From Aequorivita xiaoshiensis (lineage in GTDB: Bacteria > Bacteroidota > Bacteroidia > Flavobacteriales > Flavobacteriaceae): a DNA stretch of 64,000 bases. A program made the translations under genes and the position numbers. Positions 1 to 64,000 of this stretch are shown one piece after another (the stretch's first letter is position 1; every line of letters begins with the position of its first letter). The stretch spans positions 1 to 64,000 of the forward strand of contig NZ_JAIRBB010000008.1 in NCBI RefSeq assembly GCF_022008395.1, given 5' to 3'. Below the pieces are notes generated by a model, which saw only the letters and a program-made list of their open reading frames with translations, ran no database searches and had not been told where the DNA came from.

Positions 1-51
1 TTCAATTGAGTATTTACGCTGCTTGCGAATACTCCGTACATTTGCTTTCAT
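1..51 (-). CDS. Possible 5' end of an unrecognised CDS cut by the window edge
   Basis: An ATG at 51 on the minus strand opens a frame that stays open to the window edge and reads MKANVRSIRKQRKYSIE. The basic N-terminus with SIRKQRKYS looks like a real protein start, but 17 codons are too few to name a family. It lies downstream of the DUF5522 gene in the same direction, so it could be the next gene of that unit, separated by the heptanucleotide repeat. Existence is inferred only from an open frame. Confidence 0.35.
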   Translation of the reverse strand, partial: MKANVRSIRKQRKYSIE

Positions 52-95
52 AGGTTTTCACTCGTTAAGTGGTCAACCTATATCAGAGACGTACA

Positions 96-169
96 AGTCT
101 CTAGTCTCTAGTCTCTAGTCTCTAGTCTCTAGTCTCTAGTCTCTAGTCTCTAGTCTCTAGTCTCTAGTC
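96..169. repeat. Heptanucleotide tandem repeat, (AGTCTCT)10 plus a partial unit
   Basis: Ten perfect copies of AGTCTCT run from 96 to 165, followed by AGTC at 166-169. No copy differs from the unit, so the array is recent or is being homogenised. It reaches into the 3' end of the DUF5522 gene and supplies its TAG stop at 164-166. Short perfect arrays like this change length by slippage. Confidence 0.95.
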
Positions 170-334
170 GCTTCTCCCTGTTTTTTTGTCAAACCCATAC
201 GGGCAATGGCGACATCCACTCTGGCAACAATACCCGCGTTTTAAATGATATTGTTCGGTAAAACATTTATATCCTTCAGGAGTAAGGTAGTAATCACCTT
301 CTTCTAGTTCTATTTTTTTCTTTGGAAATAACAT
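164..334 (-). CDS. DUF5522 family small Cys-rich protein
   Basis: The 56-residue product, counted from the Met at 334, starts MLFPKKKIELEEGDYY and carries the family signature: a G-YYLTPEG segment, then FTEQYHLKRGYCC and SGCRHCPYGF. The four cysteines and two histidines in CCxxGCRHCP suggest metal binding, but the function of DUF5522 is unknown. An in-frame ATG at 388 would add 18 residues that are not part of the conserved core, so I prefer 334. The last codons and the TAG stop lie in the heptanucleotide repeat, so repeat slippage could change the C-terminus. It is divergent from era. Confidence 0.8.
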   Translation of the reverse strand: MLFPKKKIELEEGDYYLTPEGYKCFTEQYHLKRGYCCQSGCRHCPYGFDKKTGRSD

Positions 335-407
335 AATACAAAAGTACGGATTTCGATGATGAATTTTTAAAAATGAATTGGAATCCATCCATTCAATAAT
401 TAAGCCT

Positions 408-415
408 TAAATTTG
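408..415 (+). promoter_or_regulatory. Candidate -7 element for era
   Basis: TAAATTTG matches the Bacteroidota -7 consensus TAnnTTTG exactly and lies 19 nt before the era ATG. No TTG is visible at the expected -33 distance. Confidence 0.5.
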
Positions 416-434
416 TAAGACTAATACTACAAAG

Positions 435-1325
435 ATGACAAAACATAAAGCCGGATTCGTAAATATAATAGGAAACCCTAACGTGGGCAAAAGTACATTA
501 ATGAACGCTTTTGTAGGCGAGCGACTTTCAATTATTACTTCTAAAGCGCAAACCACCCGTCACCGTATTTTAGGAATTGTAAACGGGGATAATTTTCAAG
601 TGCTATTGAGCGATACCCCAGGGATTATAAAACCTGCTTATCAGTTGCAGGAAAGTATGATGGACTTCGTTAAATCTGCTTTTGAAGATGCCGACGTATT
701 ACTGTATTTGGTAGAATTAGGGGAAAAGGAGCTTAAAGATGAAGCTTTCTTTAATAAGATTAAAAACGCCAAGATTCCCGTATTACTTCTTATAAACAAA
801 ATCGACCAAGGTAATGAAGAGCTGCTTACGGAAGCCCTTCAACTATGGCAAGAAAAAGTGCCAAATGCCGAAATTTTTGCTATTTCAGCCCTTCAGAATT
901 TTGGAGTTCCTGAAGTATTTAATCGAATCATCGAATTATTACCCGAATCGCCAGCTTTCTATCCAAAAGATCAACTAACAGATAAGCCTGAACGCTTTTT
1001 CGTAAACGAAGCGATTCGCGAGAAAATATTGATTCACTATAAAAAGGAAATTCCATATTCAGTAGAAATTGATACAGAAGAGTTTTTTGAAGATGACAAC
1101 ATAATCCGAATTCGAAGTGTGATTATGGTTGAACGGGAAACTCAAAAAGGAATTATTATTGGTCATAAAGGTTCGGCCTTAAAACGTGTGGGAATAGAAG
1201 CAAGAAAGGATCTGGAGAAATTCTTCGGAAAACAAATTCACCTTGAATTATATGTGAAAGTGAATAAAAATTGGCGTAGCGACGAGCGACAATTACGCCG
1301 TTTTGGATATAATAACAAGCAATGA
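435..1325 (+). CDS. era: GTPase Era
   Basis: Era is a membrane-associated GTPase that binds the 3' end of 16S rRNA and helps 30S maturation. The 296-residue product has the G1 loop GNPNVGKS at residues 13-20, G3 DTPG at 61-64 and G4 NKID at 121-124. A C-terminal KH domain includes the GHKGSALKRVG loop. The length is normal for the family (about 300). Its stop overlaps the start of the next gene (ATGA at 1322-1325), so the two are probably translationally coupled. Confidence 0.97.
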   Translation: MTKHKAGFVNIIGNPNVGKSTLMNAFVGERLSIITSKAQTTRHRILGIVNGDNFQVLLSDTPGIIKPAYQLQESMMDFVKSAFEDADVLLYLVELGEKELKDEAFFNKIKNAKIPVLLLINKIDQGNEELLTEALQLWQEKVPNAEIFAISALQNFGVPEVFNRIIELLPESPAFYPKDQLTDKPERFFVNEAIREKILIHYKKEIPYSVEIDTEEFFEDDNIIRIRSVIMVERETQKGIIIGHKGSALKRVGIEARKDLEKFFGKQIHLELYVKVNKNWRSDERQLRRFGYNNKQ

Positions 1326-2110
1326 TTTATGTAATTCTCTTTATTGCATTAGTGGCGTTTGCGGTTTATGCTTTTACACAAAACAAAAAACGTCCAGTTA
1401 AGCCTTTTCCTGAGGAATGGAAACCGCTTTTGAAGGAGAATGTACTATTTTACAGAAATCTTTCTGAATCTGAACAACAAAGGTTTCGCGAGCGAATGAT
1501 GCTTTTTTTAAGCGAAGTTTACATTGAAGCCATTAATACAGATTTAGAGGAATTGGATAAAGTGCTAATTGCCGCAAGTTCTGTAATTCCTGTTTTTGGT
1601 TTTAAAGAATGGCATTACAACAATTTAAGCGGGATTATTCTTTACCCAGATAACTTCAACAACGAACTTGTGTTTGAAACTAATGGTGAAAAGCGTATTA
1701 TCGCAGGCCTTGTTGGTTCGGGAAGATTTGAAAAACAAATGATTCTTTCTAAAAAAGCACTGTATCACGGTTTTGAGAATGAAACTGATAAAGGAAATAC
1801 ATCAGTTCACGAATTTGTTCACCTTATCGATAAAATGGATGGGGAAGCAGATGGGGTGCCTGAGCGACTATTGCAACAACAATATATTACTCCTTGGTTG
1901 AAATTAATGCACGAGGAAATGGAAGCCATAAACAATAATAAATCTGATATCCGTGCATATGGCGGAACTAGTGAAGTAGAATTCTTAGCTGTAGCTTCAG
2001 AATATTTTTTTGAGCGACCAGCACTTTTTAAAAGAAAACATCCTGAACTTTATGAAATGCTAGAAAAATGTTTTCAGCAAAATCCAGCGAAGAAAAAGTC
2101 TAAAAAGTGA
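1322..2110 (+). CDS. MtfA-like zinc peptidase (M90 family)
   Basis: The 262-residue product has one N-terminal membrane segment (about residues 2-19) and a cytoplasmic domain with the zinc motif HEFVHLIDKMDGEADG starting at residue 163. This matches the HExxH...DG-ADG pattern of the MtfA/M90 family. E. coli MtfA is a metallopeptidase linked to the Mlc repressor, but Mlc is not expected in this phylum, so the substrate here is unknown. The N-terminal anchor resembles the flavobacterial form of the family. It overlaps era by 4 nt and probably shares its transcript. Confidence 0.8.
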   Translation: MIYVILFIALVAFAVYAFTQNKKRPVKPFPEEWKPLLKENVLFYRNLSESEQQRFRERMMLFLSEVYIEAINTDLEELDKVLIAASSVIPVFGFKEWHYNNLSGIILYPDNFNNELVFETNGEKRIIAGLVGSGRFEKQMILSKKALYHGFENETDKGNTSVHEFVHLIDKMDGEADGVPERLLQQQYITPWLKLMHEEMEAINNNKSDIRAYGGTSEVEFLAVASEYFFERPALFKRKHPELYEMLEKCFQQNPAKKKSKK

Positions 2111-2155
2111 AACTAAAAAAATGTTTCTATTTACTAGGAAAGGAATATTGGTCTC

Positions 2156-2647
2156 TTATTTAGAATTTAAAACTTCATACATAAAGTCATACAGTTTTCG
2201 CATTCCCGGCTTTCCTTTTTTCTTTCCTATACTTCCAGCTAAATAGAGCAAGAACCAAATAATTACCAATGCTACCGCTATTCCGATTTGAAGCGTTATA
2301 GGGTTTCCTAAATTATGGTTGGAGTAAAGCCAGATTAAATCTACCATAAACAATATGGCTACTACTACGTGAAAAAACATGAACATAGTCCATACCGTTG
2401 GATTTGGTCCAAAGAAACCGTGAAGGGTGCTAGTATTTTCAAATTCAGAAATTTCTAAATGAAGTTGTGGAGACCAAAAATGCTGCTCGTTTTTTGGGAG
2501 TTTTATGAAAATATGATCGTCTATACAAGATATATGAAACCGCTCTTGTGCATTTTTTGCTTCAGAAAATTTGCCAAGTATTATTGAGTGCGGTTGTTCT
2601 AACTCGATTTTAAACCGCGGTCTTAAAACTATTTCATTCGGAAGCAT
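2156..2647 (-). CDS. Hypothetical membrane protein, two TM helices
   Basis: The family is not recognised. The 163-residue product has a soluble N-terminal half of about 80 residues, two hydrophobic helices at about 85-108 and 117-140, and a basic cytoplasmic-looking tail (GKKKGKPGMRKLYDF). There is no signal peptide or lipobox. It is convergent with the MtfA-like gene and divergent from der. The N-terminal half holds paired hydrophobic and charged stretches as in a small beta domain, but no motif allows a functional call. Confidence 0.6.
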   Translation of the reverse strand: MLPNEIVLRPRFKIELEQPHSIILGKFSEAKNAQERFHISCIDDHIFIKLPKNEQHFWSPQLHLEISEFENTSTLHGFFGPNPTVWTMFMFFHVVVAILFMVDLIWLYSNHNLGNPITLQIGIAVALVIIWFLLYLAGSIGKKKGKPGMRKLYDFMYEVLNSK

Positions 2648-2865
2648 AATTCACTCTTGTGCGTTTAATAAATATATGGGAGATTCAGTATTCTATAAAC
2701 CTAATTTTAAACCTGAAAGTTATCTGATTCTTGAGGCGAAAATAAGTTGTAAAACCCTTTTAACCCTCATCTTAAGTGTTACAGTTTTTCATGATTTTAA
2801 AATATCAAATAGTAACTATTTTTTTATAAGCGGTTAAAATAGTATTTTTTGTGCGAACTAAAACC

Positions 2866-2873
2866 TATTTTTG
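2866..2873 (+). promoter_or_regulatory. Candidate -7 element for der
   Basis: TATTTTTG fits TAnnTTTG and lies 18 nt before the chosen der ATG. A TTTTTTG at 2845-2851 is only 14 bp upstream, closer than the usual -33 spacing. Confidence 0.5.
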
Positions 2874-2891
2874 CACCCTAAATTTAAGATT

Positions 2892-4196
2892 ATGAGCATT
2901 GTTGCCATAGTGGGGAGACCAAATGTTGGGAAATCCACTTTTTTTAACAGATTAATTCAGCGTAGAGAGGCTATAGTTGATGCTGTGAGCGGTGTTACTC
3001 GCGACCGTCATTATGGAAAGAGCGATTGGAATGGAAAAGAGTTTTCGCTAATAGACACTGGAGGTTATGTAAAAGGGAGCGACGATATTTTTGAAGCTGA
3101 AATTGATAAACAAGTAGAATTAGCAATAGATGAAGCCGATGCAATTATCTTTATGGTAGATGTTGAAAGTGGCGTTACAGGTATGGATCAAGAAGTTGCA
3201 AAACTACTGAGACGATCTAAAAAACCTATTTTTCTAGCTATAAATAAAGTAGATGGGGCGTCTAGGGTAAATGCCGCACTAGAATTCTATTCCTTAGGGT
3301 TTGAACATCAATACAATCTATCTAGTATAAATGGAAGTGGTACGGGAGACCTTTTAGATGATCTTGTAAAAGCGCTGCCAGACACAGAGGAGCGTGATGA
3401 TAGTGAATTACCACGGTTTGCTGTTGTGGGTCGCCCGAATGCTGGGAAGTCGTCGTTTATTAATGCTCTTATTGGGGAAGATAGGTATATTGTAACAGAT
3501 ATTGCAGGTACTACTCGCGATAGTATTGATACCAAATACAACCGTTTTGGATTTGAATTTAACCTAGTTGATACTGCGGGAATTCGTAAGAAGAGTAAGG
3601 TAAAAGAAGACTTAGAGTTTTATTCTGTAATGCGAAGTGTTCGTGCAATCGAGCATTGCGATGTTATTATTCTTGTTTTTGATGCCACAAGAGGATTTGA
3701 CGGACAAGTTGAAAACATCTTTTGGTTAGCACAGCGAAATAATAAAGGAATTGTGATTCTTGCTAACAAATGGGATTTAGTTGAAGATAAAGACACAAGT
3801 AGCGTTAAAGATTACGAAAAGTATATCCGTCAGCAAATAGAACCTTTTGTAGATGTGCCGATTGTGTTTATTTCAGTACTTACAAAACAACGAATTTACA
3901 AGGCTATTGAAACAGCTGTTGAGGTTTACAATAACCGAAGTAAAAAAATTAAAACTAGCGAGCTAAACGAGGTGATGCTGCCGATAATTCAGAATTATCC
4001 ACCACCAGCATATAAAGCAAAATATGTAAAAATTAAGTTCTGTATGCAATTGCCTACTCCATATCCTAGTTTTGTTTTCTTCTGTAATCTACCGCAGTAT
4101 GTAAAAGATCCTTACAAGCGCTTTATAGAAAATAAACTTCGAGAAAACTTCGACTTTAATGGAGTTCCGATTACTATTTATTTCAGAAAGAAATAA
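2892..4196 (+). CDS. der: Ribosome biogenesis GTPase Der (EngA)
   Basis: Der is a double-GTPase protein needed for 50S subunit assembly. From the ATG at 2892 the product is 434 residues. The first G domain has GRPNVGKS at 8-15 and the second GRPNAGKS at 180-187. Each is followed by DTGG/DTAG and NKxD motifs, and a KH-like C-terminal domain closes the protein. An ATG 21 nt upstream adds only MHPKFKI before the conserved start and overlaps the -7 element, so 2892 is preferred. A strong terminator follows. Confidence 0.97.
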
Positions 4197-4224
4197 TATT
4201 CCTTATATAAAGAAATCAATTACT

Positions 4225-4264
4225 AATAAAGGTTTGCTTAAGAAGAGTGAACCTTTATTTTTTT
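4225..4264 (+). terminator. Intrinsic terminator of der
   Basis: A perfect 10-bp stem AATAAAGGTT / AACCTTTATT (4225-4234, 4250-4259) is followed by seven T. It overlaps the 3' end of the convergent YczE-like gene, whose stop is in the loop. Confidence 0.85.
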
Positions 4265-4894
4265 ATCTAGCTTTAATCGCAAACGACTGAAAAACTTAAG
4301 AGAAAATTGAAAAATAGGGCTTAATAGGAAGGTGTAAATAAAAGTCACCCAAAAAACAGGTCCTCCTAAAAAATACCCTATAACTAGTACTATACTTTCT
4401 ACCAAAATTCTAGCTTTACTAATAGACCATCGCAAGCGCTCAGATATTGATAACATAAAGCCGTCGCGCGGTCCTGCGCCTACTCCCCCAGAAACGTATA
4501 AACCGCCTCCTATTCCTATAAGCACAATCCCAACAAACAGAATTAAATAATCGGTCCAAGTGTTACTTGCGTTAGGTAAAATATCTAGCCATAAAAAGAA
4601 ATCCATTATGGGGCCAATTAACAAGGCATTTAAAAATGTACCGATGTTTACGTATTTTTTGCTAACTACTAGTGAAACTCCAATTAAAGCTAAACCTACA
4701 ATAATACTCCAAGTTCCAATAGTTAGTCCAAGTTGATCGTAAAGGGCTACGTTTAAGACATCCCAAGGGTGTAAACCTAAGTACTGAACTTTGATTGAAA
4801 AAGCAGCGCCAAGACCAAAGCATACTAAACCGCTAAAGTAAAAAATATAGCGGATGATATTTTGTGAGAGAGTAGCTTTAGGTTGTTCTTTCAT
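4238..4894 (-). CDS. YczE/YyaS/YitT-type integral membrane protein
   Basis: The 218-residue product has about five hydrophobic helices. Its motifs are typical of the YczE-like group: a GLHPWDVLN segment in the first third and VSGGVGAGPRDGFM near the middle. The latter repeats the G-GPRDG pattern known from Bacillus YczE homologues. The molecular function of the family is not established; transport or regulation of secondary metabolism has been suggested. The C-terminus is basic. The gene stands alone, convergent with der, and its last codons share the der terminator hairpin. Confidence 0.75.
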   Translation of the reverse strand: MKEQPKATLSQNIIRYIFYFSGLVCFGLGAAFSIKVQYLGLHPWDVLNVALYDQLGLTIGTWSIIVGLALIGVSLVVSKKYVNIGTFLNALLIGPIMDFFLWLDILPNASNTWTDYLILFVGIVLIGIGGGLYVSGGVGAGPRDGFMLSISERLRWSISKARILVESIVLVIGYFLGGPVFWVTFIYTFLLSPIFQFSLKFFSRLRLKLDKKIKVHSS

Positions 4895-5002
4895 TTTAAA
4901 TTACTACTAAAAAAGTATAGACTTGTAGTTTTTATTACTGAAATGAAAAAAAGGGATGCATCCAATATGGAGCCTCCCTTTTATACAATTTCAAATTTTG
5001 GT

Positions 5003-6694
5003 TTATAGTAAAGAAACAGTCAAACCTGCGTCTGTTTTTTCAACTTTTGCAATCTTACTTTTTGTAAGACCTTTAATGGCTTTATCCCATTTCTTATTGC
5101 TCAAACCACTTTGTGCTTTCAATTCTTCTAAATCAATTGGAGAATTAGCTTTTAAAAGATTGAAAACAGCTTTTTCATCTTCGCTCATTTCAACATTCTT
5201 TTTCTCTGGACGCATTTGCGGGAAGAAAAGAACTTCTTGAATGGAAGCGTTATTTGTTAAAAACATAATTAATCGGTCCATGCCAATTCCCATTCCGCTT
5301 GTAGGAGGCATTCCGTATTCTAGAGCTCTTAAGAAGTCGAAGTCTATAAATGCTGTTGCTTCATCGTCACCTCTATCGGCAAGTTTTAATTGAGCTTCAA
5401 AACGTTCGCGTTGGTCAATAGGGTCGTTAAGCTCGCTATAAGCATTTGCAATTTCTTTCCCACAAACCATTAATTCAAAACGTTCGGTTAGGTCTGGGTT
5501 ATCGCGGTGTTCTTTACACAACGGGCTCATTTCCTTAGGGTAATCTGTAATGAAAGTTGGCTGTATAAAGTTGCCTTCACACTTTTCGCCAAAAATCTCA
5601 TCGATTAATTTACCTTTCCCCATAGTGCTATCTATTGGTACATCTAGGTCTATGGCAGCTTGACGAATTTCATCTTCAGTTTTTCCAGTTATGTCAAACC
5701 CTGTGAATTTTTTAATAGCATCTGCCATTGTAACTCTTGGGTAAGGTGCTTTAAAATCGATTTTATGTTCTCCGAAAGTAGCTTCAGTAGTGCCATTAAC
5801 TTCCATAGCACAGTGCTCCAACAATTGCTCACAGAAATCCATCATCCAGTTGTAGTCCTTGTAGGAAACGTAAATTTCCATTGCAGTAAACTCTGGATTA
5901 TGCGTTCTGTCCATGCCTTCATTTCTGAAGTTTTTTGAGAATTCATACACTCCATCAAAACCACCTACAATCAATCTTTTTAGGTATAATTCGTTTGCAA
6001 TTCGCATATACAAAGGTATGTCAAGCGAATTGTGATGCGTTACGAAAGGTCTCGCAGCAGCACCACCTGGAATAGGTTGTAAAATTGGAGTTTCAACTTC
6101 AAAATAGCCACGCTCATTAAAGAAATCACGCATAGCATTAAAGAGCTTAGTGCGTTTTATAAAAATTTCTTTCACGTGTGGGTTTACAACTAAATCGGCG
6201 TAACGCTGGCGGTAACGTTGCTCTGGATCGGTAAAAGCATCGTGTACTTTTCCATCGGCATCAATACGAGGTTGAGGTAGTGGTTTTAAAGCCTTGCTTA
6301 AAAGAGTGAAATCTTTAACCATTATGGTTTTTTCACCAACTTGAGTTTTAAAAAGCTCGCCTTCAATTCCGATAAAGTCGCCTATATCTAATAATTTTTT
6401 ATAAACGTCATTGTAAAGTGTTTTGTCTTCGCCTGTACAAATTTCATCTCTGTTAAAATACACTTGAATACGACCTTCAGCATCTTGAAGCTCTGCGAAG
6501 GATGCTTTTCCTTGAATTCGCCTAGACATAAGTCTTCCAGCAACAACTACCTTCTTACCTTCTTCAAAGTTTTCCTTTATCTTTTTAGAGGTTTCGGTAA
6601 CTGGGTATAATTCTGCAGGGTAAGGGTTGATTCCCATTTCTCGCAGCTGCTTTAATTTGTCTCTACGGATGATTTCTAGTTCAGAAAGTTGCAT
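5003..6694 (-). CDS. lysS: Lysyl-tRNA synthetase, class II
   Basis: This enzyme charges tRNA-Lys with lysine. The 563-residue product has an N-terminal OB-fold anticodon-binding domain (residues about 60-150) and a class II catalytic core. The core shows motif 2 (FRNEGMDRTHNPEFT) and motif 3 (GMGIGMDRLIM). About 60 extra residues follow motif 3 and are rich in charged helices (from MSEDEKAVFNLL to the end). This extension makes the protein longer than the usual ~500 residues and looks like a small winged-helix unit of the type often seen in Bacteroidota LysRS. Confidence 0.97.
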   Translation of the reverse strand: MQLSELEIIRRDKLKQLREMGINPYPAELYPVTETSKKIKENFEEGKKVVVAGRLMSRRIQGKASFAELQDAEGRIQVYFNRDEICTGEDKTLYNDVYKKLLDIGDFIGIEGELFKTQVGEKTIMVKDFTLLSKALKPLPQPRIDADGKVHDAFTDPEQRYRQRYADLVVNPHVKEIFIKRTKLFNAMRDFFNERGYFEVETPILQPIPGGAAARPFVTHHNSLDIPLYMRIANELYLKRLIVGGFDGVYEFSKNFRNEGMDRTHNPEFTAMEIYVSYKDYNWMMDFCEQLLEHCAMEVNGTTEATFGEHKIDFKAPYPRVTMADAIKKFTGFDITGKTEDEIRQAAIDLDVPIDSTMGKGKLIDEIFGEKCEGNFIQPTFITDYPKEMSPLCKEHRDNPDLTERFELMVCGKEIANAYSELNDPIDQRERFEAQLKLADRGDDEATAFIDFDFLRALEYGMPPTSGMGIGMDRLIMFLTNNASIQEVLFFPQMRPEKKNVEMSEDEKAVFNLLKANSPIDLEELKAQSGLSNKKWDKAIKGLTKSKIAKVEKTDAGLTVSLL

Positions 6695-6719
6695 ATATTT
6701 TATGTAAAAAATGAATTTG

Positions 6720-6727
6720 CAAAGATA
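6720..6727 (-). promoter_or_regulatory. Candidate -7 element for lysS
   Basis: CAAAGATA on the plus strand reads TATCTTTG on the minus strand, an exact TAnnTTTG, 25 nt before the lysS ATG. Confidence 0.5.
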
Positions 6728-6898
6728 GGGAAATGAAATGTGAAATAAGAGAAGAGAATTGTCAAATGAAACGTGATATTTTGAAGGGTTTGGTTGTTGT
6801 GATTGTTTCTTATATAATGAAATGGATTGGGAGAGATATTTATAAATTTCTAGGCAAACGAATTCGAATTAAATTAAACTTCATTATTAAAAAAAACG

Positions 6899-6906
6899 TA
6901 GATTTG
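6899..6906 (+). promoter_or_regulatory. -7 element directly before the YqaE-like gene
   Basis: TAGATTTG fits TAnnTTTG and ends 4 nt before the ATG at 6911. Transcription from it would begin at or next to the start codon, so the mRNA may be leaderless. Confidence 0.45.
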
Positions 6907-6910
6907 TTTT

Positions 6911-7069
6911 ATGAGTTTTTGGAGAGTCTTACTTGCAATTATTTTCCCACCACTATCTGTGATAGACAAAGGATGTGGATCTGTTTTAATAGTTCTGATA
7001 CTAACCCTTTTGGGATGGATTCCAGGTGTGATAGCTGCCCTAATTATATTAAACAATCCTAACAAATAA
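6911..7069 (+). CDS. YqaE/Pmp3 family small membrane protein (UPF0057)
   Basis: A 52-residue frame encodes MSFWRVLLAIIFPPLSVIDK, then GCGSVLIVLILTLLGWIPGV and IAALIILNNPNK. This is the full YqaE/Pmp3 pattern: a first helix containing FPPLSV, a Gly-Cys turn, and a second helix containing LLGWIPGVIAA. These small two-helix membrane proteins respond to stress and influence membrane potential in other organisms; the role here is inferred. The gene is short and sits inside a longer overlapping frame, so automatic callers can miss it. The next gene starts 6 nt after its stop. Confidence 0.92.
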   Translation: MSFWRVLLAIIFPPLSVIDKGCGSVLIVLILTLLGWIPGVIAALIILNNPNK

Positions 7070-7075
7070 ACACTT

Positions 7076-7816
7076 ATGAAAAAATTAATTATTCTAGGTC
7101 TGTTAGCTATCTCATTTGTGAGTTGTCAATTTTCAGAAACCCTTGTTATGAACGAAGATGGTTCTGGAAATTTAAGCGTTGAAGTTAATCTAAATGAGAT
7201 GATGGCTTTTGGTGCAGGAGCAATGGGCGATTCGGTACCTATGAAACTTGATACCATAGTGTATATAAAACAATTTTTGGAGGAGAAAAAAGATAGTATT
7301 GCTACGCTTTCAGCCTCTGAACAAAAGAAATTAAAAGCCTTAGAAAACTATAATATCGGAATTAAAATAGATTCTGATGCCTATGAAATGGTTTATAATA
7401 TCGCAACAAATTTTAAAGATATAAGCGAGGCAAATAATATTCACGAGGGCTTAGGCCAGATGGGGAATATGGCGCCAAACTTAAATTCAAATTCTTCGGA
7501 AGGAAAGAAAAAAGAATCTTCAGAAGAAAGTATTGGCGTGCTTTACACCTTTAATAATGGTGTGTTTAAGCGCGATGCTTATATTAAAGATGAAGCAAGT
7601 CATAAAAAAGAAGTAGATAGCTTAAAAAACACCGAAGCATTTCTAAGCAGTTCTAAGTATACGTTGAACTACACTTTCCCTAGAAAAATTAAAAAAGCTT
7701 CAAATCCTAAAGCAACTTTTTCCGCAGACCAAAAAACAGTGATTTTAAAAGAGTCGTTTGTAGAATACTTTAAAAATCCAGATTTATTAGACTTGGAAAT
7801 AGAACTGGAAAAGTAA
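7076..7816 (+). CDS. Hypothetical lipoprotein
   Basis: The 246-residue product starts with a lipoprotein signal peptide whose lipobox FVSC places the lipidated Cys at residue 17, so it should sit in the outer or inner membrane facing the periplasm. The mature part is acidic and Lys/Glu/Ser-rich, with a low-complexity SSEGKKKESSEES stretch near residue 145. I do not recognise the family; the opening TLVMNEDGSGNLSVEVN resembles flavobacterial lipoproteins of unknown function. It follows the YqaE-like gene by 6 nt and is probably cotranscribed with it. Confidence 0.7.
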   Translation: MKKLIILGLLAISFVSCQFSETLVMNEDGSGNLSVEVNLNEMMAFGAGAMGDSVPMKLDTIVYIKQFLEEKKDSIATLSASEQKKLKALENYNIGIKIDSDAYEMVYNIATNFKDISEANNIHEGLGQMGNMAPNLNSNSSEGKKKESSEESIGVLYTFNNGVFKRDAYIKDEASHKKEVDSLKNTEAFLSSSKYTLNYTFPRKIKKASNPKATFSADQKTVILKESFVEYFKNPDLLDLEIELEK

Positions 7817-7966
7817 GCCCATAATAATTCCACATATTATTTTTTCGGGAGCTGCAATATATCGCCTTAACACTTTTGTGCTTAATATTTGGTTTGGTAT
7901 TTGTATATTTCAGGTATAGATGGTTTAAAATCAATAAATCAAACACTAACCTTAAATTACTTAATT

Positions 7967-8506
7967 ATGAAATTGCTAATATACATGCTGCCTTTATTAA
8001 TGGTTGGCGCCTGTAAAACGACACAAACCGATTCGGTTATTACTAAAACAAATACAGTGGAAGAGACTATAAATAAGAATTCTGGATGTCCTGACGATGG
8101 TACTTGTGGTATTGAAGTATATAAGAATAAAAAGTTAACTATTCTCGACGACGGCACAGGTTCTTTATACCCTGAAATGATTGAAGGAGATGCGATGGTG
8201 GTTGAATACACTTACTTTAAAGAGGGACCCGAAGGAACGGTAGATGGAAATTACTCGGAAACTATCCACTTCGAAATTCCGCAAACAGCTACCAATCTTA
8301 AAAAGGAAAATGCGGCTTTAGCTGATGTAAATTTATATTATGGAAAACATTGTTTCTGTAAAGGAGAAGCGGGATATTACCCAGTAACAGATGGAAAACT
8401 ATTAGTAGATGTTAGCGAAGAAGGGCTTGTATTTGATTTGGTTTTTAACGTAAATAAAACCCCCCAGGTAATAAGACATGTTTCTGAAATGATAAAGTTC
8501 GACTAA
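7967..8506 (+). CDS. Hypothetical lipoprotein
   Basis: From the ATG at 7967 the product is 179 residues with the signal MKLLIYMLPLLMVGAC (lipidated Cys16). The frame is open further upstream, but the 26 extra residues would bury the signal peptide, so they are not counted. The mature protein has Cys pairs (CPDDGTC and KHCFCKGEAGYY) that could form disulphides in the periplasm and is otherwise beta-rich. The family is not recognised. It ends at a bidirectional terminator shared with the convergent protease gene. Confidence 0.65.
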   Translation: MKLLIYMLPLLMVGACKTTQTDSVITKTNTVEETINKNSGCPDDGTCGIEVYKNKKLTILDDGTGSLYPEMIEGDAMVVEYTYFKEGPEGTVDGNYSETIHFEIPQTATNLKKENAALADVNLYYGKHCFCKGEAGYYPVTDGKLLVDVSEEGLVFDLVFNVNKTPQVIRHVSEMIKFD

Positions 8507-8544
8507 ATCTTACGTTTGCTTTACTACAGAATATTTATAAAATT

Positions 8545-8578
8545 AAAATGGCCGTCCATATTTAGACGGCCATTTTTT
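8545..8578. terminator. Bidirectional intrinsic terminator
   Basis: A 12-bp perfect stem AAAATGGCCGTC / GACGGCCATTTT (8545-8556, 8565-8576) has an 8-nt loop, with T-runs on the right and A-runs on the left. It serves both convergent genes. Confidence 0.9.
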
Positions 8579-8603
8579 ATGGTTTAAAAAGCTTGATTAA
8601 GAA

Positions 8604-10877
8604 TTAATTTTTCATCAATTTCTTAGTAGCAGTTTTGTTTCCGTTTTTAACCACTAGGAAGTACATTCCACTATCAATATAGTTGTAGTCTAATTGCTTG
8701 TTAAATACTCCTGAAGTATTAACATCGTCATAGATAAACTGATTGATAATTCTACCTCTTAGGTCATAAAGCGATACTTCGATGTTATCACTAGAATCCG
8801 GAGTAAAGCTTAAGTTGAATACTCCGCTAGATGGGTTAGGGTATACTGAGAAGTTCTCGAATGAGAAGTCTTCAGTACCAACAGTTCCTTCTACGATAAT
8901 TTTAGTATCGTTAATAGAGTAGAAAATATTATCAGAAGCCATAACCATAACTCTACCATTGTTTGTGTTTACGTTAGGTACGTTAACAGTTGCGCTTCCC
9001 GTGTTAGGAACATTAAGAGCAATTGTAATTGGATAAGTAAAACCTCCATCAGTTGAGAATTTAATATCAACATTAGAGCAGTTTACTGGAGCCGCATCAC
9101 TATTTGCAACATCCCAAGTAATAACTTCAGTACTTTGTGTAGTCCAAGTAATTGGGTTATTAGGGTCTGACTGAGAAGTTACTTTAAATGGTCCACTATT
9201 TCCATCAACAGTAACAAAAGTATTGTCACTTGCTGTAGCTCCACCACCGGCAGCGTTATCTCTTACAGTATATCTAAAGTTCATGTTTCTACCTACAGCA
9301 GGAACTGCTTCCCACCTGTTTGCTGTTGGAGGATTGTTTCCACCAAGGTCACCGGCAAGAACAAAATTAATTCTTGGCATAAATCTATCAGGTGAATCTG
9401 AAGGCTCTTCCGATCTAAATGCTGGTCCGCCAATTGAAGTATTTCTTGGTGGCATAGGAGCAATTTCAGTATTCATTTGTTCCCATGTATGAGTAAGTGC
9501 ATCGCCATCAGGATCTGAAGCCGTACCCATTAAGATAAATGGAGTAGACTTTGGAATTGTACGCCCAGGACCTGCATCTGCCAGAGGAGCTTGGTTTCCT
9601 GTTGGTGTTTGTACACCACATTGACCAACACCAGCAGAAATATTTATCCACATTTCTTGGATACTTCTTGCATGGAAATAATCGTCACTTCTACTCTGTA
9701 CGTTAGGGTTACAAATACCAGCATAAGCCATAATTGTAGATCCACTACCTGGTTCTACAGCTGTACTGTTATTACGGTTACCATTACAAGAGTTATTAAA
9801 AGTATGGTTAGCTCCATATTGGTGACCCATTTCGTGTGATACATAGTCAACATCATAAGCATCCCCTTTTGGACTGCTTGTACCTGTTACACCACGAGCT
9901 TTGTTAGGGGTACATGGAGATCTTAGCTGAGCTAAACCACCAGCACCTGTACTAAAGGTATGTCCGATATCGTAATTTGCAGGACCAATTTCAGCATCAA
10001 TCACAGTCTGACTTTGGTTGATAAGTGTTCCTGCATTGTTATTTGTAAATGGATCACTTGAAGCATTTAAATAAATAATGTCAGTATTGTTTGGTACTAA
10101 AATCATTGTAAGCGATAAATCTCTTTCGTAAATGCCATTAACACGTGTCATTGTTGCGTTAATAGCAGCAAGTACAGCGGCCTTTTTAACTTCGTCTGTA
10201 GCTGAAGCAGGTATTCCTTGGTCATTTAAATGAAATTGAGAATACTCACCCGTTGTTGCAACCGCTAGTCTGAAAGTTCTTAACATACCATCATTGGCAT
10301 TTCTTTCATTATAATTTGGCTCTGGTCCTACAGCTTCTTCAACTAAACACTCAAAACTTTCTGGGTTAGAAGGAAGTTGGTTAAGATTGTAAGAAATGTA
10401 AAAATCTTTGTTTTGTGTAAACGGATCGATGTAAACAGTAGAATGATTACCAGAAGAAATCATACCGTGTAATCCTAAGTCTGAAACACTAAAACGCGCT
10501 ACAGCAGTTGGGTCGTCGATACCTTTTGCAGTGTACGAACGAATGTTTCTGTATCTGTTTTGTAATTCAGGAGACATAACTGAAGCTTCATAAACGCGGA
10601 AACTCTGAAGTTCGCCGTTATTGGAAGGAAGCTTTATAATTACATTTGAATTTCCAGTATTTCTAGCTGGAGCTTGTGCTAATGCAGATCTTAGCGATGG
10701 AGTATTTAATTTGTATAGGCTGTATTCTGCAGGCATAGTTCTGCGAAATTCTTTCTGCAGAGACTCTGTGTCTGTGTTGCGGGCTTTCGTCCACAACGAA
10801 TTGTTCTGGGCACTTAATCCAAAGCTAAATAAAGCAATGATTAAAACCAGTAGTGGTTTAAAAGTACTTTTTTTCAT
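8604..10877 (-). CDS. Secreted reprolysin-like zinc metalloprotease with T9SS sorting tail
   Basis: The 757-residue product has a signal peptide (MKKSTFKPLLVLIIALFSFG, cleavage near SAQ), a propeptide-like region to about 200 and a catalytic domain with HEMGHQYGANH at residues 348-358. That is the HExxHxxGxxH zinc site of metzincins. A Met-turn candidate follows in STIMAYAGIC. After it come a PKD-like segment (ADAGPGRTIP, then SDPDGDALTHTWEQ) and a beta-sandwich region. The last ~75 residues are a type A T9SS sorting domain (VYPNPSSGVFNL ... KLMKN). It is expected to be exported by Sec, then by T9SS, and retained on or released from the cell surface. It probably degrades external protein; the substrate is unknown. 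Confidence 0.9.
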   Translation of the reverse strand: MKKSTFKPLLVLIIALFSFGLSAQNNSLWTKARNTDTESLQKEFRRTMPAEYSLYKLNTPSLRSALAQAPARNTGNSNVIIKLPSNNGELQSFRVYEASVMSPELQNRYRNIRSYTAKGIDDPTAVARFSVSDLGLHGMISSGNHSTVYIDPFTQNKDFYISYNLNQLPSNPESFECLVEEAVGPEPNYNERNANDGMLRTFRLAVATTGEYSQFHLNDQGIPASATDEVKKAAVLAAINATMTRVNGIYERDLSLTMILVPNNTDIIYLNASSDPFTNNNAGTLINQSQTVIDAEIGPANYDIGHTFSTGAGGLAQLRSPCTPNKARGVTGTSSPKGDAYDVDYVSHEMGHQYGANHTFNNSCNGNRNNSTAVEPGSGSTIMAYAGICNPNVQSRSDDYFHARSIQEMWINISAGVGQCGVQTPTGNQAPLADAGPGRTIPKSTPFILMGTASDPDGDALTHTWEQMNTEIAPMPPRNTSIGGPAFRSEEPSDSPDRFMPRINFVLAGDLGGNNPPTANRWEAVPAVGRNMNFRYTVRDNAAGGGATASDNTFVTVDGNSGPFKVTSQSDPNNPITWTTQSTEVITWDVANSDAAPVNCSNVDIKFSTDGGFTYPITIALNVPNTGSATVNVPNVNTNNGRVMVMASDNIFYSINDTKIIVEGTVGTEDFSFENFSVYPNPSSGVFNLSFTPDSSDNIEVSLYDLRGRIINQFIYDDVNTSGVFNKQLDYNYIDSGMYFLVVKNGNKTATKKLMKN

Positions 10878-11112
10878 TTTTAGGTATAATTTTTATGAAT
10901 GTTTAGAATTGTAAATATAAGAAACCTTTAATAGATTTAAGGAAAATTTAAGAGGTTATGTATTGAGTTTAGTAGATAAATATTGGTATTCAGCTCAAAA
11001 CGACCTTTTATTCTCTACTCAAGTATTCCAATAATTATATGATTATAGCCTTGTAAAGCCGTACATCTTAAAAATTATCTGAGAAAAAACTGTAGAACTA
11101 ACGCACTAATTT

Positions 11113-13554
11113 TTACATCGAATACATTATTACAGAATCTGCACCCCCTTTAACCACTAGGTTTGTAGTTCGTTTTCCTTGACTTAAACTCGCTTCTGAA
11201 GTTCCATAAACAGGAAACCCATTTTGAAGTTTTCCATTTTCATCAAAAACATAAACCTTTTTCTCTTGAGTTTCGGTTATGGTAGTGTAGTAATTTCTGT
11301 TTATCTTATAAAGCTGAGGTTGTGTGTAGATTCCCAATGGCAATTCTGCTAGCTTGCCATTTATACGCAGTAAATTATCGTCCAGAGTAGCCTTTGTGTT
11401 TCCAGAAATTGTAAACCAATAATTAGCACCAACATCTAATTTTAAAGATGACACTTTACCGTCTGGAGTGATTCTTTCTTTAGTGTTTTCTTTTGTAATT
11501 ACCACAAAAGTGTTGTCCTCTTCAGCAATTGGAATACTTGAAAAATTGAATTTTTTAGAAACTGAAACCCTAGATTTCCCAACGCGACTTAAAATATTTA
11601 AACTACCGTTTTCTTCGGCAATTACGATATAATCCTTACTTCCCATTCTAATGTGAATTGGCGATTGTACTATCGAGCTTTTCGCTTTCTTAAAACCAAA
11701 GCCTGTAACAAGTTTTGCGTTTTTATCGTACATAAGCACTTCCTTGTCCTGAATAACTACAAAACGATAATTTCCATTGTTGTCGTAGTCAAACACTGAA
11801 AGGGGTTGTGTTACCTCATCTTTAAACTTTATAGGAAACGATTTTGAATCTTTTCCATTTCTATCTAATAGGTAGAAAGCACTCTTAGTGGTAAACGCAA
11901 TGTGTTTGTTTCCTGAAATGGAAACTTCTTCAACTTCGCCGAGTACTGCAGAATCTAGGTTTTTTGACCAAAGAATTTTCCCGCTTTCAGAAATGAAGTA
12001 AAGTTTATTCGTAATATCCTGTACCACAATTTTACTTTCTCCATTCTTGGTTTTAACGAGTTTCGGAGCATTTAAAATCGTGTTTTCAAGTTTTACATTG
12101 AATTTTTCTGAAACTTTTTCTGACGATTTTTTTACATTGCCACCTACTTCTTTGCAGCTTAAAGTAACGTGAGCGAAATTGCGATCGTAGCTAAATTGTA
12201 TAGCTGCTAGTGGAAACTTTTCAAATGAAATTTTCTTAAAAGTATTGTCATTTTCAAAAAACAGAGATAGGGACTCAGATAAATCTCCTTGTAATTTTAA
12301 AACTAACAATGAAGAAGCGGTGCTTAAATCTACAATAGTGTTTTCAAAATATGATGTGTTTTGTAATGTATTGTTGTTTTGATAATCACTGATAATCTGT
12401 TGCGCAGAAATTTCACTTTCTGTAAAAACGAAAAAATTATCCAATTGAAATACATAGTTAGCTTTTTCCGAATTGATAAGTGGTGAAAAGGTTTCTGCAA
12501 ACAATTTTGGCTCGCTAAAACTTTTAATTTCAACTTCACGAAATGAACTTTTTGAAGTAACAAAGCGGGCTAATGCATCGCTTGTTAATAAGGCGTCAAT
12601 GCTTTTTATGAAAATTGCAGATTCTTGTTTAAGTTCGATTATCCCAGCCTCACTTACCGACCCGAATATACCAGTGGTTTGTATAGGTTTTGTTTCACCT
12701 TTATAATGGCGAATTTTTTCTTGAATACTTTCTGCGTCGTTAAAGGTAAAGCTTAAAGCACTTTTTGCATCCGAAGGGATTAACAGCGCAACGTCATTTT
12801 GTTGTGGTATCTGACCTTCAAAAATATTAAGCAGTTGAGGAATAGTGTCTGTAGCCATGCTTATTCCAGTTGCTGTAAAACTCTCTGAAGAAAAGTTAAT
12901 GTCTAAAGCGCTCCAAGATGTGAAATTTATTTTTATTGAGTCATTTATTGCCTCTTTTTTGCCGCGCAGTAAGGCTGTAAAATCGTTGGAGGACGGTAAA
13001 TTAAACACTTTTTTAAAGGTGGCATCACGCTCGGTCTTCCCATTTAAAATGTCCTGAATAATTTGTTGGGACGACGAAACAACTAATACACTATCAATAA
13101 TTGTTGAATAAGCTGTGTTTTCATCAATTGAAACCCTTTGAAATGACTTTTTATCTAACGTTAAAGTTTCAACAGATTTGTTTTTAACAGAATCTAACTG
13201 AAATAGTTTATCTGTGTGTTTTGTGATAAAAGTATAAGCAGAAACAGAATCATTAATTTTATTTATACTTAAAAGACTCTGAGAAGTTGGGTGAAGGTTT
13301 TTAAATATATTATTCTTTTTAGTGAAATAAGAATAGATTTCGGTGTTTTCGAACTTAGAAAGCAGTGCACTATTTTCTATATCTGCCTGTAAGTTTTCGA
13401 AATTTGAGATCTTAAAAACTACAGCGGCATTTTCTGGAACAAAATCCATTAGTGTTCCTGTTTTTGAAGGTGAGTTATCACAACTTGCAAAGACTCCCAA
13501 AAGGATTGGGATGAAAAGTAAAACCGCGAATAAATTTCTATTAATTTTTCCCAT
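11113..13554 (-). CDS. Large lipoprotein with C-terminal beta-propeller-like region
   Basis: The 813-residue product has the lipobox FASC with lipidated Cys25. Residues ~30-490 resemble the DUF3352 type of envelope protein (opening DFVPENAAVVFKISNFENL), with many alternating Ser/Phe/Lys beta strands. Residues ~490-813 contain repeated blades such as KLYFISESGKILWSKNL and KVYVFDENGKLQNGFPVYG, typical of PQQ/WD-like propellers. The combination suggests a periplasmic scaffold or binding protein; no catalytic residues are evident. It lies upstream of, and separate from, the T9SS protease on the same strand. Function is unknown. Confidence 0.75.
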   Translation of the reverse strand: MGKINRNLFAVLLFIPILLGVFASCDNSPSKTGTLMDFVPENAAVVFKISNFENLQADIENSALLSKFENTEIYSYFTKKNNIFKNLHPTSQSLLSINKINDSVSAYTFITKHTDKLFQLDSVKNKSVETLTLDKKSFQRVSIDENTAYSTIIDSVLVVSSSQQIIQDILNGKTERDATFKKVFNLPSSNDFTALLRGKKEAINDSIKINFTSWSALDINFSSESFTATGISMATDTIPQLLNIFEGQIPQQNDVALLIPSDAKSALSFTFNDAESIQEKIRHYKGETKPIQTTGIFGSVSEAGIIELKQESAIFIKSIDALLTSDALARFVTSKSSFREVEIKSFSEPKLFAETFSPLINSEKANYVFQLDNFFVFTESEISAQQIISDYQNNNTLQNTSYFENTIVDLSTASSLLVLKLQGDLSESLSLFFENDNTFKKISFEKFPLAAIQFSYDRNFAHVTLSCKEVGGNVKKSSEKVSEKFNVKLENTILNAPKLVKTKNGESKIVVQDITNKLYFISESGKILWSKNLDSAVLGEVEEVSISGNKHIAFTTKSAFYLLDRNGKDSKSFPIKFKDEVTQPLSVFDYDNNGNYRFVVIQDKEVLMYDKNAKLVTGFGFKKAKSSIVQSPIHIRMGSKDYIVIAEENGSLNILSRVGKSRVSVSKKFNFSSIPIAEEDNTFVVITKENTKERITPDGKVSSLKLDVGANYWFTISGNTKATLDDNLLRINGKLAELPLGIYTQPQLYKINRNYYTTITETQEKKVYVFDENGKLQNGFPVYGTSEASLSQGKRTTNLVVKGGADSVIMYSM

Positions 13555-13558
13555 AAAA

Positions 13559-13566
13559 CAAAAATA
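13559..13566 (-). promoter_or_regulatory. -7 element directly before the propeller lipoprotein gene
   Basis: CAAAAATA on the plus strand reads TATTTTTG on the minus strand and ends 4 nt before the ATG at 13554. This is the same spacing as at the YqaE-like gene and rlmN. Confidence 0.5.
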
Positions 13567-13666
13567 GCAATGTAATGCAATCGTTTAGCATATTGTTTAA
13601 ATAGTTTATTGACGGGTTGTCAACAGTTCTCCTCCATAATTGATACACTATTATTAAGGAGATAAT

Positions 13667-14266
13667 TTATAAATCTAATAAAGTTGGGTCGGGTAGGAGT
13701 TTAAAGCTTTTCCTGTGAAAAATTGAACTCCCTAATTCGCGAATAGCTTCCCGGTGCTCCTTGGTTGGATATCCTTTGTTTTTCTTCCAGTTATAATGCG
13801 GAAATTTTTCGTGGATTTCATGCATAAACTCATCGCGATGGGTTTTTGCTAAAATAGAAGCTGCTGCAATATGCAAATATTTTCCATCTCCTTTTACTAC
13901 ACATTCAAATGGCGTATCGTTAAAAGGTTTAAACTTGTTTCCGTCAACCGCAATAAATTCAGGAGGTGTAGATAGACCTGCTATCGCTCGATGCATTCCT
14001 AAAATAGAAGCATATAGAATGTTTATTTTATCAATTTCATCCATCATAATATGTACTACAGAGTAGCAAATAGCTTCTTTTTCAATAATAGCTCTTAGTT
14101 CTAATCTTTTCTTTTCTGAAAGTTGCTTGCTGTCTGTTAAAAAAGGATGCTGGAAATCGTCGGGAAGAATTACAGCCGCCGCCGTTACAGGTCCAGCCAA
14201 ACAGCCGCGGCCAGCCTCATCGGTGCCGCATTCTAGAAGATTGTTGTTTATTTTTAGTTTAAGCAT
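13667..14266 (-). CDS. rnhB: Ribonuclease HII
   Basis: RNase HII removes ribonucleotides from DNA and RNA from RNA-DNA hybrids. The 199-residue product has the catalytic DEAGRG motif at residues 16-21 and later the conserved [13 protein letters not shown] segment with its acidic residue. Length is normal. An in-frame ATG at 14284 would add MRFVFS upstream; 14266 gives the usual N-terminus MLKLKIN. It shares the strand of the propeller lipoprotein, about 110 bp upstream of it. Confidence 0.95.
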
Positions 14267-14284
14267 ACTAAATACAAATCTCAT

Positions 14285-14857
14285 TAAATTTTATAAATCC
14301 GGCTAATTAAAAAACACCAAATATTTAAAATCCAAATTCCAAAATTTCAAAATTCTTCTCTATGTCATTTTAAGTGGGTTGTTTGTTAAAAATTTCAAAT
14401 TTTGAATGGTATTCTATGGTTTAGCAAAATTTTACGTAAAAAATGATGTGAGTGGAGGATTAAGCAAACTTGCGTCAACCGCTAAAATTATTTTAATTTT
14501 AACAGTTTAAAATCTATTAGATATAGTGTATAAATTTAAGTAAACCCTTAGTTTACGCCGTAACGACGAAAATTTTTAGTAAAGTTTTGTTCTGCCTAGA
14601 CTTTTTATGGTTCGTTTTTTCTGGCTATGAAAAAAAATGAACAATTATATTTACATTAATCGATTATAATAGTTATTACATTATTAATTAATGCTAAACT
14701 TAATATACCTACTTTAATTAATATGATATTAAAATTCCAAAATTTTACCAAACACCCTTTTCAATTGAAATTTTGACTTTTCATTTCTGGAGTTTATTTG
14801 AAATTTAGATATTGTTATTTGAAATTTTTACCAGTTCTCTTTCAATTAAAAATAAAT
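14285..14857. other. AT-rich intergenic region without a gene
   Basis: About 570 bp of very AT-rich DNA separates divergent rnhB and the porin gene. I see no credible frame and no RNA gene. Both ends carry poor-complexity stretches built from AATTCCAAAATTT and TTGAAATTTT. Those at 14318-14361 and 14727-14820 look like decayed copies of one simple sequence in both orientations. The right end holds the porin promoter. Confidence 0.55.
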
Positions 14858-14865
14858 TACCTTTG
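14858..14865 (+). promoter_or_regulatory. Candidate -7 element for the porin gene
   Basis: TACCTTTG is an exact TAnnTTTG, 19 nt before the chosen ATG at 14885. Its presence there argues against the longer in-frame start at 14798. Confidence 0.55.
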
Positions 14866-14884
14866 CCCAAAAGTTATCTCGAAG

Positions 14885-16768
14885 ATGAAAAGACTCCTAT
14901 TGCTACTTCTTATTTTGTTCGCTTCGGGAACTGTGTATTCGCAAAATAACACTCCCAAAAAGGATAAACCCCCAATAGATTTTTATAAAATCATTTCGCA
15001 CGATAGAGATACTACTTATGTAGATACCACACTTAGTATTTATAAGAAATACAAATTTAATTATTTGCGAAGAGATAATTTTGAATTATTACAGTTTTCC
15101 AACGTGGGTCAAACCTATAATTCACTAGCGTATTCCTTTTATAAATTAAACTTAAAACCACTTTTTGCAGCGCAAGCGAGACATTTTAACTATAAGGAAA
15201 TTGAAGAAGTAAACTATTTTAATGTGCCTACACCGTTTACCGAGTTGTATTTTAAAACAGCTTATAATCAAGGGCAGCAATTAGATGCATTTTTCACGGT
15301 AAATACCTCACCGCAGTTTAACTTTTCTATTGGTTATAAAGGAGTGCGATCGCTTGGAAAATATCAAAATATATTAACGAGTACAGGAAACTTTCTTTTT
15401 ACTTCCAATTACCGTACAAAAAACAACCGATATGTCATTCGGGCTCACGTTGCAGCACAGGATTTAATGAATCAAGAAAATGGTGGTTTAACAGATAATT
15501 CACTGCGATTATTTATGAATGGTGACCCTGAGTTTAGCGACCGAGGTAGATTGGATGTAAATTTTGAAGATGCTGAAAACAAACTAGAAGGGCTTCGTTT
15601 TTACGCAGATCATTATTATGAACTACTCAGCCAGCGCGATAGTACAAATTATTCTGTTTTAACAATCGGAAACGTGTTAAGCTATGAGGATAAGTTTTTT
15701 GAGTACAAGCAGGACACCCCCTTTAGTACCTTTGGTCCGTCGTATAAAAATGCCGATTTGTACACAAAAACAAAGCTAGAAGATTTTAACGTAAAAGCTT
15801 ACGCCGACTATAACAGTTCATTGTTGGGAAAAATTACTGCTTGGGCAGGTTATAACGATTTTAATTACGGGTATAATTCGGTTTTAATTCTCGATGAAAA
15901 TAGAATTACAAATAGGATTAAAGGAAATATTATAGAAGCTGGAGCAGCATACGAAAAGGAATATCGCGGGTTTAAATTATCAGGAAAAGGAGCAATTAAT
16001 ATGGCTGGAGATTTTGATGCAAATTACCTGCAGGCCGCTGCTTCATACGACTTAAATGAAGAGTACAATGCGAAGGCATCTATAACAACTCACTCTGTAG
16101 CTCCAAATTTTAATTTTCAATTATATCAAAGTGATTACCAAAATTACAATTGGAAAACCAATTTGAACAATGTAAAAACGCAAGAACTAAAGTTTGAGAT
16201 AAACACCAAGAGGTTTGGAAATGCTTCTGTGAGCTATACAGGTATTGACGATTACACCTACTTTGGAATTAGAGAAAACGACAGTACTCCGTCACCAATA
16301 CAAGCTTCTGAGCGTGTAGATTACTTAAAAATAAAAGCGCAAAAAGAATTTACATTTGGGGTTTTTGCTTTGGAAAATACAATAATGTATCAGCAGGTTT
16401 TTAATGGAGATAATGTGTTTAACGTGCCTCAATTAATTACTAGAAACTCACTATATTATCAAGACCATTGGTTTAAACGTGCGTTGTTTATGCAAACGGG
16501 AGTTACGTTCAAGTATTTCACCGAGTATAATATGAATGCTTACGATCCTGTGCTTGCTGAATTTTACGTGCAGAACGATCAGAAACTCGGAGGGTATCCA
16601 TTGGTAGATGTATTTTTTAACGCTAAGATTAGGCAAACCCGTATTTATTTCGTGTACGAAAACCTTACCTCCTTATTTGGCGGGAATAACGATCACTTTG
16701 CCGCACCAAGACAGCCTTATCGCGATGCAGTATTGCGCTTTGGATTGGTTTGGAATTTCTTTTTATAG
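14885..16768 (+). CDS. Putative outer-membrane porin (Bacteroidota putative porin family)
   Basis: The 627-residue product starts with a signal peptide (MKRLLLLLLILFASGTVYSQ). The mature chain is rich in alternating aromatic and polar residues and ends in VLRFGLVWNFFL, a typical beta-barrel C-terminus with terminal aromatic strands. Features such as the opening FYKIISHDRDTTYVDTTLSIYKKYKFNYLRRDNFELL match the Bacteroidota 'putative porin' family. It should form an outer-membrane barrel; the substrate is unknown. The frame extends 29 codons upstream, but that part lacks a signal and overlaps the promoter. Confidence 0.85.
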   Translation: MKRLLLLLLILFASGTVYSQNNTPKKDKPPIDFYKIISHDRDTTYVDTTLSIYKKYKFNYLRRDNFELLQFSNVGQTYNSLAYSFYKLNLKPLFAAQARHFNYKEIEEVNYFNVPTPFTELYFKTAYNQGQQLDAFFTVNTSPQFNFSIGYKGVRSLGKYQNILTSTGNFLFTSNYRTKNNRYVIRAHVAAQDLMNQENGGLTDNSLRLFMNGDPEFSDRGRLDVNFEDAENKLEGLRFYADHYYELLSQRDSTNYSVLTIGNVLSYEDKFFEYKQDTPFSTFGPSYKNADLYTKTKLEDFNVKAYADYNSSLLGKITAWAGYNDFNYGYNSVLILDENRITNRIKGNIIEAGAAYEKEYRGFKLSGKGAINMAGDFDANYLQAAASYDLNEEYNAKASITTHSVAPNFNFQLYQSDYQNYNWKTNLNNVKTQELKFEINTKRFGNASVSYTGIDDYTYFGIRENDSTPSPIQASERVDYLKIKAQKEFTFGVFALENTIMYQQVFNGDNVFNVPQLITRNSLYYQDHWFKRALFMQTGVTFKYFTEYNMNAYDPVLAEFYVQNDQKLGGYPLVDVFFNAKIRQTRIYFVYENLTSLFGGNNDHFAAPRQPYRDAVLRFGLVWNFFL

Positions 16769-16938
16769 TTTCAGGACTTCAATGCTGTTTTTTATTTATG
16801 TTTTTCACACAAATTTAAATCAAGCGACTGGTGAAATATAAACTTTGATTGGTTTTCGATATAATTTGAGTGTTGGGATATTACTTTGTAATTACCCAAG
16901 CTGTCTATCACATTGTAATTTATAAAACATTAAGACAT

Positions 16939-16968
16939 AAAAAAAACCCTTGAATTTTCAAGGGTTTT
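16939..16968 (-). terminator. Intrinsic terminator of the acyl-CoA dehydrogenase gene
   Basis: An 11-bp stem AAAACCCTTGA / TCAAGGGTTTT (16943-16953, 16958-16968) has a 4-nt loop. On the minus strand it is followed by eight T. On the plus strand the T-run is shorter, so it may also end porin transcripts. Confidence 0.85.
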
Positions 16969-17011
16969 ATAATATCTAAGAAAGTATTTTGCTTAAACCA
17001 GATGTTTCAAT

Positions 17012-18154
17012 CTAGTCTCGTAGTAATCCTCTAGAAATAACAATTTTCTGTATTTCTGAAGTACCTTCGTATATCTGTGTAATTTTTGCATCACGCATTA
17101 AACGCTCTACGTGGTATTCTTTTACGTAACCGTTTCCACCGTGAACTTGAACTGCCTCAACAGTAACGTCCATTGCAACTTGACTAGCGTAAAGTTTAGC
17201 CATTGCGCCGCTCATATCGTAGTTGTTTCCTTGATCTTTATCCCAAGCAGCTTTCATTACTAAATGGCGAGCAGCTTCAATGCTGGTGTGCATATCAGCT
17301 AATTTAAATGCGATAGCTTGATGGTTGCAAATTTCTGTACCAAAAGCTTTACGTACTTTAGAATACTCACGAGCTAAACCGTAAGCACCAGATGCAATTC
17401 CTAAGGCCTGAGAAGCGATACCAATACGACCTCCAGAAAGTGTTTTCATGGCAAATTTAAAACCGAAACCATCTTCGCCAATTCTATTTTCCTTTGGCAC
17501 TTTTACATCGTTAAAAATTAAAGAGTGAGTATCACTACCTCTAATTCCTAATTTATCTTCTTTAGGACCAACTTCAAAACCTTCCCAGCCTTTTTCAACT
17601 ATGAAAGCATTGATTCCTTTGTGTTTTTTCTCTTTATCAGTTTGAGCGATTACTAAATAGAAATCTGCAGACCCACCATTGGTAATCCAGTTTTTTGTTC
17701 CGTTTAATACGTAGTGGTCACCTTTATCTATTGCTGTAGTGCGCTGAGATGTAGCATCGCTACCTGCTTCTGGTTCGCTTAAACAGAAAGCGCCAAGCTT
17801 TTCGCCAGTAGCTAGCTTGGTTAGGTATTTTTGTTTTTGCTCTTCAGTTCCAAATTTTTCAAGACCATAACAAACTAATGAGTTATTTACTGAAACAATT
17901 ACAGAGCAAGAAGCATCAATTTTGCTCAACTCTTCCATAACAAGAACGTATGAAACAGTATCCATTCCGCCTCCACCGTATTTTGGATCTACCATCATTC
18001 CTAGGAAACCGAGTTCGCCCATTTTTTTAACTTGTTCGGCAGGGAATTTTTGTTGGTTATCACGTTCTATTACACCTGGTAAAAGTTCGGTGCGTGCAAA
18101 ATCACGAGCTGCGTCGCGAATCATTAAATGTTCTTCGGATAGACTGAAATCCAT
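17012..18154 (-). CDS. Acyl-CoA dehydrogenase
   Basis: This FAD enzyme performs the first oxidation step of fatty-acid or branched-chain acyl-CoA breakdown. From the Met at 18154 (MDFSLSEEHLMIRDAARDFA) it is 380 residues, the normal length. It shows the FAD-binding signature CLSEPEAGSDA and WITNGG, and near the C-terminus QIYEGTSEIQK, in which the Glu is the usual catalytic base. The short-chain (butyryl-CoA type) subgroup is likely from the overall pattern, but specificity cannot be read directly. An upstream in-frame Met at 18199 would add 15 unconserved residues and overlap the -7 element. Confidence 0.93.
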   Translation of the reverse strand: MDFSLSEEHLMIRDAARDFARTELLPGVIERDNQQKFPAEQVKKMGELGFLGMMVDPKYGGGGMDTVSYVLVMEELSKIDASCSVIVSVNNSLVCYGLEKFGTEEQKQKYLTKLATGEKLGAFCLSEPEAGSDATSQRTTAIDKGDHYVLNGTKNWITNGGSADFYLVIAQTDKEKKHKGINAFIVEKGWEGFEVGPKEDKLGIRGSDTHSLIFNDVKVPKENRIGEDGFGFKFAMKTLSGGRIGIASQALGIASGAYGLAREYSKVRKAFGTEICNHQAIAFKLADMHTSIEAARHLVMKAAWDKDQGNNYDMSGAMAKLYASQVAMDVTVEAVQVHGGNGYVKEYHVERLMRDAKITQIYEGTSEIQKIVISRGLLRD

Positions 18155-18196
18155 AGGGCTTATTATAAGTGAAAATTGTGTTTTTATTAGAAAGGG

Positions 18197-18204
18197 CAAA
18201 GATA
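18197..18204 (-). promoter_or_regulatory. Candidate -7 element for the acyl-CoA dehydrogenase gene
   Basis: CAAAGATA on the plus strand reads TATCTTTG on the minus strand, an exact match, about 42 nt before the preferred start. Confidence 0.5.
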
Positions 18205-18395
18205 CTTATAAAATGTAAATTCCAAAAAGACAATTCCTAATTTATAAAGAAACATCAAACGCTACTTTTCAATAGGTTAGAGCATAATTCTGTCGATATT
18301 TATCTAATCTGAATTTTATTTAGAATTTGGTTCTCTTAATATGAAATTTTTAGTATCATCATTGGTATATTTAAATTTAAAATATTCTTCAAATT

Positions 18396-19517
18396 TTGAC
18401 AAAAGAAACTTATCGTATTATTGGTGTAATGAGCGGCACATCCTTGGATGGGATAGATTTGGTGGAATTAGAATTAAATGTCTCAATAAATAAAGATATT
18501 CCTACTTCGCTTCAGATTTTAGATCAATCTCAGGGAGATTTTGAAAGCAATTCTTGGAGTTTTAATATTTGTGCAGCTGAAACAGTACCGTATTCTATAG
18601 GTTGGAAAAACGATTTACAAGAGGCAATAAACTATTCTAAAGATAAACTTGAGGTTTTAAATCTAAGGTACACCGAAAAGCTTGCTGAAGAAATTACAAA
18701 GTTTATTGAAAAACACGATATTCAAGATATTGATGCGGTGTGTAGTCACGGGCATACGATCTTACATCAACCCGATAAAGGGATAACATTACAAATTGGA
18801 AATTTACCGCATATTTCAAAATTACTTGAATTGACGGTGGTTTGCGATTTCCGAGTGGAGGATGTAAACCTTGGCGGACAAGGCGCACCTTTGGTTCCTA
18901 TAGGCGATAGATTGTTGTTTTCAGCTTATGACTATTGCTTGAATCTTGGAGGTTTTGCTAACTGTTCTTATGAAGAAAGTAATAAAAGAATTGCTTTTGA
19001 TATTTGTCCAGCGAATATTGTATTAAATAAATATGCAGAAAAGCTTGGTAAAGCGTATGACGAAGGAGGAAAAATCGCTGAAGCAGGTGAGGTAAATCAA
19101 ACTTTGCTTCAGCAGTTAAATTCGTTATCATTTTATTCTGAAAAGCCTCCAAAATCTTTAGGACTTGAGTGGGTGAAAGAAAATATCTTCCCTTTAATAG
19201 ATTCGTTTAACATTTCAACCGAAGATGTTTTACGAACTTTTACCGAACATATTGCTGTTCAACTCAAGGCTCAATTCAACGTCAATGCTTCAGTATTAAT
19301 TACGGGTGGCGGAGCTTATAATTCATTTTTGATTAAAAGATTAAAGCAGATTTCAACTGTTAATGTTATAATTCCCACTTCGGAAATTGTTGAATATAAA
19401 GAAGCGTTGATATTTGGGCTTTTGGGAGCCTTGAAGTTACGTGGCGAAGTTAATTGTTTAGCTAGTGTTACCGGGGCTTCAAAGGACCATTCTTCTGGAA
19501 AAATCTATCTTCCATAA
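18396..19517 (+). CDS. anmK: Anhydro-N-acetylmuramic acid kinase, TTG start
   Basis: AnmK phosphorylates and opens 1,6-anhydro-MurNAc during recycling of cell-wall fragments. The 373-residue product has the ATP loop GVMSGTSLDGIDLVE at residues 10-24, DFRVEDVNLGGQGAPLVP in the middle and a C-terminal ITGGGAYNSFL phosphate loop. The first ATG in frame (18429) lies inside the ATP loop. The natural start is therefore a TTG at 18396, which gives the usual ~10 residues before GVMSGTS. No ATG or GTG lies between it and the upstream stop. The gene stands alone. Confidence 0.93.
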   Translation: MTKETYRIIGVMSGTSLDGIDLVELELNVSINKDIPTSLQILDQSQGDFESNSWSFNICAAETVPYSIGWKNDLQEAINYSKDKLEVLNLRYTEKLAEEITKFIEKHDIQDIDAVCSHGHTILHQPDKGITLQIGNLPHISKLLELTVVCDFRVEDVNLGGQGAPLVPIGDRLLFSAYDYCLNLGGFANCSYEESNKRIAFDICPANIVLNKYAEKLGKAYDEGGKIAEAGEVNQTLLQQLNSLSFYSEKPPKSLGLEWVKENIFPLIDSFNISTEDVLRTFTEHIAVQLKAQFNVNASVLITGGGAYNSFLIKRLKQISTVNVIIPTSEIVEYKEALIFGLLGALKLRGEVNCLASVTGASKDHSSGKIYLP

Positions 19518-19554
19518 TTTTTCTTAAAATCCACTTATAAACTCTTACAAGTTT

Positions 19555-19562
19555 TATATTTG
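19555..19562 (+). promoter_or_regulatory. Candidate -7 element for the amino-acid dehydrogenase gene
   Basis: TATATTTG is an exact TAnnTTTG, 69 nt before the first possible ATG at 19632 and 84 nt before the alternative start at 19647. Confidence 0.5.
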
Positions 19563-19631
19563 CTTTTGCCGAAATGGTATAAATGAATAAATAGTCAATA
19601 CACTCCTAAGCAATCGCAAAGGAGAATTTTA

Positions 19632-20873
19632 ATGCTAAATATAATAATGAAAGAACTGCTTAAGAAGTACGAGGAAAAAGATCCTGAAATTGTATTCCAT
19701 TGGAAAGACCCTGAAACAGAAGCCGAAGGTTGGACGGTAATCAACTCATTGCGAGGTGGAGCTGCTGGTGGTGGAACTAGAATGAGAAAAGGACTTGATA
19801 TGAATGAAGTACTTTCTCTTGCTAAAACTATGGAAGTAAAATTTTCAGTTTCGGGACCTGCAATTGGAGGTGCCAAATCTGGAATTAATTTTGATCCTGC
19901 CGATCCTCGTAAAAAAGGAGTTTTAGAAAGATGGTTTAAAGCTGTTTCTCCGTTATTGAAAGGATACTATGGTACTGGTGGTGATATGAATGTAGATCAG
20001 AAAACTGAAGTAATACCATTTACTGAACAAAGCGGTTTATGGCATCCACAGGAAGGGGTGTTTAATGGGCATTTTGCACCTTCAGAAGCCGAAAAAATTA
20101 ACCGAATTGGTCAGTTGAGAAATGGTGTAAGCAAAACATTGGAAAGTTTGGAGTATTGCCCAGATGTATCAAGAGATTATAAAGTAGCCGATATGGTTAC
20201 TGGTTTTGGCGTTGCTGAAGCTATTAAGCACTACTACGGGATTTATGGTGGTGAGGTAAAAGGAAAACGTGCAATAGTTCAAGGTTTTGGAAATGTAGGT
20301 TCTGCTGCAGCGTATTACCTTGCGCAAATGGGTGCCAAAATTGTGGGTATTATCGACCGCGATGGTGGAATCATCAATAAGGATGGTTATTCTCTAGAAG
20401 AGGTAAGACAGCTTTTCCTTAATAAAAGTGGAAACGCCTTGGTAGCAGATAATATGCTTTCTTTTGATGAAATAAATGAAAAAATTTGGAATCTCGAGGC
20501 CGAAATTTTCGCGCCTTGTGCTGCTTCAAGGTTAATTACTAAAGAGCAAATTTCTCAAATGATTGATACTGGTCTTGAGGTAATTAGCTGTGGAGCAAAC
20601 GTTCCTTTTGCTGATAAAGAAATTTTCTTTGGTTCAATTATGGAATACACAGATGAGCGTATCAGTTTAATTCCAGATTTTATTAGTAACTGTGGAATGG
20701 CACGTGCATTCGCATATTTTATGGAAGGCAAAGTTGAAATGACTGATGAAGCTATATTTAATGATATTTCAAATACTATTAAAAAAGCAATTCAGAATAC
20801 ATTCGACAAAAATAACTCAAAGACGAATATTAGTAAAACAGCTTTCGAAATTGCTTTAAAAGAGTTATTATAA
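19632..20873 (+). CDS. Glu/Leu/Phe/Val dehydrogenase
   Basis: This NAD(P)-dependent oxidative deaminase is of the ELFV superfamily and interconverts an amino acid with its 2-oxo acid. The 413-residue product has the dimerisation/catalytic domain with SLRGGAAGGGTRM, GPAIGGAKSGI (substrate Lys) and GYYGTGGDMNVD, then a Rossmann domain with VQGFGNVGSAAA (residues ~212-223). The pattern is closer to leucine dehydrogenases than to hexameric glutamate dehydrogenases, but it is longer than classical LeuDH (~360). Substrate is uncertain. The Met at 19647 (MKELLKKYEEKD) is an equally good start. Confidence 0.9.
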   Translation: MLNIIMKELLKKYEEKDPEIVFHWKDPETEAEGWTVINSLRGGAAGGGTRMRKGLDMNEVLSLAKTMEVKFSVSGPAIGGAKSGINFDPADPRKKGVLERWFKAVSPLLKGYYGTGGDMNVDQKTEVIPFTEQSGLWHPQEGVFNGHFAPSEAEKINRIGQLRNGVSKTLESLEYCPDVSRDYKVADMVTGFGVAEAIKHYYGIYGGEVKGKRAIVQGFGNVGSAAAYYLAQMGAKIVGIIDRDGGIINKDGYSLEEVRQLFLNKSGNALVADNMLSFDEINEKIWNLEAEIFAPCAASRLITKEQISQMIDTGLEVISCGANVPFADKEIFFGSIMEYTDERISLIPDFISNCGMARAFAYFMEGKVEMTDEAIFNDISNTIKKAIQNTFDKNNSKTNISKTAFEIALKELL

Positions 20874-20891
20874 TTTACTAAGTAGAGATAG

Positions 20892-20965
20892 GAAGAAGTT
20901 TTCTGTTTTGAAATTAATCGGTGCAATTGGGCTGTATTTTTTTTGCATTAAACTTCTTCTTATTT
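20892..20965 (+). terminator. Possible terminator after the amino-acid dehydrogenase gene
   Basis: A perfect 10-bp inverted repeat GAAGAAGTTT / AAACTTCTTC (20892-20901, 20950-20959) has a 48-nt loop and is followed by TTATTTTG. The long loop and weak T-run make it a modest candidate. Confidence 0.35.
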
Positions 20966-21040
20966 TGAAAAATTATATTTCATAACTTATAACAATTTCT
21001 ATAATCAATTTCCGTTATTCACTAAAACAAAACTTTATTT

Positions 21041-21760
21041 ATGTTAAACTTCTTTATTCAAGAGGGTGCTGATATAGCACAAGATACCGATTCCATCGCT
21101 GAAGGCATACCAGTCGAAGCTCAAGAGAAAACTTTATCAATAATGGATCTGTTGTTAAACGGAGGCGTTGCAGGGCAAATAATTATAGGTGTACTGTTTA
21201 TCCTTCTCTTTGTGGCAGTTTACATTTATTTTGAACGTCTTTTTGCAATCAAAGCGGCGTCTAAAATGGATAACAACTTTATGAATCAGATTAAAGATAA
21301 TGTTAGCTCGGGTAATATTCAAGCTGCAAAAGTATTATGTGCTCAAAACAATACACCAGTTTCACACCTAACTGAAAAAGGAATTTCTAGAATTGGTAGT
21401 CCTTTGGAAGACATAAACACGGCAATTGAAAATGCTGGACGTTTAGAAGTTTACAAATTAGAGAAAAACGTAAGTGTTTTAGCAACTATTGCTGGTGCTG
21501 CACCTATGATTGGTTTCTTAGGAACTGTAATTGGTATGGTTTTAGCTTTCCACCAACTTGCAACAAGTAGTGGTCAAGCAGAAATGGGAGCTTTGGCTGA
21601 AGGTATTTATACAGCGATGACAACTACAGTAGCAGGATTAATAGTAGGTATTATTGCCTATATGGGTTACAACCATTTAGTAGTGCGTACAGATAAAGTG
21701 GTTCACCAAATGGAAGCCACAGCAGTAGATTTTCTAGACATGTTAAACGAACCTGTATAA
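21041..21760 (+). CDS. exbB: MotA/TolQ/ExbB proton channel family protein
   Basis: This inner-membrane proton-channel subunit energises TonB-dependent transport together with ExbD. The 239-residue product has a first membrane helix at about 46-68 (GQIIIGVLFILLFVAVYIYF). The conserved pair of helices follows around ATIAGAAPMIGFLGTVIGMV and TTTVAGLIVGIIAYMGYN, the latter with the TxxGLxVGIxA signature. Its stop overlaps the exbD start (TAATG), and a TonB-like gene follows, which supports an ExbB rather than a flagellar or TolQ role. Confidence 0.92.
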   Translation: MLNFFIQEGADIAQDTDSIAEGIPVEAQEKTLSIMDLLLNGGVAGQIIIGVLFILLFVAVYIYFERLFAIKAASKMDNNFMNQIKDNVSSGNIQAAKVLCAQNNTPVSHLTEKGISRIGSPLEDINTAIENAGRLEVYKLEKNVSVLATIAGAAPMIGFLGTVIGMVLAFHQLATSSGQAEMGALAEGIYTAMTTTVAGLIVGIIAYMGYNHLVVRTDKVVHQMEATAVDFLDMLNEPV

Positions 21761-22152
21761 TGAATTTAAGAGGAAGAAATAAAGTTAGTGCCGAATTTAG
21801 CATGAGCTCAATGACAGATATAGTATTTCTGTTGTTAGTTTTTTTCTTGCTTACTTCGCCTGCTATTACACCAGATGCTTTAGATTTAATTTTACCTAAG
21901 GCAAAAGGAAAAACTTCTAATGTGCAAAAAGCTTCCGTAAGTATTACAAAAGATGGAGCCTATTATGTAGATAAGGAGCGTGTAAGCGAGTATAGTATGG
22001 AAAATGAACTAAAAAAAGTTCTTGCAGGTCAAGATGAACCAACAATTATCTTGCGAGCCGAAGAAGGGGTGCCTATTGAAGACGCTGTTTTTGTAATGGA
22101 TATTGCAAATAGAAATAAGTTTAAGGTAGTCCTTGCTGTAAGACCTAATTAA
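21760..22152 (+). CDS. exbD: ExbD/TolR family protein
   Basis: The 130-residue product has a short cytoplasmic N-terminus (MNLRGRNKVSAEFSMSSMTD), one membrane helix containing the essential Asp at its start (SSMTDIVFLLLVFFLLTSPA) and a periplasmic domain of about 90 residues. This is the ExbD layout; the Asp carries protons with ExbB. Its ATG overlaps the exbB stop by one base, so translation is coupled. Confidence 0.93.
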   Translation: MNLRGRNKVSAEFSMSSMTDIVFLLLVFFLLTSPAITPDALDLILPKAKGKTSNVQKASVSITKDGAYYVDKERVSEYSMENELKKVLAGQDEPTIILRAEEGVPIEDAVFVMDIANRNKFKVVLAVRPN

Positions 22153-22247
22153 AATTGAACATTGTCCTATTGAAGTAAGCGATCTGCTTACTATTAAAAT
22201 AATTTTTACTACAAACCCTAATCTCGGTTACTAAGCGAAATCGAAGC

Positions 22248-23066
22248 ATGAAACTTTTAGATACAGAACATAAACGTAAAAGTATGATTATCACGGTAAT
22301 CGTGCATGTGATTATTTTAATTCTATTGTTTTATGTGGGTATGAAGTATCTCGACCCACCACTAGAGCAAGGAATTGCAATTAATTTTGGAACAACTGAA
22401 ACTGGAAGTGGGGAAGTACAGCCTGTAGATAGAATTCAGTCTGCACCTAAAAACACTACTCCCGAACCCGTTTCTCAGCCTAAAGCTGAAATACGAGAAG
22501 AGGTAGTTACGCAAGACACGGAAGACGCTCCAATTATTAAAAAGGAGAAGCCAAAGAAGGAACAAACCCAGACTCCAGTAAAAGAAGAACCTAAAAAAGA
22601 GGTAAAAAAACCAGATCCAAAACCAGACAAGTCAACTACTGATGCACTATCAAGCATCCTAAATGGACCTAAAAGTGATGGCACTGCACAAGGTGGCGAA
22701 GGGAACGATGGAAAACCTGGAGATAAAGGGAGCCCAGATGGTGACCCTAATGCAAGCTCTTATTACGGAACAGGGAAAGGCCTAGATGGGGATGGAAATT
22801 ATATGTTAGGAGGAAGAAAAGCACTTAACAAAGAAAAGTTTGTACAAGACTGTAACGAGGCTGGAACGGTAGTAGTTAGTATAGAGGTGGATAGAAGTGG
22901 AAAAGTAATAAACGCTACTCCTGGAGTACGTGGAACAACCAACAACTCTCGCTGTCTTATAGAGCCTGCTAGGCGTGCTGCACTAGCAACAAAATTTAAT
23001 GCAGACGATAAAGCACCTGCAAAACAAGTAGGGAAAATCATTTACAGATTTAGTCTGTCTGAATAG
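22248..23066 (+). CDS. TonB-like energy transducer
   Basis: The 272-residue product has a basic cytoplasmic start, a membrane helix at ~13-33 (MIITVIVHVIILILLFYVGM), and a long Pro/Glu/Lys-rich spacer with KKEKPKKEQTQTPVKEEPKK at about 95-115. Then comes a Gly/Asp-rich linker and a C-terminal fold of about 80 residues (NEAGTVVVSIEVDRSGKVIN ... IIYRFSLSE) that resembles the TonB C-terminal domain. With ExbB and ExbD upstream it should carry proton-motive energy across the periplasm to outer-membrane receptors. The 95-bp gap after exbD is still consistent with one operon. A terminator follows. Confidence 0.85.
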   Translation: MKLLDTEHKRKSMIITVIVHVIILILLFYVGMKYLDPPLEQGIAINFGTTETGSGEVQPVDRIQSAPKNTTPEPVSQPKAEIREEVVTQDTEDAPIIKKEKPKKEQTQTPVKEEPKKEVKKPDPKPDKSTTDALSSILNGPKSDGTAQGGEGNDGKPGDKGSPDGDPNASSYYGTGKGLDGDGNYMLGGRKALNKEKFVQDCNEAGTVVVSIEVDRSGKVINATPGVRGTTNNSRCLIEPARRAALATKFNADDKAPAKQVGKIIYRFSLSE

Positions 23067-23106
23067 ATTATTTAGATTCTAAAAAAACTTCATTTATAGT
23101 TATCTT

Positions 23107-23156
23107 TAAGCCTTTATTAGTGCAATAAAAATGCATTTTTAAAGGCTTATTTTTTT
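23107..23156 (+). terminator. Intrinsic terminator of the exbBD-tonB-like unit
   Basis: The 10-bp stem TAAGCCTTTA / TAAAGGCTTA (23107-23116, 23140-23149) encloses a short internal loop and is followed by seven T (23150-23156). Confidence 0.85.
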
Positions 23157-23179
23157 ATTCATTTTTAAATCTCTGTCTT

Positions 23180-24397
23180 ATCAATTATTCTGAAACCATA
23201 GCATGGCTTTTTAACCAATTGCCAATGTATCAAAGAGTAGGGCAGTCTGCCTATAAAGCAGATTTGTCTGCCACAATTACCCTTGCCAATTATTTAAACA
23301 ATCCAGAAAAGAGCTTTAAGAGCGTACATGTGGCTGGAACGAATGGAAAAGGCAGTACAAGTCATATGATTGCTTCCGTATTTCAGGAGGCTGGTTATAA
23401 AACGGGATTATATACTTCGCCTCACTTAAAGGATTTTAGAGAGCGAATTAAGATTAACGGTAATATGATACCTGAAGAATATGTTTCAGGATTTATACAA
23501 AGGCATAAACCGTATTTCGAAAGCAATCAACTGTCATTCTTTGAAATGACGGTAGGTTTGGCTTTTGACTATTTTAGAGAGGAGGAGGTCGATATAGCCA
23601 TTATTGAAGTAGGAATGGGAGGTAGGCTAGATAGTACAAACATTATTTCTCCAGAGGTATCTGTGATTACAAATATTGGTTTAGACCATACAAAGTTCTT
23701 AGGGGATACTTTAGAAAAAGTCGCTTTTGAAAAGGCAGGAATTATTAAAGAAAATATTCCAGTAGTAATTGGTGAGGCCGTTTCAGAAACTGAAAATGTT
23801 TTTAGAAGAATTGCTGTAGAGAAAAATTCTGCAATAGAATTTGCCGAGGCAATAGACTCGTCTAACTATTTTTCAGATTTAAAGGGAATTTATCAACAGA
23901 AAAATATTAAAACTGTTTTAAGTGCTTTGAAGATTCTACAAAACAGAGGTTGGGAGATTTCTGAAGAAAATATTCAAAACGGACTTTTAAATACTGTCAA
24001 AAATACTGGCCTAATGGGGCGCTGGCAAATTTTGAATAAAAGCCCAAAAGTTATTTGTGATACAGGTCACAACAAGGAAGGTTTAAAACTAGTTCTTAAA
24101 CAATTGCAAAACGAAGATTATCAAAATCTTCATATAGTTTTGGGAGTGGTTAACGATAAAGATTTGGAATCGGTGCTTCCACTATTTCCTGTAAATGCTA
24201 CTTATTATTTCTGCAAACCAAATATTCCACGTGGTTTAGATGCCTCATTACTTTTATCAAAAGCAAGAGGTTTTGGACTAAAAGGCGAAGACTATTTTTC
24301 TGTGAATAGCGCTTATGAAGCAGCGAAAACTGCAGCTTTAAAAGACGATTTGATTTTTATAGGAGGAAGTACTTTTGTAGTTGCGGAAGTGGTATAA
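23180..24397 (+). CDS. folC: Folylpolyglutamate/dihydrofolate synthase, apparent ATC start
   Basis: FolC adds glutamates to folates and often also makes dihydrofolate. The ATP loop HVAGTNGKGSTSHM, the motif LYTSPHLKDFRERIKING and DxTGHNKEG are present. The first usual start (TTG at 23219) begins inside the conserved N-terminal segment LPMYQRVG. Upstream codons in the same frame read NYSETIAWLFNQ, which continues the family's N-terminus (typically MNYxETxxWLFxQLPMYQ). The codon at the position of the family's first Met is ATC (23180-23182). No ATG, GTG or TTG lies between the preceding stop (23126) and 23219. The start at 23180 is inferred from homology; a base error or a rare ATC start would both explain it. 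The protein is then 405 residues. Confidence 0.85.
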   Translation: MNYSETIAWLFNQLPMYQRVGQSAYKADLSATITLANYLNNPEKSFKSVHVAGTNGKGSTSHMIASVFQEAGYKTGLYTSPHLKDFRERIKINGNMIPEEYVSGFIQRHKPYFESNQLSFFEMTVGLAFDYFREEEVDIAIIEVGMGGRLDSTNIISPEVSVITNIGLDHTKFLGDTLEKVAFEKAGIIKENIPVVIGEAVSETENVFRRIAVEKNSAIEFAEAIDSSNYFSDLKGIYQQKNIKTVLSALKILQNRGWEISEENIQNGLLNTVKNTGLMGRWQILNKSPKVICDTGHNKEGLKLVLKQLQNEDYQNLHIVLGVVNDKDLESVLPLFPVNATYYFCKPNIPRGLDASLLLSKARGFGLKGEDYFSVNSAYEAAKTAALKDDLIFIGGSTFVVAEVV

Positions 24398-24426
24398 AAA
24401 AACCCTTTCGTCTTAAAGAGAAAGGG
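24396..24426 (-). terminator. Intrinsic terminator of the small secreted-protein gene
   Basis: The stem CCCTTTC / GAAAGGG (24403-24409, 24420-24426) is followed on the minus strand by seven T. It overlaps the folC stop region and may act in both directions. Confidence 0.75.
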
Positions 24427-24453
24427 CTTTGCAACTATAATTATAATCACTAA

Positions 24454-24798
24454 TTATTTGTTTTTGTTCCATTTAGCGTATTGCTCCTCGGTTAAGGTTT
24501 TCTTCATAATATCATCTAATGAAGAGTCAAATTTTTTCTTATTTGCGATTACATTTGCGTCTGTTGCATCTTTACCTTCAATATGCTTTTGATAGTTTAT
24601 TTCTTTAGCAACAAGAGCTCTGAAAATCGTTCTACTTTGTTCCCCGTTTAGGTTTAAAGTTTCAGTTAATTCAGCAGTTTCTGCTTTTGCAATTACTTCA
24701 GGTCTGTTTTTGTCAACAGATAAAGATTGTGCTGATATGTTTTGAATACCAAAAAGCATAGTAGCTGCAAACGCAATTATTGTAAATAAATTTTTCAT
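24454..24798 (-). CDS. Small secreted protein, unknown function
   Basis: The 114-residue product has a signal peptide (MKNLFTIIAFAATMLFGIQN, cleavage near SAQ) and a helical mature region ending in LTEEQYAKWNKNK. The layout, a short helical periplasmic protein with LNLNGEQSRTI and LTEEQYAKW, resembles the small envelope proteins with an LTxEQ repeat (Spy/CpxP-like in general shape), but I cannot assign the family. It stands alone, with no clear TAnnTTTG upstream. Confidence 0.6.
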   Translation of the reverse strand: MKNLFTIIAFAATMLFGIQNISAQSLSVDKNRPEVIAKAETAELTETLNLNGEQSRTIFRALVAKEINYQKHIEGKDATDANVIANKKKFDSSLDDIMKKTLTEEQYAKWNKNK

Positions 24799-25143
24799 CT
24801 TTTTTATTTTTAATTTTAAAGTTACTAAAATAGTATATTCTGTTTATAATAGAACAATTATTACGCCAAAATTAACTAATACTTTTTATTTTTCTTTACA
24901 TAAAGTGTTTCATGCTAAATAAGCCAACTTATAATTCTTAGAAATGTGGTGAAATCTCTAAGTTTCTATAAGCTTTAAAAGTGTTTTTCTTTAGGACCTA
25001 TTCTCAATATTTAATATACTCAGTTGTTGACAGATAAGCCTGATAGTGATAGGTGCAATATTCTTTACTCCCACGCCATATATAAATATAAATAACGCTT
25101 ATCTTTAAGGAAAGCAAGTATTAACTAATAAGAGATTGTTGTT
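24799..25143. other. Intergenic region without a visible gene
   Basis: About 345 bp of AT-rich sequence lies between two divergent genes. I found no frame with coding character, no RNA gene and no exact TAnnTTTG; the nearest is TATCTTTA at about 25100, close to the hydrolase gene. Confidence 0.5.
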
Positions 25144-26103
25144 ATGCCTTATATAAGTAATTCTTCTTATGAAACGGACTTCATTTTCCAAAATGGGCAT
25201 ATATCTACTATTTATTCTGGAATCATCAGAAAATTAGAGTCGCCAGAATATCGGCGAAAACGATTGTTCTTGACAGATGGCGACTTTCTACTTTTAGACT
25301 ATGTATTGCAAACCTCTAAAAAAGCAATTATATTGTGTCACGGGTTAGAAGGCGATTCAAAGAAAAACTACAATAACGCCTGCGCCAACTTTTTTATAGA
25401 ACAAGGATACTCGGTCTTTGCTTGGAATAATCGCAGTTGCGGAGGTGAAATGAATTTACTTCCCAACTTATACCATCATGGGTCTATTGAAGATTTAGGA
25501 GCTGTAATAAATTATGTTTTAGCTCAAAATATTGAAGAAGTTTTTCTAGTTGGCTTTTCATTAGGAGGCGATCAGATATTGAATTATCTCGGTAGAAAGC
25601 AAGTTTCTGAGAAAATAAAAGCTGCCGTGGCTATTTCTGCACCTTTTCAATTAAAATCTAGTGCTGAGAAAATTCAGGGAGGAATAAGCAAAATTTATTT
25701 AAGCCGTTTTATTCGAAAGATAAGAGGAAAAATTCAGCAGAAATCGGTTCAATTTCCAAGTTTGATTTCAAAAGAAATATCTAAAAACATTAAAAGTTTT
25801 GAAGATGTTATCGATAGGTTTATCGTTCCTGTACACGGTGGATATACAGATCTTGCCGACTATTATAAAAAAGCTTCTCCTGCATATTCTACTGATGGCA
25901 TAAATATACCAGTGTTAGTTTTAAACGCTTGGGACGATCCTATCTTAGGCAAGGAAGATCATCCTATTGCTTTGGCTGAGCAGCATAAATATCTATATCT
26001 AGAAACTCCTCATCACGGAGGGCATTGTGCTTTCCCTTTAAAAATTTCAAAGCATCCCTATTCTGTAGTTCGCGCTTTTGAGTTCTTTAAGAACAATACA
26101 TGA
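25144..26103 (+). CDS. YheT-like alpha/beta hydrolase
   Basis: The 319-residue product belongs to the alpha/beta hydrolase fold, with an HGLEGDSKKNY oxyanion region, the nucleophile elbow GFSLGGD, NAWDDPI (Asp) and the HHGGHCAFP segment (His). This arrangement fits the YheT/EMB8 group of esterases of unknown physiological substrate. There is no signal peptide, so it is cytoplasmic. It is the only plus-strand gene in the local block and is convergent with the TPM gene cluster. Confidence 0.85.
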   Translation: MPYISNSSYETDFIFQNGHISTIYSGIIRKLESPEYRRKRLFLTDGDFLLLDYVLQTSKKAIILCHGLEGDSKKNYNNACANFFIEQGYSVFAWNNRSCGGEMNLLPNLYHHGSIEDLGAVINYVLAQNIEEVFLVGFSLGGDQILNYLGRKQVSEKIKAAVAISAPFQLKSSAEKIQGGISKIYLSRFIRKIRGKIQQKSVQFPSLISKEISKNIKSFEDVIDRFIVPVHGGYTDLADYYKKASPAYSTDGINIPVLVLNAWDDPILGKEDHPIALAEQHKYLYLETPHHGGHCAFPLKISKHPYSVVRAFEFFKNNT

Positions 26104-26170
26104 TAAGATCGGTACGATTGGATTTGGATAGAAATTTCTGATCTTAATTTGGGTGAATGAATTTTTGAGA

Positions 26171-26965
26171 TTACCAACCACCGCTAGCACCACCACCGCC
26201 AAAGCCACCGCCACCGAAGCCGCCTCCAAAGCCGCCTCCGCCACCGAAACTTCCGCCGCCTCCAAAGCTACCACCGCCACCACCAAAACCTCCACGGCCA
26301 AGACTACTTAGCACGATAATATCTAATAGGGTTCCACGTCCGCCACCACGACCCCCACGACCACCTTTATTCATTAGGGCGATTATAATGATGATAAATA
26401 GGAAGATTAGAAAAAATGGAATAGGAGCAGCATCCTTTTTTCCAAAATCACGGTCTTCCTTAAACTCACCTTTTAAAGCTGCAAAAATGGCATCACTACC
26501 TTGATCAAGACCAGCGTAGTAGTCGCCAGCTTTAAAATTTGGGATGATAATTCGATTAATGATTCGCTCAGCCATTAAATCGGTTACACGATATTCTATT
26601 CCATACCCGGTATTAATATCTACTCTTCGATCGTCTTTGGCTAGCGTTATTAAAATTCCATTATCCTCACCCTTCTGACCGATACCCCATTTTTGTCCCC
26701 ATTCGGCACCAAGCATGGAAATATCCTCACCATTTGTAGAACCAATAATAATACAAACAATCTGGGTAGAAGTTGAATCGGCATAACGAATTAACTTACT
26801 TTCTAACGCAGATTTTTGGGATGGCGTTAGAAGATTTATATAATCGTAAACCGAAGTTTCAACTGCAGGCTTAGGCGGAATTTCGTATTGCGCCAATACA
26901 TTTCCAGAGATAAGCCAAGCAATGAAAAATACGAGAATTGTGGAATATTTCTGAATTCTAATCAT
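26171..26965 (-). CDS. TPM domain protein with Gly-rich tail
   Basis: The 264-residue product has a signal peptide, a TPM (DUF477) phosphatase-like domain at ~35-165 (VYDYINLLTPSQKSALESKL, DNGILITLAKDDRRVDINTG, GYGIEY), a membrane helix at about 180-195 (FFLIFLFIIIIIALM) and a low-complexity Gly/Phe/Arg tail of about 65 residues. This is the YgcG-type layout. The TPM domain faces the periplasm. It lies 18 nt downstream of a second TPM gene and probably works with it and LemA at the membrane. Function is not established. Confidence 0.88.
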   Translation of the reverse strand: MIRIQKYSTILVFFIAWLISGNVLAQYEIPPKPAVETSVYDYINLLTPSQKSALESKLIRYADSTSTQIVCIIIGSTNGEDISMLGAEWGQKWGIGQKGEDNGILITLAKDDRRVDINTGYGIEYRVTDLMAERIINRIIIPNFKAGDYYAGLDQGSDAIFAALKGEFKEDRDFGKKDAAPIPFFLIFLFIIIIIALMNKGGRGGRGGGRGTLLDIIVLSSLGRGGFGGGGGSFGGGGSFGGGGGFGGGFGGGGFGGGGASGGW

Positions 26966-26983
26966 TAATATTTTTTTTACAAA

Positions 26984-27445
26984 CTATCCTACAGAGATGT
27001 CGTCTGGAAGTTCGTTTTTATCATCTTTTTTATAAGGGAAATGTTTTTTCAGCTGTTGTCCAGCTTTTAAAATTCCATCGACTAAACCTTGTTTCATATC
27101 ACCATTTTTAAAGTGATTAATGATTACGTCTTTAGTGCCTTCCCAAAAGTTTTGACCAACAACGTCATTGATGCCTTTGTCGCCCATAATAACTAATGTG
27201 CGGTCTTCAACAGCTACGTAAATTAACACTCCATTACTTTCTTTAGTGTTGTGCATATTAAGCATTTCAAACACTTCAGTAGCTCTATCAAAAGCGTCAA
27301 TGTGTTCATGGGGTTCTTCAGAAGATATCGATTCTGCTTCAAGGTGAACCCTAATCTCACCTGATGTATTCTTTTCTGCTATGCGAATAGCTTCAACAAT
27401 TGCAGATTCTTCTTCCGATGTAAGAAAGTCTTCTACTCTAGACAT
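26984..27445 (-). CDS. TPM domain protein, no signal peptide
   Basis: The 153-residue product is a second TPM (DUF477) protein, with SGEIRVHLE, NGVLIYVAVEDRTLVIMGD and GINDVVGQNFW matching the family core. It lacks the signal peptide, membrane helix and Gly tail of its neighbour, so it should be cytosolic or membrane-peripheral. Pairing of a short and a long TPM gene next to lemA is a recurrent arrangement. Confidence 0.85.
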   Translation of the reverse strand: MSRVEDFLTSEEESAIVEAIRIAEKNTSGEIRVHLEAESISSEEPHEHIDAFDRATEVFEMLNMHNTKESNGVLIYVAVEDRTLVIMGDKGINDVVGQNFWEGTKDVIINHFKNGDMKQGLVDGILKAGQQLKKHFPYKKDDKNELPDDISVG

Positions 27446-27546
27446 ATTTTACTTAGTTTAAATTATCTAAAATATTTTCGGCTAATTGTGATTAATAGCA
27501 ATCTAAATTGCTGAACCAAGCCGAAAATATTTCAGAAAATAGATTA

Positions 27547-28152
27547 TTAATTGTCCGATCCGAAGTCAAAATTAACCTCAGGAGCGCTGTCGGTTCCTTC
27601 GTCTGCTTTAAAGTAGGCTTTTTCATTGAAACCTAAGATGCCAGCAAATATTTTAGTAGGAAACTGTTTTACTTCAGTATTAAAAATCCTTGCTTGTTCA
27701 TTAAATCTATTACGCTCTACGTTAATTCTGTTTTCTGTACGTTCCAATTCGTTAATTAACTCCTTAAAGTTTTCGTTTGCCTTTAAGTCTGGATAGCGTT
27801 CAAAAACGGCTAATAAACGTGAAAGTGCAGAAGTAAGCCCTTGTTGAGCCTGTTGGAACTGTGCTAACTGTTCAGGTGTAACGTTAGATGGGTCGATGTT
27901 TATAGAAGTTGCTTTACTTCGTGCTTCTGTTACTTTAATCAAAGTTTCCTGCTCAAATTCGGCGTATCCTTTGGCAGTGTTTACGATGTTAGGAATAAGG
28001 TCTGCTCTTCGTTGGTATGAGCTCTCTACGTTAGACCATTGTGCAGTAGCTTTTTCGTCTAATACTACTAGTTTGTTATTTACTTTTGCTAAGTATAATC
28101 CAATCAATAGAATTCCACCAAGGATTATAATTATTGGTAACCATTTTTTCAT
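27547..28152 (-). CDS. LemA family protein
   Basis: The 201-residue product has one N-terminal membrane helix (LPIIIILGGILLIGLYLAKV, about 4-23) and the helical LemA domain, with VDEKATAQWSNVESSYQRRADLIPNIV-type residues at about 32-58 and a later ERYPDLKANENF motif. LemA proteins are anchored with most of the chain outside the cytoplasm. The role is unknown. It lies about 100 bp upstream of the TPM genes and just after the MerR gene. Confidence 0.92.
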   Translation of the reverse strand: MKKWLPIIIILGGILLIGLYLAKVNNKLVVLDEKATAQWSNVESSYQRRADLIPNIVNTAKGYAEFEQETLIKVTEARSKATSINIDPSNVTPEQLAQFQQAQQGLTSALSRLLAVFERYPDLKANENFKELINELERTENRINVERNRFNEQARIFNTEVKQFPTKIFAGILGFNEKAYFKADEGTDSAPEVNFDFGSDN

Positions 28153-28166
28153 AATGAAGTTGATTT

Positions 28167-28496
28167 TTAGAGTTGTTCTTTAATTTTAATTAGTTCTGCT
28201 TTTACCGATTCCAATTTGCGAATAATTTCAAATTGGTCTAGTGTTTTCTTTTTATTTTCTTTTAAATGAATTTTTGCACCCTCCAAAGTAAATCCGCGCT
28301 CTTTAACCAAATGATAGATAAGTTCAAGATTCTTGATGTCTTCTTGTGTAAACTTTCTATTTCCTTTGGCGTTTTTTTTTGGTTTTAAAACGTCAAATTC
28401 CTTTTCCCAAAACCGTATTAATGATGTGTTCACATCAAAAGCTTTGGCAACTTCGCCAATGCCGTAATACATTTTTTCTGGGAGGTCTATGTGCAT
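28167..28496 (-). CDS. MerR family transcriptional regulator
   Basis: The 109-residue product has the winged HTH of MerR proteins at residues ~9-75 (YGIGEVAKAFDVNTSLIRFW, then KNAKGNRKFTQEDI), followed by a short helix. It lacks a long effector or metal domain, so it is a short form. It may regulate this unit. The neighbour order M23 peptidase, MerR, LemA, TPM, TPM on one strand suggests a conserved envelope-linked unit. Confidence 0.88.
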   Translation of the reverse strand: MHIDLPEKMYYGIGEVAKAFDVNTSLIRFWEKEFDVLKPKKNAKGNRKFTQEDIKNLELIYHLVKERGFTLEGAKIHLKENKKKTLDQFEIIRKLESVKAELIKIKEQL

Positions 28497-28544
28497 TATT
28501 TAATTTAAGAGTTAATAATGTTTTAAGTTGTATACTGGGCTAGA

Positions 28545-29522
28545 TTAATCGAGAGACTGGTTTTCTTCTTGTGATTTTCTCAAGATGTCAGCAAATTCTT
28601 CCGCAGTTAAACTTCCATAATAGAAGTTTATTGGGTTAATGCGTTCGCCGTCTTTAAACACCTCATAATGGCAGTGTGGAGCCTGACTTCTACCAGTACT
28701 TCCAACAAATCCGATGATATCACCACGTTGCACTTTTTGCCCAACTTTCACATTGTATTTATATAAGTGCGCATAAAGGCTTTCATATCCATAGCCGTGA
28801 TCTATAACTACATGATTTCCATATCCACTCGCTCTGTTATCGGCACGTACAATTTTTCCATTTCCTGTTGCGTAAATTGGAGTTCCCCTTGGTGCGGTGA
28901 AATCCATGCCATAATGAAATTTACGAGCTTTTGTAAATGGGTCTGTTCTATAGCCATATCCAGAGGCCATTCTCGTTAAATCTTTGTTTTTAACCGGCTG
29001 AATTGCTGGAATTGCCTCTAATAACTTTTCTTTTTCTTCAGCCAATTTAGCTATCTCATCTAAGGATTTAGATTGGATGACGATTTGTTTTGTCAAAATA
29101 TCTAAATTGCGTGTAGAGTTTATGATTAGTTTAGAATTATCAAAACCTTCTAAATCTTTATATCGGTTTATTCCTCCAAAACCTGCTTTACGCTGTTCCT
29201 CTGGGATAGGGTTCGCTTCAAAATATATACGGTACAAATTGTTATCTCTTTCTTCCACCTCAGATAAAACAGCTTGTGCTTGCTCCATTCTTCTGTTTAA
29301 AAGCTCAAACTGCAATTGCATATTTTGAAGCTCGCGTTGTAAGGATAACTCTTTAGGAGTTTGAACCGAGGGAAGGTTTAGGTAAATGATGAGAAGTATA
29401 AAACCACTCAAAAACATCCCTAGAATACTTAAGGCGAAGATTTTTATTTTTCTCCCTTTTTTCTTCTCTATTTTTTTATACGAAAGTGTTTCGCTATCGT
29501 AATAATATTTAACCTTAGACAT
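28545..29522 (-). CDS. M23 family (LytM-type) peptidase
   Basis: The 325-residue product has a basic cytoplasmic start, a membrane helix at about 27-48, a coiled coil at ~58-100 (QRELQNMQLQFELLNRRMEQ) and a C-terminal M23 domain. The domain has zinc ligands in HYGMDFTAPRG (HxxxD) and QAPHCHYEVF (HxH). It should cut, or help position cuts in, peptidoglycan from the inner membrane. Both zinc motifs look intact, so activity is likely. Divergent from alaS. Confidence 0.93.
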   Translation of the reverse strand: MSKVKYYYDSETLSYKKIEKKKGRKIKIFALSILGMFLSGFILLIIYLNLPSVQTPKELSLQRELQNMQLQFELLNRRMEQAQAVLSEVEERDNNLYRIYFEANPIPEEQRKAGFGGINRYKDLEGFDNSKLIINSTRNLDILTKQIVIQSKSLDEIAKLAEEKEKLLEAIPAIQPVKNKDLTRMASGYGYRTDPFTKARKFHYGMDFTAPRGTPIYATGNGKIVRADNRASGYGNHVVIDHGYGYESLYAHLYKYNVKVGQKVQRGDIIGFVGSTGRSQAPHCHYEVFKDGERINPINFYYGSLTAEEFADILRKSQEENQSLD

Positions 29523-29537
29523 GCGTTAAAAAATTGC

Positions 29538-29545
29538 TATTTTTG
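29538..29545 (+). promoter_or_regulatory. TAnnTTTG element on the plus strand, far upstream of alaS
   Basis: TATTTTTG is an exact match, but 189 nt from the alaS ATG. It is immediately followed by a GC-rich hairpin (29546-29564). It could drive a long leader for alaS or be chance. Confidence 0.35.
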
Positions 29546-29564
29546 CGCGTTGATTATCAGCGCG
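29546..29564. promoter_or_regulatory. GC-rich short hairpin in the M23/alaS intergenic region
   Basis: CGCGTTGA / TCAGCGCG (29546-29553, 29557-29564) pair over 8 bp with one G-T wobble around a 3-nt loop. It stands out in an AT-rich region and would lie in the 5' UTR of either divergent transcript. Confidence 0.4.
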
Positions 29565-29584
29565 AAGTAAAGGTAACGTTTTTA

Positions 29585-29592
29585 CAAATATA
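29585..29592 (-). promoter_or_regulatory. Candidate -7 element for the M23 peptidase gene
   Basis: CAAATATA on the plus strand reads TATATTTG on the minus strand, an exact match, 62 nt before the M23 ATG. Confidence 0.5.
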
Positions 29593-29734
29593 GAAATTGT
29601 TTGCTAGTGCGCCTAACCAATAATTTTAGCATAATTTTATAATAAATTGAAACATCTTATCTGAAATCTTAAGATAATTAAAAAGTTTAGACCCAGGATG
29701 AGACAAGACCTTCAGAATTAAATAAAAACAAAAC

Positions 29735-32347
29735 ATGAAGTCAAAGGAAATACGTTCCAAATTTTTAGAGTTTTTCAAGTCGAAAGAACACCTTGTAGTT
29801 CCATCGGCACCAATGGTTGTGAAAAACGATCCAACGTTAATGTTTATTAATAGTGGGATGGCCCCATTTAAAGAATATTTTTTAGGCAATGGTAAGCCAA
29901 AGAGTAACCGTATTTCTGATACTCAAAAATGTCTTCGCGTAAGTGGAAAACACAATGATCTTGAAGAAGTAGGGATGGATACTTATCATCATACTATGTT
30001 CGAGATGTTGGGGAACTGGAGTTTTGGAGATTACTTTAAAAAAGAAGCAATCGAATGGGCCTGGGAACTCTTAACCGAAGTTTATAAAATAGACAAAGAT
30101 ATTCTTTACGTAACGATTTTTGAAGGTGATAAAAACGAAGGTCTAGAGCGCGATACTGAAGCTTATAATCTTTGGAAACAGTTTGTTCCTGAAGATCGAA
30201 TTCTCAATGGAAACAAAAAGGATAACTTCTGGGAAATGGGAGATCAAGGACCTTGCGGACCTTGTAGCGAGATTCACGTAGATATTCGATCTGCGGAAGA
30301 AAAGGCAAAAATTTCAGGAAAAGATTTAGTAAACCAAGATCACCCACAAGTTGTTGAGGTTTGGAATTTGGTTTTTATGCAATTCAATAGAAAAGCAAAT
30401 GGAAGCCTTGAAAAATTAGCTGCGCAACACGTCGACACTGGAATGGGCTTCGAACGATTATGTACGGTTTTACAAAATAAAACTAGTAATTACGATACAG
30501 ATGTATTTACTCCGCTAATTCGTGAAATTGAAGCTATAACTGAAACTAAGTACGGGAAAGATGAGAAAATAGATATCGCAATTCGCGTAATTGCAGACCA
30601 CGTTCGTGCCGTTGCATTTTCTATTGCAGATGGGCAGTTGCCAAGCAATACTGGTGCTGGTTATGTAATACGAAGAATTTTAAGAAGAGCAATCCGTTAT
30701 GGTTTTACCTTCCTAGATAAAAAAGAACCGTTTATTTATAAGTTGGTGGCTACACTAACAGATCAAATGGGAGAAGCTTTCCCAGAACTTGTTTCTGAGA
30801 AAAACTTAATGACCAATGTTATTCGCGAGGAAGAACAATCGTTTTTAAGAACATTAGATCAAGGGCTAGTTTTACTCGAAAATATAATTGAATCGACAGA
30901 TTCTAAAGAGATTTCTGGTAAAAAAGCTTTCGAACTTTATGATACTTTCGGATTCCCGATAGATTTAACCGCGCTTATTTTACGTGAAAGAGGATATTCC
31001 TTAAACGAAGAAGAATTTAATGCAGAGCTTCAACAACAAAAAGATCGTTCTCGTGCTGCAACTAAAGTTGAAACTGGCGATTGGATTGTTTTAGAAGAAG
31101 ATGAAGTTGAAGAGTTTGTAGGCTACGATACCTTAAAAACGCAAGTAAGAATTACACGATATCGCAAAGTAGAAAGCAAGAAGGATGGCGAAATGTATCA
31201 GCTTGTTTTCAACCTAACACCATTTTATCCTGAAGGAGGAGGGCAAGTAGGTGATAAAGGATATTTAAAAGCTGCAGATGGTGGTGTAACTTATATCGTA
31301 GATACTAAAAAGGAGAATAATTTAATTATACATTTCTCTAAAACACTACCGCGTAATATAGAAGATCCATTTTTGGCCGTTGTGGATGAGAAACAACGCT
31401 TTAGAACTGCTTCCAACCATACAGCAACACACTTACTTCATCAAGGATTAAGAAATATATTAGGCGATCATATTGCTCAAAAAGGAAGTATGGTTCACAG
31501 CCGAAATTTGCGATTTGACTTCTCACACTTTTCGAAAGTGACAGCTGAAGAGTTAAAGCAGGTTGAAGATTTTGTAAATGCTAGAATTCGTGAAGGAATT
31601 GCTTTAGAAGAAAGAAGAAATATTCCTTACCAACAAGCTATAGACGAGGGTGCAATTGCACTTTTTGGAGAGAAATACGGCGATGCTGTTCGCGCAATTA
31701 AGTTTGGAAAATCGATGGAACTTTGTGGGGGTACTCACGTTGGGAACACCAATGATATTTGGCATTTTATTATTACTTCAGAAGGGGCTGTTGCTTCTGG
31801 AATTAGAAGGATAGAAGCTATTACTGGCGATGCTGCAAAGCAATATTTTATTGATAGAAGTGAATCGTTTGCATCACTTCAAAAAGCGCTGAATAACGCT
31901 AAAGATCCAGTGAAGGCCGTAGAGAACTTACAAGAAGAAAACAGCAATTTGCAAAAACAGATTCAGCAGTTGTTGAAAGACAAAGCAAAGAATTTAAAAG
32001 GCGATTTAAAAGCTGAAATAAAAGAAGTAAATGGCATCAACTTCCTTGCGAAAAAGATAGATTTGGATGCAGGCGGAATGAAAGATTTGGCTTTTGAAAT
32101 GGGCGGAGAGTCTGAAAATTTATTTTTAGTATTTGGTGCAGAAAATGACGGAAAAGCATTGCTGGCTTGCTATATTTCAAAAGAATTAGCTCGAGAAAGA
32201 GATTTGAATGCTGGTAAGATTGTTCGAGAGCTTGGAAAATTCATCCAAGGAGGCGGGGGTGGCCAAGCATTCTTTGCAACTGCAGGAGGTAAAAATCCAG
32301 CTGGAATTGGTGAGGCTTTAGAAAAGGCTACAGATTATCTGAAGTAA
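29735..32347 (+). CDS. alaS: Alanyl-tRNA synthetase
   Basis: This enzyme charges tRNA-Ala. The 870-residue product has the class II catalytic core with [19 protein letters not shown] and [15 protein letters not shown] near the start. The editing domain has the zinc ligands [11 protein letters not shown] (HxxxH) and CGGTHVGNT. The C-terminal C-Ala region ends at [20 protein letters not shown]. Length is standard. The leader of ~190 nt upstream contains no gene. Confidence 0.97.
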
Positions 32348-32355
32348 TATAATCA

Positions 32356-32406
32356 CTTTGCATGCTCTGCGTCTCTGCAGTAAATTTATACAGCAAAGAC
32401 GCAAAG
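32356..32406. repeat. Degenerate intergenic palindrome
   Basis: Arms CTTTGC / GCAAAG and inner arms GCGTCT / AGACGC face each other between alaS and the GSCFA gene. The right part, GCAAAGACGCAAAG, is a known style of dispersed short repeat in this phylum. No T-run follows, so it is not a good terminator. Confidence 0.45.
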
Positions 32407-32431
32407 TATGTGGAGGAGTTTTTAAAATATC

Positions 32432-33385
32432 ATGAAACTTCAAACCGAAATACCATTAACGCCCGAAACAAATCAGATAGATTATTCTTCAAAAATGCTG
32501 CTCTTAGGAAGCTGTTTTTCGGAAAACATTGGAGCGAAGTTCGACTATTTTAAATTTCAAAATATTCAAAATCCATTTGGAATAATATTCAATGTTGTTT
32601 CACTTGAGAAATTGGTGATGCGTGCCATTGAAAACAATCTTTTTTCTGAAGAAAATATATTTAATCACCATGGCATTTGGAAATGTTTTGAGGCCCATTC
32701 AGAGCTTAATTCAATAAATAAAAATCAGTTTTTAGAAGGGCTTAATGCATCGCTTAGAGTTTTGCGAGAAGCTTTATTTACCTCTACCCATATCATTTTT
32801 ACTTTAGGTACTACGTGGGTTTATAGAAGTATTGAAAGTAATGAGGTAATTGCAAACTGTCATAAACTTCCACAGAAAAACTTTAAAAAAGAACTTCTTT
32901 CGGTTGAAGAGACTACAAGAAGTCTTCAAAATTTACAAAATAAGATCTCAGAAGTAAATCCTCAAGCTATTGTATTATTTACTGTTTCTCCGGTAAGGCA
33001 TATTAAAGATGGCTTTGTTGAAAATACGATTAGTAAAGCACATTTAATTTCGGCCATTCACCAATCCTTATCAGCTCGAACGGAGTCGAGCAGCTTCTAC
33101 TTTCCATCTTTCGAAATTATGATGGATGAACTCCGTGACTACAGGTTTTACACTGAAGATATGCTTCACCCTAACAAAACCGCCATTGAAATTATCTGGC
33201 AGAAGTTTTCAAATGTTTGGATTTCTTCTAAAACACAATCCTTGCAAAGGGAAATAGCAGCGATACAAAGTGGACTACTTCACAAACCTTTCAACGCTGA
33301 AAGTGAGGAGCATCTTCTATTTTTGGAAAAGCTCAAACAGAAAATTTCTTCAGTTAAAGAGCTATTTCCTCACATCCATTTTTAA
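32432..33385 (+). CDS. GSCFA domain protein
   Basis: The 317-residue product has the naming motif LLGSCFSENIG at about 26-36, followed by NPFGIIFN, LGTTWVYR and VLFTVSPVRHIKDGF. It ends in a region containing DMLHPNKTAIEIIW. GSCFA proteins resemble SGNH/GDSL hydrolases, with the Ser in GSC-S and a C-terminal Asp-x-x-His (DMLHPN). The substrate is not known. A longer overlapping frame in another phase, starting at 32362, is spurious. Confidence 0.9.
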   Translation: MKLQTEIPLTPETNQIDYSSKMLLLGSCFSENIGAKFDYFKFQNIQNPFGIIFNVVSLEKLVMRAIENNLFSEENIFNHHGIWKCFEAHSELNSINKNQFLEGLNASLRVLREALFTSTHIIFTLGTTWVYRSIESNEVIANCHKLPQKNFKKELLSVEETTRSLQNLQNKISEVNPQAIVLFTVSPVRHIKDGFVENTISKAHLISAIHQSLSARTESSSFYFPSFEIMMDELRDYRFYTEDMLHPNKTAIEIIWQKFSNVWISSKTQSLQREIAAIQSGLLHKPFNAESEEHLLFLEKLKQKISSVKELFPHIHF

Positions 33386-33422
33386 AAATTTTACTATCTC
33401 GCGTCTTAATTCAAAATCTCAT

Positions 33423-33442
33423 TATACGTCAATTGCCTTATT
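33423..33442 (+). promoter_or_regulatory. Shared operator-like motif, site A (before the DUF6252 gene)
   Basis: Matches AATACGKCAAWTGCCYTATT at 19 of 20 positions. The first base of its core (33428) is 36 bp upstream of a -7-like CAATTTTG at 33464. A 22-bp block including it is repeated exactly at site B. Confidence 0.65.
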
Positions 33443-33518
33443 GATATGAATTTCTTTTAGATGCAATTTTGTTTTTATAATAATTAAACTTCCAAATAGG
33501 AAATTAAAACCGAAAATT

Positions 33519-34043
33519 ATGAAAACATTCAACAAGATTTTTTTAGTCTTAATGTCAGTGCTAGCATTAAGTTTAACCTCTTGCAGCAAGGACGACGATG
33601 GGGGGCAAGACCCAACGGGTGGAACAGGAACTTTTAAAGCCAAAGTAGATGGAGAATCTTTTAACTCCCTAAACGGAACTGTTGTCGGAGAGATTACTCA
33701 ATCTGGTCCAACTAAAGCTTTTGTCATTAGTGCAGGTACTTCCGACTCGGAAAATTTACAAATGGTAATCACAACTTTTGATGGGGTGGGAACCTACGAT
33801 CTAAATTTCACCAATATAGGTACGTATAGTTATTTGCCAGACCCAATTAACCCAGACCCTAATACGGTTGTCATTTATACTACTGGTAACGGGCAGCCTA
33901 CAAATGGCGAAATTAAAGTTTCAAGTTTTGAAAATAACATTGCTAAGGGGACCTTTAGTTTCACAGCCTACAATCTAGATAATCTATCGCAATCTGTTTC
34001 TGTTACAGAGGGCGAGTTTAACATTGAAATGACCGTAAACTAG
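33519..34043 (+). CDS. DUF6252-like lipoprotein
   Basis: The 174-residue product is a lipoprotein (lipobox LTSC, Cys22) with an acidic linker (SKDDDGGQDPTGG) and a small beta-rich domain beginning FKAKVDGESFNS and ending EGEFNIEMTVN. This pattern fits the DUF6252 group, a Bacteroidota-specific surface or periplasmic domain without a known function. It carries site A of the shared motif upstream and a good terminator downstream, so it forms its own unit, probably under the neighbouring response regulator. Confidence 0.75.
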   Translation: MKTFNKIFLVLMSVLALSLTSCSKDDDGGQDPTGGTGTFKAKVDGESFNSLNGTVVGEITQSGPTKAFVISAGTSDSENLQMVITTFDGVGTYDLNFTNIGTYSYLPDPINPDPNTVVIYTTGNGQPTNGEIKVSSFENNIAKGTFSFTAYNLDNLSQSVSVTEGEFNIEMTVN

Positions 34044-34069
34044 GGTGTTATAGAGCATATTATCAGATT

Positions 34070-34109
34070 AAACCGATTTCAAGACGCAGGTTTTGTATTC
34101 GGTTTTTTT
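34070..34109 (+). terminator. Intrinsic terminator of the DUF6252 lipoprotein gene
   Basis: The stem AAACCGA / TCGGTTT (34070-34076, 34099-34105) is followed by a run of seven T (34103-34109). Confidence 0.75.
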
Positions 34110-34160
34110 ATTAAACTACTTGCGCTGGATAACGTACTCTATAATTATTTCTTACTTAGT

Positions 34161-34180
34161 AATACGTCAATTGCCTTATT
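34161..34180 (+). promoter_or_regulatory. Shared operator-like motif, site B (before the beta-propeller gene)
   Basis: Full match to AATACGKCAAWTGCCYTATT. Its core start (34166) lies 36 bp before a -7-like CATATTTG at 34202, and 56 nt separate the motif's 3' end from the ATG. Confidence 0.7.
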
Positions 34181-34235
34181 GATTTTACCCTCAGACGTGA
34201 TCATATTTGAATCATAAACTAATAACCAAAATATT

Positions 34236-36104
34236 ATGAAGACCTCAAGAAAATGTTACATGCTTTATGCCATTTTGTTCTTAACGTTAAACACTGGTAT
34301 TGCGCAAAGGGCGGAGCAACCTGATTTTAGATATGATACAGGTGCCAAGATAAATGATATGATATTAACTCAAGGAGGAACAATGGTTGTTGCTACTAAT
34401 AATGGTTTAGTGGGGATTAAGCCAGGTAGCAACCAACTGTTGTTTAATTTTACCGAATACGGACGTGTAAAACCCGAGGAACTTACTTTTGTGCCAAATG
34501 CGCCATACGTTATAGTTGCGCAAGGTGGGTTCGCTAATTTAACTGCAAAGAAATCAGTTATCGATTATATGTCTGGACAAGTACTTTTTAATACCGAAAG
34601 TAATGGTTGGAAAGTTGCTTATAGTTGTGAAGTGAAAATGCCACAGAACAAATTAGTGGTTACAGGGCAACGCCGATCAGATGAAAAATATGCAACTGCT
34701 GTGGCTGTTTATGATTTAAATAGTGGAAAGGAGGATTATCGTTTTAATCTCGGTGAACCTGGAAAAGTTTCTGTGGGTGCAGGAATGCAACCGAGCGGAT
34801 CTGTTTTATTGTTGAAAGATTACCTTATTGTTCCAACAACTAAAGGGTTATTGGCAAAAAAAGCACAGACAGGTGAAACTCTTTGGCAGAATGATATGAA
34901 GAATATAAATTGGATGGTAGCTGATGCTGCTGAGAACGAAATATATGCATTCGAAAGTGTAAATCAGGGTAAAAACACCCGAATTCATAAGGTGGGTGTA
35001 AATGGAACAGAACTTTGGAAAGATGATCATAAGGTAAAGGGGCAAGTAGTAAATTTTGAAATCCTACCAAACGGAATAGCAGTAGTTAGCAATCAAAGTG
35101 ACGGGGGGAATAACAGCATATTTGCAACGAAAAACGAATCCAATATTGCATTTTTAAGTGCTGTAAATGGGGAAGATCTTTGGGATAAAGCACCCAAAAC
35201 CAAAGGCTATGTACAGCACTTTTATGTAATGGAAGACGGTATTCTCTTCGGAATTTACCAAGGGGGTATCAATAAGATTTCATTTGATGGAGAAACGCTT
35301 TTTAAAAAACCATTAAAGACGGGAGAAAATATTTTAACTATGGCGCATACCCCACAGGGCTTGATCTATATTACTTCGGAAGACGCCAATATTGTAAATC
35401 TGGAAAATGGTGAGCAGGTTTGGCAAAAACCGCTTAAATATAAAAGAGCAGGAGCGGTAAGTTCAACTCTCGACAAAAGGAACAATCGCTATTTAATTAG
35501 CGCAGATGAAACTTTGTACGCTGTAGATGCAACCTCTGGTGATGTTAGCATTTTGGTCGAAACTAATTTTGAAGGCAAGGAAGATCCTTCACACGTTGAG
35601 ATTCGTGATGGCGGTATTTTATTAACCAGCGATCAAAATATGCAATTAGTAGATTGGGATGGCGAAAAGCAATGGCACGAATATTATCGCGCACCTGGTA
35701 AAAGTGCCATGGGTGCAGTTTTAGCTGGGGTTGCAGCCGTAGCTACGGCTACGACGGCTGTAGCTGCTGCAAATTCGTCCATGCAGAACAAGCTTGCAGG
35801 ATATGATGAAAAATCTGAAAGCGATGCAAGATTGGCAGGAGCAATGGCTGCTGCAAGTGGCGCTTCGGTTGCAGAAATGTTGAAACGGTTTAAAGCTACC
35901 GCTGCAACCAGAAACGACCAATTTATACTTACTAAACTTGACGATGGTGTTGGCTTGGTGAAAGTTAATAGAGATACTGGTGCTAAAGAAAAAGAAATTG
36001 TATTAAAGGATAAGCAGCCGGAATATATAGTGGATGAAATAGGTGGTTTGCTGTATTATAAAGCAGATAATAATTCAATTTTCGCATACGATCTTAAAAA
36101 GTAA
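34236..36104 (+). CDS. PQQ-like beta-propeller repeat protein, secreted
   Basis: The 622-residue product has a signal peptide (MKTSRKCYMLYAILFLTLNT, cleavage near GIAQ) and repeated blades such as GETLWQNDMKN, GTELWKDDHK, GEDLWDKAPK and GEQVWQKPLK. These are the tryptophan-docking repeats of PQQ-like propellers. No quinoprotein active-site residues are evident, so it is probably a binding or scaffold protein in the periplasm. About residues 492-560 form an unusual Ala-rich insert (GAVLAGVAAVATATTAV ... KRFKATAATRND) that breaks the repeat pattern. It lies between two motif sites and next to the sensor kinase, so it may belong to the same regulon. Confidence 0.82.
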   Translation: MKTSRKCYMLYAILFLTLNTGIAQRAEQPDFRYDTGAKINDMILTQGGTMVVATNNGLVGIKPGSNQLLFNFTEYGRVKPEELTFVPNAPYVIVAQGGFANLTAKKSVIDYMSGQVLFNTESNGWKVAYSCEVKMPQNKLVVTGQRRSDEKYATAVAVYDLNSGKEDYRFNLGEPGKVSVGAGMQPSGSVLLLKDYLIVPTTKGLLAKKAQTGETLWQNDMKNINWMVADAAENEIYAFESVNQGKNTRIHKVGVNGTELWKDDHKVKGQVVNFEILPNGIAVVSNQSDGGNNSIFATKNESNIAFLSAVNGEDLWDKAPKTKGYVQHFYVMEDGILFGIYQGGINKISFDGETLFKKPLKTGENILTMAHTPQGLIYITSEDANIVNLENGEQVWQKPLKYKRAGAVSSTLDKRNNRYLISADETLYAVDATSGDVSILVETNFEGKEDPSHVEIRDGGILLTSDQNMQLVDWDGEKQWHEYYRAPGKSAMGAVLAGVAAVATATTAVAAANSSMQNKLAGYDEKSESDARLAGAMAAASGASVAEMLKRFKATAATRNDQFILTKLDDGVGLVKVNRDTGAKEKEIVLKDKQPEYIVDEIGGLLYYKADNNSIFAYDLKK

Positions 36105-36161
36105 ACGGAATCAAAAACTTTTTTTAACCACGGACGAGGTGAGGAGCGTTCAAGGTTTTGA

Positions 36162-36185
36162 AACCCCATGGGAATCCATGGGGTT
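36162..36185 (+). terminator. Hairpin after the beta-propeller gene
   Basis: A perfect 10-bp stem AACCCCATGG / CCATGGGGTT (36162-36171, 36176-36185) with a GAAT loop is strong and G/C-rich. It is followed only by TAAATTATTTT, so termination is plausible but not certain. Confidence 0.5.
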
Positions 36186-36205
36186 AAATTATTTTGAACA
36201 TGGCA

Positions 36206-36225
36206 AATAAGGCAGATGCCCTATA
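36206..36225 (+). promoter_or_regulatory. Shared operator-like motif, site C (before the sensor kinase unit)
   Basis: Matches AATACGKCAAWTGCCYTATT at 17 of 20 positions. Its core (GGCAGATGCC, 36211-36220) lies 36 bp before TATCTTTA at 36247. An ATG at 36216 lies inside the motif and is therefore unlikely as a start. Confidence 0.6.
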
Positions 36226-36269
36226 CGTTTGATTCAAAAGAAGATATATCTTTATTTATTAAAAGTCCT

Positions 36270-36524
36270 ATGGAAATAGATTTTACAATTCTTTTTATTG
36301 CCATTCTTACCCTAATTATTTCAGGAATGTTATGGTGGCACTATATTGTTCGCAAAATGGCTATGCAAATACATTCACAAATTAAGGAGAAAATAAATAT
36401 AGCTATTAAGCAACATAGTAACCAACTTGATTTTCGGGCAAAAAAATTGGATAATTATAATTTTTTAATTCATAATTTAGAGCAGGCTTTAATTATTCAG
36501 CCCGAAATAACTTTAAAAATATGA
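36270..36524 (+). CDS. Small membrane protein before the sensor kinase
   Basis: The 84-residue product, counted from the ATG at 36270, has one N-terminal helix (ILFIAILTLIISGMLWWHYI) and a charged, helical C-terminal half (IHSQIKEKINIAIKQHSNQL) that may form a coiled coil. The family is not recognised. An in-frame ATG at 36216 would place the start inside the motif, so I use 36270. Its TGA overlaps the ATG of the kinase by 4 nt (ATGA), so the two are coupled. It could be an accessory of the sensor. Confidence 0.6.
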   Translation: MEIDFTILFIAILTLIISGMLWWHYIVRKMAMQIHSQIKEKINIAIKQHSNQLDFRAKKLDNYNFLIHNLEQALIIQPEITLKI

Positions 36525-38422
36525 TTAGATTTTTATTTTGCTTTGTATGTATAATATTTATTGAAGCTAACTTATTTGCGCAACCAAAAAAAATCGATAG
36601 TCTTAACCATTATGCTGTCTCAATCTATAAACAATCCCCTCAGGAGGCTGTAAAGATTTTAAATCAAGCATTACGATTAGCCCAAGATGGTATGTATATT
36701 CCTGAAATAGCAAAAACTAAAAATAATCTTGGAATTGTACAGCGAGATTTGGGGGCTTTGGAACTAGCGATGTCATTGTCTAAAGAGGCTTTCGAAGCTA
36801 GCCCAGATTCTCTCGTGAGAGCTTCGGCACAAAACAACTTAGGGGTAATAAATAGAAAACTGGGCAATTACGAAGACGCTCTTGAAAACTATATTTATGC
36901 CGATAGAATATACGAAAAGATGGGCTTAGAAAAAGAGCAGGCCACGGTGAATAATAATATAGGGATGGTCTATAGCATGTTACAAATGAATGAAAAAGCC
37001 GTAGAATATCACGAAAAAGCGCTTACATTTTTCAAAAAAATTGCTGACAAAAAAGGTATTTCAGAAGCAAAAAACAATATAGCGATTATCCATGCATCTG
37101 AAGGTCGATTCGAAGAGGCGCTTTTATATTTTAAACAATCTTTTGCGATTGAGAAATCCTTGGATGATAAAAAAGGAATGGCTGAATCGGTCAACAATAT
37201 TGGGGGTGCCTATTATTACCTTGGAAGGATAGATTCTGCGGTACATTACTTTAAAAAATCTGCAATGATTGAAAAATCCATCGGTAATTTTTCGGGAGTA
37301 AGTGCTAGTTATAACAATATTGTTCAAGTTTTGCTTGACAAAAATGAATTGAACGAGATTGAGGTTTATTTGGATTCGGCCTATCAATTCGCGAGACAAA
37401 GTCAAACCGCCGAGGACATTGAGATGTCCCTGCTAAATTATTCAGATTACTATGCAGCTAAAAAAGAAATTGGACCATCCTTTGAATATTATAAAAAATA
37501 TGTAGCCTTTAAGGATAGTGTTTTAGGTAAATCCAATATGGAGACGTTGCAAGAAATGGAGGTAAAATATGATACCGAAAAAAAGCAAAATGAAATTCTA
37601 CAACAACGTGCCCAACTAGCAGAAAAGGAAATGGAGGTACGCCGAAAAAATACTTTTATTTTCGGCAGTCTCGGCCTAGTTTTGGTTCTCGGGCTGCTGG
37701 GCTATTTACTCTATAATCAGCAGAAACTTAAAAACCACCAACTTCAAAAGGAAAGTGAGTTAAAAACGGCTTTGGCAAAAATTGAAACCCAGAATAAACT
37801 GCAAGAACAGCGTTTGCGTATTTCTCGAGACCTTCACGACAATATTGGAGCACAGCTCACTTTCATCATATCTAGTATTGACAACCTAAAATTCGGCTTT
37901 ACAGATATTGGTGAAAAACTTGGCAACAAACTTAGCGCTATTAGCGTCTTTACCTCCCAGACCATTTATGAACTCCGCGATACCATTTGGGCGATGAACA
38001 AAGAGAGAATAACTTTTGAGGATTTACAAGCGCGAATAGCAAACTTTATTGAGCAAGCAAAAAACGCATCGGAAAATACCGAGTTCTCATTTAACATTGA
38101 AGAAAGTGTTGACGAAACACATGTGTTCTCGTCTGTTGAAGGAATGAATATTTACAGAATTATTCAAGAGGCGGTAAACAATTCATTGAAATATGCTCTT
38201 GCCGACGAAATCGAGGTAAATATTTCAAAAGAAGGTGAGCAGTACCAAATTGAGATTGCCGATAACGGCAAAGGATTTAATCTCGAGACAATCGATATGG
38301 GCAACGGCCTTAATAATATGAAAAAACGCGCCCGGGAGATTGATGGTACACTTGAAGTTCAAACCTCTAAAAATGGAACTTCTATTTTGCTGAGGTTGGC
38401 AAAACCATTTACAGAAGGATAA
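36521..38422 (+). CDS. TPR sensor histidine kinase (HisKA_3 type)
   Basis: The 633-residue product has a signal peptide (MIRFLFCFVCIIFIEANLFA) and about seven tetratricopeptide repeats up to about residue 330 (for example NNLGVINRKLGNYEDALENY and NNIAIIHASEGRFEEALLYF). A membrane helix follows at ~377-398, then a HisKA_3 phospho-acceptor region with RDLHDNIGAQLT (His439) and a HATPase_c domain with the N-box NNSLKYA and the G motifs DNGKGFN and GNGLNNM. The TPRs should face the periplasm and sense a protein or peptide signal. It is followed by the response regulator, its obvious partner. The LuxR/NarL pairing fits the HisKA_3 class. Confidence 0.93.
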   Translation: MIRFLFCFVCIIFIEANLFAQPKKIDSLNHYAVSIYKQSPQEAVKILNQALRLAQDGMYIPEIAKTKNNLGIVQRDLGALELAMSLSKEAFEASPDSLVRASAQNNLGVINRKLGNYEDALENYIYADRIYEKMGLEKEQATVNNNIGMVYSMLQMNEKAVEYHEKALTFFKKIADKKGISEAKNNIAIIHASEGRFEEALLYFKQSFAIEKSLDDKKGMAESVNNIGGAYYYLGRIDSAVHYFKKSAMIEKSIGNFSGVSASYNNIVQVLLDKNELNEIEVYLDSAYQFARQSQTAEDIEMSLLNYSDYYAAKKEIGPSFEYYKKYVAFKDSVLGKSNMETLQEMEVKYDTEKKQNEILQQRAQLAEKEMEVRRKNTFIFGSLGLVLVLGLLGYLLYNQQKLKNHQLQKESELKTALAKIETQNKLQEQRLRISRDLHDNIGAQLTFIISSIDNLKFGFTDIGEKLGNKLSAISVFTSQTIYELRDTIWAMNKERITFEDLQARIANFIEQAKNASENTEFSFNIEESVDETHVFSSVEGMNIYRIIQEAVNNSLKYALADEIEVNISKEGEQYQIEIADNGKGFNLETIDMGNGLNNMKKRAREIDGTLEVQTSKNGTSILLRLAKPFTEG

Positions 38423-38425
38423 ATT

Positions 38426-38445
38426 AATACGGCAAATGCCCTATT
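38426..38445 (+). promoter_or_regulatory. Shared operator-like motif, site D (before the response regulator)
   Basis: Full match to AATACGKCAAWTGCCYTATT with the perfect palindromic ends GGCA-AA-TGCC (38431-38440). A -7-like TATCTTTA lies at 38476 (45 bp downstream of the core start). At exactly 36 bp there is only TAAATTCA (38467). It would give autoregulation of the regulator. Confidence 0.65.
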
Positions 38446-38503
38446 TTACGGTTGTCTTTTTTGAGCTAAATTCATTATCTTTAAACGACTAACCGAAAAT
38501 AAA

Positions 38504-39151
38504 ATGTTGAAACTCGCTATTGTTGACGATAACTCCTTCCTTATTCATGCCATAAAGGAAAAATTATCTTTTTTTGAAGATGTTTCGGTAAAGCACACCT
38601 CGTTAAATGGCAGTGAGCTGCTTACAAAACTACAGGAAAACCACAATCTCGATTTAATATTGATGGATATTGAAATGCCTGTTTTAAACGGTATAGAGAC
38701 CACCCAAATGGTAAAGCAGAAATATCCGCATATCAAAATAATTATGCTAACTGCCTTTGACAATGACGAACATATTTTCAACGCTATAAAAGCAGGTGCC
38801 GATGGATATTTGCTGAAAGAAATTAACCCCAAAGATTTATACGAAGGTATTTTTGAAACACTAAATGGAGGTGCAGCTATGACTCCTTCTATAGCTATGA
38901 AAACTCTAAAACTACTTCGAAATCCTATCGATATTCAAAACCTAAGAGATAAAGAACAAATCTCCCTGTCCGCACGTGAGGTTGAGGTTTTAGATCAATT
39001 AAGTAAGGGTTTGACTTATACTGTAATTGCAGAGCATCTTTTTTTATCGCCTAGCACTGTGCGAAAACATATTGAAAATATCTACAAAAAACTTCAGGTA
39101 CACAGTAAGATTGAAGCTGTTCAAAAAGCGAGAAACCACAATATTATTTAA
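38504..39151 (+). CDS. LuxR/NarL-type response regulator
   Basis: The 215-residue product has a receiver domain with the acidic pocket D8-D9, the phospho-acceptor Asp55 (LILMDIEMP), Thr83 and Lys105, and a C-terminal LuxR HTH (LSAREVEVLDQLSKGLTYTV, SPSTVRKHIENIYKKL). It is transcribed after the kinase and has its own motif site. It probably binds the shared motif and controls the four units nearby, including itself. This DNA target is inferred from the motif, not demonstrated. Confidence 0.94.
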   Translation: MLKLAIVDDNSFLIHAIKEKLSFFEDVSVKHTSLNGSELLTKLQENHNLDLILMDIEMPVLNGIETTQMVKQKYPHIKIIMLTAFDNDEHIFNAIKAGADGYLLKEINPKDLYEGIFETLNGGAAMTPSIAMKTLKLLRNPIDIQNLRDKEQISLSAREVEVLDQLSKGLTYTVIAEHLFLSPSTVRKHIENIYKKLQVHSKIEAVQKARNHNII

Positions 39152-39297
39152 TACTTTAGACCTTCCCTATCATTTAATACTTAGAATCGGGCATTTTCTA
39201 TTTCTGTGGTTTGTTTGTAAAACTTTTCTTAATATAAAATATATTGTAGTTTTAGCTTTTACATTTAAAATTTGATACCGAACACAAACCCCTCATT

Positions 39298-40842
39298 ATG
39301 AAAAAACTATTGACGCTTGCCTTTTTAATGTCGGCAACCTTTACAATCTCTGCACAAGAGAAAGATCCTGTAATTGATAACATTTTAAAGGAGGCTTACG
39401 AAAACTCACAACTAGAAACTCTTGGTCACGAATTAATGGACGACATTGGTCCGCGATTGGTGGGAACCCCACAAATGCAAAAAGCACACGATTGGGCGGT
39501 TGCAAAATATAAATCTTGGGGTATTTCTGCCGAGAATCAACAGTATGGTGAATGGAAAGCTTGGGAGCGAGGTATTACTCATATAGATATGGTTCACCCT
39601 AGAGTACAATCTTTAAACGGAACTCAATTAGCTTGGAATCCTGGAACATCAAAAAAAGGTGTTACTGCTGAATGTATTATTCTTCCAGAAGTAAAAGATT
39701 CTATATCATTTCAAAAATGGCTTCCTAATGCAAAAGGTAAGTTTGTGATGATTGCAATGAAACAGAGCACAGGAAGACCTGATTACAACTGGGAAGAATG
39801 GGCAACTCCAGAGTCTTTTGAAAAAATGAAAAATGAAAGAGAAGCTCAAACTAAGGCTTGGAATGAAAATATTAGTAGAACTGGTTACAACCGAAGAAGT
39901 ATTATTTCTGCATTAGAAGATGCAGGTGCAGCTGGAATTATAGATAGCTATTGGTCTAAAGGTTTTGGCGCTAACAAAATTTTTGCGGCGCGTACTAAGA
40001 AAATACCAACTGTAGATATTCAATTGGAGGATTACACTATGTTATATAGAATGGTTGAGCATGGTGATAAACCTAAAATAAATATAATAGCACAATCTAA
40101 AGACTTAGGTGTAGCTCCTGCTTTCAACACTATTGCTGAAATTAAAGGAACTGAAAAACCAGACGAATATGTAATTCTTTCTGCTCATTTTGATTCGTGG
40201 GATGGAGGAACAGGTGCTACAGACAACGGTACAGGAACTCTTGTAATGATGGAAGCAATGCGTATTTTGAAAAAAGTGTACCCAAATCCTAAACGCACAA
40301 TTCTAGCTGGGCATTGGGGAAGTGAAGAGCAAGGACTAAACGGATCTTCTGCCTTTGTTGCTGATAATCCAAAAATCGTAAAAAATATGCAAGCAGCTTT
40401 TAATCAAGATAACGGTACAGGGAGAGCTGTTAAAATTAACGGAGCAGGATTCTTACACTCTTACGATTATATTTCTCGTTGGTTAGCTGCAGTACCAGAC
40501 ACTATTAGCAAGCATATTGAAACAACTTTTCCAGGATGGCCGTCAAGTGGAGGTTCAGACAATGCTAGTTTTGTAGCTGCGGGCGCACCTGCTTTTAATT
40601 TGAGCTCTTTAAGCTGGAGTTATTGGAACTATACTTGGCACACCAACTTAGATACCTACGATAAAATTGTTTTTGACGATGTGCAACACAATGCTATTCT
40701 AGCTGCAATCATGGCTTATAAAGCTTCGGAAGATCCAGAGTTTACCTCTAGAGAGCAAATAAACCTTCCAATTAATAAACGAACTGGCGAGCAACAAAAG
40801 TGGCCTACGCCAAGAACTCCAGAAAGAAAAGGAGGAATGTAA
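39298..40842 (+). CDS. Secreted M28 family peptidase
   Basis: The 514-residue product has a signal peptide (MKKLLTLAFLMSATFTISAQ), a protease-associated-like insertion, and the M28 metal site in HFDSWDGGTGATDNGTG and HWGSEEQGLNG, with later Asp and His ligands in GSDNASF and YTWHTNLDTYD. It should be a two-zinc aminopeptidase or carboxypeptidase Q-like enzyme in the periplasm. Substrate is unknown. It starts about 150 bp after the response regulator, and a weak inverted match to the shared motif lies at 39189-39198, which I do not count. Confidence 0.9.
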   Translation: MKKLLTLAFLMSATFTISAQEKDPVIDNILKEAYENSQLETLGHELMDDIGPRLVGTPQMQKAHDWAVAKYKSWGISAENQQYGEWKAWERGITHIDMVHPRVQSLNGTQLAWNPGTSKKGVTAECIILPEVKDSISFQKWLPNAKGKFVMIAMKQSTGRPDYNWEEWATPESFEKMKNEREAQTKAWNENISRTGYNRRSIISALEDAGAAGIIDSYWSKGFGANKIFAARTKKIPTVDIQLEDYTMLYRMVEHGDKPKINIIAQSKDLGVAPAFNTIAEIKGTEKPDEYVILSAHFDSWDGGTGATDNGTGTLVMMEAMRILKKVYPNPKRTILAGHWGSEEQGLNGSSAFVADNPKIVKNMQAAFNQDNGTGRAVKINGAGFLHSYDYISRWLAAVPDTISKHIETTFPGWPSSGGSDNASFVAAGAPAFNLSSLSWSYWNYTWHTNLDTYDKIVFDDVQHNAILAAIMAYKASEDPEFTSREQINLPINKRTGEQQKWPTPRTPERKGGM

Positions 40843-40860
40843 ACCTTAAATGCACCAAGT

Positions 40861-40908
40861 AAAAAATCCCATGTTCCAAAGTATTCAATTGGAATTTGGG
40901 ATTTTTTT
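40861..40908 (+). terminator. Intrinsic terminator of the M28 peptidase gene
   Basis: The stem AAATCCC / GGGATTT (40864-40870, 40898-40904) has an inner TTCCAA / TTGGAA arm and a following T-run. Confidence 0.8.
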
Positions 40909-40944
40909 ATTTTTATAGAATCGAGAACTATAAATGTAATAGGT

Positions 40945-40976
40945 TTCGACTTTAGTTTATCCTGAGCCAAGTCGAA
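40945..40976. repeat. Short intergenic palindrome (dispersed-repeat type)
   Basis: The arms TTCGACTT / AAGTCGAA (40945-40952, 40969-40976) enclose GTTTATCCTGAGCC. The composite resembles a short palindromic element with a 'TTATCCTGAG...AAGTCGAAG' core that I know as widespread in Flavobacteriaceae intergenic DNA. It lies between the convergent M28 and metK genes. No T-run follows, so it is not a simple terminator. Confidence 0.5.
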
Positions 40977-40994
40977 GAGCTCAACCTGACTTTG

Positions 40995-42251
40995 TTAAAT
41001 GTTAAAAGCTTTTTTTACTTTATCGACATATTCCAATTTTTCCCAAGTGAAAAGCTCAACTTCTTTTTCTACTTTTCCGTTGTACGGGCTTTCAAAAGTT
41101 TTATTAATGGTTTGAGGAGTTCTTCCCATATGTCCATAAGCAGCCGTTTCAGAATAAATAGGCTCTCTAAGTTTTAATCTTTTTTCAATTGCAGCTGGGC
41201 GCATGTCAAAAATCTTTGCCACTTCTTTAGCAATCTCACCATCAGTAAGATTTACGTTTTTAGAGTTGTAAGTGTTTACTAAAATTGAAGTAGGTTCTAT
41301 TACACCAATAGCATAACTTACCTGTACCAAAATCTCATCAGCTACACCTGCAGCAACAAGGTTTTTAGCAATATGTCTAGCCGCATAAGCTGCACTTCTA
41401 TCAACTTTACTTGGGTCTTTTCCGCTAAAAGCACCACCACCGTGAGCACCTTTTCCACCGTAAGTATCAACGATTATTTTTCTTCCTGTTAAGCCTGTAT
41501 CTCCGTGTGGTCCACCAATCACGAATTTTCCAGTTGGATTAATATGATAAGTAATATCATCGTTAAATAATTTTTGAACGTGCTCAGGGAATTGCTTCTT
41601 AACGCGAGGAATAAGTATTTTCTTTACGTCATTTTCAATTTTTTTAAGCATAACCTTGTCGTCCTCATCAAAGTCGTCGTGCTGTGTAGAAACAACAATT
41701 GTAACAATTTTTTGTGGAATATTGTCATCGCTGTATTCAATTGTAACCTGGCTTTTTGAATCGGGACGCAAATACTTTATTTCGTCCTCTTCTCTTCTAA
41801 GCGCTGCCAATTCATACATTATTTTGTGTGAGATATCCAATGCCAAAGGCATATAATTCTCTGTTTCTTTGGTAGCATAGCCAAACATCATTCCTTGGTC
41901 TCCCGCACCTTGTTCCTCTTTTTTTTCGCGATCTACACCTTGGTTAATATCTTGAGATTGTTCGTGAATTAATGAAATTACCCCACATGAATCCCCACTA
42001 AATTGATACGCGCCTTTAGTGTAACCAATTTTATTAATTACATCACGGGCAATCGTTTGTACATCTAGATAAGTATTGCTTTTTACTTCTCCAGCAAGAA
42101 CAACCTGACCGGTGGTAACTAAGGTTTCACAAGCAACTTTACTTTCTGGGTCGAAAGCTAAAAAATTATCTAAAAGCGCATCACTAATTTGATCTGCAAC
42201 TTTGTCTGGATGTCCTTCAGAAACGCTTTCTGATGTAAATAAATAAGCCAT
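40995..42251 (-). CDS. metK: S-adenosylmethionine synthase
   Basis: MetK makes SAM from methionine and ATP. From the Met at 42251 ([21 protein letters not shown]) the product is 418 residues. It contains the ATP motif [12 protein letters not shown] and the loop [15 protein letters not shown]. An in-frame Met at 42278 adds nine unconserved residues and is not used. The long 5' UTR contains a SAM-II-like riboswitch, so the gene should be controlled by its own product. Confidence 0.97.
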
Positions 42252-42386
42252 AATCTGTATTAAATTTTTAAAAAACATTAAAAACGACCTAGAATAAAAT
42301 GTTTTAAGACTTGCCTAATGGCTTATGACTTACATTTATGTGAATAGCCTAAAGTCCTATATTTTATAGTCTTAAGTCATTTATTT

Positions 42387-42471
42387 AAAAAAAGATTTGA
42401 CGGGTCGCGACCTTGGGAAGTTCTCACTGCCTTTAGCATTTTTTAGGGAGGTTGCAATCAGTCAAATCTTT
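42387..42471 (-). promoter_or_regulatory. Long-range stem with U-run overlapping the SAM-II-like aptamer
   Basis: A perfect 11-bp stem (AAAGAUUUGAC / GUCAAAUCUUU, plus-strand 42461-42471 and 42391-42401) encloses the end of the aptamer and is followed by a run of seven U. Its left arm uses the GAUUUGAC bases of the aptamer, so the two structures exclude each other. Confidence 0.6.
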
Positions 42472-42476
42472 CCTCT
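42430..42476 (-). promoter_or_regulatory. SAM-II-like riboswitch aptamer (metK leader)
   Basis: On the minus strand a short P1 stem (GAGG / CCUC) encloses a loop with GAUUUGACUGAUUGCAA. It is followed by UAAAAAAUGCUAAAGG. The order of the conserved blocks GAUUU, AUUGCA, AAAAUG and GCUAAA is that of the SAM-II class, known from alphaproteobacteria and Bacteroidota. It lies in the metK leader and on the same strand. The aptamer is assigned by comparison from memory, so a covariance-model search would settle it. Confidence 0.75.
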
Positions 42477-42490
42477 TAAATTATCTGCTG

Positions 42491-42498
42491 CAAAAGTA
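42491..42498 (-). promoter_or_regulatory. Candidate -7 element for metK
   Basis: CAAAAGTA on the plus strand reads TACTTTTG on the minus strand, an exact TAnnTTTG. It lies just before the SAM-II-like leader, so transcription would start about 10 nt before the aptamer. Confidence 0.6.
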
Positions 42499-42572
42499 TA
42501 GAATTTAAATGAACTGAAGATTTGTTTTAAAAATTTTTGACAAAAAATTAGGTTATTAATTTTTTCCGACCC

Positions 42573-42580
42573 TATATTTG
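42573..42580 (+). promoter_or_regulatory. Candidate -7 element for metY
   Basis: TATATTTG is an exact TAnnTTTG, 30 nt before the SAM-I aptamer. Confidence 0.6.
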
Positions 42581-42610
42581 CACACACAAAGTTCAAACTT
42601 TTATTGAAAT

Positions 42611-42725
42611 GTTATCAAGAAAGGCCGAGGGAATAGACCCTATGACGCCTTAGCAACCCTTTCTCCGGAATGAAGGTGCTACATTCTACAACTATCTTGA
42701 ATTATTAGGATTGATGATAGATAAC
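42611..42725 (+). promoter_or_regulatory. SAM-I (S-box) riboswitch, metY leader
   Basis: The P1 stem GTTATC / GATAAC (42611-42616, 42720-42725) closes a four-way element. It contains the kink-turn/P2 sequence AAGGCCGAGGGAATAGACCC, CCTATGACGCCTTAGCAACC, and the P3/P4 block AAGGTGCTACATTC. These are the conserved bases of the SAM-I class. It lies in the metY leader. After P1 there is a hairpin CAGTTTC / GAAGCTG (about 42733-42753) followed by CTTTTC, a weak candidate for the expression platform. Confidence 0.93.
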
Positions 42726-42843
42726 GACAAGTCAGTTTCTTTTCTGAAGCTGCTTTTCATTTATTCTTTTTAACATTTTTCTATTGTCCCGAATTTATTT
42801 CGGGATTGGTTTAATCTATTTATTAACTCAAAAAATTAGAAAA

Positions 42844-44139
42844 ATGAGTACAAAACACAATTTCGCAACAAATTTGTTGCACGCAGGACACGACGTAAAC
42901 GCAAATGGAGGAACTAGAGCAGTCCCAATTTACCAAACCTCCAGCTACGTTTTTAGAGATACAGACCATGCGGCGAATCTTTTTAATCTCTCCGAGGCAG
43001 GATATATTTACTCTCGTCTTAACAACCCAACTTGCGATGTATTGGAAAAACGATTAGCAGCTTTGGAAGGCGGTATTGGTGCAGTTACAACAGCTTCTGG
43101 TGCAGCTGCTGTATCAACAGCATTGTTGACGCTGCTTCGTGCTGGCGATCATATAGTAGCATCTAGCAGTTTGTATGGCGGAACTTTCAACTTGCTGAAT
43201 GTTACTTTAACGCGGTTAGGCATTACAACAAGCTTTGTAGATGCTTCTAATCCTAAAAATTTCGGAAACGCAGTCAAAGAAAATACGAGAGCTGTTTTTA
43301 TCGAATCGATTGGAAATCCCAAATTAGATGTTCTTGATATAGAAGCTATTGCCGCTGAAGCAAAAGAGAATAAAATCCCGTTGATTGTTGATAATACCGT
43401 TGCTTCCCCAGCCTTATTGCGACCTATTGAATACGGAGCAAACATTGTAATCCATTCACTTACAAAATACATAAACGGAAACGGGACAACTCTTGGAGGG
43501 GTTATTATCGACGCTGGGAATTTTGATTGGACTAATGGTAAATTCCCTGAATTTACTGAGCCATCTGCAGGATACCACGGATTGATTTACGCTGATGTTT
43601 TAAAAGAAGTTGCTTTTATTGCCAAGGTTCGCATGGAAGGTCTTCGCGATTTTGGTGCAGCTTTAAGTCCGTTTAGCGCTTTTCAAATTTTACAAGGATT
43701 AGAAACCTTAGAAATCAGAATAAAAAAACACAGTGAAAATGCACTGAATTTTGCGAAATGGTTACAAAATAGAAAGGAAGTAGCTTGGGTAAATTACCCA
43801 GGTTTGGAAGATAACAAGTATTATAATTTAGCTCAAAGGTATCTTCCAGAAGGGCAAAGCGGACTTGTAACTTTTGGTGTAGAAGGCGGATATGAAAGTG
43901 CTAAAAAAGTAGTTGATAGCGTAAAAGTTTTTTCACTTTTAGCAAATATTGGCGATACAAAATCTTTAATTATACATCCTGCAAGTACCACTCACCAACA
44001 ACTAAATGAAGTAGACCAAGCCTCATCTGGGGTGTCTCAAGATTTAATTAGACTTTCCGTGGGATTGGAAAATATAGAAGATTTAAAAGCTGATTTAGAA
44101 CAAGCGTTTCAGGAAGTTTTTAAAGAGCAATTGGTTTAA
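42844..44139 (+). CDS. metY: O-acetylhomoserine aminocarboxypropyltransferase (sulfhydrylase)
   Basis: This PLP enzyme joins O-acetylhomoserine with sulfide to make homocysteine. The 431-residue product, from the ATG at 42844, has the Cys/Met PLP fold with SSSLYGGTFNLL, VDNTVASPALLRP and the PLP Lys208 in HSLTKYINGNG. The length and the metX neighbour fit MetY. A longer frame to 42784 would add 20 residues that include a palindrome and is not used. It is preceded by the SAM-I riboswitch and followed 27 nt later by metX. Confidence 0.95.
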   Translation: MSTKHNFATNLLHAGHDVNANGGTRAVPIYQTSSYVFRDTDHAANLFNLSEAGYIYSRLNNPTCDVLEKRLAALEGGIGAVTTASGAAAVSTALLTLLRAGDHIVASSSLYGGTFNLLNVTLTRLGITTSFVDASNPKNFGNAVKENTRAVFIESIGNPKLDVLDIEAIAAEAKENKIPLIVDNTVASPALLRPIEYGANIVIHSLTKYINGNGTTLGGVIIDAGNFDWTNGKFPEFTEPSAGYHGLIYADVLKEVAFIAKVRMEGLRDFGAALSPFSAFQILQGLETLEIRIKKHSENALNFAKWLQNRKEVAWVNYPGLEDNKYYNLAQRYLPEGQSGLVTFGVEGGYESAKKVVDSVKVFSLLANIGDTKSLIIHPASTTHQQLNEVDQASSGVSQDLIRLSVGLENIEDLKADLEQAFQEVFKEQLV

Positions 44140-44166
44140 ATAAATAATCTTCTTATAGCTAAGATA

Positions 44167-45141
44167 ATGTCTCAAATCACACAGCTAAAAATAAAAGAAT
44201 ACACCACACAAAGCGGTTTGTGCTTAAAGAACCTTCCCTTAACCTATCAGGTTTTTGGGAGGGAATTAGGCTCAGCTCCAATTGTTTTGGTAACTCACGC
44301 GCTAACAGGAAACAGTAATGTATGTGGTGAAAACGGTTGGTGGAAAGCTTTAATTGGTCCTGAAAAATGTATAAATACTAATAAATACACCATTCTTTCA
44401 TTCAATATTCCAGGGAATGGATACGATGGTTATCTCATTAAAAATTATGAAGTCATCACAACCTACGATGTTGCTAATTGGTTTATAAACGGATTAGAAC
44501 AACTTAAAATTTCATCAGTATTTGCTGGAATCGGAGGTTCATTAGGAGGAAGTATTTTATGGCAAATGGCAGTTTTAAAACCTGCATTATTTCAGAAGTT
44601 AATCCCTATTGCTACCGATTGGAAAGCTACCGATTGGGTAATTGCACAATGCAGAGTGCAAAAGCAACTATTAAATAATTCAGAAAATCCTGTTCACGAT
44701 GCACGCATTCACGCGATGACATTTTACAGAACTCCACAGTCTCTTAAACAAAAATTTAATAGAAGTTTAAATGAAATTGCTCCATTGTATAATGTAGAAA
44801 GTTGGTTGCTTCATCACGGTAATACGTTGCAAAACCGCTTTCATTTACAAGCCTATAAGTTGATGAATCATTTATTGATGACTGGCGGTTTACAATCTGA
44901 AGATGAGTTTTTACAATTAGCTTCAACAATTGAAGGAGATATTCATTTGGTTGGAATAGATAGCGACGGATTTTATTTAAATGAAGAAATAAAACAGACG
45001 TATTCTTTATTAAAAACTAAAAAAAGTAAAGTGCATTTTTCTGAAATAAATTCTATTCACGGACACGATGCTTTTTTAATAGAATACGAACAATTGGCGG
45101 AAATTCTGAACCCCATTTTTAATTCAGATGCCTTGCTGTAA
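44167..45141 (+). CDS. metX: Homoserine O-acetyltransferase-like alpha/beta hydrolase
   Basis: MetX acetylates homoserine with acetyl-CoA for the MetY reaction. The 324-residue product has the alpha/beta hydrolase core with VTHALTGNSNVCG, the nucleophile elbow GGSLGGS, the Asp in VGIDSDGFY and the His in HGHDAFLIEY. It is slightly shorter than usual MetX (about 350-380) but keeps the catalytic triad. Context between metY and hom strongly supports the call. Ends overlap slightly with a spurious upstream extension of hom. Confidence 0.9.
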   Translation: MSQITQLKIKEYTTQSGLCLKNLPLTYQVFGRELGSAPIVLVTHALTGNSNVCGENGWWKALIGPEKCINTNKYTILSFNIPGNGYDGYLIKNYEVITTYDVANWFINGLEQLKISSVFAGIGGSLGGSILWQMAVLKPALFQKLIPIATDWKATDWVIAQCRVQKQLLNNSENPVHDARIHAMTFYRTPQSLKQKFNRSLNEIAPLYNVESWLLHHGNTLQNRFHLQAYKLMNHLLMTGGLQSEDEFLQLASTIEGDIHLVGIDSDGFYLNEEIKQTYSLLKTKKSKVHFSEINSIHGHDAFLIEYEQLAEILNPIFNSDALL

Positions 45142-45172
45142 AACAGGCAAGAAATTAATAAAACAAAAAACT

Positions 45173-46315
45173 ATGAGCACTCAAATATTAGATAACGAGG
45201 TGTCGAACCTTATAGATTTAAATAATATAAAAAAGAAGAAAATAAATATTGCCATTTTCGGTCATGGCAATGTTGGTCGCCATTTAATAGACCAAATTAT
45301 ATCCTCTAAGGAAGAAATATCTAGAAGGCGCGATTTAGATTTGAATATTTTCGCAGTTGCAAATTCAAAAACAGTTTTGATTAAGCAAAAGGGTTTAAAT
45401 GAAAACTGGTTGGAAGAAAAACAGGAATTTGGACAAAAATTTAGCGTAGAGGATGTTATTTCCTTTGCAAAAAACCACAATCTTCAAAATCTGATTTTAG
45501 TTGATAACACGGCTGATGCTGAATTTGTGCATAATTATGAAACCTTTGTTGAAAATGGTTTTCACTTGGTATCTTCAAATAAGATTGCCAATACTTTAAA
45601 CTTGAAGTTTTACCAAAACCTTCGAAAAAAGTTAACTGCAAAAAAGCGTCATTATTTATATGAAACAAATGTTGGAGCTGGACTTCCATTGATAGATACC
45701 ATCAAACTATTACATCTTTCAGGAGAAAATATCACTCGTATTCGAGGTGTGTTTTCTGGTTCCTTAAGTTATATATTCAACACGTTTTCAGAGTCTGATA
45801 GAACTTTTAGTTCAGTTTTAAGATCGGCAATTGATAAAGGATATACTGAGCCTGACCCGAGGGAAGACCTTTGTGGTAATGACGTTGGAAGGAAATTGCT
45901 TATCTTGGCGCGTGAATTGGATTTGCACAATGAATTGAAAGATATTACAATTCAGAATTTAATTCCTAAGGATTTACGGAACGTTTCAAAAGAAGAGTTT
46001 TTGGGAAGATTGAAAGAGTTGGATGTTCCGTTTCAAATTAAAAAGAAAAACCAGTCCAAGGACTTTGTTTTTCGATATGTAGCAGATTTGCACGGCGATT
46101 TGTCTAAGGAAACGGGAGCTCTTTTAAACGTAAGTTTAGTAAGTGTTTCTAAAAATAGCATGTTAGGTGCTTTAAAAGGAAGCGATTCAATTTTTGAAAT
46201 ATACACAGAGAGTTACGGTGATAATCCAATTGTAATTCAAGGCGCCGGAGCTGGTGCAGCTGTTACTGCTCGTGGTGTTTTTGGAGATATTTTGAGAATA
46301 AGTGATAAAGATTAA
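45173..46315 (+). CDS. hom: Homoserine dehydrogenase
   Basis: This enzyme reduces aspartate semialdehyde to homoserine for methionine and threonine. The 380-residue product has the NAD(P) loop FGHGNVGRHL (about residues 27-36), ASSNK-type LVSSNKIANT, the substrate motif ETNVGAGLPLIDT and GVFSGSLSYIFN. It looks like the dehydrogenase half of the bifunctional ThrA/MetL type without the kinase. The chosen ATG at 45173 starts the usual short N-terminus (MSTQILDNEVSN); the frame extends upstream through the metX stop. Confidence 0.94.
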   Translation: MSTQILDNEVSNLIDLNNIKKKKINIAIFGHGNVGRHLIDQIISSKEEISRRRDLDLNIFAVANSKTVLIKQKGLNENWLEEKQEFGQKFSVEDVISFAKNHNLQNLILVDNTADAEFVHNYETFVENGFHLVSSNKIANTLNLKFYQNLRKKLTAKKRHYLYETNVGAGLPLIDTIKLLHLSGENITRIRGVFSGSLSYIFNTFSESDRTFSSVLRSAIDKGYTEPDPREDLCGNDVGRKLLILARELDLHNELKDITIQNLIPKDLRNVSKEEFLGRLKELDVPFQIKKKNQSKDFVFRYVADLHGDLSKETGALLNVSLVSVSKNSMLGALKGSDSIFEIYTESYGDNPIVIQGAGAGAAVTARGVFGDILRISDKD

Positions 46316-46323
46316 AAAAAGAT

Positions 46324-46405
46324 TTAAGACGGCTGCGTTGTAAGAAGCTAGACCTAAAACTAAAAATACAAAAATAGTACTAGGCGTTTTTTCTTACCGT
46401 TTTAA
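46324..46405. promoter_or_regulatory. Nested inverted repeat in front of the OsmC gene
   Basis: Outer arms TTAAGACG / CGTTTTAA (one G-T) and inner arms GTAAGAA / TTCTTAC (46340-46346, 46391-46397) flank an A-rich core with a CTAG...CTAG pair. It fills most of the 119-bp gap between hom and the OsmC gene. No T-run follows, so it does not look like an ordinary terminator. It may be a structured leader or a decayed mobile palindrome. Confidence 0.4.
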
Positions 46406-46434
46406 GCATTAGTAATAAAAGAAAACTTATAAAT

Positions 46435-46869
46435 ATGAAAGTAAATTTAGAGCGTAAAAACGATAAGTTTTTATTTGAAGCAAAAGGAAATTCTGGAGTT
46501 CCGGTTTATATAGACAACAAAACAGATGAGGCTTCCAAAGGAGCTAGTCCTATGGAACTTTTATTAATGGGTGTTGGAGGATGTAGTGCCATTGATGTTA
46601 TTTCAATATTAAAAAAACAAAGACAAGAAATTACTTCTTATAAAATGGAAGTAGAAGGTCAACGCGAAGAAGTTCGTGAGGCAAAACCATTTAAAGCTAT
46701 TCACGTAACACTTTATTTGGAAGGTGATATTGATGAAGCTAAAGCAGTTCGCGCAGCAAAATTAAGCTTCGAGAAATATTGTTCAGTTTCAATAACTATG
46801 GAGGCTTCGGTAAAAGTGACTTATAGCATTGAGTTAAATGGAAAGAATTTAAATATTCTAGAGGGTTAA
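46435..46869 (+). CDS. OsmC family protein
   Basis: The 144-residue product has the OsmC/Ohr layout: a beta N-terminus, PMELLLMGVGGCSAIDVISI with the first catalytic-position Cys at about 52, and a second Cys in SFEKYCSVS near 121. Both Cys are in place for a peroxidase role. It belongs to the general OsmC group (YhfA-like) rather than clearly to Ohr. It follows hom in the same direction but after the structured gap. Confidence 0.88.
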   Translation: MKVNLERKNDKFLFEAKGNSGVPVYIDNKTDEASKGASPMELLLMGVGGCSAIDVISILKKQRQEITSYKMEVEGQREEVREAKPFKAIHVTLYLEGDIDEAKAVRAAKLSFEKYCSVSITMEASVKVTYSIELNGKNLNILEG

Positions 46870-46907
46870 GCTAAACTTGTATTAGGTTATATTTAATTTC
46901 CATTTAA

Positions 46908-47849
46908 ATGATTCCATCCCAGCGTGAAGTAGAAGAGGCTTATGAACGTGTGAAGCCATACGTTCACAAAACACCTGTGCTAAAACCTTCTTTTTTAAAT
47001 GAAGTTTCAGGTGTTGAAATATATTTCAAATGTGAAAATTTTCAGCGAATGGGTGCATTTAAAATGCGTGGTGCCGTAAACGCTATCCTTCAGCTTTCTG
47101 AAGCTCAGAGAAAGGCAGGAGTTGTGACGCATTCATCAGGAAATTTTGCACAAGCTTTGTCCTTAGCTGCAAAAAACTTGGGAGTTAAAGCATATATTGT
47201 AATGCCTAAAAACGCACCCCAAGTAAAAAAGGAGGCCGTTGAAGGTTATGGCGGAATCATCACAGAATCTGAATCAACACCAATTGCCAGAGAGCAGGAA
47301 GCCGAGAGGATTCAAAATGAAACTGCGGCAACTTTTATTCATCCTTCAAACGATAAAAATGTAATCCTTGGGAATGCGACATCAGCTTTAGAATTGTTAA
47401 AAACGCATCAGAATTTAGATTATCTGTTTGCGCCAGTTGGGGGCGGAGGATTAATTGCAGGTGCTTCTGTTGCAGTAAAATATTTCGGAAAGAATTGTAA
47501 AACAATTGGTGGAGAACCTTTTGAAGTAGATGATGCTTTCCGAAGTCTTCAAACAGGAAAAATAGAGTCCAACAAAACCACAAACACCATCGCCGACGGA
47601 CTTAAAACATCTCTTGGGGATGTTAATTTTCCTATTATTAAAAATTTGGTTTCAGAAATAATCAGAGTTGAAGAAACCGAAATAATTTCAGCAATGAAAC
47701 TCATTTGGGAGCGTTTAAAAATTGTTGTAGAACCTTCTAGTGCTGTGGCTTTAGCTGCTCTGCTTCGCGAGAGACAAAGATTTCAGAATAAGAAAATTGG
47801 AATTATTATTTCAGGGGGAAATGTGGATTTAAAAAATTTACCATTCTAA
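46908..47849 (+). CDS. PLP-dependent threonine/serine dehydratase
   Basis: This fold-type II PLP enzyme has the PLP Lys52 in ENFQRMGAFKMRGAVN, THSSGNFAQALSLAA (phosphate/substrate loop) and the Gly-rich VGGGGLIAGASV. The product is 313 residues, without an ACT regulatory domain, so it is a catabolic-type dehydratase or serine racemase rather than the biosynthetic IlvA (about 500). The reaction is most likely threonine to 2-oxobutyrate or serine to pyruvate. Confidence 0.88.
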   Translation: MIPSQREVEEAYERVKPYVHKTPVLKPSFLNEVSGVEIYFKCENFQRMGAFKMRGAVNAILQLSEAQRKAGVVTHSSGNFAQALSLAAKNLGVKAYIVMPKNAPQVKKEAVEGYGGIITESESTPIAREQEAERIQNETAATFIHPSNDKNVILGNATSALELLKTHQNLDYLFAPVGGGGLIAGASVAVKYFGKNCKTIGGEPFEVDDAFRSLQTGKIESNKTTNTIADGLKTSLGDVNFPIIKNLVSEIIRVEETEIISAMKLIWERLKIVVEPSSAVALAALLRERQRFQNKKIGIIISGGNVDLKNLPF

Positions 47850-47978
47850 ATTTTATTTCAAATTAATATTCTGTAAAAGCTTAGGGGTGAACGTTAAAGG
47901 TAGAAGCGAGAAAAAGAAAAGAAATGCTCTAATTCAATGTTTATAGTTTAGTTTATCTTTATCGCCGATAAAAAAAAT

Positions 47979-49088
47979 ATGAAGCATTTTCTTTTAAAAT
48001 TTACTGTTCTTTTAATTAGTCTTCCAATTTTTTCTCAAGAAAAAGAGTTGAAGCCTGTTTCCTTAGAAGCGGATTTTTTCTACGGAACTATTCTAGAACA
48101 CAATTTCGATATTCAGCATGTAATTACGGGTCATCCCACGGGTTTTATACTTTCGTTTAATCGAAAAACTTATGGTTTTAATGAATGGGAGCGTAGATAT
48201 AACTATCCAGACTGGGGGTTTACGTTAGCGCATCAAAATCTTCACAACGAATTTTTAGGCAAAGCTGTAGGTGTTTACGGCCATTTTAATTGGTATTTTT
48301 TAAACAGATATTTAATGTTACGTGTAGGACAAGGAGTTGTTTATGCCTCAGATCCTTTTAACCCTGATACAAACTATAACAACAGTGCCTACGGAAGCCA
48401 TTTACTAAGTTCAACTTTTTTGAAAGGAAATTTTGTGCGTGAAAATATTTGGAAAGGTCTAGGTTTCCACGCAGGTTTCACACTCATTCACTACAGTAAT
48501 GCAAATTTAAAAGCACCTAATAATAGTACCAACACCTTTGCATTAAACGCAGGTTTGAGCTATCAATTAGATTACAAAGAATTTCCCGAGTATATTAAAA
48601 AAGAAGATTCCCTTAGTAGAACTTATGCCGAAAAATTCAAATATAATCTTGCTTTTAGAACTGGTATAAACGAAAGTGATGTAATAGGTTTAGGTCAGGA
48701 GCCTTTCTATGTAATTTCAGCATTTGTAGATAAAAGAATCAATTATAAAAGCACCTTTACAGCAGGTGTTGATATTTACTTTTCAATGTTTTTAAAAGAA
48801 TTGATTAAATATCGTTCAATAGCCTATCCTGAAGACGGCCTGTCTGGGGATGAAGATTATAAGCGTGTTGGGGCTTTTATTGGTCACGAATGGCGTTTTA
48901 ATAAAGTTGCTTTTGTAAGTCAGTTAGGGTATTATGTTTACTGGCCTTATGAGTTTGAAAATAGGGTTTATAATCGATTAGGATTAAAACGATATTTCTT
49001 TGACGATAAGGTGTTTGCAGCAATAACATTGCACGCACATTGGGCAAAGGCCGAAGCTGTTGAATTTGGAATTGGGTATAGGCTTTAA
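47979..49088 (+). CDS. PagL-like acyloxyacyl hydrolase, outer membrane
   Basis: The 369-residue product has a signal peptide (MKHFLLKFTVLLISLPIFSQ) and beta-barrel-like strands. The HYSNANLKAPN motif begins at residue 171, which matches the His-Ser catalytic region of lipid A 3-O-deacylase PagL. It is longer than PagL (about 170 residues in other bacteria), as is usual in this phylum's 'acyloxyacyl hydrolase' family. It may remove acyl chains from lipid A. The following lipoprotein is 11 nt away. Confidence 0.85.
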   Translation: MKHFLLKFTVLLISLPIFSQEKELKPVSLEADFFYGTILEHNFDIQHVITGHPTGFILSFNRKTYGFNEWERRYNYPDWGFTLAHQNLHNEFLGKAVGVYGHFNWYFLNRYLMLRVGQGVVYASDPFNPDTNYNNSAYGSHLLSSTFLKGNFVRENIWKGLGFHAGFTLIHYSNANLKAPNNSTNTFALNAGLSYQLDYKEFPEYIKKEDSLSRTYAEKFKYNLAFRTGINESDVIGLGQEPFYVISAFVDKRINYKSTFTAGVDIYFSMFLKELIKYRSIAYPEDGLSGDEDYKRVGAFIGHEWRFNKVAFVSQLGYYVYWPYEFENRVYNRLGLKRYFFDDKVFAAITLHAHWAKAEAVEFGIGYRL

Positions 49089-49099
49089 GTACGAAAAAA

Positions 49100-49849
49100 A
49101 TGAAGAAAATAGCATATCTATTAATAGTGTTACTAACGGTTAGCTGCAATTCAGATTCTGGTTGGAACTGTACGCAAACCGCTGGAGATATAATACAAAC
49201 TGAAGTTGGTGTTCCCGAGTTTACCAAAGTTCTAGTTGCTCAGCGAACAAAACTTATCGTACAGCAAGGAGAAGAGCAAAAAGTTGTGGTGGAAACAGGT
49301 GAAAACTTGTTAAGCGATGTTGAGGTTTCAGTTGTGGATGGTGTGCTCAAAATATATAATCACAATTCCTGTAATCTAGTTCGAGATTACGGCCTGACAA
49401 AAATTTTTGTAACCTCTCCAAATCTTACTGAAATTCGCAGTAGTACGGGGTATTTAACTGAGAGCATTGGTGTTTTGAGATATCCCAAATTGAGTTTGCT
49501 TTCGGAAGATTTTGGGATGGAAGATGAGTATCATACGAATGGCGATTTTAAAATTAATCTAGAGGTAGAAAACCTAACAGTTTCGGCAAATGGGCTTTCT
49601 AAGTTTTACTTAAGTGGAAAAGCTACAAATGCTAGTTTTGGATTGTATGCTAGTGATTGTAGAATTTATTCAGAAGACTTAGTAGTTCAAAATTTAAATG
49701 TATATCACCGAAGTGCGGGACCAATGGTGGTAAACCCTCAACAATCAATTAAAGGAAAAATTGTCGGTTTGGGCGATGTTATATCTAAAAATAAACCTCC
49801 TGTAGTGGAAGTTGAAGAGTTATATCGTGGTAGACTTATTTTTGAGTAG
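49100..49849 (+). CDS. DUF2807 (GIN domain) lipoprotein
   Basis: The 249-residue product has a lipobox (MKKIAYLLIVLLTVSC, Cys16) and a beta-solenoid-like region with VSVVDGVLKIYN, LTEIRSSTGYL, LTVSANGLSKFYLSG and a final IKGKIVGLGD. These repeats are typical of the head GIN domain. It is co-directional with the PagL-like gene, 11 nt apart. Its last 14 bp overlap the 3' end of the convergent gldA. Confidence 0.86.
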   Translation: MKKIAYLLIVLLTVSCNSDSGWNCTQTAGDIIQTEVGVPEFTKVLVAQRTKLIVQQGEEQKVVVETGENLLSDVEVSVVDGVLKIYNHNSCNLVRDYGLTKIFVTSPNLTEIRSSTGYLTESIGVLRYPKLSLLSEDFGMEDEYHTNGDFKINLEVENLTVSANGLSKFYLSGKATNASFGLYASDCRIYSEDLVVQNLNVYHRSAGPMVVNPQQSIKGKIVGLGDVISKNKPPVVEVEELYRGRLIFE

Positions 49850-50735
49850 TAAGTTCGGTAAACAGCCTTTCTAAGGTTGTGTTTTTCTGATGCAGTTGAA
49901 GGATTTTTAAGCCATTGTCGTGCGCAAAATCAAAAACTTTTCCTCGCATATCTTGTTCGGTATTGAAGTATAGCTGATATACAAAACCTATAGAGTTCTC
50001 AACCTTATCAATTTTGGGAAGTTGTTGTAAGGCAACATCTTCAACACGATAGTCGAATTCTACTTCAATAATTTGTTGCTTGTTCTTTTTAAGGTCGGCG
50101 AGTTTCTTGTCTAAAACAATTTCTCCTTTATTTATAATAATCACACGATCGCAAATAGCTTCCACTTCCTGCATAATATGGGTAGAAAGCAGCACTGTTT
50201 TATGTTCCCCAACATTCTTAATTAGCTGACGTATTTCAATCAACTGGTTAGGGTCTAAACCGGTTGTAGGTTCGTCAAGTATTAAAACATCTGGATCGTG
50301 AAGAAGTGCATTTGCTAATCCAACTCGTTGTCTGTATCCTTTTGAAAGTTGTCCAATTTTTTTATTTGCTTCAGGGGTAAGCCCGGTTTTTTCAATAACA
50401 CTTTCAACCTCAGATTTTGGAATATTATATATACCTGCATTAAAAAGAAGGTATTCCCGAACGTACATATCTAAATAAAGAGGGTTGTGCTCAGGCAAGT
50501 ATCCTACACTCTTTTTAACTGAAATATCGTCTTTAGATACTTCAAAATCATTTACAATTGCAACACCTTCCGAAGCAGGAATATAGGTGGTTAAAATCTT
50601 CATCATTGTAGATTTTCCAGCACCATTAGGGCCAAGAAAACCAACAATTTCACCTTTTTCTACTGAAAATGAAACATTGTTCAGCGCTTTTTGTTCGCCG
50701 TAGGTTTTGGTTATATTTTCTACTTTAATAGACAT
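49836..50735 (-). CDS. gldA: Gliding-motility ABC transporter ATPase GldA
   Basis: The 299-residue product is an ABC ATPase with Walker A GPNGAGKST (about 34-42), Q-loop, signature LSKGYRQRVG, Walker B VLILDEPTTG and the switch His (LLSTHIM). The C-terminal extension fits GldA, which forms an ABC transporter with GldF and GldG needed for gliding in Flavobacterium. GldF and GldG are not in this window. Its 3' end overlaps the DUF2807 gene by 14 bp in convergent orientation. Confidence 0.9.
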   Translation of the reverse strand: MSIKVENITKTYGEQKALNNVSFSVEKGEIVGFLGPNGAGKSTMMKILTTYIPASEGVAIVNDFEVSKDDISVKKSVGYLPEHNPLYLDMYVREYLLFNAGIYNIPKSEVESVIEKTGLTPEANKKIGQLSKGYRQRVGLANALLHDPDVLILDEPTTGLDPNQLIEIRQLIKNVGEHKTVLLSTHIMQEVEAICDRVIIINKGEIVLDKKLADLKKNKQQIIEVEFDYRVEDVALQQLPKIDKVENSIGFVYQLYFNTEQDMRGKVFDFAHDNGLKILQLHQKNTTLERLFTELTTQK

Positions 50736-50751
50736 ATTGAAATAAGTTGAG

Positions 50752-50759
50752 CAAAGTTA
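50752..50759 (-). promoter_or_regulatory. Candidate -7 element for gldA
   Basis: CAAAGTTA on the plus strand reads TAACTTTG on the minus strand, an exact match, 16 nt before the gldA ATG. Confidence 0.5.
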
Positions 50760-50853
50760 CACAATGAACGCATTTAAACTTTTTAGATTGTAGAAATTTT
50801 CAAAGAGTTTAATAAAATGGCAAATTAAGTCTTTTTAACAATACATAAATGTT

Positions 50854-50861
50854 TACCTTAG
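50854..50861 (+). promoter_or_regulatory. Near-match -7 element before the aromatic leader
   Basis: TACCTTAG differs from TAnnTTTG by one base and lies 17 nt before the leader-peptide ATG. It is a weak candidate on its own but is in a sensible place. Confidence 0.35.
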
Positions 50862-50878
50862 CACTATATTATTACAAG

Positions 50879-50932
50879 ATGAACACGATTTTTAACATCA
50901 TTAACCTTTGGCAATTCTATTTTATAAAATAG
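50879..50932 (+). CDS. Aromatic leader peptide (attenuator)
   Basis: The 17-residue frame reads MNTIFNIINLWQFYFIK. Five of its residues are Phe, Trp or Tyr, and the block WQFYF is consecutive (codons 50909-50923). It stops 41 nt before a terminator hairpin that precedes DAHP synthase-chorismate mutase. This is the layout of a ribosome-stall attenuator for aromatic amino acids. It is far too short for automatic gene calls. The role is inferred from composition and position. Confidence 0.7.
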   Translation: MNTIFNIINLWQFYFIK

Positions 50933-50935
50933 GAG

Positions 50936-50982
50936 CGGGATGGTTGTGTAGTTAATTGTATTATAAAACATTTAAAGTCCCG
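50936..50982 (+). promoter_or_regulatory. Possible antiterminator pairing in the aromatic attenuator
   Basis: CGGGAT (50936-50941) can pair with GTCCCG (50977-50982), which is part of the terminator's left arm, over 6 bp with one G-T. A ribosome at the leader stop codon would cover 50936-50941; a ribosome stalled on the aromatic codons would leave it free. Confidence 0.5.
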
Positions 50983-51004
50983 GAAAATTTCTGGGACTTT
51001 TTTT
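50974..51004 (+). terminator. Attenuator terminator before DAHP synthase
   Basis: The stem AAAGTCCC / GGGACTTT (50974-50981, 50993-51000) with inner GAAA / TTTC pairs is followed by a run of seven T. It lies between the leader peptide and the structural gene. Confidence 0.85.
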
Positions 51005-51146
51005 ATTTAAAAGAAATAATAACAGTTTAATATCAAGATAACTAATATTATAGTTGGCTAATTATCTTTAAAACATTGTAATGTGTTTACTTTGCAAATG
51101 TTTTGTTTGGAGGTACAAAACCCTATTAGAATTTAAAGTTTAGTAT

Positions 51147-52229
51147 ATGGAAAACACTAAATCATTGCGCAATTGGTTGAACGCTATGGAGCTCTCTCAT
51201 CCTTTGGTGATTGCAGGACCTTGTAGTGCAGAAACAGAAGAACAAGTTTTGAAAATAGCGCATCAGTTAAAACAAACTGACGCCACGGTATTACGTGCAG
51301 GAATTTGGAAGCCTCGTACAAGACCTGGAAACTTTGAAGGTGTTGGCGCTTTAGGATTAAAGTGGCTTCAAAAAGCAAAACAAGAAACAGGTTTAATGAC
51401 TGCTACCGAGGTAGCAAACGCCAATCACGTAGATTTAGCGTTAAAGCACGATGTAGACATACTATGGGTAGGAGCAAGAACAACTGTTTCACCTTTTATT
51501 GTTCAGGAAATTGCTGATGCTTTAAAAGGAACCGATAAAATTGTTTTGATAAAGAATCCCGTTAACCCAGACTTAGCCTTATGGTTAGGCGCTGTTGAGC
51601 GATTTTACGCATCAGACGTAAAGAAACTTGGGGTAATTCATCGTGGATTTTCAACTTATGAGAAAACTCGCTATAGAAACAATCCTGAATGGCAAATCCC
51701 TATTGACCTTCAAAATAAATTTCCAGATTTACCCTTAATATTAGATCCTTCGCATATTGCAGGACGAAGGGATATCATTTTTGAACTTTGCCAAACAGCT
51801 TTAGATTTAAACTACGATGGCTTAATGGTTGAAACGCATTACGACCCTGATAATGCTTGGAGTGATGCTGCACAACAGATTACGCCAACAACCTTAGATA
51901 AGATGACGGTCGATCTTAGAATTCGAAAACAAGAAGGTGATGCCGTTGAGTTTAACAACAAGCTAGCAACACTACGTACACAAATAGATGTAATAGACCG
52001 TCAATTAATCGATTCTCTAGGGAATCGTATGAGGATTGCCGATAAAATTGGCTTGTTGAAAAAGAAAAACAATGTAGCCATTCTGCAAACAAAGCGATGG
52101 AATGAGATTTTAGGAAAAATGATTTTAGAAGGAGAAGAAAACAACCTCAGTGAAGAATTTATTTTAAAAATATATAAAGCTATTCATCAAGAATCTATTA
52201 ACCATCAGAAAAAGGTGATTAATGAATAG
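51147..52229 (+). CDS. Bifunctional DAHP synthase / chorismate mutase
   Basis: The N-terminal ~260 residues are a DAHP synthase of the KDO8PS-like type, with IAGPCSAE, AGIWKPRTRPGNFEGVG, VGARTTVSPF and LDPSHIAGRRD. It joins PEP and erythrose-4-phosphate as the first step of the shikimate pathway. The C-terminal ~90 residues (from about 270) are a type II (AroQ) chorismate mutase with LRTQIDVIDRQLIDSLGNRM and KIGLLKKKNN. The fusion is typical of Bacteroidota. An aromatic attenuator lies just upstream. Trace TTACTTTG at about 51089 could be a second promoter. Confidence 0.93.
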   Translation: MENTKSLRNWLNAMELSHPLVIAGPCSAETEEQVLKIAHQLKQTDATVLRAGIWKPRTRPGNFEGVGALGLKWLQKAKQETGLMTATEVANANHVDLALKHDVDILWVGARTTVSPFIVQEIADALKGTDKIVLIKNPVNPDLALWLGAVERFYASDVKKLGVIHRGFSTYEKTRYRNNPEWQIPIDLQNKFPDLPLILDPSHIAGRRDIIFELCQTALDLNYDGLMVETHYDPDNAWSDAAQQITPTTLDKMTVDLRIRKQEGDAVEFNNKLATLRTQIDVIDRQLIDSLGNRMRIADKIGLLKKKNNVAILQTKRWNEILGKMILEGEENNLSEEFILKIYKAIHQESINHQKKVINE

Positions 52230-52294
52230 AGTCGTAAAAATTATTGAGTATTTTCGTAAATCTTGAATACTAAACATTGAATCAATGAATTATA

Positions 52295-53248
52295 ATGAAA
52301 GGCATAGTTTATAAATCTACCGGAAGTTGGTATTCTGTTAAGGCAGAAGATGGAACTTTTTACGATTGTCGTATTAAAGGGAAATTTCGCATTGGCGGGA
52401 TAAAAAGCACAAACCCTGTAGCGGTAGGCGATCACGTATTGTTTGATGTGGATAACAAAGGAGATGAAACGGTAGGTGTGATAAAGCATATTGAAGAGCG
52501 TGAAAACTATATCATTCGTAAATCGGTTAACCTTTCAAAGCAAACACACATTATTGCATCAAATATCGATGTTGCGTTTTTACTAATAACCCTTAACAAC
52601 CCACCAACGTTTACCACTTTTATAGATCGATTTTTAGTTACGGCAGAAGCTTATCATATTAACGCTGTACTTCTTTTTAATAAAGTTGATACGTACGACG
52701 AAGACGAATTGCTTGAAATAAAGTACCTAGCAGCAGTATATCGAAATATTGGTTACGAATGTATAGGTATTTCAGCCACTACAGGCAAGAATATCGATAA
52801 GGTAAAAGCCATAATGAAGGACAAGGTAACAATGTTTTCAGGACATAGTGGTGTTGGGAAGTCTACTTTGGTAAATGCAATTGAGCCTGGATTAGATTTA
52901 AAAACTTCAAAAATTTCTGAACAGCACTTACAAGGACAACATACTACAACTTTTGCTGAAATGTTCGACCTTTCTTTTGGCGGGCAGATTATTGATACTC
53001 CCGGCATTAAAGGCTTTGGTGTGGTAGAAATTGATAAAGAAGAATTAGGAGACTACTTTCCAGAGTTTTTTGAATTAAAAGAGCATTGCAAGTTTAACAA
53101 CTGTCTTCACTTAGAAGAACCCCATTGTGCTGTAAAAGAGGCATTAGAAACAGAGGAAATAGCCTGGTCTCGATATAAAAGTTATCTGCAAATTTTAGAA
53201 GGCGAAGAAGAACACTTCCGAAAAGATATTTATAACAATGAAAAGTAA
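52295..53248 (+). CDS. rsgA: Ribosome small subunit-dependent GTPase A
   Basis: RsgA helps mature the 30S subunit. The 317-residue product has an N-terminal OB-fold (GKFRIGGIKSTNPVAVGDHV), a circularly permuted GTPase domain with NKVD, the P-loop GHSGVGKST and DTPGIKGFG, and a C-terminal zinc motif CKFNNCLHLEEPHC (Cys-x4-Cys-x-His-x5-Cys). All motifs are intact. Confidence 0.96.
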   Translation: MKGIVYKSTGSWYSVKAEDGTFYDCRIKGKFRIGGIKSTNPVAVGDHVLFDVDNKGDETVGVIKHIEERENYIIRKSVNLSKQTHIIASNIDVAFLLITLNNPPTFTTFIDRFLVTAEAYHINAVLLFNKVDTYDEDELLEIKYLAAVYRNIGYECIGISATTGKNIDKVKAIMKDKVTMFSGHSGVGKSTLVNAIEPGLDLKTSKISEQHLQGQHTTTFAEMFDLSFGGQIIDTPGIKGFGVVEIDKEELGDYFPEFFELKEHCKFNNCLHLEEPHCAVKEALETEEIAWSRYKSYLQILEGEEEHFRKDIYNNEK

Positions 53249-53278
53249 ATATTCAATTACAAAAAGTATTAAATCATA

Positions 53279-53731
53279 ATGCGTGCATTAATTCAAAGGG
53301 TTAAAAAAGCATCAGTTACCATTGAAGGAAAAATTTATTCTGAAATCAATCAAGGTTTGCTTATTTTAATAGGAATAGAAGCCGAGGATACTCAAGAAGA
53401 CATAGATTGGTTGGCTAGTAAAATAGCTAAAATGAGGATTTTTTCTGATGAAAACGACGCTATGAATCTCTCTGTGCAAGATGTTGAAGGTGAGTGTTTA
53501 GTAGTAAGCCAATTTACACTTCACGCAAGTACAAAAAAAGGAAACCGCCCATCGTTTATAAAAGCAGCTAGGCCCGAAATTGCAATTCCCTTGTATGAAG
53601 AATTTATTCTGCAGTTAGAAAACATCACCAATAAGAAGGTTAAAACTGGAAGCTTCGGCGCGATGATGGATATTTGTTTAATAAACGAGGGGCCTGTTAC
53701 AATTTGGATTGATTCAAAAAACAGAGAATAA
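53279..53731 (+). CDS. dtd: D-aminoacyl-tRNA deacylase
   Basis: Dtd removes D-amino acids (and glycine from tRNA-Ala) from mischarged tRNA. The 150-residue product has the SQFTLHASTKKGNRPSF motif and the Gly-cisPro loop NEGPVTIWID that gives chiral proofreading. It is 30 nt downstream of rsgA, probably in the same unit. Confidence 0.96.
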   Translation: MRALIQRVKKASVTIEGKIYSEINQGLLILIGIEAEDTQEDIDWLASKIAKMRIFSDENDAMNLSVQDVEGECLVVSQFTLHASTKKGNRPSFIKAARPEIAIPLYEEFILQLENITNKKVKTGSFGAMMDICLINEGPVTIWIDSKNRE

Positions 53732-53792
53732 TTCCTTTAACCTTTTTTTAACTTTTATAAGTTTCATATATTGGTCCGCTGTAAAGCCGATT

Positions 53793-55694
53793 ATGAAAAA
53801 AATTACCTGCCTTGTATTACTTCTTTGCACAGCTATAACATTCGCCCAAAACGAATTTTCAATAACCTCTATTAATAAGGAGTTGTTGGAATATTCTAAT
53901 AGTGTGTTAATAGACGAGAATGTTGCCTTAGATGTTACTAATATTAATACAGTTAAAACAACGAAGCGCCGTGTTATTGCCGTTTTAAATAAAATGGGCA
54001 ATGGCGATACAAACCTTTATGAATACTACGACGACAATTCTAAGGTAAAAAACATTAGAGTTTGGATATACAATGCTTTTGGGAAAGAAATTGCCAGTTT
54101 TAAAAAGAAAGATTTTAACGATGTAAGTCGAACTGGGATAAGTATTTATAGTGACGACCGTGTGCTTTATTTAAATTACACGCCTACTACCTACCCCTAT
54201 ATAGTAGTTTATGAAAGTGAAGCCGAAAGTGGCGACTCTGCTTTTATACAGCCTTGGCAACCCTTAGGTGGATACGCCGAAAGCACTCAAAAGAGTGTGT
54301 TTACGATTAAATACAATCCATTAAATAAGCCAAACTACAGCGCAAGAAATATTGAAGATTTTGATATTTCAATTTCAGATACCGACAACGAACTTACTTT
54401 TACAGCTGTGAACTTGAAGGCAGTTCGCCTAGAAGAACACAGCCCATCGAGTAGAAGCATATTGCCTCACGTTATGGTTGCGTTGCAAAATTTTAAATTA
54501 AAAGGTACAGCCGGAACAAGTGAGAACTGGCAAAAATTTGGTAGTTGGTTGGATAATAAGCTCCTAGCCGATGTAAGTGATCTTCCCGAAGGAACAAAAG
54601 CAAAGGTTAGAAGTTTAGTAGCAAACGAAACTACAAACGAAGGAAAAGCAAGAAAAATATACCAATTTGTACAAGATAAAGTTCGTTATGTAAGCATTCA
54701 AATAGGTATTGGTGGATGGAAACCTATGCCTGCTTCGGATGTAGATAAGTTAAGTTATGGCGATTGCAAGGCGTTGACGATGTATACAAAATCTCTTCTT
54801 GAAGTTGCAGGTGTGCCTTCATATTATACCTTGGTAAATGCAGGGGAGAACATAATGGAGATTGAAGAAAACTTTGCCACGCCTTGGTTTAATCACGCTA
54901 TACTCGCCATTCCAGAAGATGATGGTTATACTTGGTTAGAATGCACAAGTCAAGATACACCTTATGGTTATTTAGGAGATTTTACAGATAATCGAGATGT
55001 ATTAATAATGACTCCTGAAGGAGGAAAAGTTACCCGTACCAAAACGTATACAACTCAAGAAAACTTACAAACCAACTTCACTAATCTTACAGTAGATGCT
55101 CAAGGGAATGTTACTGCGCATTTTAAAGGTGTTTCTGAAGGGATGCAATACGACAGCAAGTATCTTCTTCCAAAACAAAAACAAGAAGATATAGATAGAT
55201 TTTACAAAAAGAGATGGAGTTATGTAAATGGGTTTACTGTAGATGACATTAAATTCAAAAATGATAGAGAAGAAGTGATTTTTACTGAAAATATTGAAGT
55301 TTCAGTTCCAAATTACGCCAACCCAGTTGGAGAAGATTTTCTCTTTTGTCCAAATATTTTCAATCAAAATAAATACATACCTCCACGAATTGATGATAGG
55401 AAACAAAACCTATTTATCCGTCACGGATTTATTGATGTAGATACTGTTGAAGTAGCTCTTCCAGAAAATTTCAGCATTGACGGCCTGCCAGAAGATTTGG
55501 CTTTGGAAACCAAATTTGGGAAATACGAAGTTAGCTTCAATGAAACCGATGAAAATAAATTAATATACAGTCGAAAGCTTCGTATTGAAGAAGGAGAGTA
55601 TCCTCCAAATGAATATGAAGAATATCGTGATTTTTTAAGATCTATTGCGAGGCTTGATAAAACCAAAATTCTTTTAAAACAAAACGTTCAATAA
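53793..55694 (+). CDS. DUF3857/transglutaminase-like secreted protein
   Basis: From the ATG at 53793 the product is 633 residues with a signal peptide (MKKITCLVLLLCTAITFAQN). A DUF3857 domain at ~50-200 is followed by a transglutaminase-like domain with YRFV-type IYQFVQDKVRYVSIQ, YGDCKALTMYTKSLL (Cys), WFNHAILAIP (His) and a following Asp region. All triad-like residues seem present, so protease or cross-linking activity is possible. The earlier in-frame Met at 53709 overlaps dtd and lacks a signal. A paralogue follows 13 nt later. Confidence 0.82.
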   Translation: MKKITCLVLLLCTAITFAQNEFSITSINKELLEYSNSVLIDENVALDVTNINTVKTTKRRVIAVLNKMGNGDTNLYEYYDDNSKVKNIRVWIYNAFGKEIASFKKKDFNDVSRTGISIYSDDRVLYLNYTPTTYPYIVVYESEAESGDSAFIQPWQPLGGYAESTQKSVFTIKYNPLNKPNYSARNIEDFDISISDTDNELTFTAVNLKAVRLEEHSPSSRSILPHVMVALQNFKLKGTAGTSENWQKFGSWLDNKLLADVSDLPEGTKAKVRSLVANETTNEGKARKIYQFVQDKVRYVSIQIGIGGWKPMPASDVDKLSYGDCKALTMYTKSLLEVAGVPSYYTLVNAGENIMEIEENFATPWFNHAILAIPEDDGYTWLECTSQDTPYGYLGDFTDNRDVLIMTPEGGKVTRTKTYTTQENLQTNFTNLTVDAQGNVTAHFKGVSEGMQYDSKYLLPKQKQEDIDRFYKKRWSYVNGFTVDDIKFKNDREEVIFTENIEVSVPNYANPVGEDFLFCPNIFNQNKYIPPRIDDRKQNLFIRHGFIDVDTVEVALPENFSIDGLPEDLALETKFGKYEVSFNETDENKLIYSRKLRIEEGEYPPNEYEEYRDFLRSIARLDKTKILLKQNVQ

Positions 55695-55707
55695 CTAACT
55701 ATCACTT

Positions 55708-57726
55708 ATGAAAACTAATCTACTTTCAGTAATAATTACTATGTGCTTTTTGAATATTTCAGTAGCGCAAGACTATAGATTTGGAAAGGTTTCTAAAGAA
55801 GAATTACTTCAAAAAGAACACCCTACAGATCCTTCTGCAAACGCTGCAGTGTTGTATCGAGAAGTAAAAACCGAATTTCAATACAATCAAGATTCCGGAT
55901 GGTATATGGTTACCGATTACTTCGAAAGAGTAAAGATTTACAACAAAGAAGGTTTTGATTGGGCAAACGCCGAAATTAATTTGTACAAGGGTGAAGGGGA
56001 AGACAAACTGCTAGGACTGAGAGGAAACACGTATTACTTGGACGAAAATGGAAAGGTACAAGACGAAAAACTTCGAAAAGATGGAATTTTTGAAGAAGAA
56101 ACTTCTAAGTACCTCACACAGACAAAAATTACGATGCCCGCTGTTCGCGAAGGTGCTGTAATAGAGTATAAGTACACTATTAATTCACCATTTATCTTTA
56201 ATATAGATGAGTTTAGGTTTCAGGAAATCATTCCGATAGAGAAGGTGAATATGGTTTTTAAAACACCAGAATATTTCATTTATAAAACACACCAAAGAGG
56301 GTGGGAGCCATATAAAGTAGATAAATTTACTAGAGAAAGAAGTATGAGTTTTAGACAACTAGAACCAATGGATACAAGAACTTTTGGAAAAAGTATTCGA
56401 GAAACTATAACTAGAGAAATTAAGTTTAAGGAAGATACTTATACAGTAGATTTGGAAAATGTACCTGCTTTAAAAGAAGAAGCGTTTGTAGGTAACTTAA
56501 ACAATTACACCACAGCCTTACAGTTTGAGATGAGTTACATAGACTTTCCTGGTTCGCCGTTAAAAACCTATGCTACTAATTGGGAAGATGTTTCAAAAAG
56601 TATATATAGAGTAGATTTATTTGGAGCTGAATTAGAACGTAAAAACTATTTTGAAAAAGACTTAAACAATATTCTTCAAGGGGTTAGTTCTTCTGAAGAA
56701 AAAATTGGACGTATTTTTTCTTTCGTATTAAATAAAATGACTTGGAATGGCTACAATGGTTATTATACCAATGAAGGAGTTAGAGATGCCTATAAAAAGG
56801 GCTCAGGAAATGCAGCCGATATTAATCTAATGTTGGTGGCTATGCTTCGCCACGCGAATTTGGAAGCCAATCCAGTGTTGGTTAGTACAAAATCTCATGG
56901 AATTCCACTTTTTCCTACGCGTAATGGTTTTAACTATGTAATTGCTGGGGTACAACTGCCTCAAGGAATATTATTGTTAGATGCGACAAATAAAGATGCT
57001 GAAATAGGTGTTTTAAAGTCTAGTATTCAAAATTGGAAAGGTCGTGTTGTAAAGAAAGATGGAACTTCGAGTTGGGTATCGTTAAGCTCAATAATTCCTG
57101 CTGTAAAAAGTACGATGATAGCTGCTGAAATTACTCCAGATTTAATGCTTACTGGAAAAAACCAAAGTAGATTTACTGGAAATTATGCATTTAAATACCG
57201 CTCAGATTTTAAAAGTTTAAATGAAGATGCACAGCGAAAAAAAATAGAAAAAGATTTAACTCCAGCAGAATTAGCTAACTTAGAGTTCGAAAATTTAGCT
57301 TCCCCTGGTGCCCCGGTATCTCTAAAATACGATTTTGAAGCTATGGACTTAGTAGAAGATGTTGCAGGAAAACTTTATTTTTCGCCTATGGTATTTTTAG
57401 CTACAGAAGAAACTCCTTTTAAAACTGAAACTCGCTTGTATCCAATAGATTTTGGATATCCGATTAAGGATAGATATATTGTTACTATATCGCTGCCAGA
57501 AGGTTATAATGTTGAGTCGCTACCTGAAAATGTGGTTTATAATTTAGGTGAAAACCAAGGCACTTATCGTTATTTAATTTCACAGGCAGGAAACAAACTT
57601 CAGCTATCGGTTGAATTTGCAATAAATCAATCGTATATCGCAGCGGAAGATTATGGGAACTTAAAAAAATTCTTTGAACTTTTAATAGCAAAAGAAAACG
57701 AAAAAGTAGTACTTTCAAAAGCATAA
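55708..57726 (+). CDS. Second DUF3857-type secreted protein
   Basis: The 672-residue product has a signal peptide (MKTNLLSVIITMCFLNISVA) and the same general architecture as its upstream neighbour: a DUF3857-like N-terminal half and a transglutaminase-like middle. Where its paralogue has YGDCKAL, this one reads GSGNAADINLMLVAMLRHAN, without the Cys. The His-containing part reads RNGFNYVIAGV, also without a clear His. It is therefore probably a non-catalytic paralogue. Its stop overlaps the next start (TAATG). Confidence 0.75.
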   Translation: MKTNLLSVIITMCFLNISVAQDYRFGKVSKEELLQKEHPTDPSANAAVLYREVKTEFQYNQDSGWYMVTDYFERVKIYNKEGFDWANAEINLYKGEGEDKLLGLRGNTYYLDENGKVQDEKLRKDGIFEEETSKYLTQTKITMPAVREGAVIEYKYTINSPFIFNIDEFRFQEIIPIEKVNMVFKTPEYFIYKTHQRGWEPYKVDKFTRERSMSFRQLEPMDTRTFGKSIRETITREIKFKEDTYTVDLENVPALKEEAFVGNLNNYTTALQFEMSYIDFPGSPLKTYATNWEDVSKSIYRVDLFGAELERKNYFEKDLNNILQGVSSSEEKIGRIFSFVLNKMTWNGYNGYYTNEGVRDAYKKGSGNAADINLMLVAMLRHANLEANPVLVSTKSHGIPLFPTRNGFNYVIAGVQLPQGILLLDATNKDAEIGVLKSSIQNWKGRVVKKDGTSSWVSLSSIIPAVKSTMIAAEITPDLMLTGKNQSRFTGNYAFKYRSDFKSLNEDAQRKKIEKDLTPAELANLEFENLASPGAPVSLKYDFEAMDLVEDVAGKLYFSPMVFLATEETPFKTETRLYPIDFGYPIKDRYIVTISLPEGYNVESLPENVVYNLGENQGTYRYLISQAGNKLQLSVEFAINQSYIAAEDYGNLKKFFELLIAKENEKVVLSKA

Positions 57727-58052
57727 TGGATATAAAAAACGCACAAAAAGCAGTAGATGTTTGGATAAAAGAACATGGTGTTCGTTATTTTAACGAGCTT
57801 ACTAATATGGCTCAACTTACTGAAGAGGTAGGGGAAGTAGCTAGAATTATTGCCCGTCGATATGGGGAGCAAAGCGAAAAGGAAAGCGATAAAAATAAAG
57901 ATTTGGGCGAGGAGCTAGCAGATGTTATTTTTGTAGTGCTTTGTCTTGCAAATCAAACAGGCGTAGATCTTGAAGAAGCTTTTAATAAAAAACTAGATAT
58001 TAAGACAAAGCGCGATCACGATAGGCACCACAACAACGAAAAATTAAAGTAA
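57726..58052 (+). CDS. MazG-like nucleotide pyrophosphohydrolase
   Basis: The 108-residue product has the all-alpha NTP-PPase motif with LTEEVGEVARIIARRYGEQ (ExxE) and LGEELADVIFVVLCLANQ (ExxD), the Mg-binding acidic pairs of the MazG-like family. It should hydrolyse nucleoside triphosphates to monophosphate and PPi, often for house-cleaning. It overlaps the upstream stop by 1 nt and abuts the next gene with no gap. Confidence 0.88.
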   Translation: MDIKNAQKAVDVWIKEHGVRYFNELTNMAQLTEEVGEVARIIARRYGEQSEKESDKNKDLGEELADVIFVVLCLANQTGVDLEEAFNKKLDIKTKRDHDRHHNNEKLK

Positions 58053-58292
58053 ATGTTTAAGAAAGTAATAAACACCAAAGGTTTTTGGAAATCGGTAATA
58101 TCACTAGCAGTGTCCTTTGCTATTTTGTTTGCTTTAATTAAGTGGGCAATAGAAGGTTTTGACATGGCTTATTTTACCGAAAGAAACCCGTTGGTGTTTA
58201 TGCTTACACTTCTCGGTGCGGGCTTTGTGTATGGTTTCTTTGTAACCTTCGGAAAATTTAGAGCTAAGATTAAAGAGAAAGAACAAAGATAA
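58053..58292 (+). CDS. Hypothetical membrane protein, two TM helices
   Basis: The 79-residue product has helices at about 14-32 (VISLAVSFAILFALIKWAI) and 46-66 (PLVFMLTLLGAGFVYGFFVT) and a basic tail (FGKFRAKIKEKEQR). The family is not recognised. It starts right after the MazG-like stop and its own stop overlaps the aroA start by 1 nt, so it is translated as part of this tight unit. Confidence 0.75.
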   Translation: MFKKVINTKGFWKSVISLAVSFAILFALIKWAIEGFDMAYFTERNPLVFMLTLLGAGFVYGFFVTFGKFRAKIKEKEQR

Positions 58293-59557
58293 TGAAGGCT
58301 GTCCTAGAATCAGGAAGTTTTCACACTCGCGGCATACAGACGAGTAATAATTCTGTTGAAATTAATATTAGTGGCTCTAAAAGCGAATCGAATAGATTGT
58401 TGATTCTTCAAGCGCAGTTTCCTAATATTTCAATTGAAAATCTCTCAGATAGTGACGATACTGAGGTGCTTAAAAAAGGACTTCAAGTTGCTAATGGAGA
58501 AGTAGATGTACATCATGCAGGTACGGCAATGAGATTTCTTACAGCTTATTTTGCTGTAAAAGAAGCTGCCGAAATCACACTCACCGGAAGTAAGCGAATG
58601 CAAGAACGCCCTATAGCAATTCTTGTAGATGCGCTTAGAAGCATAGGGGCTGAGATAGAATATCTTAAAAATGATGGTTTTCCTCCTTTAAAGATAAAGG
58701 GAAGAAATCTTCAGAAAACCAATGTGTCAATTCAATCTAACGTTAGCAGTCAGTATATATCGGCATTAATGCTGGTGGCGCCCATGCTTCAAAATGGATT
58801 GAATGTTACATTAGAAGGAAAAACCACTTCACTTCCTTATATAGAAATGACACTTTCATTGTTGACGAGAATAGGTGTAAAGGCCCAATTCAACAAAAAT
58901 GAAATAACTATTTCTTCAACAAAAAACATTCAAGATATATCTCTAGTTGTAGAATCTGATTGGAGCTCTGCTTCATATTTTTATAGCTTAGTTGCACTTT
59001 CGGGGGTAAATGCTACAAATAAGATAGTTTTAAAGAGTTATATACAAGGTAGTATACAAGGCGATGCAGCTTTGGATGAAATTTATCGCGCATTGGGCGT
59101 TAAAACCGTATTTAATGATGTAGAGAAATCTATAACAATTTCGAAAATTGAAACTCGATTACAAGATTGTTTAAGCCTCGATTTATCAAACACCCCAGAT
59201 TTAGCTCAAACAATTTCGGTAAGCTGTTTTGGATTGGGAATTGCTTGTAAACTAACAGGACTACACACCTTAAAAATCAAAGAAACAGATAGACTTTTTG
59301 CCTTAAAAACTGAGCTAGAAAAGTTAGGTGCAACAGTAGAAGTAGATGAAAACTCATTAACTCTAAAGCGTGCTACTTCAATAAAAACGAATGCTGTAAT
59401 AGAAACCTATCAAGACCATAGAATGGCGATGGCATTTGCACCATTATTTTTGAAGACTAATCTCACAATTAATAATGCAGAGGTTGTATCAAAATCTTAC
59501 CCAAATTTTTGGAATGACTTACAAAAATTTGGAATTGATTTAGCTTTAATTCCATAA
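58292..59557 (+). CDS. aroA: 3-phosphoshikimate 1-carboxyvinyltransferase (EPSP synthase)
   Basis: AroA joins shikimate-3-phosphate with PEP, the sixth step of the chorismate pathway. The 421-residue product has the SKSESNRLLILQ motif, HAGTAMRFLTAYF, ERPI, SSQYISALMLVAP, KETDRLFALKTEL and QDHRMAMAFAPL. The usual NAGTA is HAGTA here, a change common in this phylum. Together with DAHP synthase about 6 kb upstream it shows aromatic biosynthesis is intact, although the two are not in one operon. Confidence 0.95.
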   Translation: MKAVLESGSFHTRGIQTSNNSVEINISGSKSESNRLLILQAQFPNISIENLSDSDDTEVLKKGLQVANGEVDVHHAGTAMRFLTAYFAVKEAAEITLTGSKRMQERPIAILVDALRSIGAEIEYLKNDGFPPLKIKGRNLQKTNVSIQSNVSSQYISALMLVAPMLQNGLNVTLEGKTTSLPYIEMTLSLLTRIGVKAQFNKNEITISSTKNIQDISLVVESDWSSASYFYSLVALSGVNATNKIVLKSYIQGSIQGDAALDEIYRALGVKTVFNDVEKSITISKIETRLQDCLSLDLSNTPDLAQTISVSCFGLGIACKLTGLHTLKIKETDRLFALKTELEKLGATVEVDENSLTLKRATSIKTNAVIETYQDHRMAMAFAPLFLKTNLTINNAEVVSKSYPNFWNDLQKFGIDLALIP

Positions 59558-59726
59558 ATGGCATTTGAAGTTTTCTTGCTAAATAAAAATTTTAGATTTT
59601 TTGGCACCCATAATATTGGCAATCATTTAACAAATAAACCTTTTTACGGCTCTCTGCAAGCCTAGCAAACATAGGGTGTAATCAAAATAAAGTGCTAATT
59701 ACTTGACAACGCCTATCTTGAGGTTG

Positions 59727-59734
59727 TATATTTG
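59727..59734 (+). promoter_or_regulatory. Candidate promoter of queA
   Basis: TATATTTG is an exact TAnnTTTG, and TTG at 59703-59705 lies 21 bp upstream, as expected for the -33 element. It overlaps an earlier in-frame ATG (59732), which cannot then be the start. Confidence 0.6.
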
Positions 59735-59773
59735 CAACCTTTTAAAAACCTTAAGACAAGACGCATTATGGGA

Positions 59774-60823
59774 ATGAAACTATCACATTACAATTTTGAA
59801 CTTCCACCAGAATTATTAGCAGAATATCCTGCAGAAAACCGTGACGAATCTAGATTGATGGTACTCGACAGAAAAGCGAGAACTATTGAGCATAAATTAT
59901 TTAAAGATTTAATCGATTATTTTGAGGAAGACGATGTGTTAGTAACAAATAACACTAAAGTATTCCCAGCGAGATTATTCGGGAATAAAGAAAAAACAGG
60001 AGCGCGTATTGAAGTTTTTCTTCTTAGAGAATTAAATTCAGAAACGCGTCTTTGGGATGTTTTAGTAGATCCAGCTAGAAAGATTAGAATTGGAAATAAA
60101 CTTTATTTCGGTGATGATGAAACTCTTGTAGCTGAAGTTATTGATAATACTACAAGTCGCGGAAGAACACTTCGTTTTCTTTTTGACGGATCTTATGAAG
60201 AATTCAGAAATAAATTAACTGAATTAGGGGAAACACCACTTCCAAAATACATAAAGAGAGACGTTGAGCCAGAAGATGCTGAGCGTTACCAAACGATATT
60301 CGCAAAAGTTGAGGGTGCTGTTGCTGCTCCAACTGCAGGATTACACTTTTCAAAACACCTTTTAAAGCGTTTAGAAATTAAGGGTGTGAATATGGCTGAA
60401 GTTACTTTACACGTTGGTTTAGGTACTTTTAGCTCTGTTGAAGTTGAAGACCTTTCTAAGCACAAAATGGACTCAGAAGAAATGAGTATCAGTCAAGAAA
60501 CAGCAGATATAGTTAATGCAGGTCTAGAGCGTAAAAAGCGTGTTTGTGCTGTAGGTACTACTGCTATGCGAGCTTTAGAAAGTTCTGTTTCATCAAACTT
60601 CCGCTTAAATCCATATAGTGGATGGACAAATAAGTTTATTTTCCCTCCTTATGATTTCAGTATAGCAAATGCGATGATTACGAATTTCCACACTCCAAAA
60701 TCTACTTTAATGATGATGGCTGCAGCTTTTGCTGGTCACGATTTCCTTAAAGAAGCTTATGCGGAAGCAATTAAAGAAAAATATAACTTCTACTCTTATG
60801 GTGATGCAATGTTAATCATCTAA
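59774..60823 (+). CDS. queA: S-adenosylmethionine:tRNA ribosyltransferase-isomerase
   Basis: QueA transfers the ribosyl part of SAM to preQ1-tRNA to make epoxyqueuosine. From the ATG at 59774 ([20 protein letters not shown]) the product is 349 residues. It shows the family motifs [36 protein letters not shown] and [17 protein letters not shown] at 59768 (MGMKLS) is also possible; the one at 59732 is in the promoter. A terminator follows. Confidence 0.95.
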
Positions 60824-60843
60824 TAACTGTTTAAGATATCAGA

Positions 60844-60873
60844 AAAATCCCGACCTAAAATCGGGATTTTTTT
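60844..60873 (+). terminator. Intrinsic terminator of queA
   Basis: The 10-bp stem AAAATCCCGA / TCGGGATTTT (60844-60853, 60861-60870) has a 7-nt loop and is followed by T at 60871-60873. Confidence 0.85.
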
Positions 60874-61043
60874 ATTCCTAATTTTTAAATAATATCCTAA
60901 TCCTATCACCATGATTGTGGGATATCTTGAATATTTTGCAAATAATTAAAGTTAGTATAGCGTATTTGTAAGTCTTTGGTTTTCAAATGTGGAAATAAAA
61001 AATTACCTTAGTCTCTTCTATTTAAGACTAACCGGATATTTGA

Positions 61044-62702
61044 ATGAAAAAAACTACTCTTTTCTTCATTTTATGCTTCTCCTTTCTTTACGCCTTTTCA
61101 CAAGGTGATGGAGAACCGCTACCTGTTAGTTGGGGATTGAATATGGAATCCACACCCAGTATAGTCGAGTTACCTGCTATAGATTTAGAAACTATAATTA
61201 GAGAAGACAAGTTAAACGATCAAGATAAAAGCATGCCTTGGCGATATGGTATTGAAATTCCTGTTAGATTAGATATGCAAAATAACGGTCTTTGGACTGT
61301 ATTACCCAATGGAGGTAAAATATGGCAGGCAACGATTCAGTCTTCAGAAGCGGTAAATTTGAGCGTGAATTTCGATAAGTTTTATTTACCTGCAGGTTCT
61401 AGATTGCAACTTTTTAATAATGAACATACCGATATAACTTCAACGTTTACTAGTCATCAAAATCGTGATGATGGCCGGATAGGTACTTGGTTTGTTGAAG
61501 GAGATATTCTTTGGATAGAATATTACCAACCTCCAAACGTAGAAGGAGAACCAGAACTTCAATTAAGGAGTGTGATTCACGGATACAGAATGACTGCAAT
61601 AAATACTATGCTCAATAATTCTAGAGGAATAAATGAGTCTGGCGATTGTAATTACGATGTTAATTGTTCAGTTGGTAATGACTTCGATCAGAAAAAAGAT
61701 TTATTAAAAAAATCTGTTGCCTTACTAAATCTTGGAAATGGATTGTTATGTTCGTCTGCATTAATCAATAACACCCGAAACGATAAAACACCTTATTTGC
61801 TTACTGCTAACCATTGTCTTGATAATAGCGACCCTTCCTTTTGGACTGTGCGTTTTAATTGGGTAAGCCCAAACCCTGTTTGTGGAACTGGAGGAGACAG
61901 TAGTGATATACAAACAAACTTTACCATAAGTGGTGCAGAATTAAAAGCCAACAATAGCTTAAGCGACTTTGCTCTTGTGAAATTATATGATGATATTCCA
62001 AATTCTTGGGACGTTGCTTTTGCAGGTTGGGATAATTTAGATACCGACCCATTATTTGAAGTAGGGATACACCATCCTCAAGGAGATATTATGAAAGTTT
62101 GTAGAGACGATTCTGGGGCTCAAAAAATTGATGCCAACGGAACTAAAGCATGGATTATTGGAGGTGGGTCTCAAGGTTCTGGAAATGGTTGGGAAATAGG
62201 AACCACGGAAAGCGGCTCTTCAGGTTCACCATTATTTAATGAGAACGGTAAAATTATAGGTCAGCTATACGCTGGGGAATCGGCTTGTTTAGGATTAGAA
62301 ACAAATAACGGCTACGATTTATATGGTAGATTTGGTGTGTCTTGGAATTCCGGCACAACTCCTGAAACTAGATTGGTTGATTGGTTAGACCCAATTGAAT
62401 CTGGACAAACAAGTATAGAAACTCTACAAAACAATCTTAATGTACCTGATTTTGAAGATTTGGGGAAACTATTAATCTACCCAAATCCTGCCAGTACTAC
62501 GTTAACAGTTTTAAACAATCGCTATCCTAATTTAAGATATCAGTTGTTTAATGTAATAGGGCAAGAAATAAACTCAGGATCATTATCGAATACGATGAAT
62601 ACAATAATAGTAGATAATATATCGGAAGGTATTTATTTTCTTTACCTTGTAAACCAGGACAACAACGATTCAATGACAAAAAAGATTGTAGTTAAACACT
62701 AA
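61044..62702 (+). CDS. Secreted trypsin-like serine protease with T9SS sorting tail
   Basis: The 552-residue product has a signal peptide (MKKTTLFFILCFSFLYAFSQ), a propeptide of about 190 residues and a chymotrypsin-fold domain with His257 (LLTANHCL), Asp308 (LSDFALV) and Ser393 (GSSGSPLF). This resembles lysyl endopeptidase/Achromobacter protease I. The tail (LLIYPNPASTTLTVLNN ... KKIVVKH) is a type A T9SS sorting domain, so it is exported by T9SS. Cys residues in GDCNYDVNCS and elsewhere suggest disulphides. Substrate preference (Lys or other) cannot be read with certainty. Confidence 0.9.
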   Translation: MKKTTLFFILCFSFLYAFSQGDGEPLPVSWGLNMESTPSIVELPAIDLETIIREDKLNDQDKSMPWRYGIEIPVRLDMQNNGLWTVLPNGGKIWQATIQSSEAVNLSVNFDKFYLPAGSRLQLFNNEHTDITSTFTSHQNRDDGRIGTWFVEGDILWIEYYQPPNVEGEPELQLRSVIHGYRMTAINTMLNNSRGINESGDCNYDVNCSVGNDFDQKKDLLKKSVALLNLGNGLLCSSALINNTRNDKTPYLLTANHCLDNSDPSFWTVRFNWVSPNPVCGTGGDSSDIQTNFTISGAELKANNSLSDFALVKLYDDIPNSWDVAFAGWDNLDTDPLFEVGIHHPQGDIMKVCRDDSGAQKIDANGTKAWIIGGGSQGSGNGWEIGTTESGSSGSPLFNENGKIIGQLYAGESACLGLETNNGYDLYGRFGVSWNSGTTPETRLVDWLDPIESGQTSIETLQNNLNVPDFEDLGKLLIYPNPASTTLTVLNNRYPNLRYQLFNVIGQEINSGSLSNTMNTIIVDNISEGIYFLYLVNQDNNDSMTKKIVVKH

Positions 62703-62725
62703 CCTCCTCTAATTTCTATATAATC

Positions 62726-62762
62726 AAAAGCCTCTAATCCAATTTGGAAAAGAGGCTTTTTT
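62726..62762 (+). terminator. Intrinsic terminator of the serine protease gene
   Basis: The 10-bp stem AAAAGCCTCT / AGAGGCTTTT (62726-62735, 62751-62760) has inner CCAA / TTGG pairs and is followed by T to 62762. Confidence 0.85.
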
Positions 62763-62775
62763 GTTTTAAAAACCC

Positions 62776-62783
62776 TAATTTTG
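62776..62783 (+). promoter_or_regulatory. -7 element directly before rlmN
   Basis: TAATTTTG is an exact TAnnTTTG and ends 4 nt before the rlmN ATG (62788), so the mRNA may be leaderless. Confidence 0.5.
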
Positions 62784-62787
62784 CAGC

Positions 62788-63828
62788 ATGACAGGACAGA
62801 AGAAAGATATACGAGCCTTATCAAAAGAAGAACTTAGAGATTTCTTTGTTAGCATTGGCGACAAAGCCTTCCGTGGGACGCAGGTTTATGAATGGTTATG
62901 GAGTAAAGGAAGTCATAGTTTTGACGATATGACTAATCTTTCAAAAGAACTGCGAGCACATCTTAACGAGAATTTCGTTATAAATCACATTAAAGTCGAT
63001 CACTTTCAAAAAAGTAGTGATGGAACTATAAAAAATGCCGTAAAGTTGTTTGACGACTTTGTGGTAGAATCTGTGTTGATACCCACTAAAAACAGAACTA
63101 CTGCTTGTGTTTCTTCGCAAGTTGGGTGCAGTTTAGATTGTTCGTTTTGTGCAACCGCTAGGTTAAAGCGAATGAGAAATCTAAACCCAGATGAAATTTA
63201 CGATCAAGTGGTTACTATAGATAGAGAAAGTAGGTTGTATCATAACAAACCGCTTTCCAACATTGTTTTTATGGGAATGGGCGAACCGTTGATGAACTAT
63301 AAAAACGTGCTAGAATCAATTGAAAAGATCACTAGTGACGAAGGTTTAGGGATGTCGCCTAAGCGTATCACCGTTTCCACCTCTGGAGTACCTAAAATGA
63401 TTAAAAAGCTCGCTGATGATGAAGTGAAATTCAACCTTGCTGTTTCTTTGCATTCTGCAGTTCAAGAAACTAGAGAGCAAATTATGCCATTTGCTAAAAG
63501 CTTTACCTTAGAAGACCTTAGAGAGTCGCTAGAGTATTGGTACAGTAAAACCAATCGTAAAATTACATACGAATACATTGTTTGGAAGGATATAAATGAT
63601 AAATGGGAAGATATACAGGCGCTTGTGGCTTTCTGTAAATATGTGCCGTGTAAAGTAAATATTATTGAATACAACCCGATTGACGATGGGAATTTCCAAC
63701 AAGCTTCATCAACCGTTATCGACGATTATATAGAGGCTTTAGAACACAACTATATCCCTGTTACGGTAAGACGAAGTAGAGGAAAAGATATTGATGCTGC
63801 CTGCGGACAATTGGCGAACAAACAGTAA
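62788..63828 (+). CDS. rlmN: 23S rRNA (adenine(2503)-C(2))-methyltransferase
   Basis: This radical-SAM enzyme methylates A2503 of 23S rRNA and A37 of some tRNAs. The 346-residue product has the CSLDCSFCATA cluster motif (Cys-x3-Cys-x2-Cys, residues about 115-122), GMGEPLMNY and the catalytic Cys near the C-terminus in DAACGQLANKQ. Length is normal. It has its own promoter and terminator and stands alone. Confidence 0.96.
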   Translation: MTGQKKDIRALSKEELRDFFVSIGDKAFRGTQVYEWLWSKGSHSFDDMTNLSKELRAHLNENFVINHIKVDHFQKSSDGTIKNAVKLFDDFVVESVLIPTKNRTTACVSSQVGCSLDCSFCATARLKRMRNLNPDEIYDQVVTIDRESRLYHNKPLSNIVFMGMGEPLMNYKNVLESIEKITSDEGLGMSPKRITVSTSGVPKMIKKLADDEVKFNLAVSLHSAVQETREQIMPFAKSFTLEDLRESLEYWYSKTNRKITYEYIVWKDINDKWEDIQALVAFCKYVPCKVNIIEYNPIDDGNFQQASSTVIDDYIEALEHNYIPVTVRRSRGKDIDAACGQLANKQ

Positions 63829-63831
63829 ATA

Positions 63832-63858
63832 AAAAGAGCGGCTATAGGCCGCTCTTTT
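63832..63858. terminator. Bidirectional intrinsic terminator
   Basis: The 11-bp stem AAAAGAGCGGC / GCCGCTCTTTT (63832-63842, 63848-63858) serves rlmN and the convergent gene that enters from the right. Confidence 0.9.
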
Positions 63859-63879
63859 CCATTTATGCTAAAATGTAAA

Positions 63880-64000
63880 TTAGTTCTTTACAATTTTAAA
63901 TGACTTGCTAGCTCCATCGATAGAAACAGTAGCGATGTAAACACCTGATTGTAATTCAGAAATGTTTACAGATTCATTAGTGTTGTTTAATTTTTGAGAA
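63880..64000 (-). CDS. 3' end of a T9SS-sorted secreted protein (partial)
   Basis: From the TAA at 63880-63882 the minus strand stays open to the window edge and ends in SGVYIATVSIDGASKSFKIVKN. This is the end of a type A T9SS sorting domain, recognised by the short beta strands and the final basic KxxxKN. The catalytic or binding part lies outside the window, so the main function is unknown. Confidence 0.85.
   Translation of the reverse strand, partial: SQKLNNTNESVNISELQSGVYIATVSIDGASKSFKIVKN

Follow-up and report, generated by a model that had tools for sequence, protein, structure and literature searches.

A palindromic site that recurs upstream of four transcription units in Aequorivita xiaoshiensis very probably marks where a two-component response regulator switches on its own small gene set. 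With a probability of about 0.88, the sites are taken to be operators of the adjoining NarL/LuxR-type regulator, through which it would activate itself, its kinase and exported proteins. Carrying this reading are the positions of the sites, their conservation, their fixed spacing, their co-occurrence with the regulator and the link between operator form and the class of recognition helix, all directly observed. The window, i.e. the whole stretch of DNA that was analysed (64,000 nucleotides), contains the following features.

33423..33442, + strand: putative operator A, TATACGTCAATTGCCTTATT, preceding the lipoprotein gene; 31 bp from its centre to the start of the -7-like box
33464..33471, + strand: -7-like box of promoter A, CAATTTTG; predicted transcription start about 33476
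33519..34043, + strand: lipoprotein of the Riean_0653 family (NF052634), 174 aa, by NCBIfam profile match
34161..34180, + strand: putative operator B, AATACGTCAATTGCCTTATT, preceding the beta-propeller gene; centre to -7-like box 31 bp
34202..34209, + strand: -7-like box of promoter B, CATATTTG; predicted transcription start about 34214
34236..36104, + strand: PQQ_2/BamB-like beta-propeller protein, 622 aa, with a signal-peptide-like start
36206..36225, + strand: putative operator C, AATAAGGCAGATGCCCTATA, preceding the unit of small membrane protein and kinase; spacing 31 bp
36247..36254, + strand: -7-like box of promoter C, TATCTTTA; predicted transcription start about 36259
36270..36524, + strand: small membrane protein, 84 aa, relatives found
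36521..38422, + strand: sensor kinase (TPR repeats, HisKA_3, HATPase), by domain matches
38426..38445, + strand: putative operator D, AATACGGCAAATGCCCTATT, preceding the response regulator gene; spacing 40 bp
38476..38483, + strand: -7-like box of promoter D, TATCTTTA; predicted transcription start about 38488
38504..39151, + strand: response regulator with receiver and GerE (LuxR/NarL) domain, 215 aa, by profile matches

Four copies of a 20-base motif had been proposed in a sequence-only reading at 33423, 34161, 36206 and 38426, with 19, 20, 17 and 20 of 20 bases matching, and both positions and match counts were recovered. The palindromic core GGCA-NN-TGCC described for sites C and D is present in both; the left half in sites A and B is GTCA, unlike the GGCA of C and D. 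The consensus of that reading gave six matches, including two reverse-strand readings of palindromes, against a mean of 0.09 and a maximum of 2 in shuffled sequences. Compared with this consensus, an improved form of the motif is the palindrome TANGNCANNTGNCNTA, and the layout of the sites is a 7-2-7 inverted repeat, as in NarL sites. The first ATG (36216) of the small-membrane-protein reading frame falls within site C; the likely start of this protein is the later ATG, at 36270.

At a tolerance of 0 or 1 mismatch to AATANGNCANNTGNCNTATT, the 3.06 Mb genome contains these four sites and no others, and the genome-wide scatter held by the earlier reading to be incompatible with its proposal is absent at this level. 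Thirteen places with two mismatches to AATANGNCANNTGNCNTATT, among the matches listed, count against the proposed regulation. Elsewhere in the genome the consensus of the sequence-only reading has only three-mismatch matches (n = 5; a reversed-pattern control gave 4 forward and 3 reverse). A recent promoter duplication, or a repeat element carrying no regulatory meaning, might also multiply such a site, and sites A and B are indeed identical over 19 of 20 motif bases and three beyond (a shared 22-base stretch). Their flanks are otherwise unlike, however, and sites C and D retain the palindrome despite their differences from A and B. Recurrence in diverged loci and the absence of other genome copies with 0-1 mismatches rule this origin out, leaving it a negligible probability.

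The response regulator has the NarL/FixJ (LuxR-type) layout, a Response_reg domain (88.2 bits; cut-off 30.2) followed by a GerE domain (63.5 bits; cut-off 23.5). The kinase combines HisKA_3 (35.2 bits; cut-off 24), HATPase_c (45.4 bits; cut-off 26.4) and TPR repeats (TPR_12, 136.2 bits; cut-off 30.1), and a signal-peptide-like start and one hydrophobic span can be read from its sequence. Its start is overlapped by the 3' end of the small-membrane-protein gene (ATGA at 36521); a Pfam search with the small protein gave no match. The DUF6252 label earlier given to the lipoprotein did not hold, as no such Pfam match appeared at E up to 5; the sole match listed at this threshold was DUF4972 (E 0.081; above about 0.1 most matches are lost to HMMER's filters). 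The protein exceeds the NCBIfam cut-off for NF052634, ‘Riean_0653 family’ (65.3 bits vs 57). Its structure model is nearly all beta (mean pLDDT 85.5), and a fold search with the model returned nothing at E <=0.001; a likeness to LpqH (E 0.0039, query TM-score 0.38) was too weak for use. In Riemerella, according to the available text of PMC7881567, transposon insertions in Riean_0653 reduce haemolysis, a plasmid copy restores it, and the purified protein is not haemolytic. By its name, this Riemerella gene is presumably the founder of the NF052634 family.

In 80 loci of relatives the 16-base core occurs 140 times, against a mean of 1.1 and a maximum of 7 for 60 permuted palindromes, and one of two site forms is present in 79 of the 80, in line with the expectation that the motif would be found near related regulators. 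Nearly all occurrences (136/140) have a same-direction gene start at most 250 bases away, the commonest genes behind the sites being those for the lipoprotein, response regulator, small membrane protein and beta-propeller protein. The spacer is likewise constrained, TACG-N8-CGTA being found 102 times at spacer 8 vs 2-14 times at other spacers.

The distance from site to promoter is similarly fixed. The interval of exactly 36 bp from core start to -7-like box, noted earlier for boxes at 33464, 34202 and 36247, was reproduced; at site D, also as noted, the box at 38476 lies 45 bp from the core start and the 36-bp position is poor (TAAATTCA). In 105 of the 140 first-form core sites the distance from the centre to the start of a -7-like box is exactly 31 bp, against three or fewer per class in shuffles, and 31 is the commonest value in each target class. 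This count uses the pattern [TC]AnnTTTR, broadened from TAnnTTTR after sites A and B of the window had shown C at the first position; the narrow pattern places 38 of the 140 at that spacing of 31. Site D is off the common spacing (40 vs 31), which counts against the proposed regulation. In sigma-A promoters of Flavobacterium psychrophilum the -7 box TAnnTTTG spans -12 to -5 (PMC9723704, available text), and operator positions relative to the transcription start were derived from this placement. The 31-bp spacing thus puts the operator centre at -43.5; the sequence-only reading had suggested an activator bound near -43.

The same regulator acting at the same sites could instead repress, a dimer at -43.5 blocking RNA polymerase and phosphorylation relieving or setting the block. 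The sites do overlap the region expected for a -33 box, and autoregulation is frequently negative. Repression is nevertheless unlikely: the site sits on the upstream side of the -7 box, clear of both box and start, the base-exact spacing in those 105 sites is such as polymerase contact would need, and no conserved -33 sequence was seen outside the motif in the 38 narrow-pattern sites with spacing 31, boxes A and B of the window being weak (CAnnTTTG).

Across 199 genomes of the family, either motif form is found in 44 of 54 regulator-bearing vs 1 of 145 regulator-less genomes, and the single positive genome among the latter carries a 53% homologue. Palindromes in which one half or both are TATG (7 genomes) were left out of this count after they had been seen; among the 20-base locus sites, about 1% have T at position 5. 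With TATG palindromes retained, the first form is present in 26 of 54 regulator-bearing vs 6 of 145 other genomes. Ten of the 54 have no exact match to either form, and G246, a genome from another family, carries two exact sites while lacking a regulator homologue at E 1e-40; both results count against the proposed regulation. The G246 sites would also fit a different, unlinked regulator that binds the palindrome and has the response regulator as just one target. Co-occurrence is linkage, not contact. In two Aequorivita genomes a sister palindrome, TATGACA-NN-TGTCATA, lies between genes resembling (by eye) hemA and an AraC-type regulator; other regulators may therefore use palindromes of this kind. 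Against such an unlinked binder, which is considered very unlikely, the motif tracks this response regulator across genera, has the form of a NarL-family site and varies with the response regulator's recognition helix.

Operator form associates with the recognition-helix class of the regulator. TANGGCA-NN-TGCCNTA is found mainly with an SPST recognition helix and TACGYAATTCRTCGTA mainly with an SxGT helix. Regulator and operators appear to have shifted specificity together. On the tree, helix and operator changes form 4-6 independent pairs, 1 of them on well-supported branches, too few for a sign test to reach significance. Somewhat more likely than not, this is a hitherto undescribed two-component regulon that activates itself, governs exported proteins and is widespread among Flavobacteriaceae, its two operator dialects having changed with the regulator, the first keeping its centre at -43.5. 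If so, the dialects would be a natural experiment in specificity change of a NarL-family regulator together with its whole regulon.

In some other species, sites also precede genes away from the locus that encode exported or membrane proteins. In distal stretches, searched with G additionally permitted at the first -7 position, a -7-like box at 31 was found for just 5 of 23 sites, so some motif matches are no operators. A near-match within a fabG-like gene (by eye) in six Aequorivita genomes (L096, L097, L099, L101, L103, L107) is coding sequence with no -7-like box at 31 and was rejected. Further sites, flanked by a gene resembling a phosphate transporter (by eye) and one for a 258-aa exported protein (L095, L098, L100, L105, L108), were not counted as operators because the box at 31 is missing. 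The own genome gave no match to the 258-aa protein, in a search run without a control and hence weak as evidence of absence.

In the proposed regulation, the TPR part of the kinase would probably be periplasmic and sense an envelope state, and the kinase would phosphorylate the regulator. A GerE-domain dimer would bind the degenerate 7-2-7 palindrome TACGGCA-NN-TGCCGTA, centred at about -43.5 or, at the regulator's own promoter, about -52.5, almost one helical turn farther upstream. Once bound, the regulator may assist RNA polymerase at promoters whose -7 box is often weak; when phosphorylated it would thereby increase production of itself, of the kinase with the small membrane protein, and of two exported proteins. 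In this scheme we infer that this regulator is the binding protein and that it activates instead of repressing, and likewise what the signal is and what the exported proteins do.

To our knowledge, few operators are known for Bacteroidota transcription factors, and it is seldom possible to read a regulon of this phylum from sequence. The present one is largely readable, with operator, fixed -7 distance and target list in many genera, and offers a route to functions for exported protein families of obscure role, including the Riean_0653 family. No description of this system was found by title or abstract opening among the papers listed from the open part of PubMed Central (in one search, 8 of 2,745).

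The putative operator and regulon appear to be new, and the kind of system is known. Sigma-A promoters of F. psychrophilum share the -7 box TAnnTTTG; the six motifs of that study are sigma-factor motifs, unlike this operator, and in the available main text neither ‘palindrom’ nor ‘luxr’ was found (PMC9723704). For FimS/FimR of Porphyromonas gingivalis, the FimS model is the kinase's second-best NCBIfam match, far below its equivalog cut-off (84 bits vs 600), and the target genes are other than those here. FimR is an activator that binds in the promoter region of mfa1, and the terms consensus, palindrom and binding site are absent from the available text (PMC1974823). The LiaS model also matches the kinase (65.3 bits, under the cut-off of 450), and VraR is the solved structure nearest to the regulator by sequence (E 1.5e-29), alignments to VraR and NarL covering almost its full length. 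LiaS/LiaR and VraS/VraR are envelope-stress systems with self-activation; unlike the present system they are Gram-positive, are not known to carry a TPR domain and serve other targets. NarX/NarL of Escherichia coli is alike in its GerE-domain response regulator and its 7-base inverted repeat with a 2-bp gap, the outer bases of the NarL consensus being TAC/GTA. The regulator scores below the NarL equivalog cut-off (125.8 bits vs 250, NCBIfam), and the present system differs in its inner bases GGCA, Bacteroidota -7 promoter, TPR kinase and exported-protein targets. At E. coli yeaR, according to the available text of PMC7419079, a single 7-2-7 site just upstream of the -35 element suffices, and at ogt an improved single site at -44.5 leads to NarL/NarP-dependent activity.

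Four sites, at 33423 (A), 34161 (B), 36206 (C) and 38426 (D), had been picked out in a sequence-only reading of the window, and their positions and match counts are correct (against 0.09 expected in shuffles). The genes associated with them, in order, are as follows.

Lipoprotein, first, preceded by site A: NF052634 (Riean_0653 family)
Beta-propeller protein, second, preceded by site B: PQQ_2/BamB-like, with a signal-peptide-like start
84-aa membrane protein, third, 36270-36524, preceded by site C: without Pfam match, 3' end overlapping the kinase start
Sensor kinase, fourth: TPR repeats with HisKA_3 and HATPase domains
Response regulator, fifth, preceded by site D: receiver and GerE domains

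The lipoprotein had been labelled DUF6252, for which no match was obtained; NF052634 takes its place. A. sinensis (L010) carries a regulator with 100% identity to this one. The TPR part of the kinase is probably periplasmic, since a signal-peptide-like N-terminal stretch and a single hydrophobic span near residue 380 can be read from its sequence. Several loci (by tblastn L013, L034, L039, L041, L042 and others) pair two TPR kinase homologues with one regulator, and thus one regulon may be fed by more than one sensor. Small membrane proteins of about 78-84 aa form a family in relatives, sitting before kinase or regulator and sharing a conserved tail, roughly RxxxLxxYxFxxxNLxEALxxQ; the small membrane protein is a possible partner of the kinase.

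Searching the whole genome (3,063,149 bases, 83 contigs), as the same reading had suggested, showed that the motif is not scattered: matches to palindrome AATANGNCANNTGNCNTATT with zero or one mismatch are the four window sites only. Two mismatches are found at 13 further places among the matches listed, and allowing up to three brings the genome-wide count close to background (256 versus 224 for the reversed pattern). Its recurrence at related regulators, likewise suggested for search, is borne out. Core TANGNCANNTGNCNTA occurs 140 times (141 counting one at a contig edge) in the top 80 among 544 confirmed loci from a search of genome contigs, compared with a mean of 1.1 and a largest count of 7 for 60 same-letter permuted palindromes. 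Because these loci share ancestry, the counts cannot be treated as independent. A same-direction gene start lies within 250 nt of 136 of the 140 sites, belonging to the lipoprotein (37), regulator (32), small membrane protein (16), beta-propeller (11), kinase (8) or other genes (32). By a crude rule and hand count, 25 of the 32 others have a signal-peptide-, membrane- or lipoprotein-like start. Among the 136 site-gene pairs, no flanking GSCFA or M28 peptidase gene is labelled as a target.

Within these loci the -7 box, taken as [TC]AnnTTT[GA], starts exactly 31 bp past the palindrome centre at 105 of 140 sites, the next commonest spacings being 41 (6 sites) and 40 (5 sites). Spacing 31 is displayed by 32/37 lipoprotein, 11/11 beta-propeller, 19/32 regulator, 12/15 small protein, 5/8 kinase and 26/37 other sites; in 200 shuffles per class the largest count at any single position was 3. 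With the narrower TAnnTTTR the peak at 31 falls to 38/140. The fixed site-to-box distance noted earlier for three of the four window sites holds for most relatives' sites. Window site D differs: with a spacing of 40, it sits almost a full helical turn farther upstream of its box. In the regulator promoters of L011 to L014 a box is found at each of the two distances, 31 and 40. Since the Flavobacterium psychrophilum box occupies -12 to -5 (PMC9723704), the palindrome centre would fall at -43.5.

Motif and regulator occur together. Throughout the genus both regulator and motif (at most one mismatch) are present in 28/28 genomes, with 182 sites versus 17 for the reversed pattern, summed by hand from places among the matches listed and including matches not taken for operators. 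The family sample comprised 199 genomes, 54 with the regulator at E 1e-75 and 145 without. An exact first-form site is found in 32, of which 7 have TATG in one or both halves, a different palindrome. Setting the TATG class aside, the first form is present in 24/54 regulator genomes versus 1/145 others (Fisher p 5e-15); keeping it, in 26/54 versus 6/145 (p 2e-12). A second form, ATACGNAATTCNTCGTAT, occurs in 22/199 genomes, of which 21 have the regulator and 1 lacks it; the reversed control gives 0. Either form, TATG aside, is present in 44/54 versus 1/145 by hand count. The sole exception, G064, has a 53% regulator homologue (E 1.7e-69) on the contig of its second-form site, and its first-form site is flanked by lipoprotein and beta-propeller homologues.

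The two forms can be viewed as operator dialects. For TACG-N8-CGTA the count across the 80 loci is 102, a figure that takes in first-form sites bearing TACG in each half; every other spacer length between 0 and 19 gives 2 to 14. Of the 80 loci, 79 contain one form or the other, L064 alone having neither. Where the recognition helix starts with SPST, inner CA is kept in at least 90% of half-sites for 37/42 loci, versus 7/37 non-SPST loci at the same level. The third half-site base is relaxed in 33/34 loci with HSK after the helix and in 5/45 with HNK. Association of helix class with operator form is suggestive but short of statistical significance, because on a tree built without the GerE domain the helix changes reduce to 4 to 6 independent pairs, of which a single one lies on well-supported branches.

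Beyond the family, the sample from the order comprised 196 genomes, the own genome being one of 40 that belong to the same family. Six of the 196 contain AATACGNCANNTGNCGTATT exactly, all six from other families. In four (G257, G299, G401, G321) homologues of both kinase and regulator lie inside the fetched stretch, joined in one case by a beta-propeller homologue. G270 has a 49% regulator homologue elsewhere in the genome; G246 has none at E 1e-40. The two exact sites of G246, at C7:19521 and C85:6028 (stretches L123, L124), have on the reverse strand at 31 the -7-like CAACTTTG and GAACTTTG, the second beginning with G.

Distal sites were sampled in 20 fetched stretches plus L116 to L118. A -7-like box at 31 is present for 5 of the 23. 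Two of these sites (L102, L104) precede the gene of a 298-aa exported protein, one (L109) that of a 125-aa membrane protein, and the other two lie in L117 and L118. None of the fabG-like, phosphate-transporter-linked or TATG sites has such a box. Nor is a clear box at 31 seen in L106 and L110, whose sites lie ahead of a papain-like protease and, for L106, also of a further exported protein. In these two Aequorivita genomes the papain-like cysteine protease after the operator-like sites (L106 993-4541, L110 2510) adjoins a WD40-like protein, and that of L106 carries DUF4384. A different palindrome, AATATGACANNTGTCATATT, of the TATG class, lies at L113 position 2482 (G007) and L114 position 2489 (G012), in two Aequorivita genomes, between what by eye look like a hemA gene and a divergent AraC-type regulator gene; possibly it is the operator of the latter. 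Similar sites occur in other genera (G057, G121, G139, G180).

The window palindrome is a 7-2-7 inverted repeat, a form shared with many NarL operators. Promoter-proximal NarL sites, such as that at -44.5 at ogt, function in activation (PMC7419079). Because of this form, these activating sites, and the alignment of the window regulator with NarL and VraR across nearly its whole length, the sites are most likely operators, as predicted, for a dimer of the window regulator activating from -43.5. Occupancy of the palindromes by the dimer would then include positive feedback on regulator and kinase. No description of the operator, fixed geometry, regulon or two dialects was found among the papers listed from the open PubMed Central literature. 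The kind of system is itself known, in which a kinase and a LuxR-type regulator control surface-protein genes. FimR, for instance, is a regulator of LuxR type. With FimS it forms a known kinase and regulator pair controlling such genes (PMC1974823).
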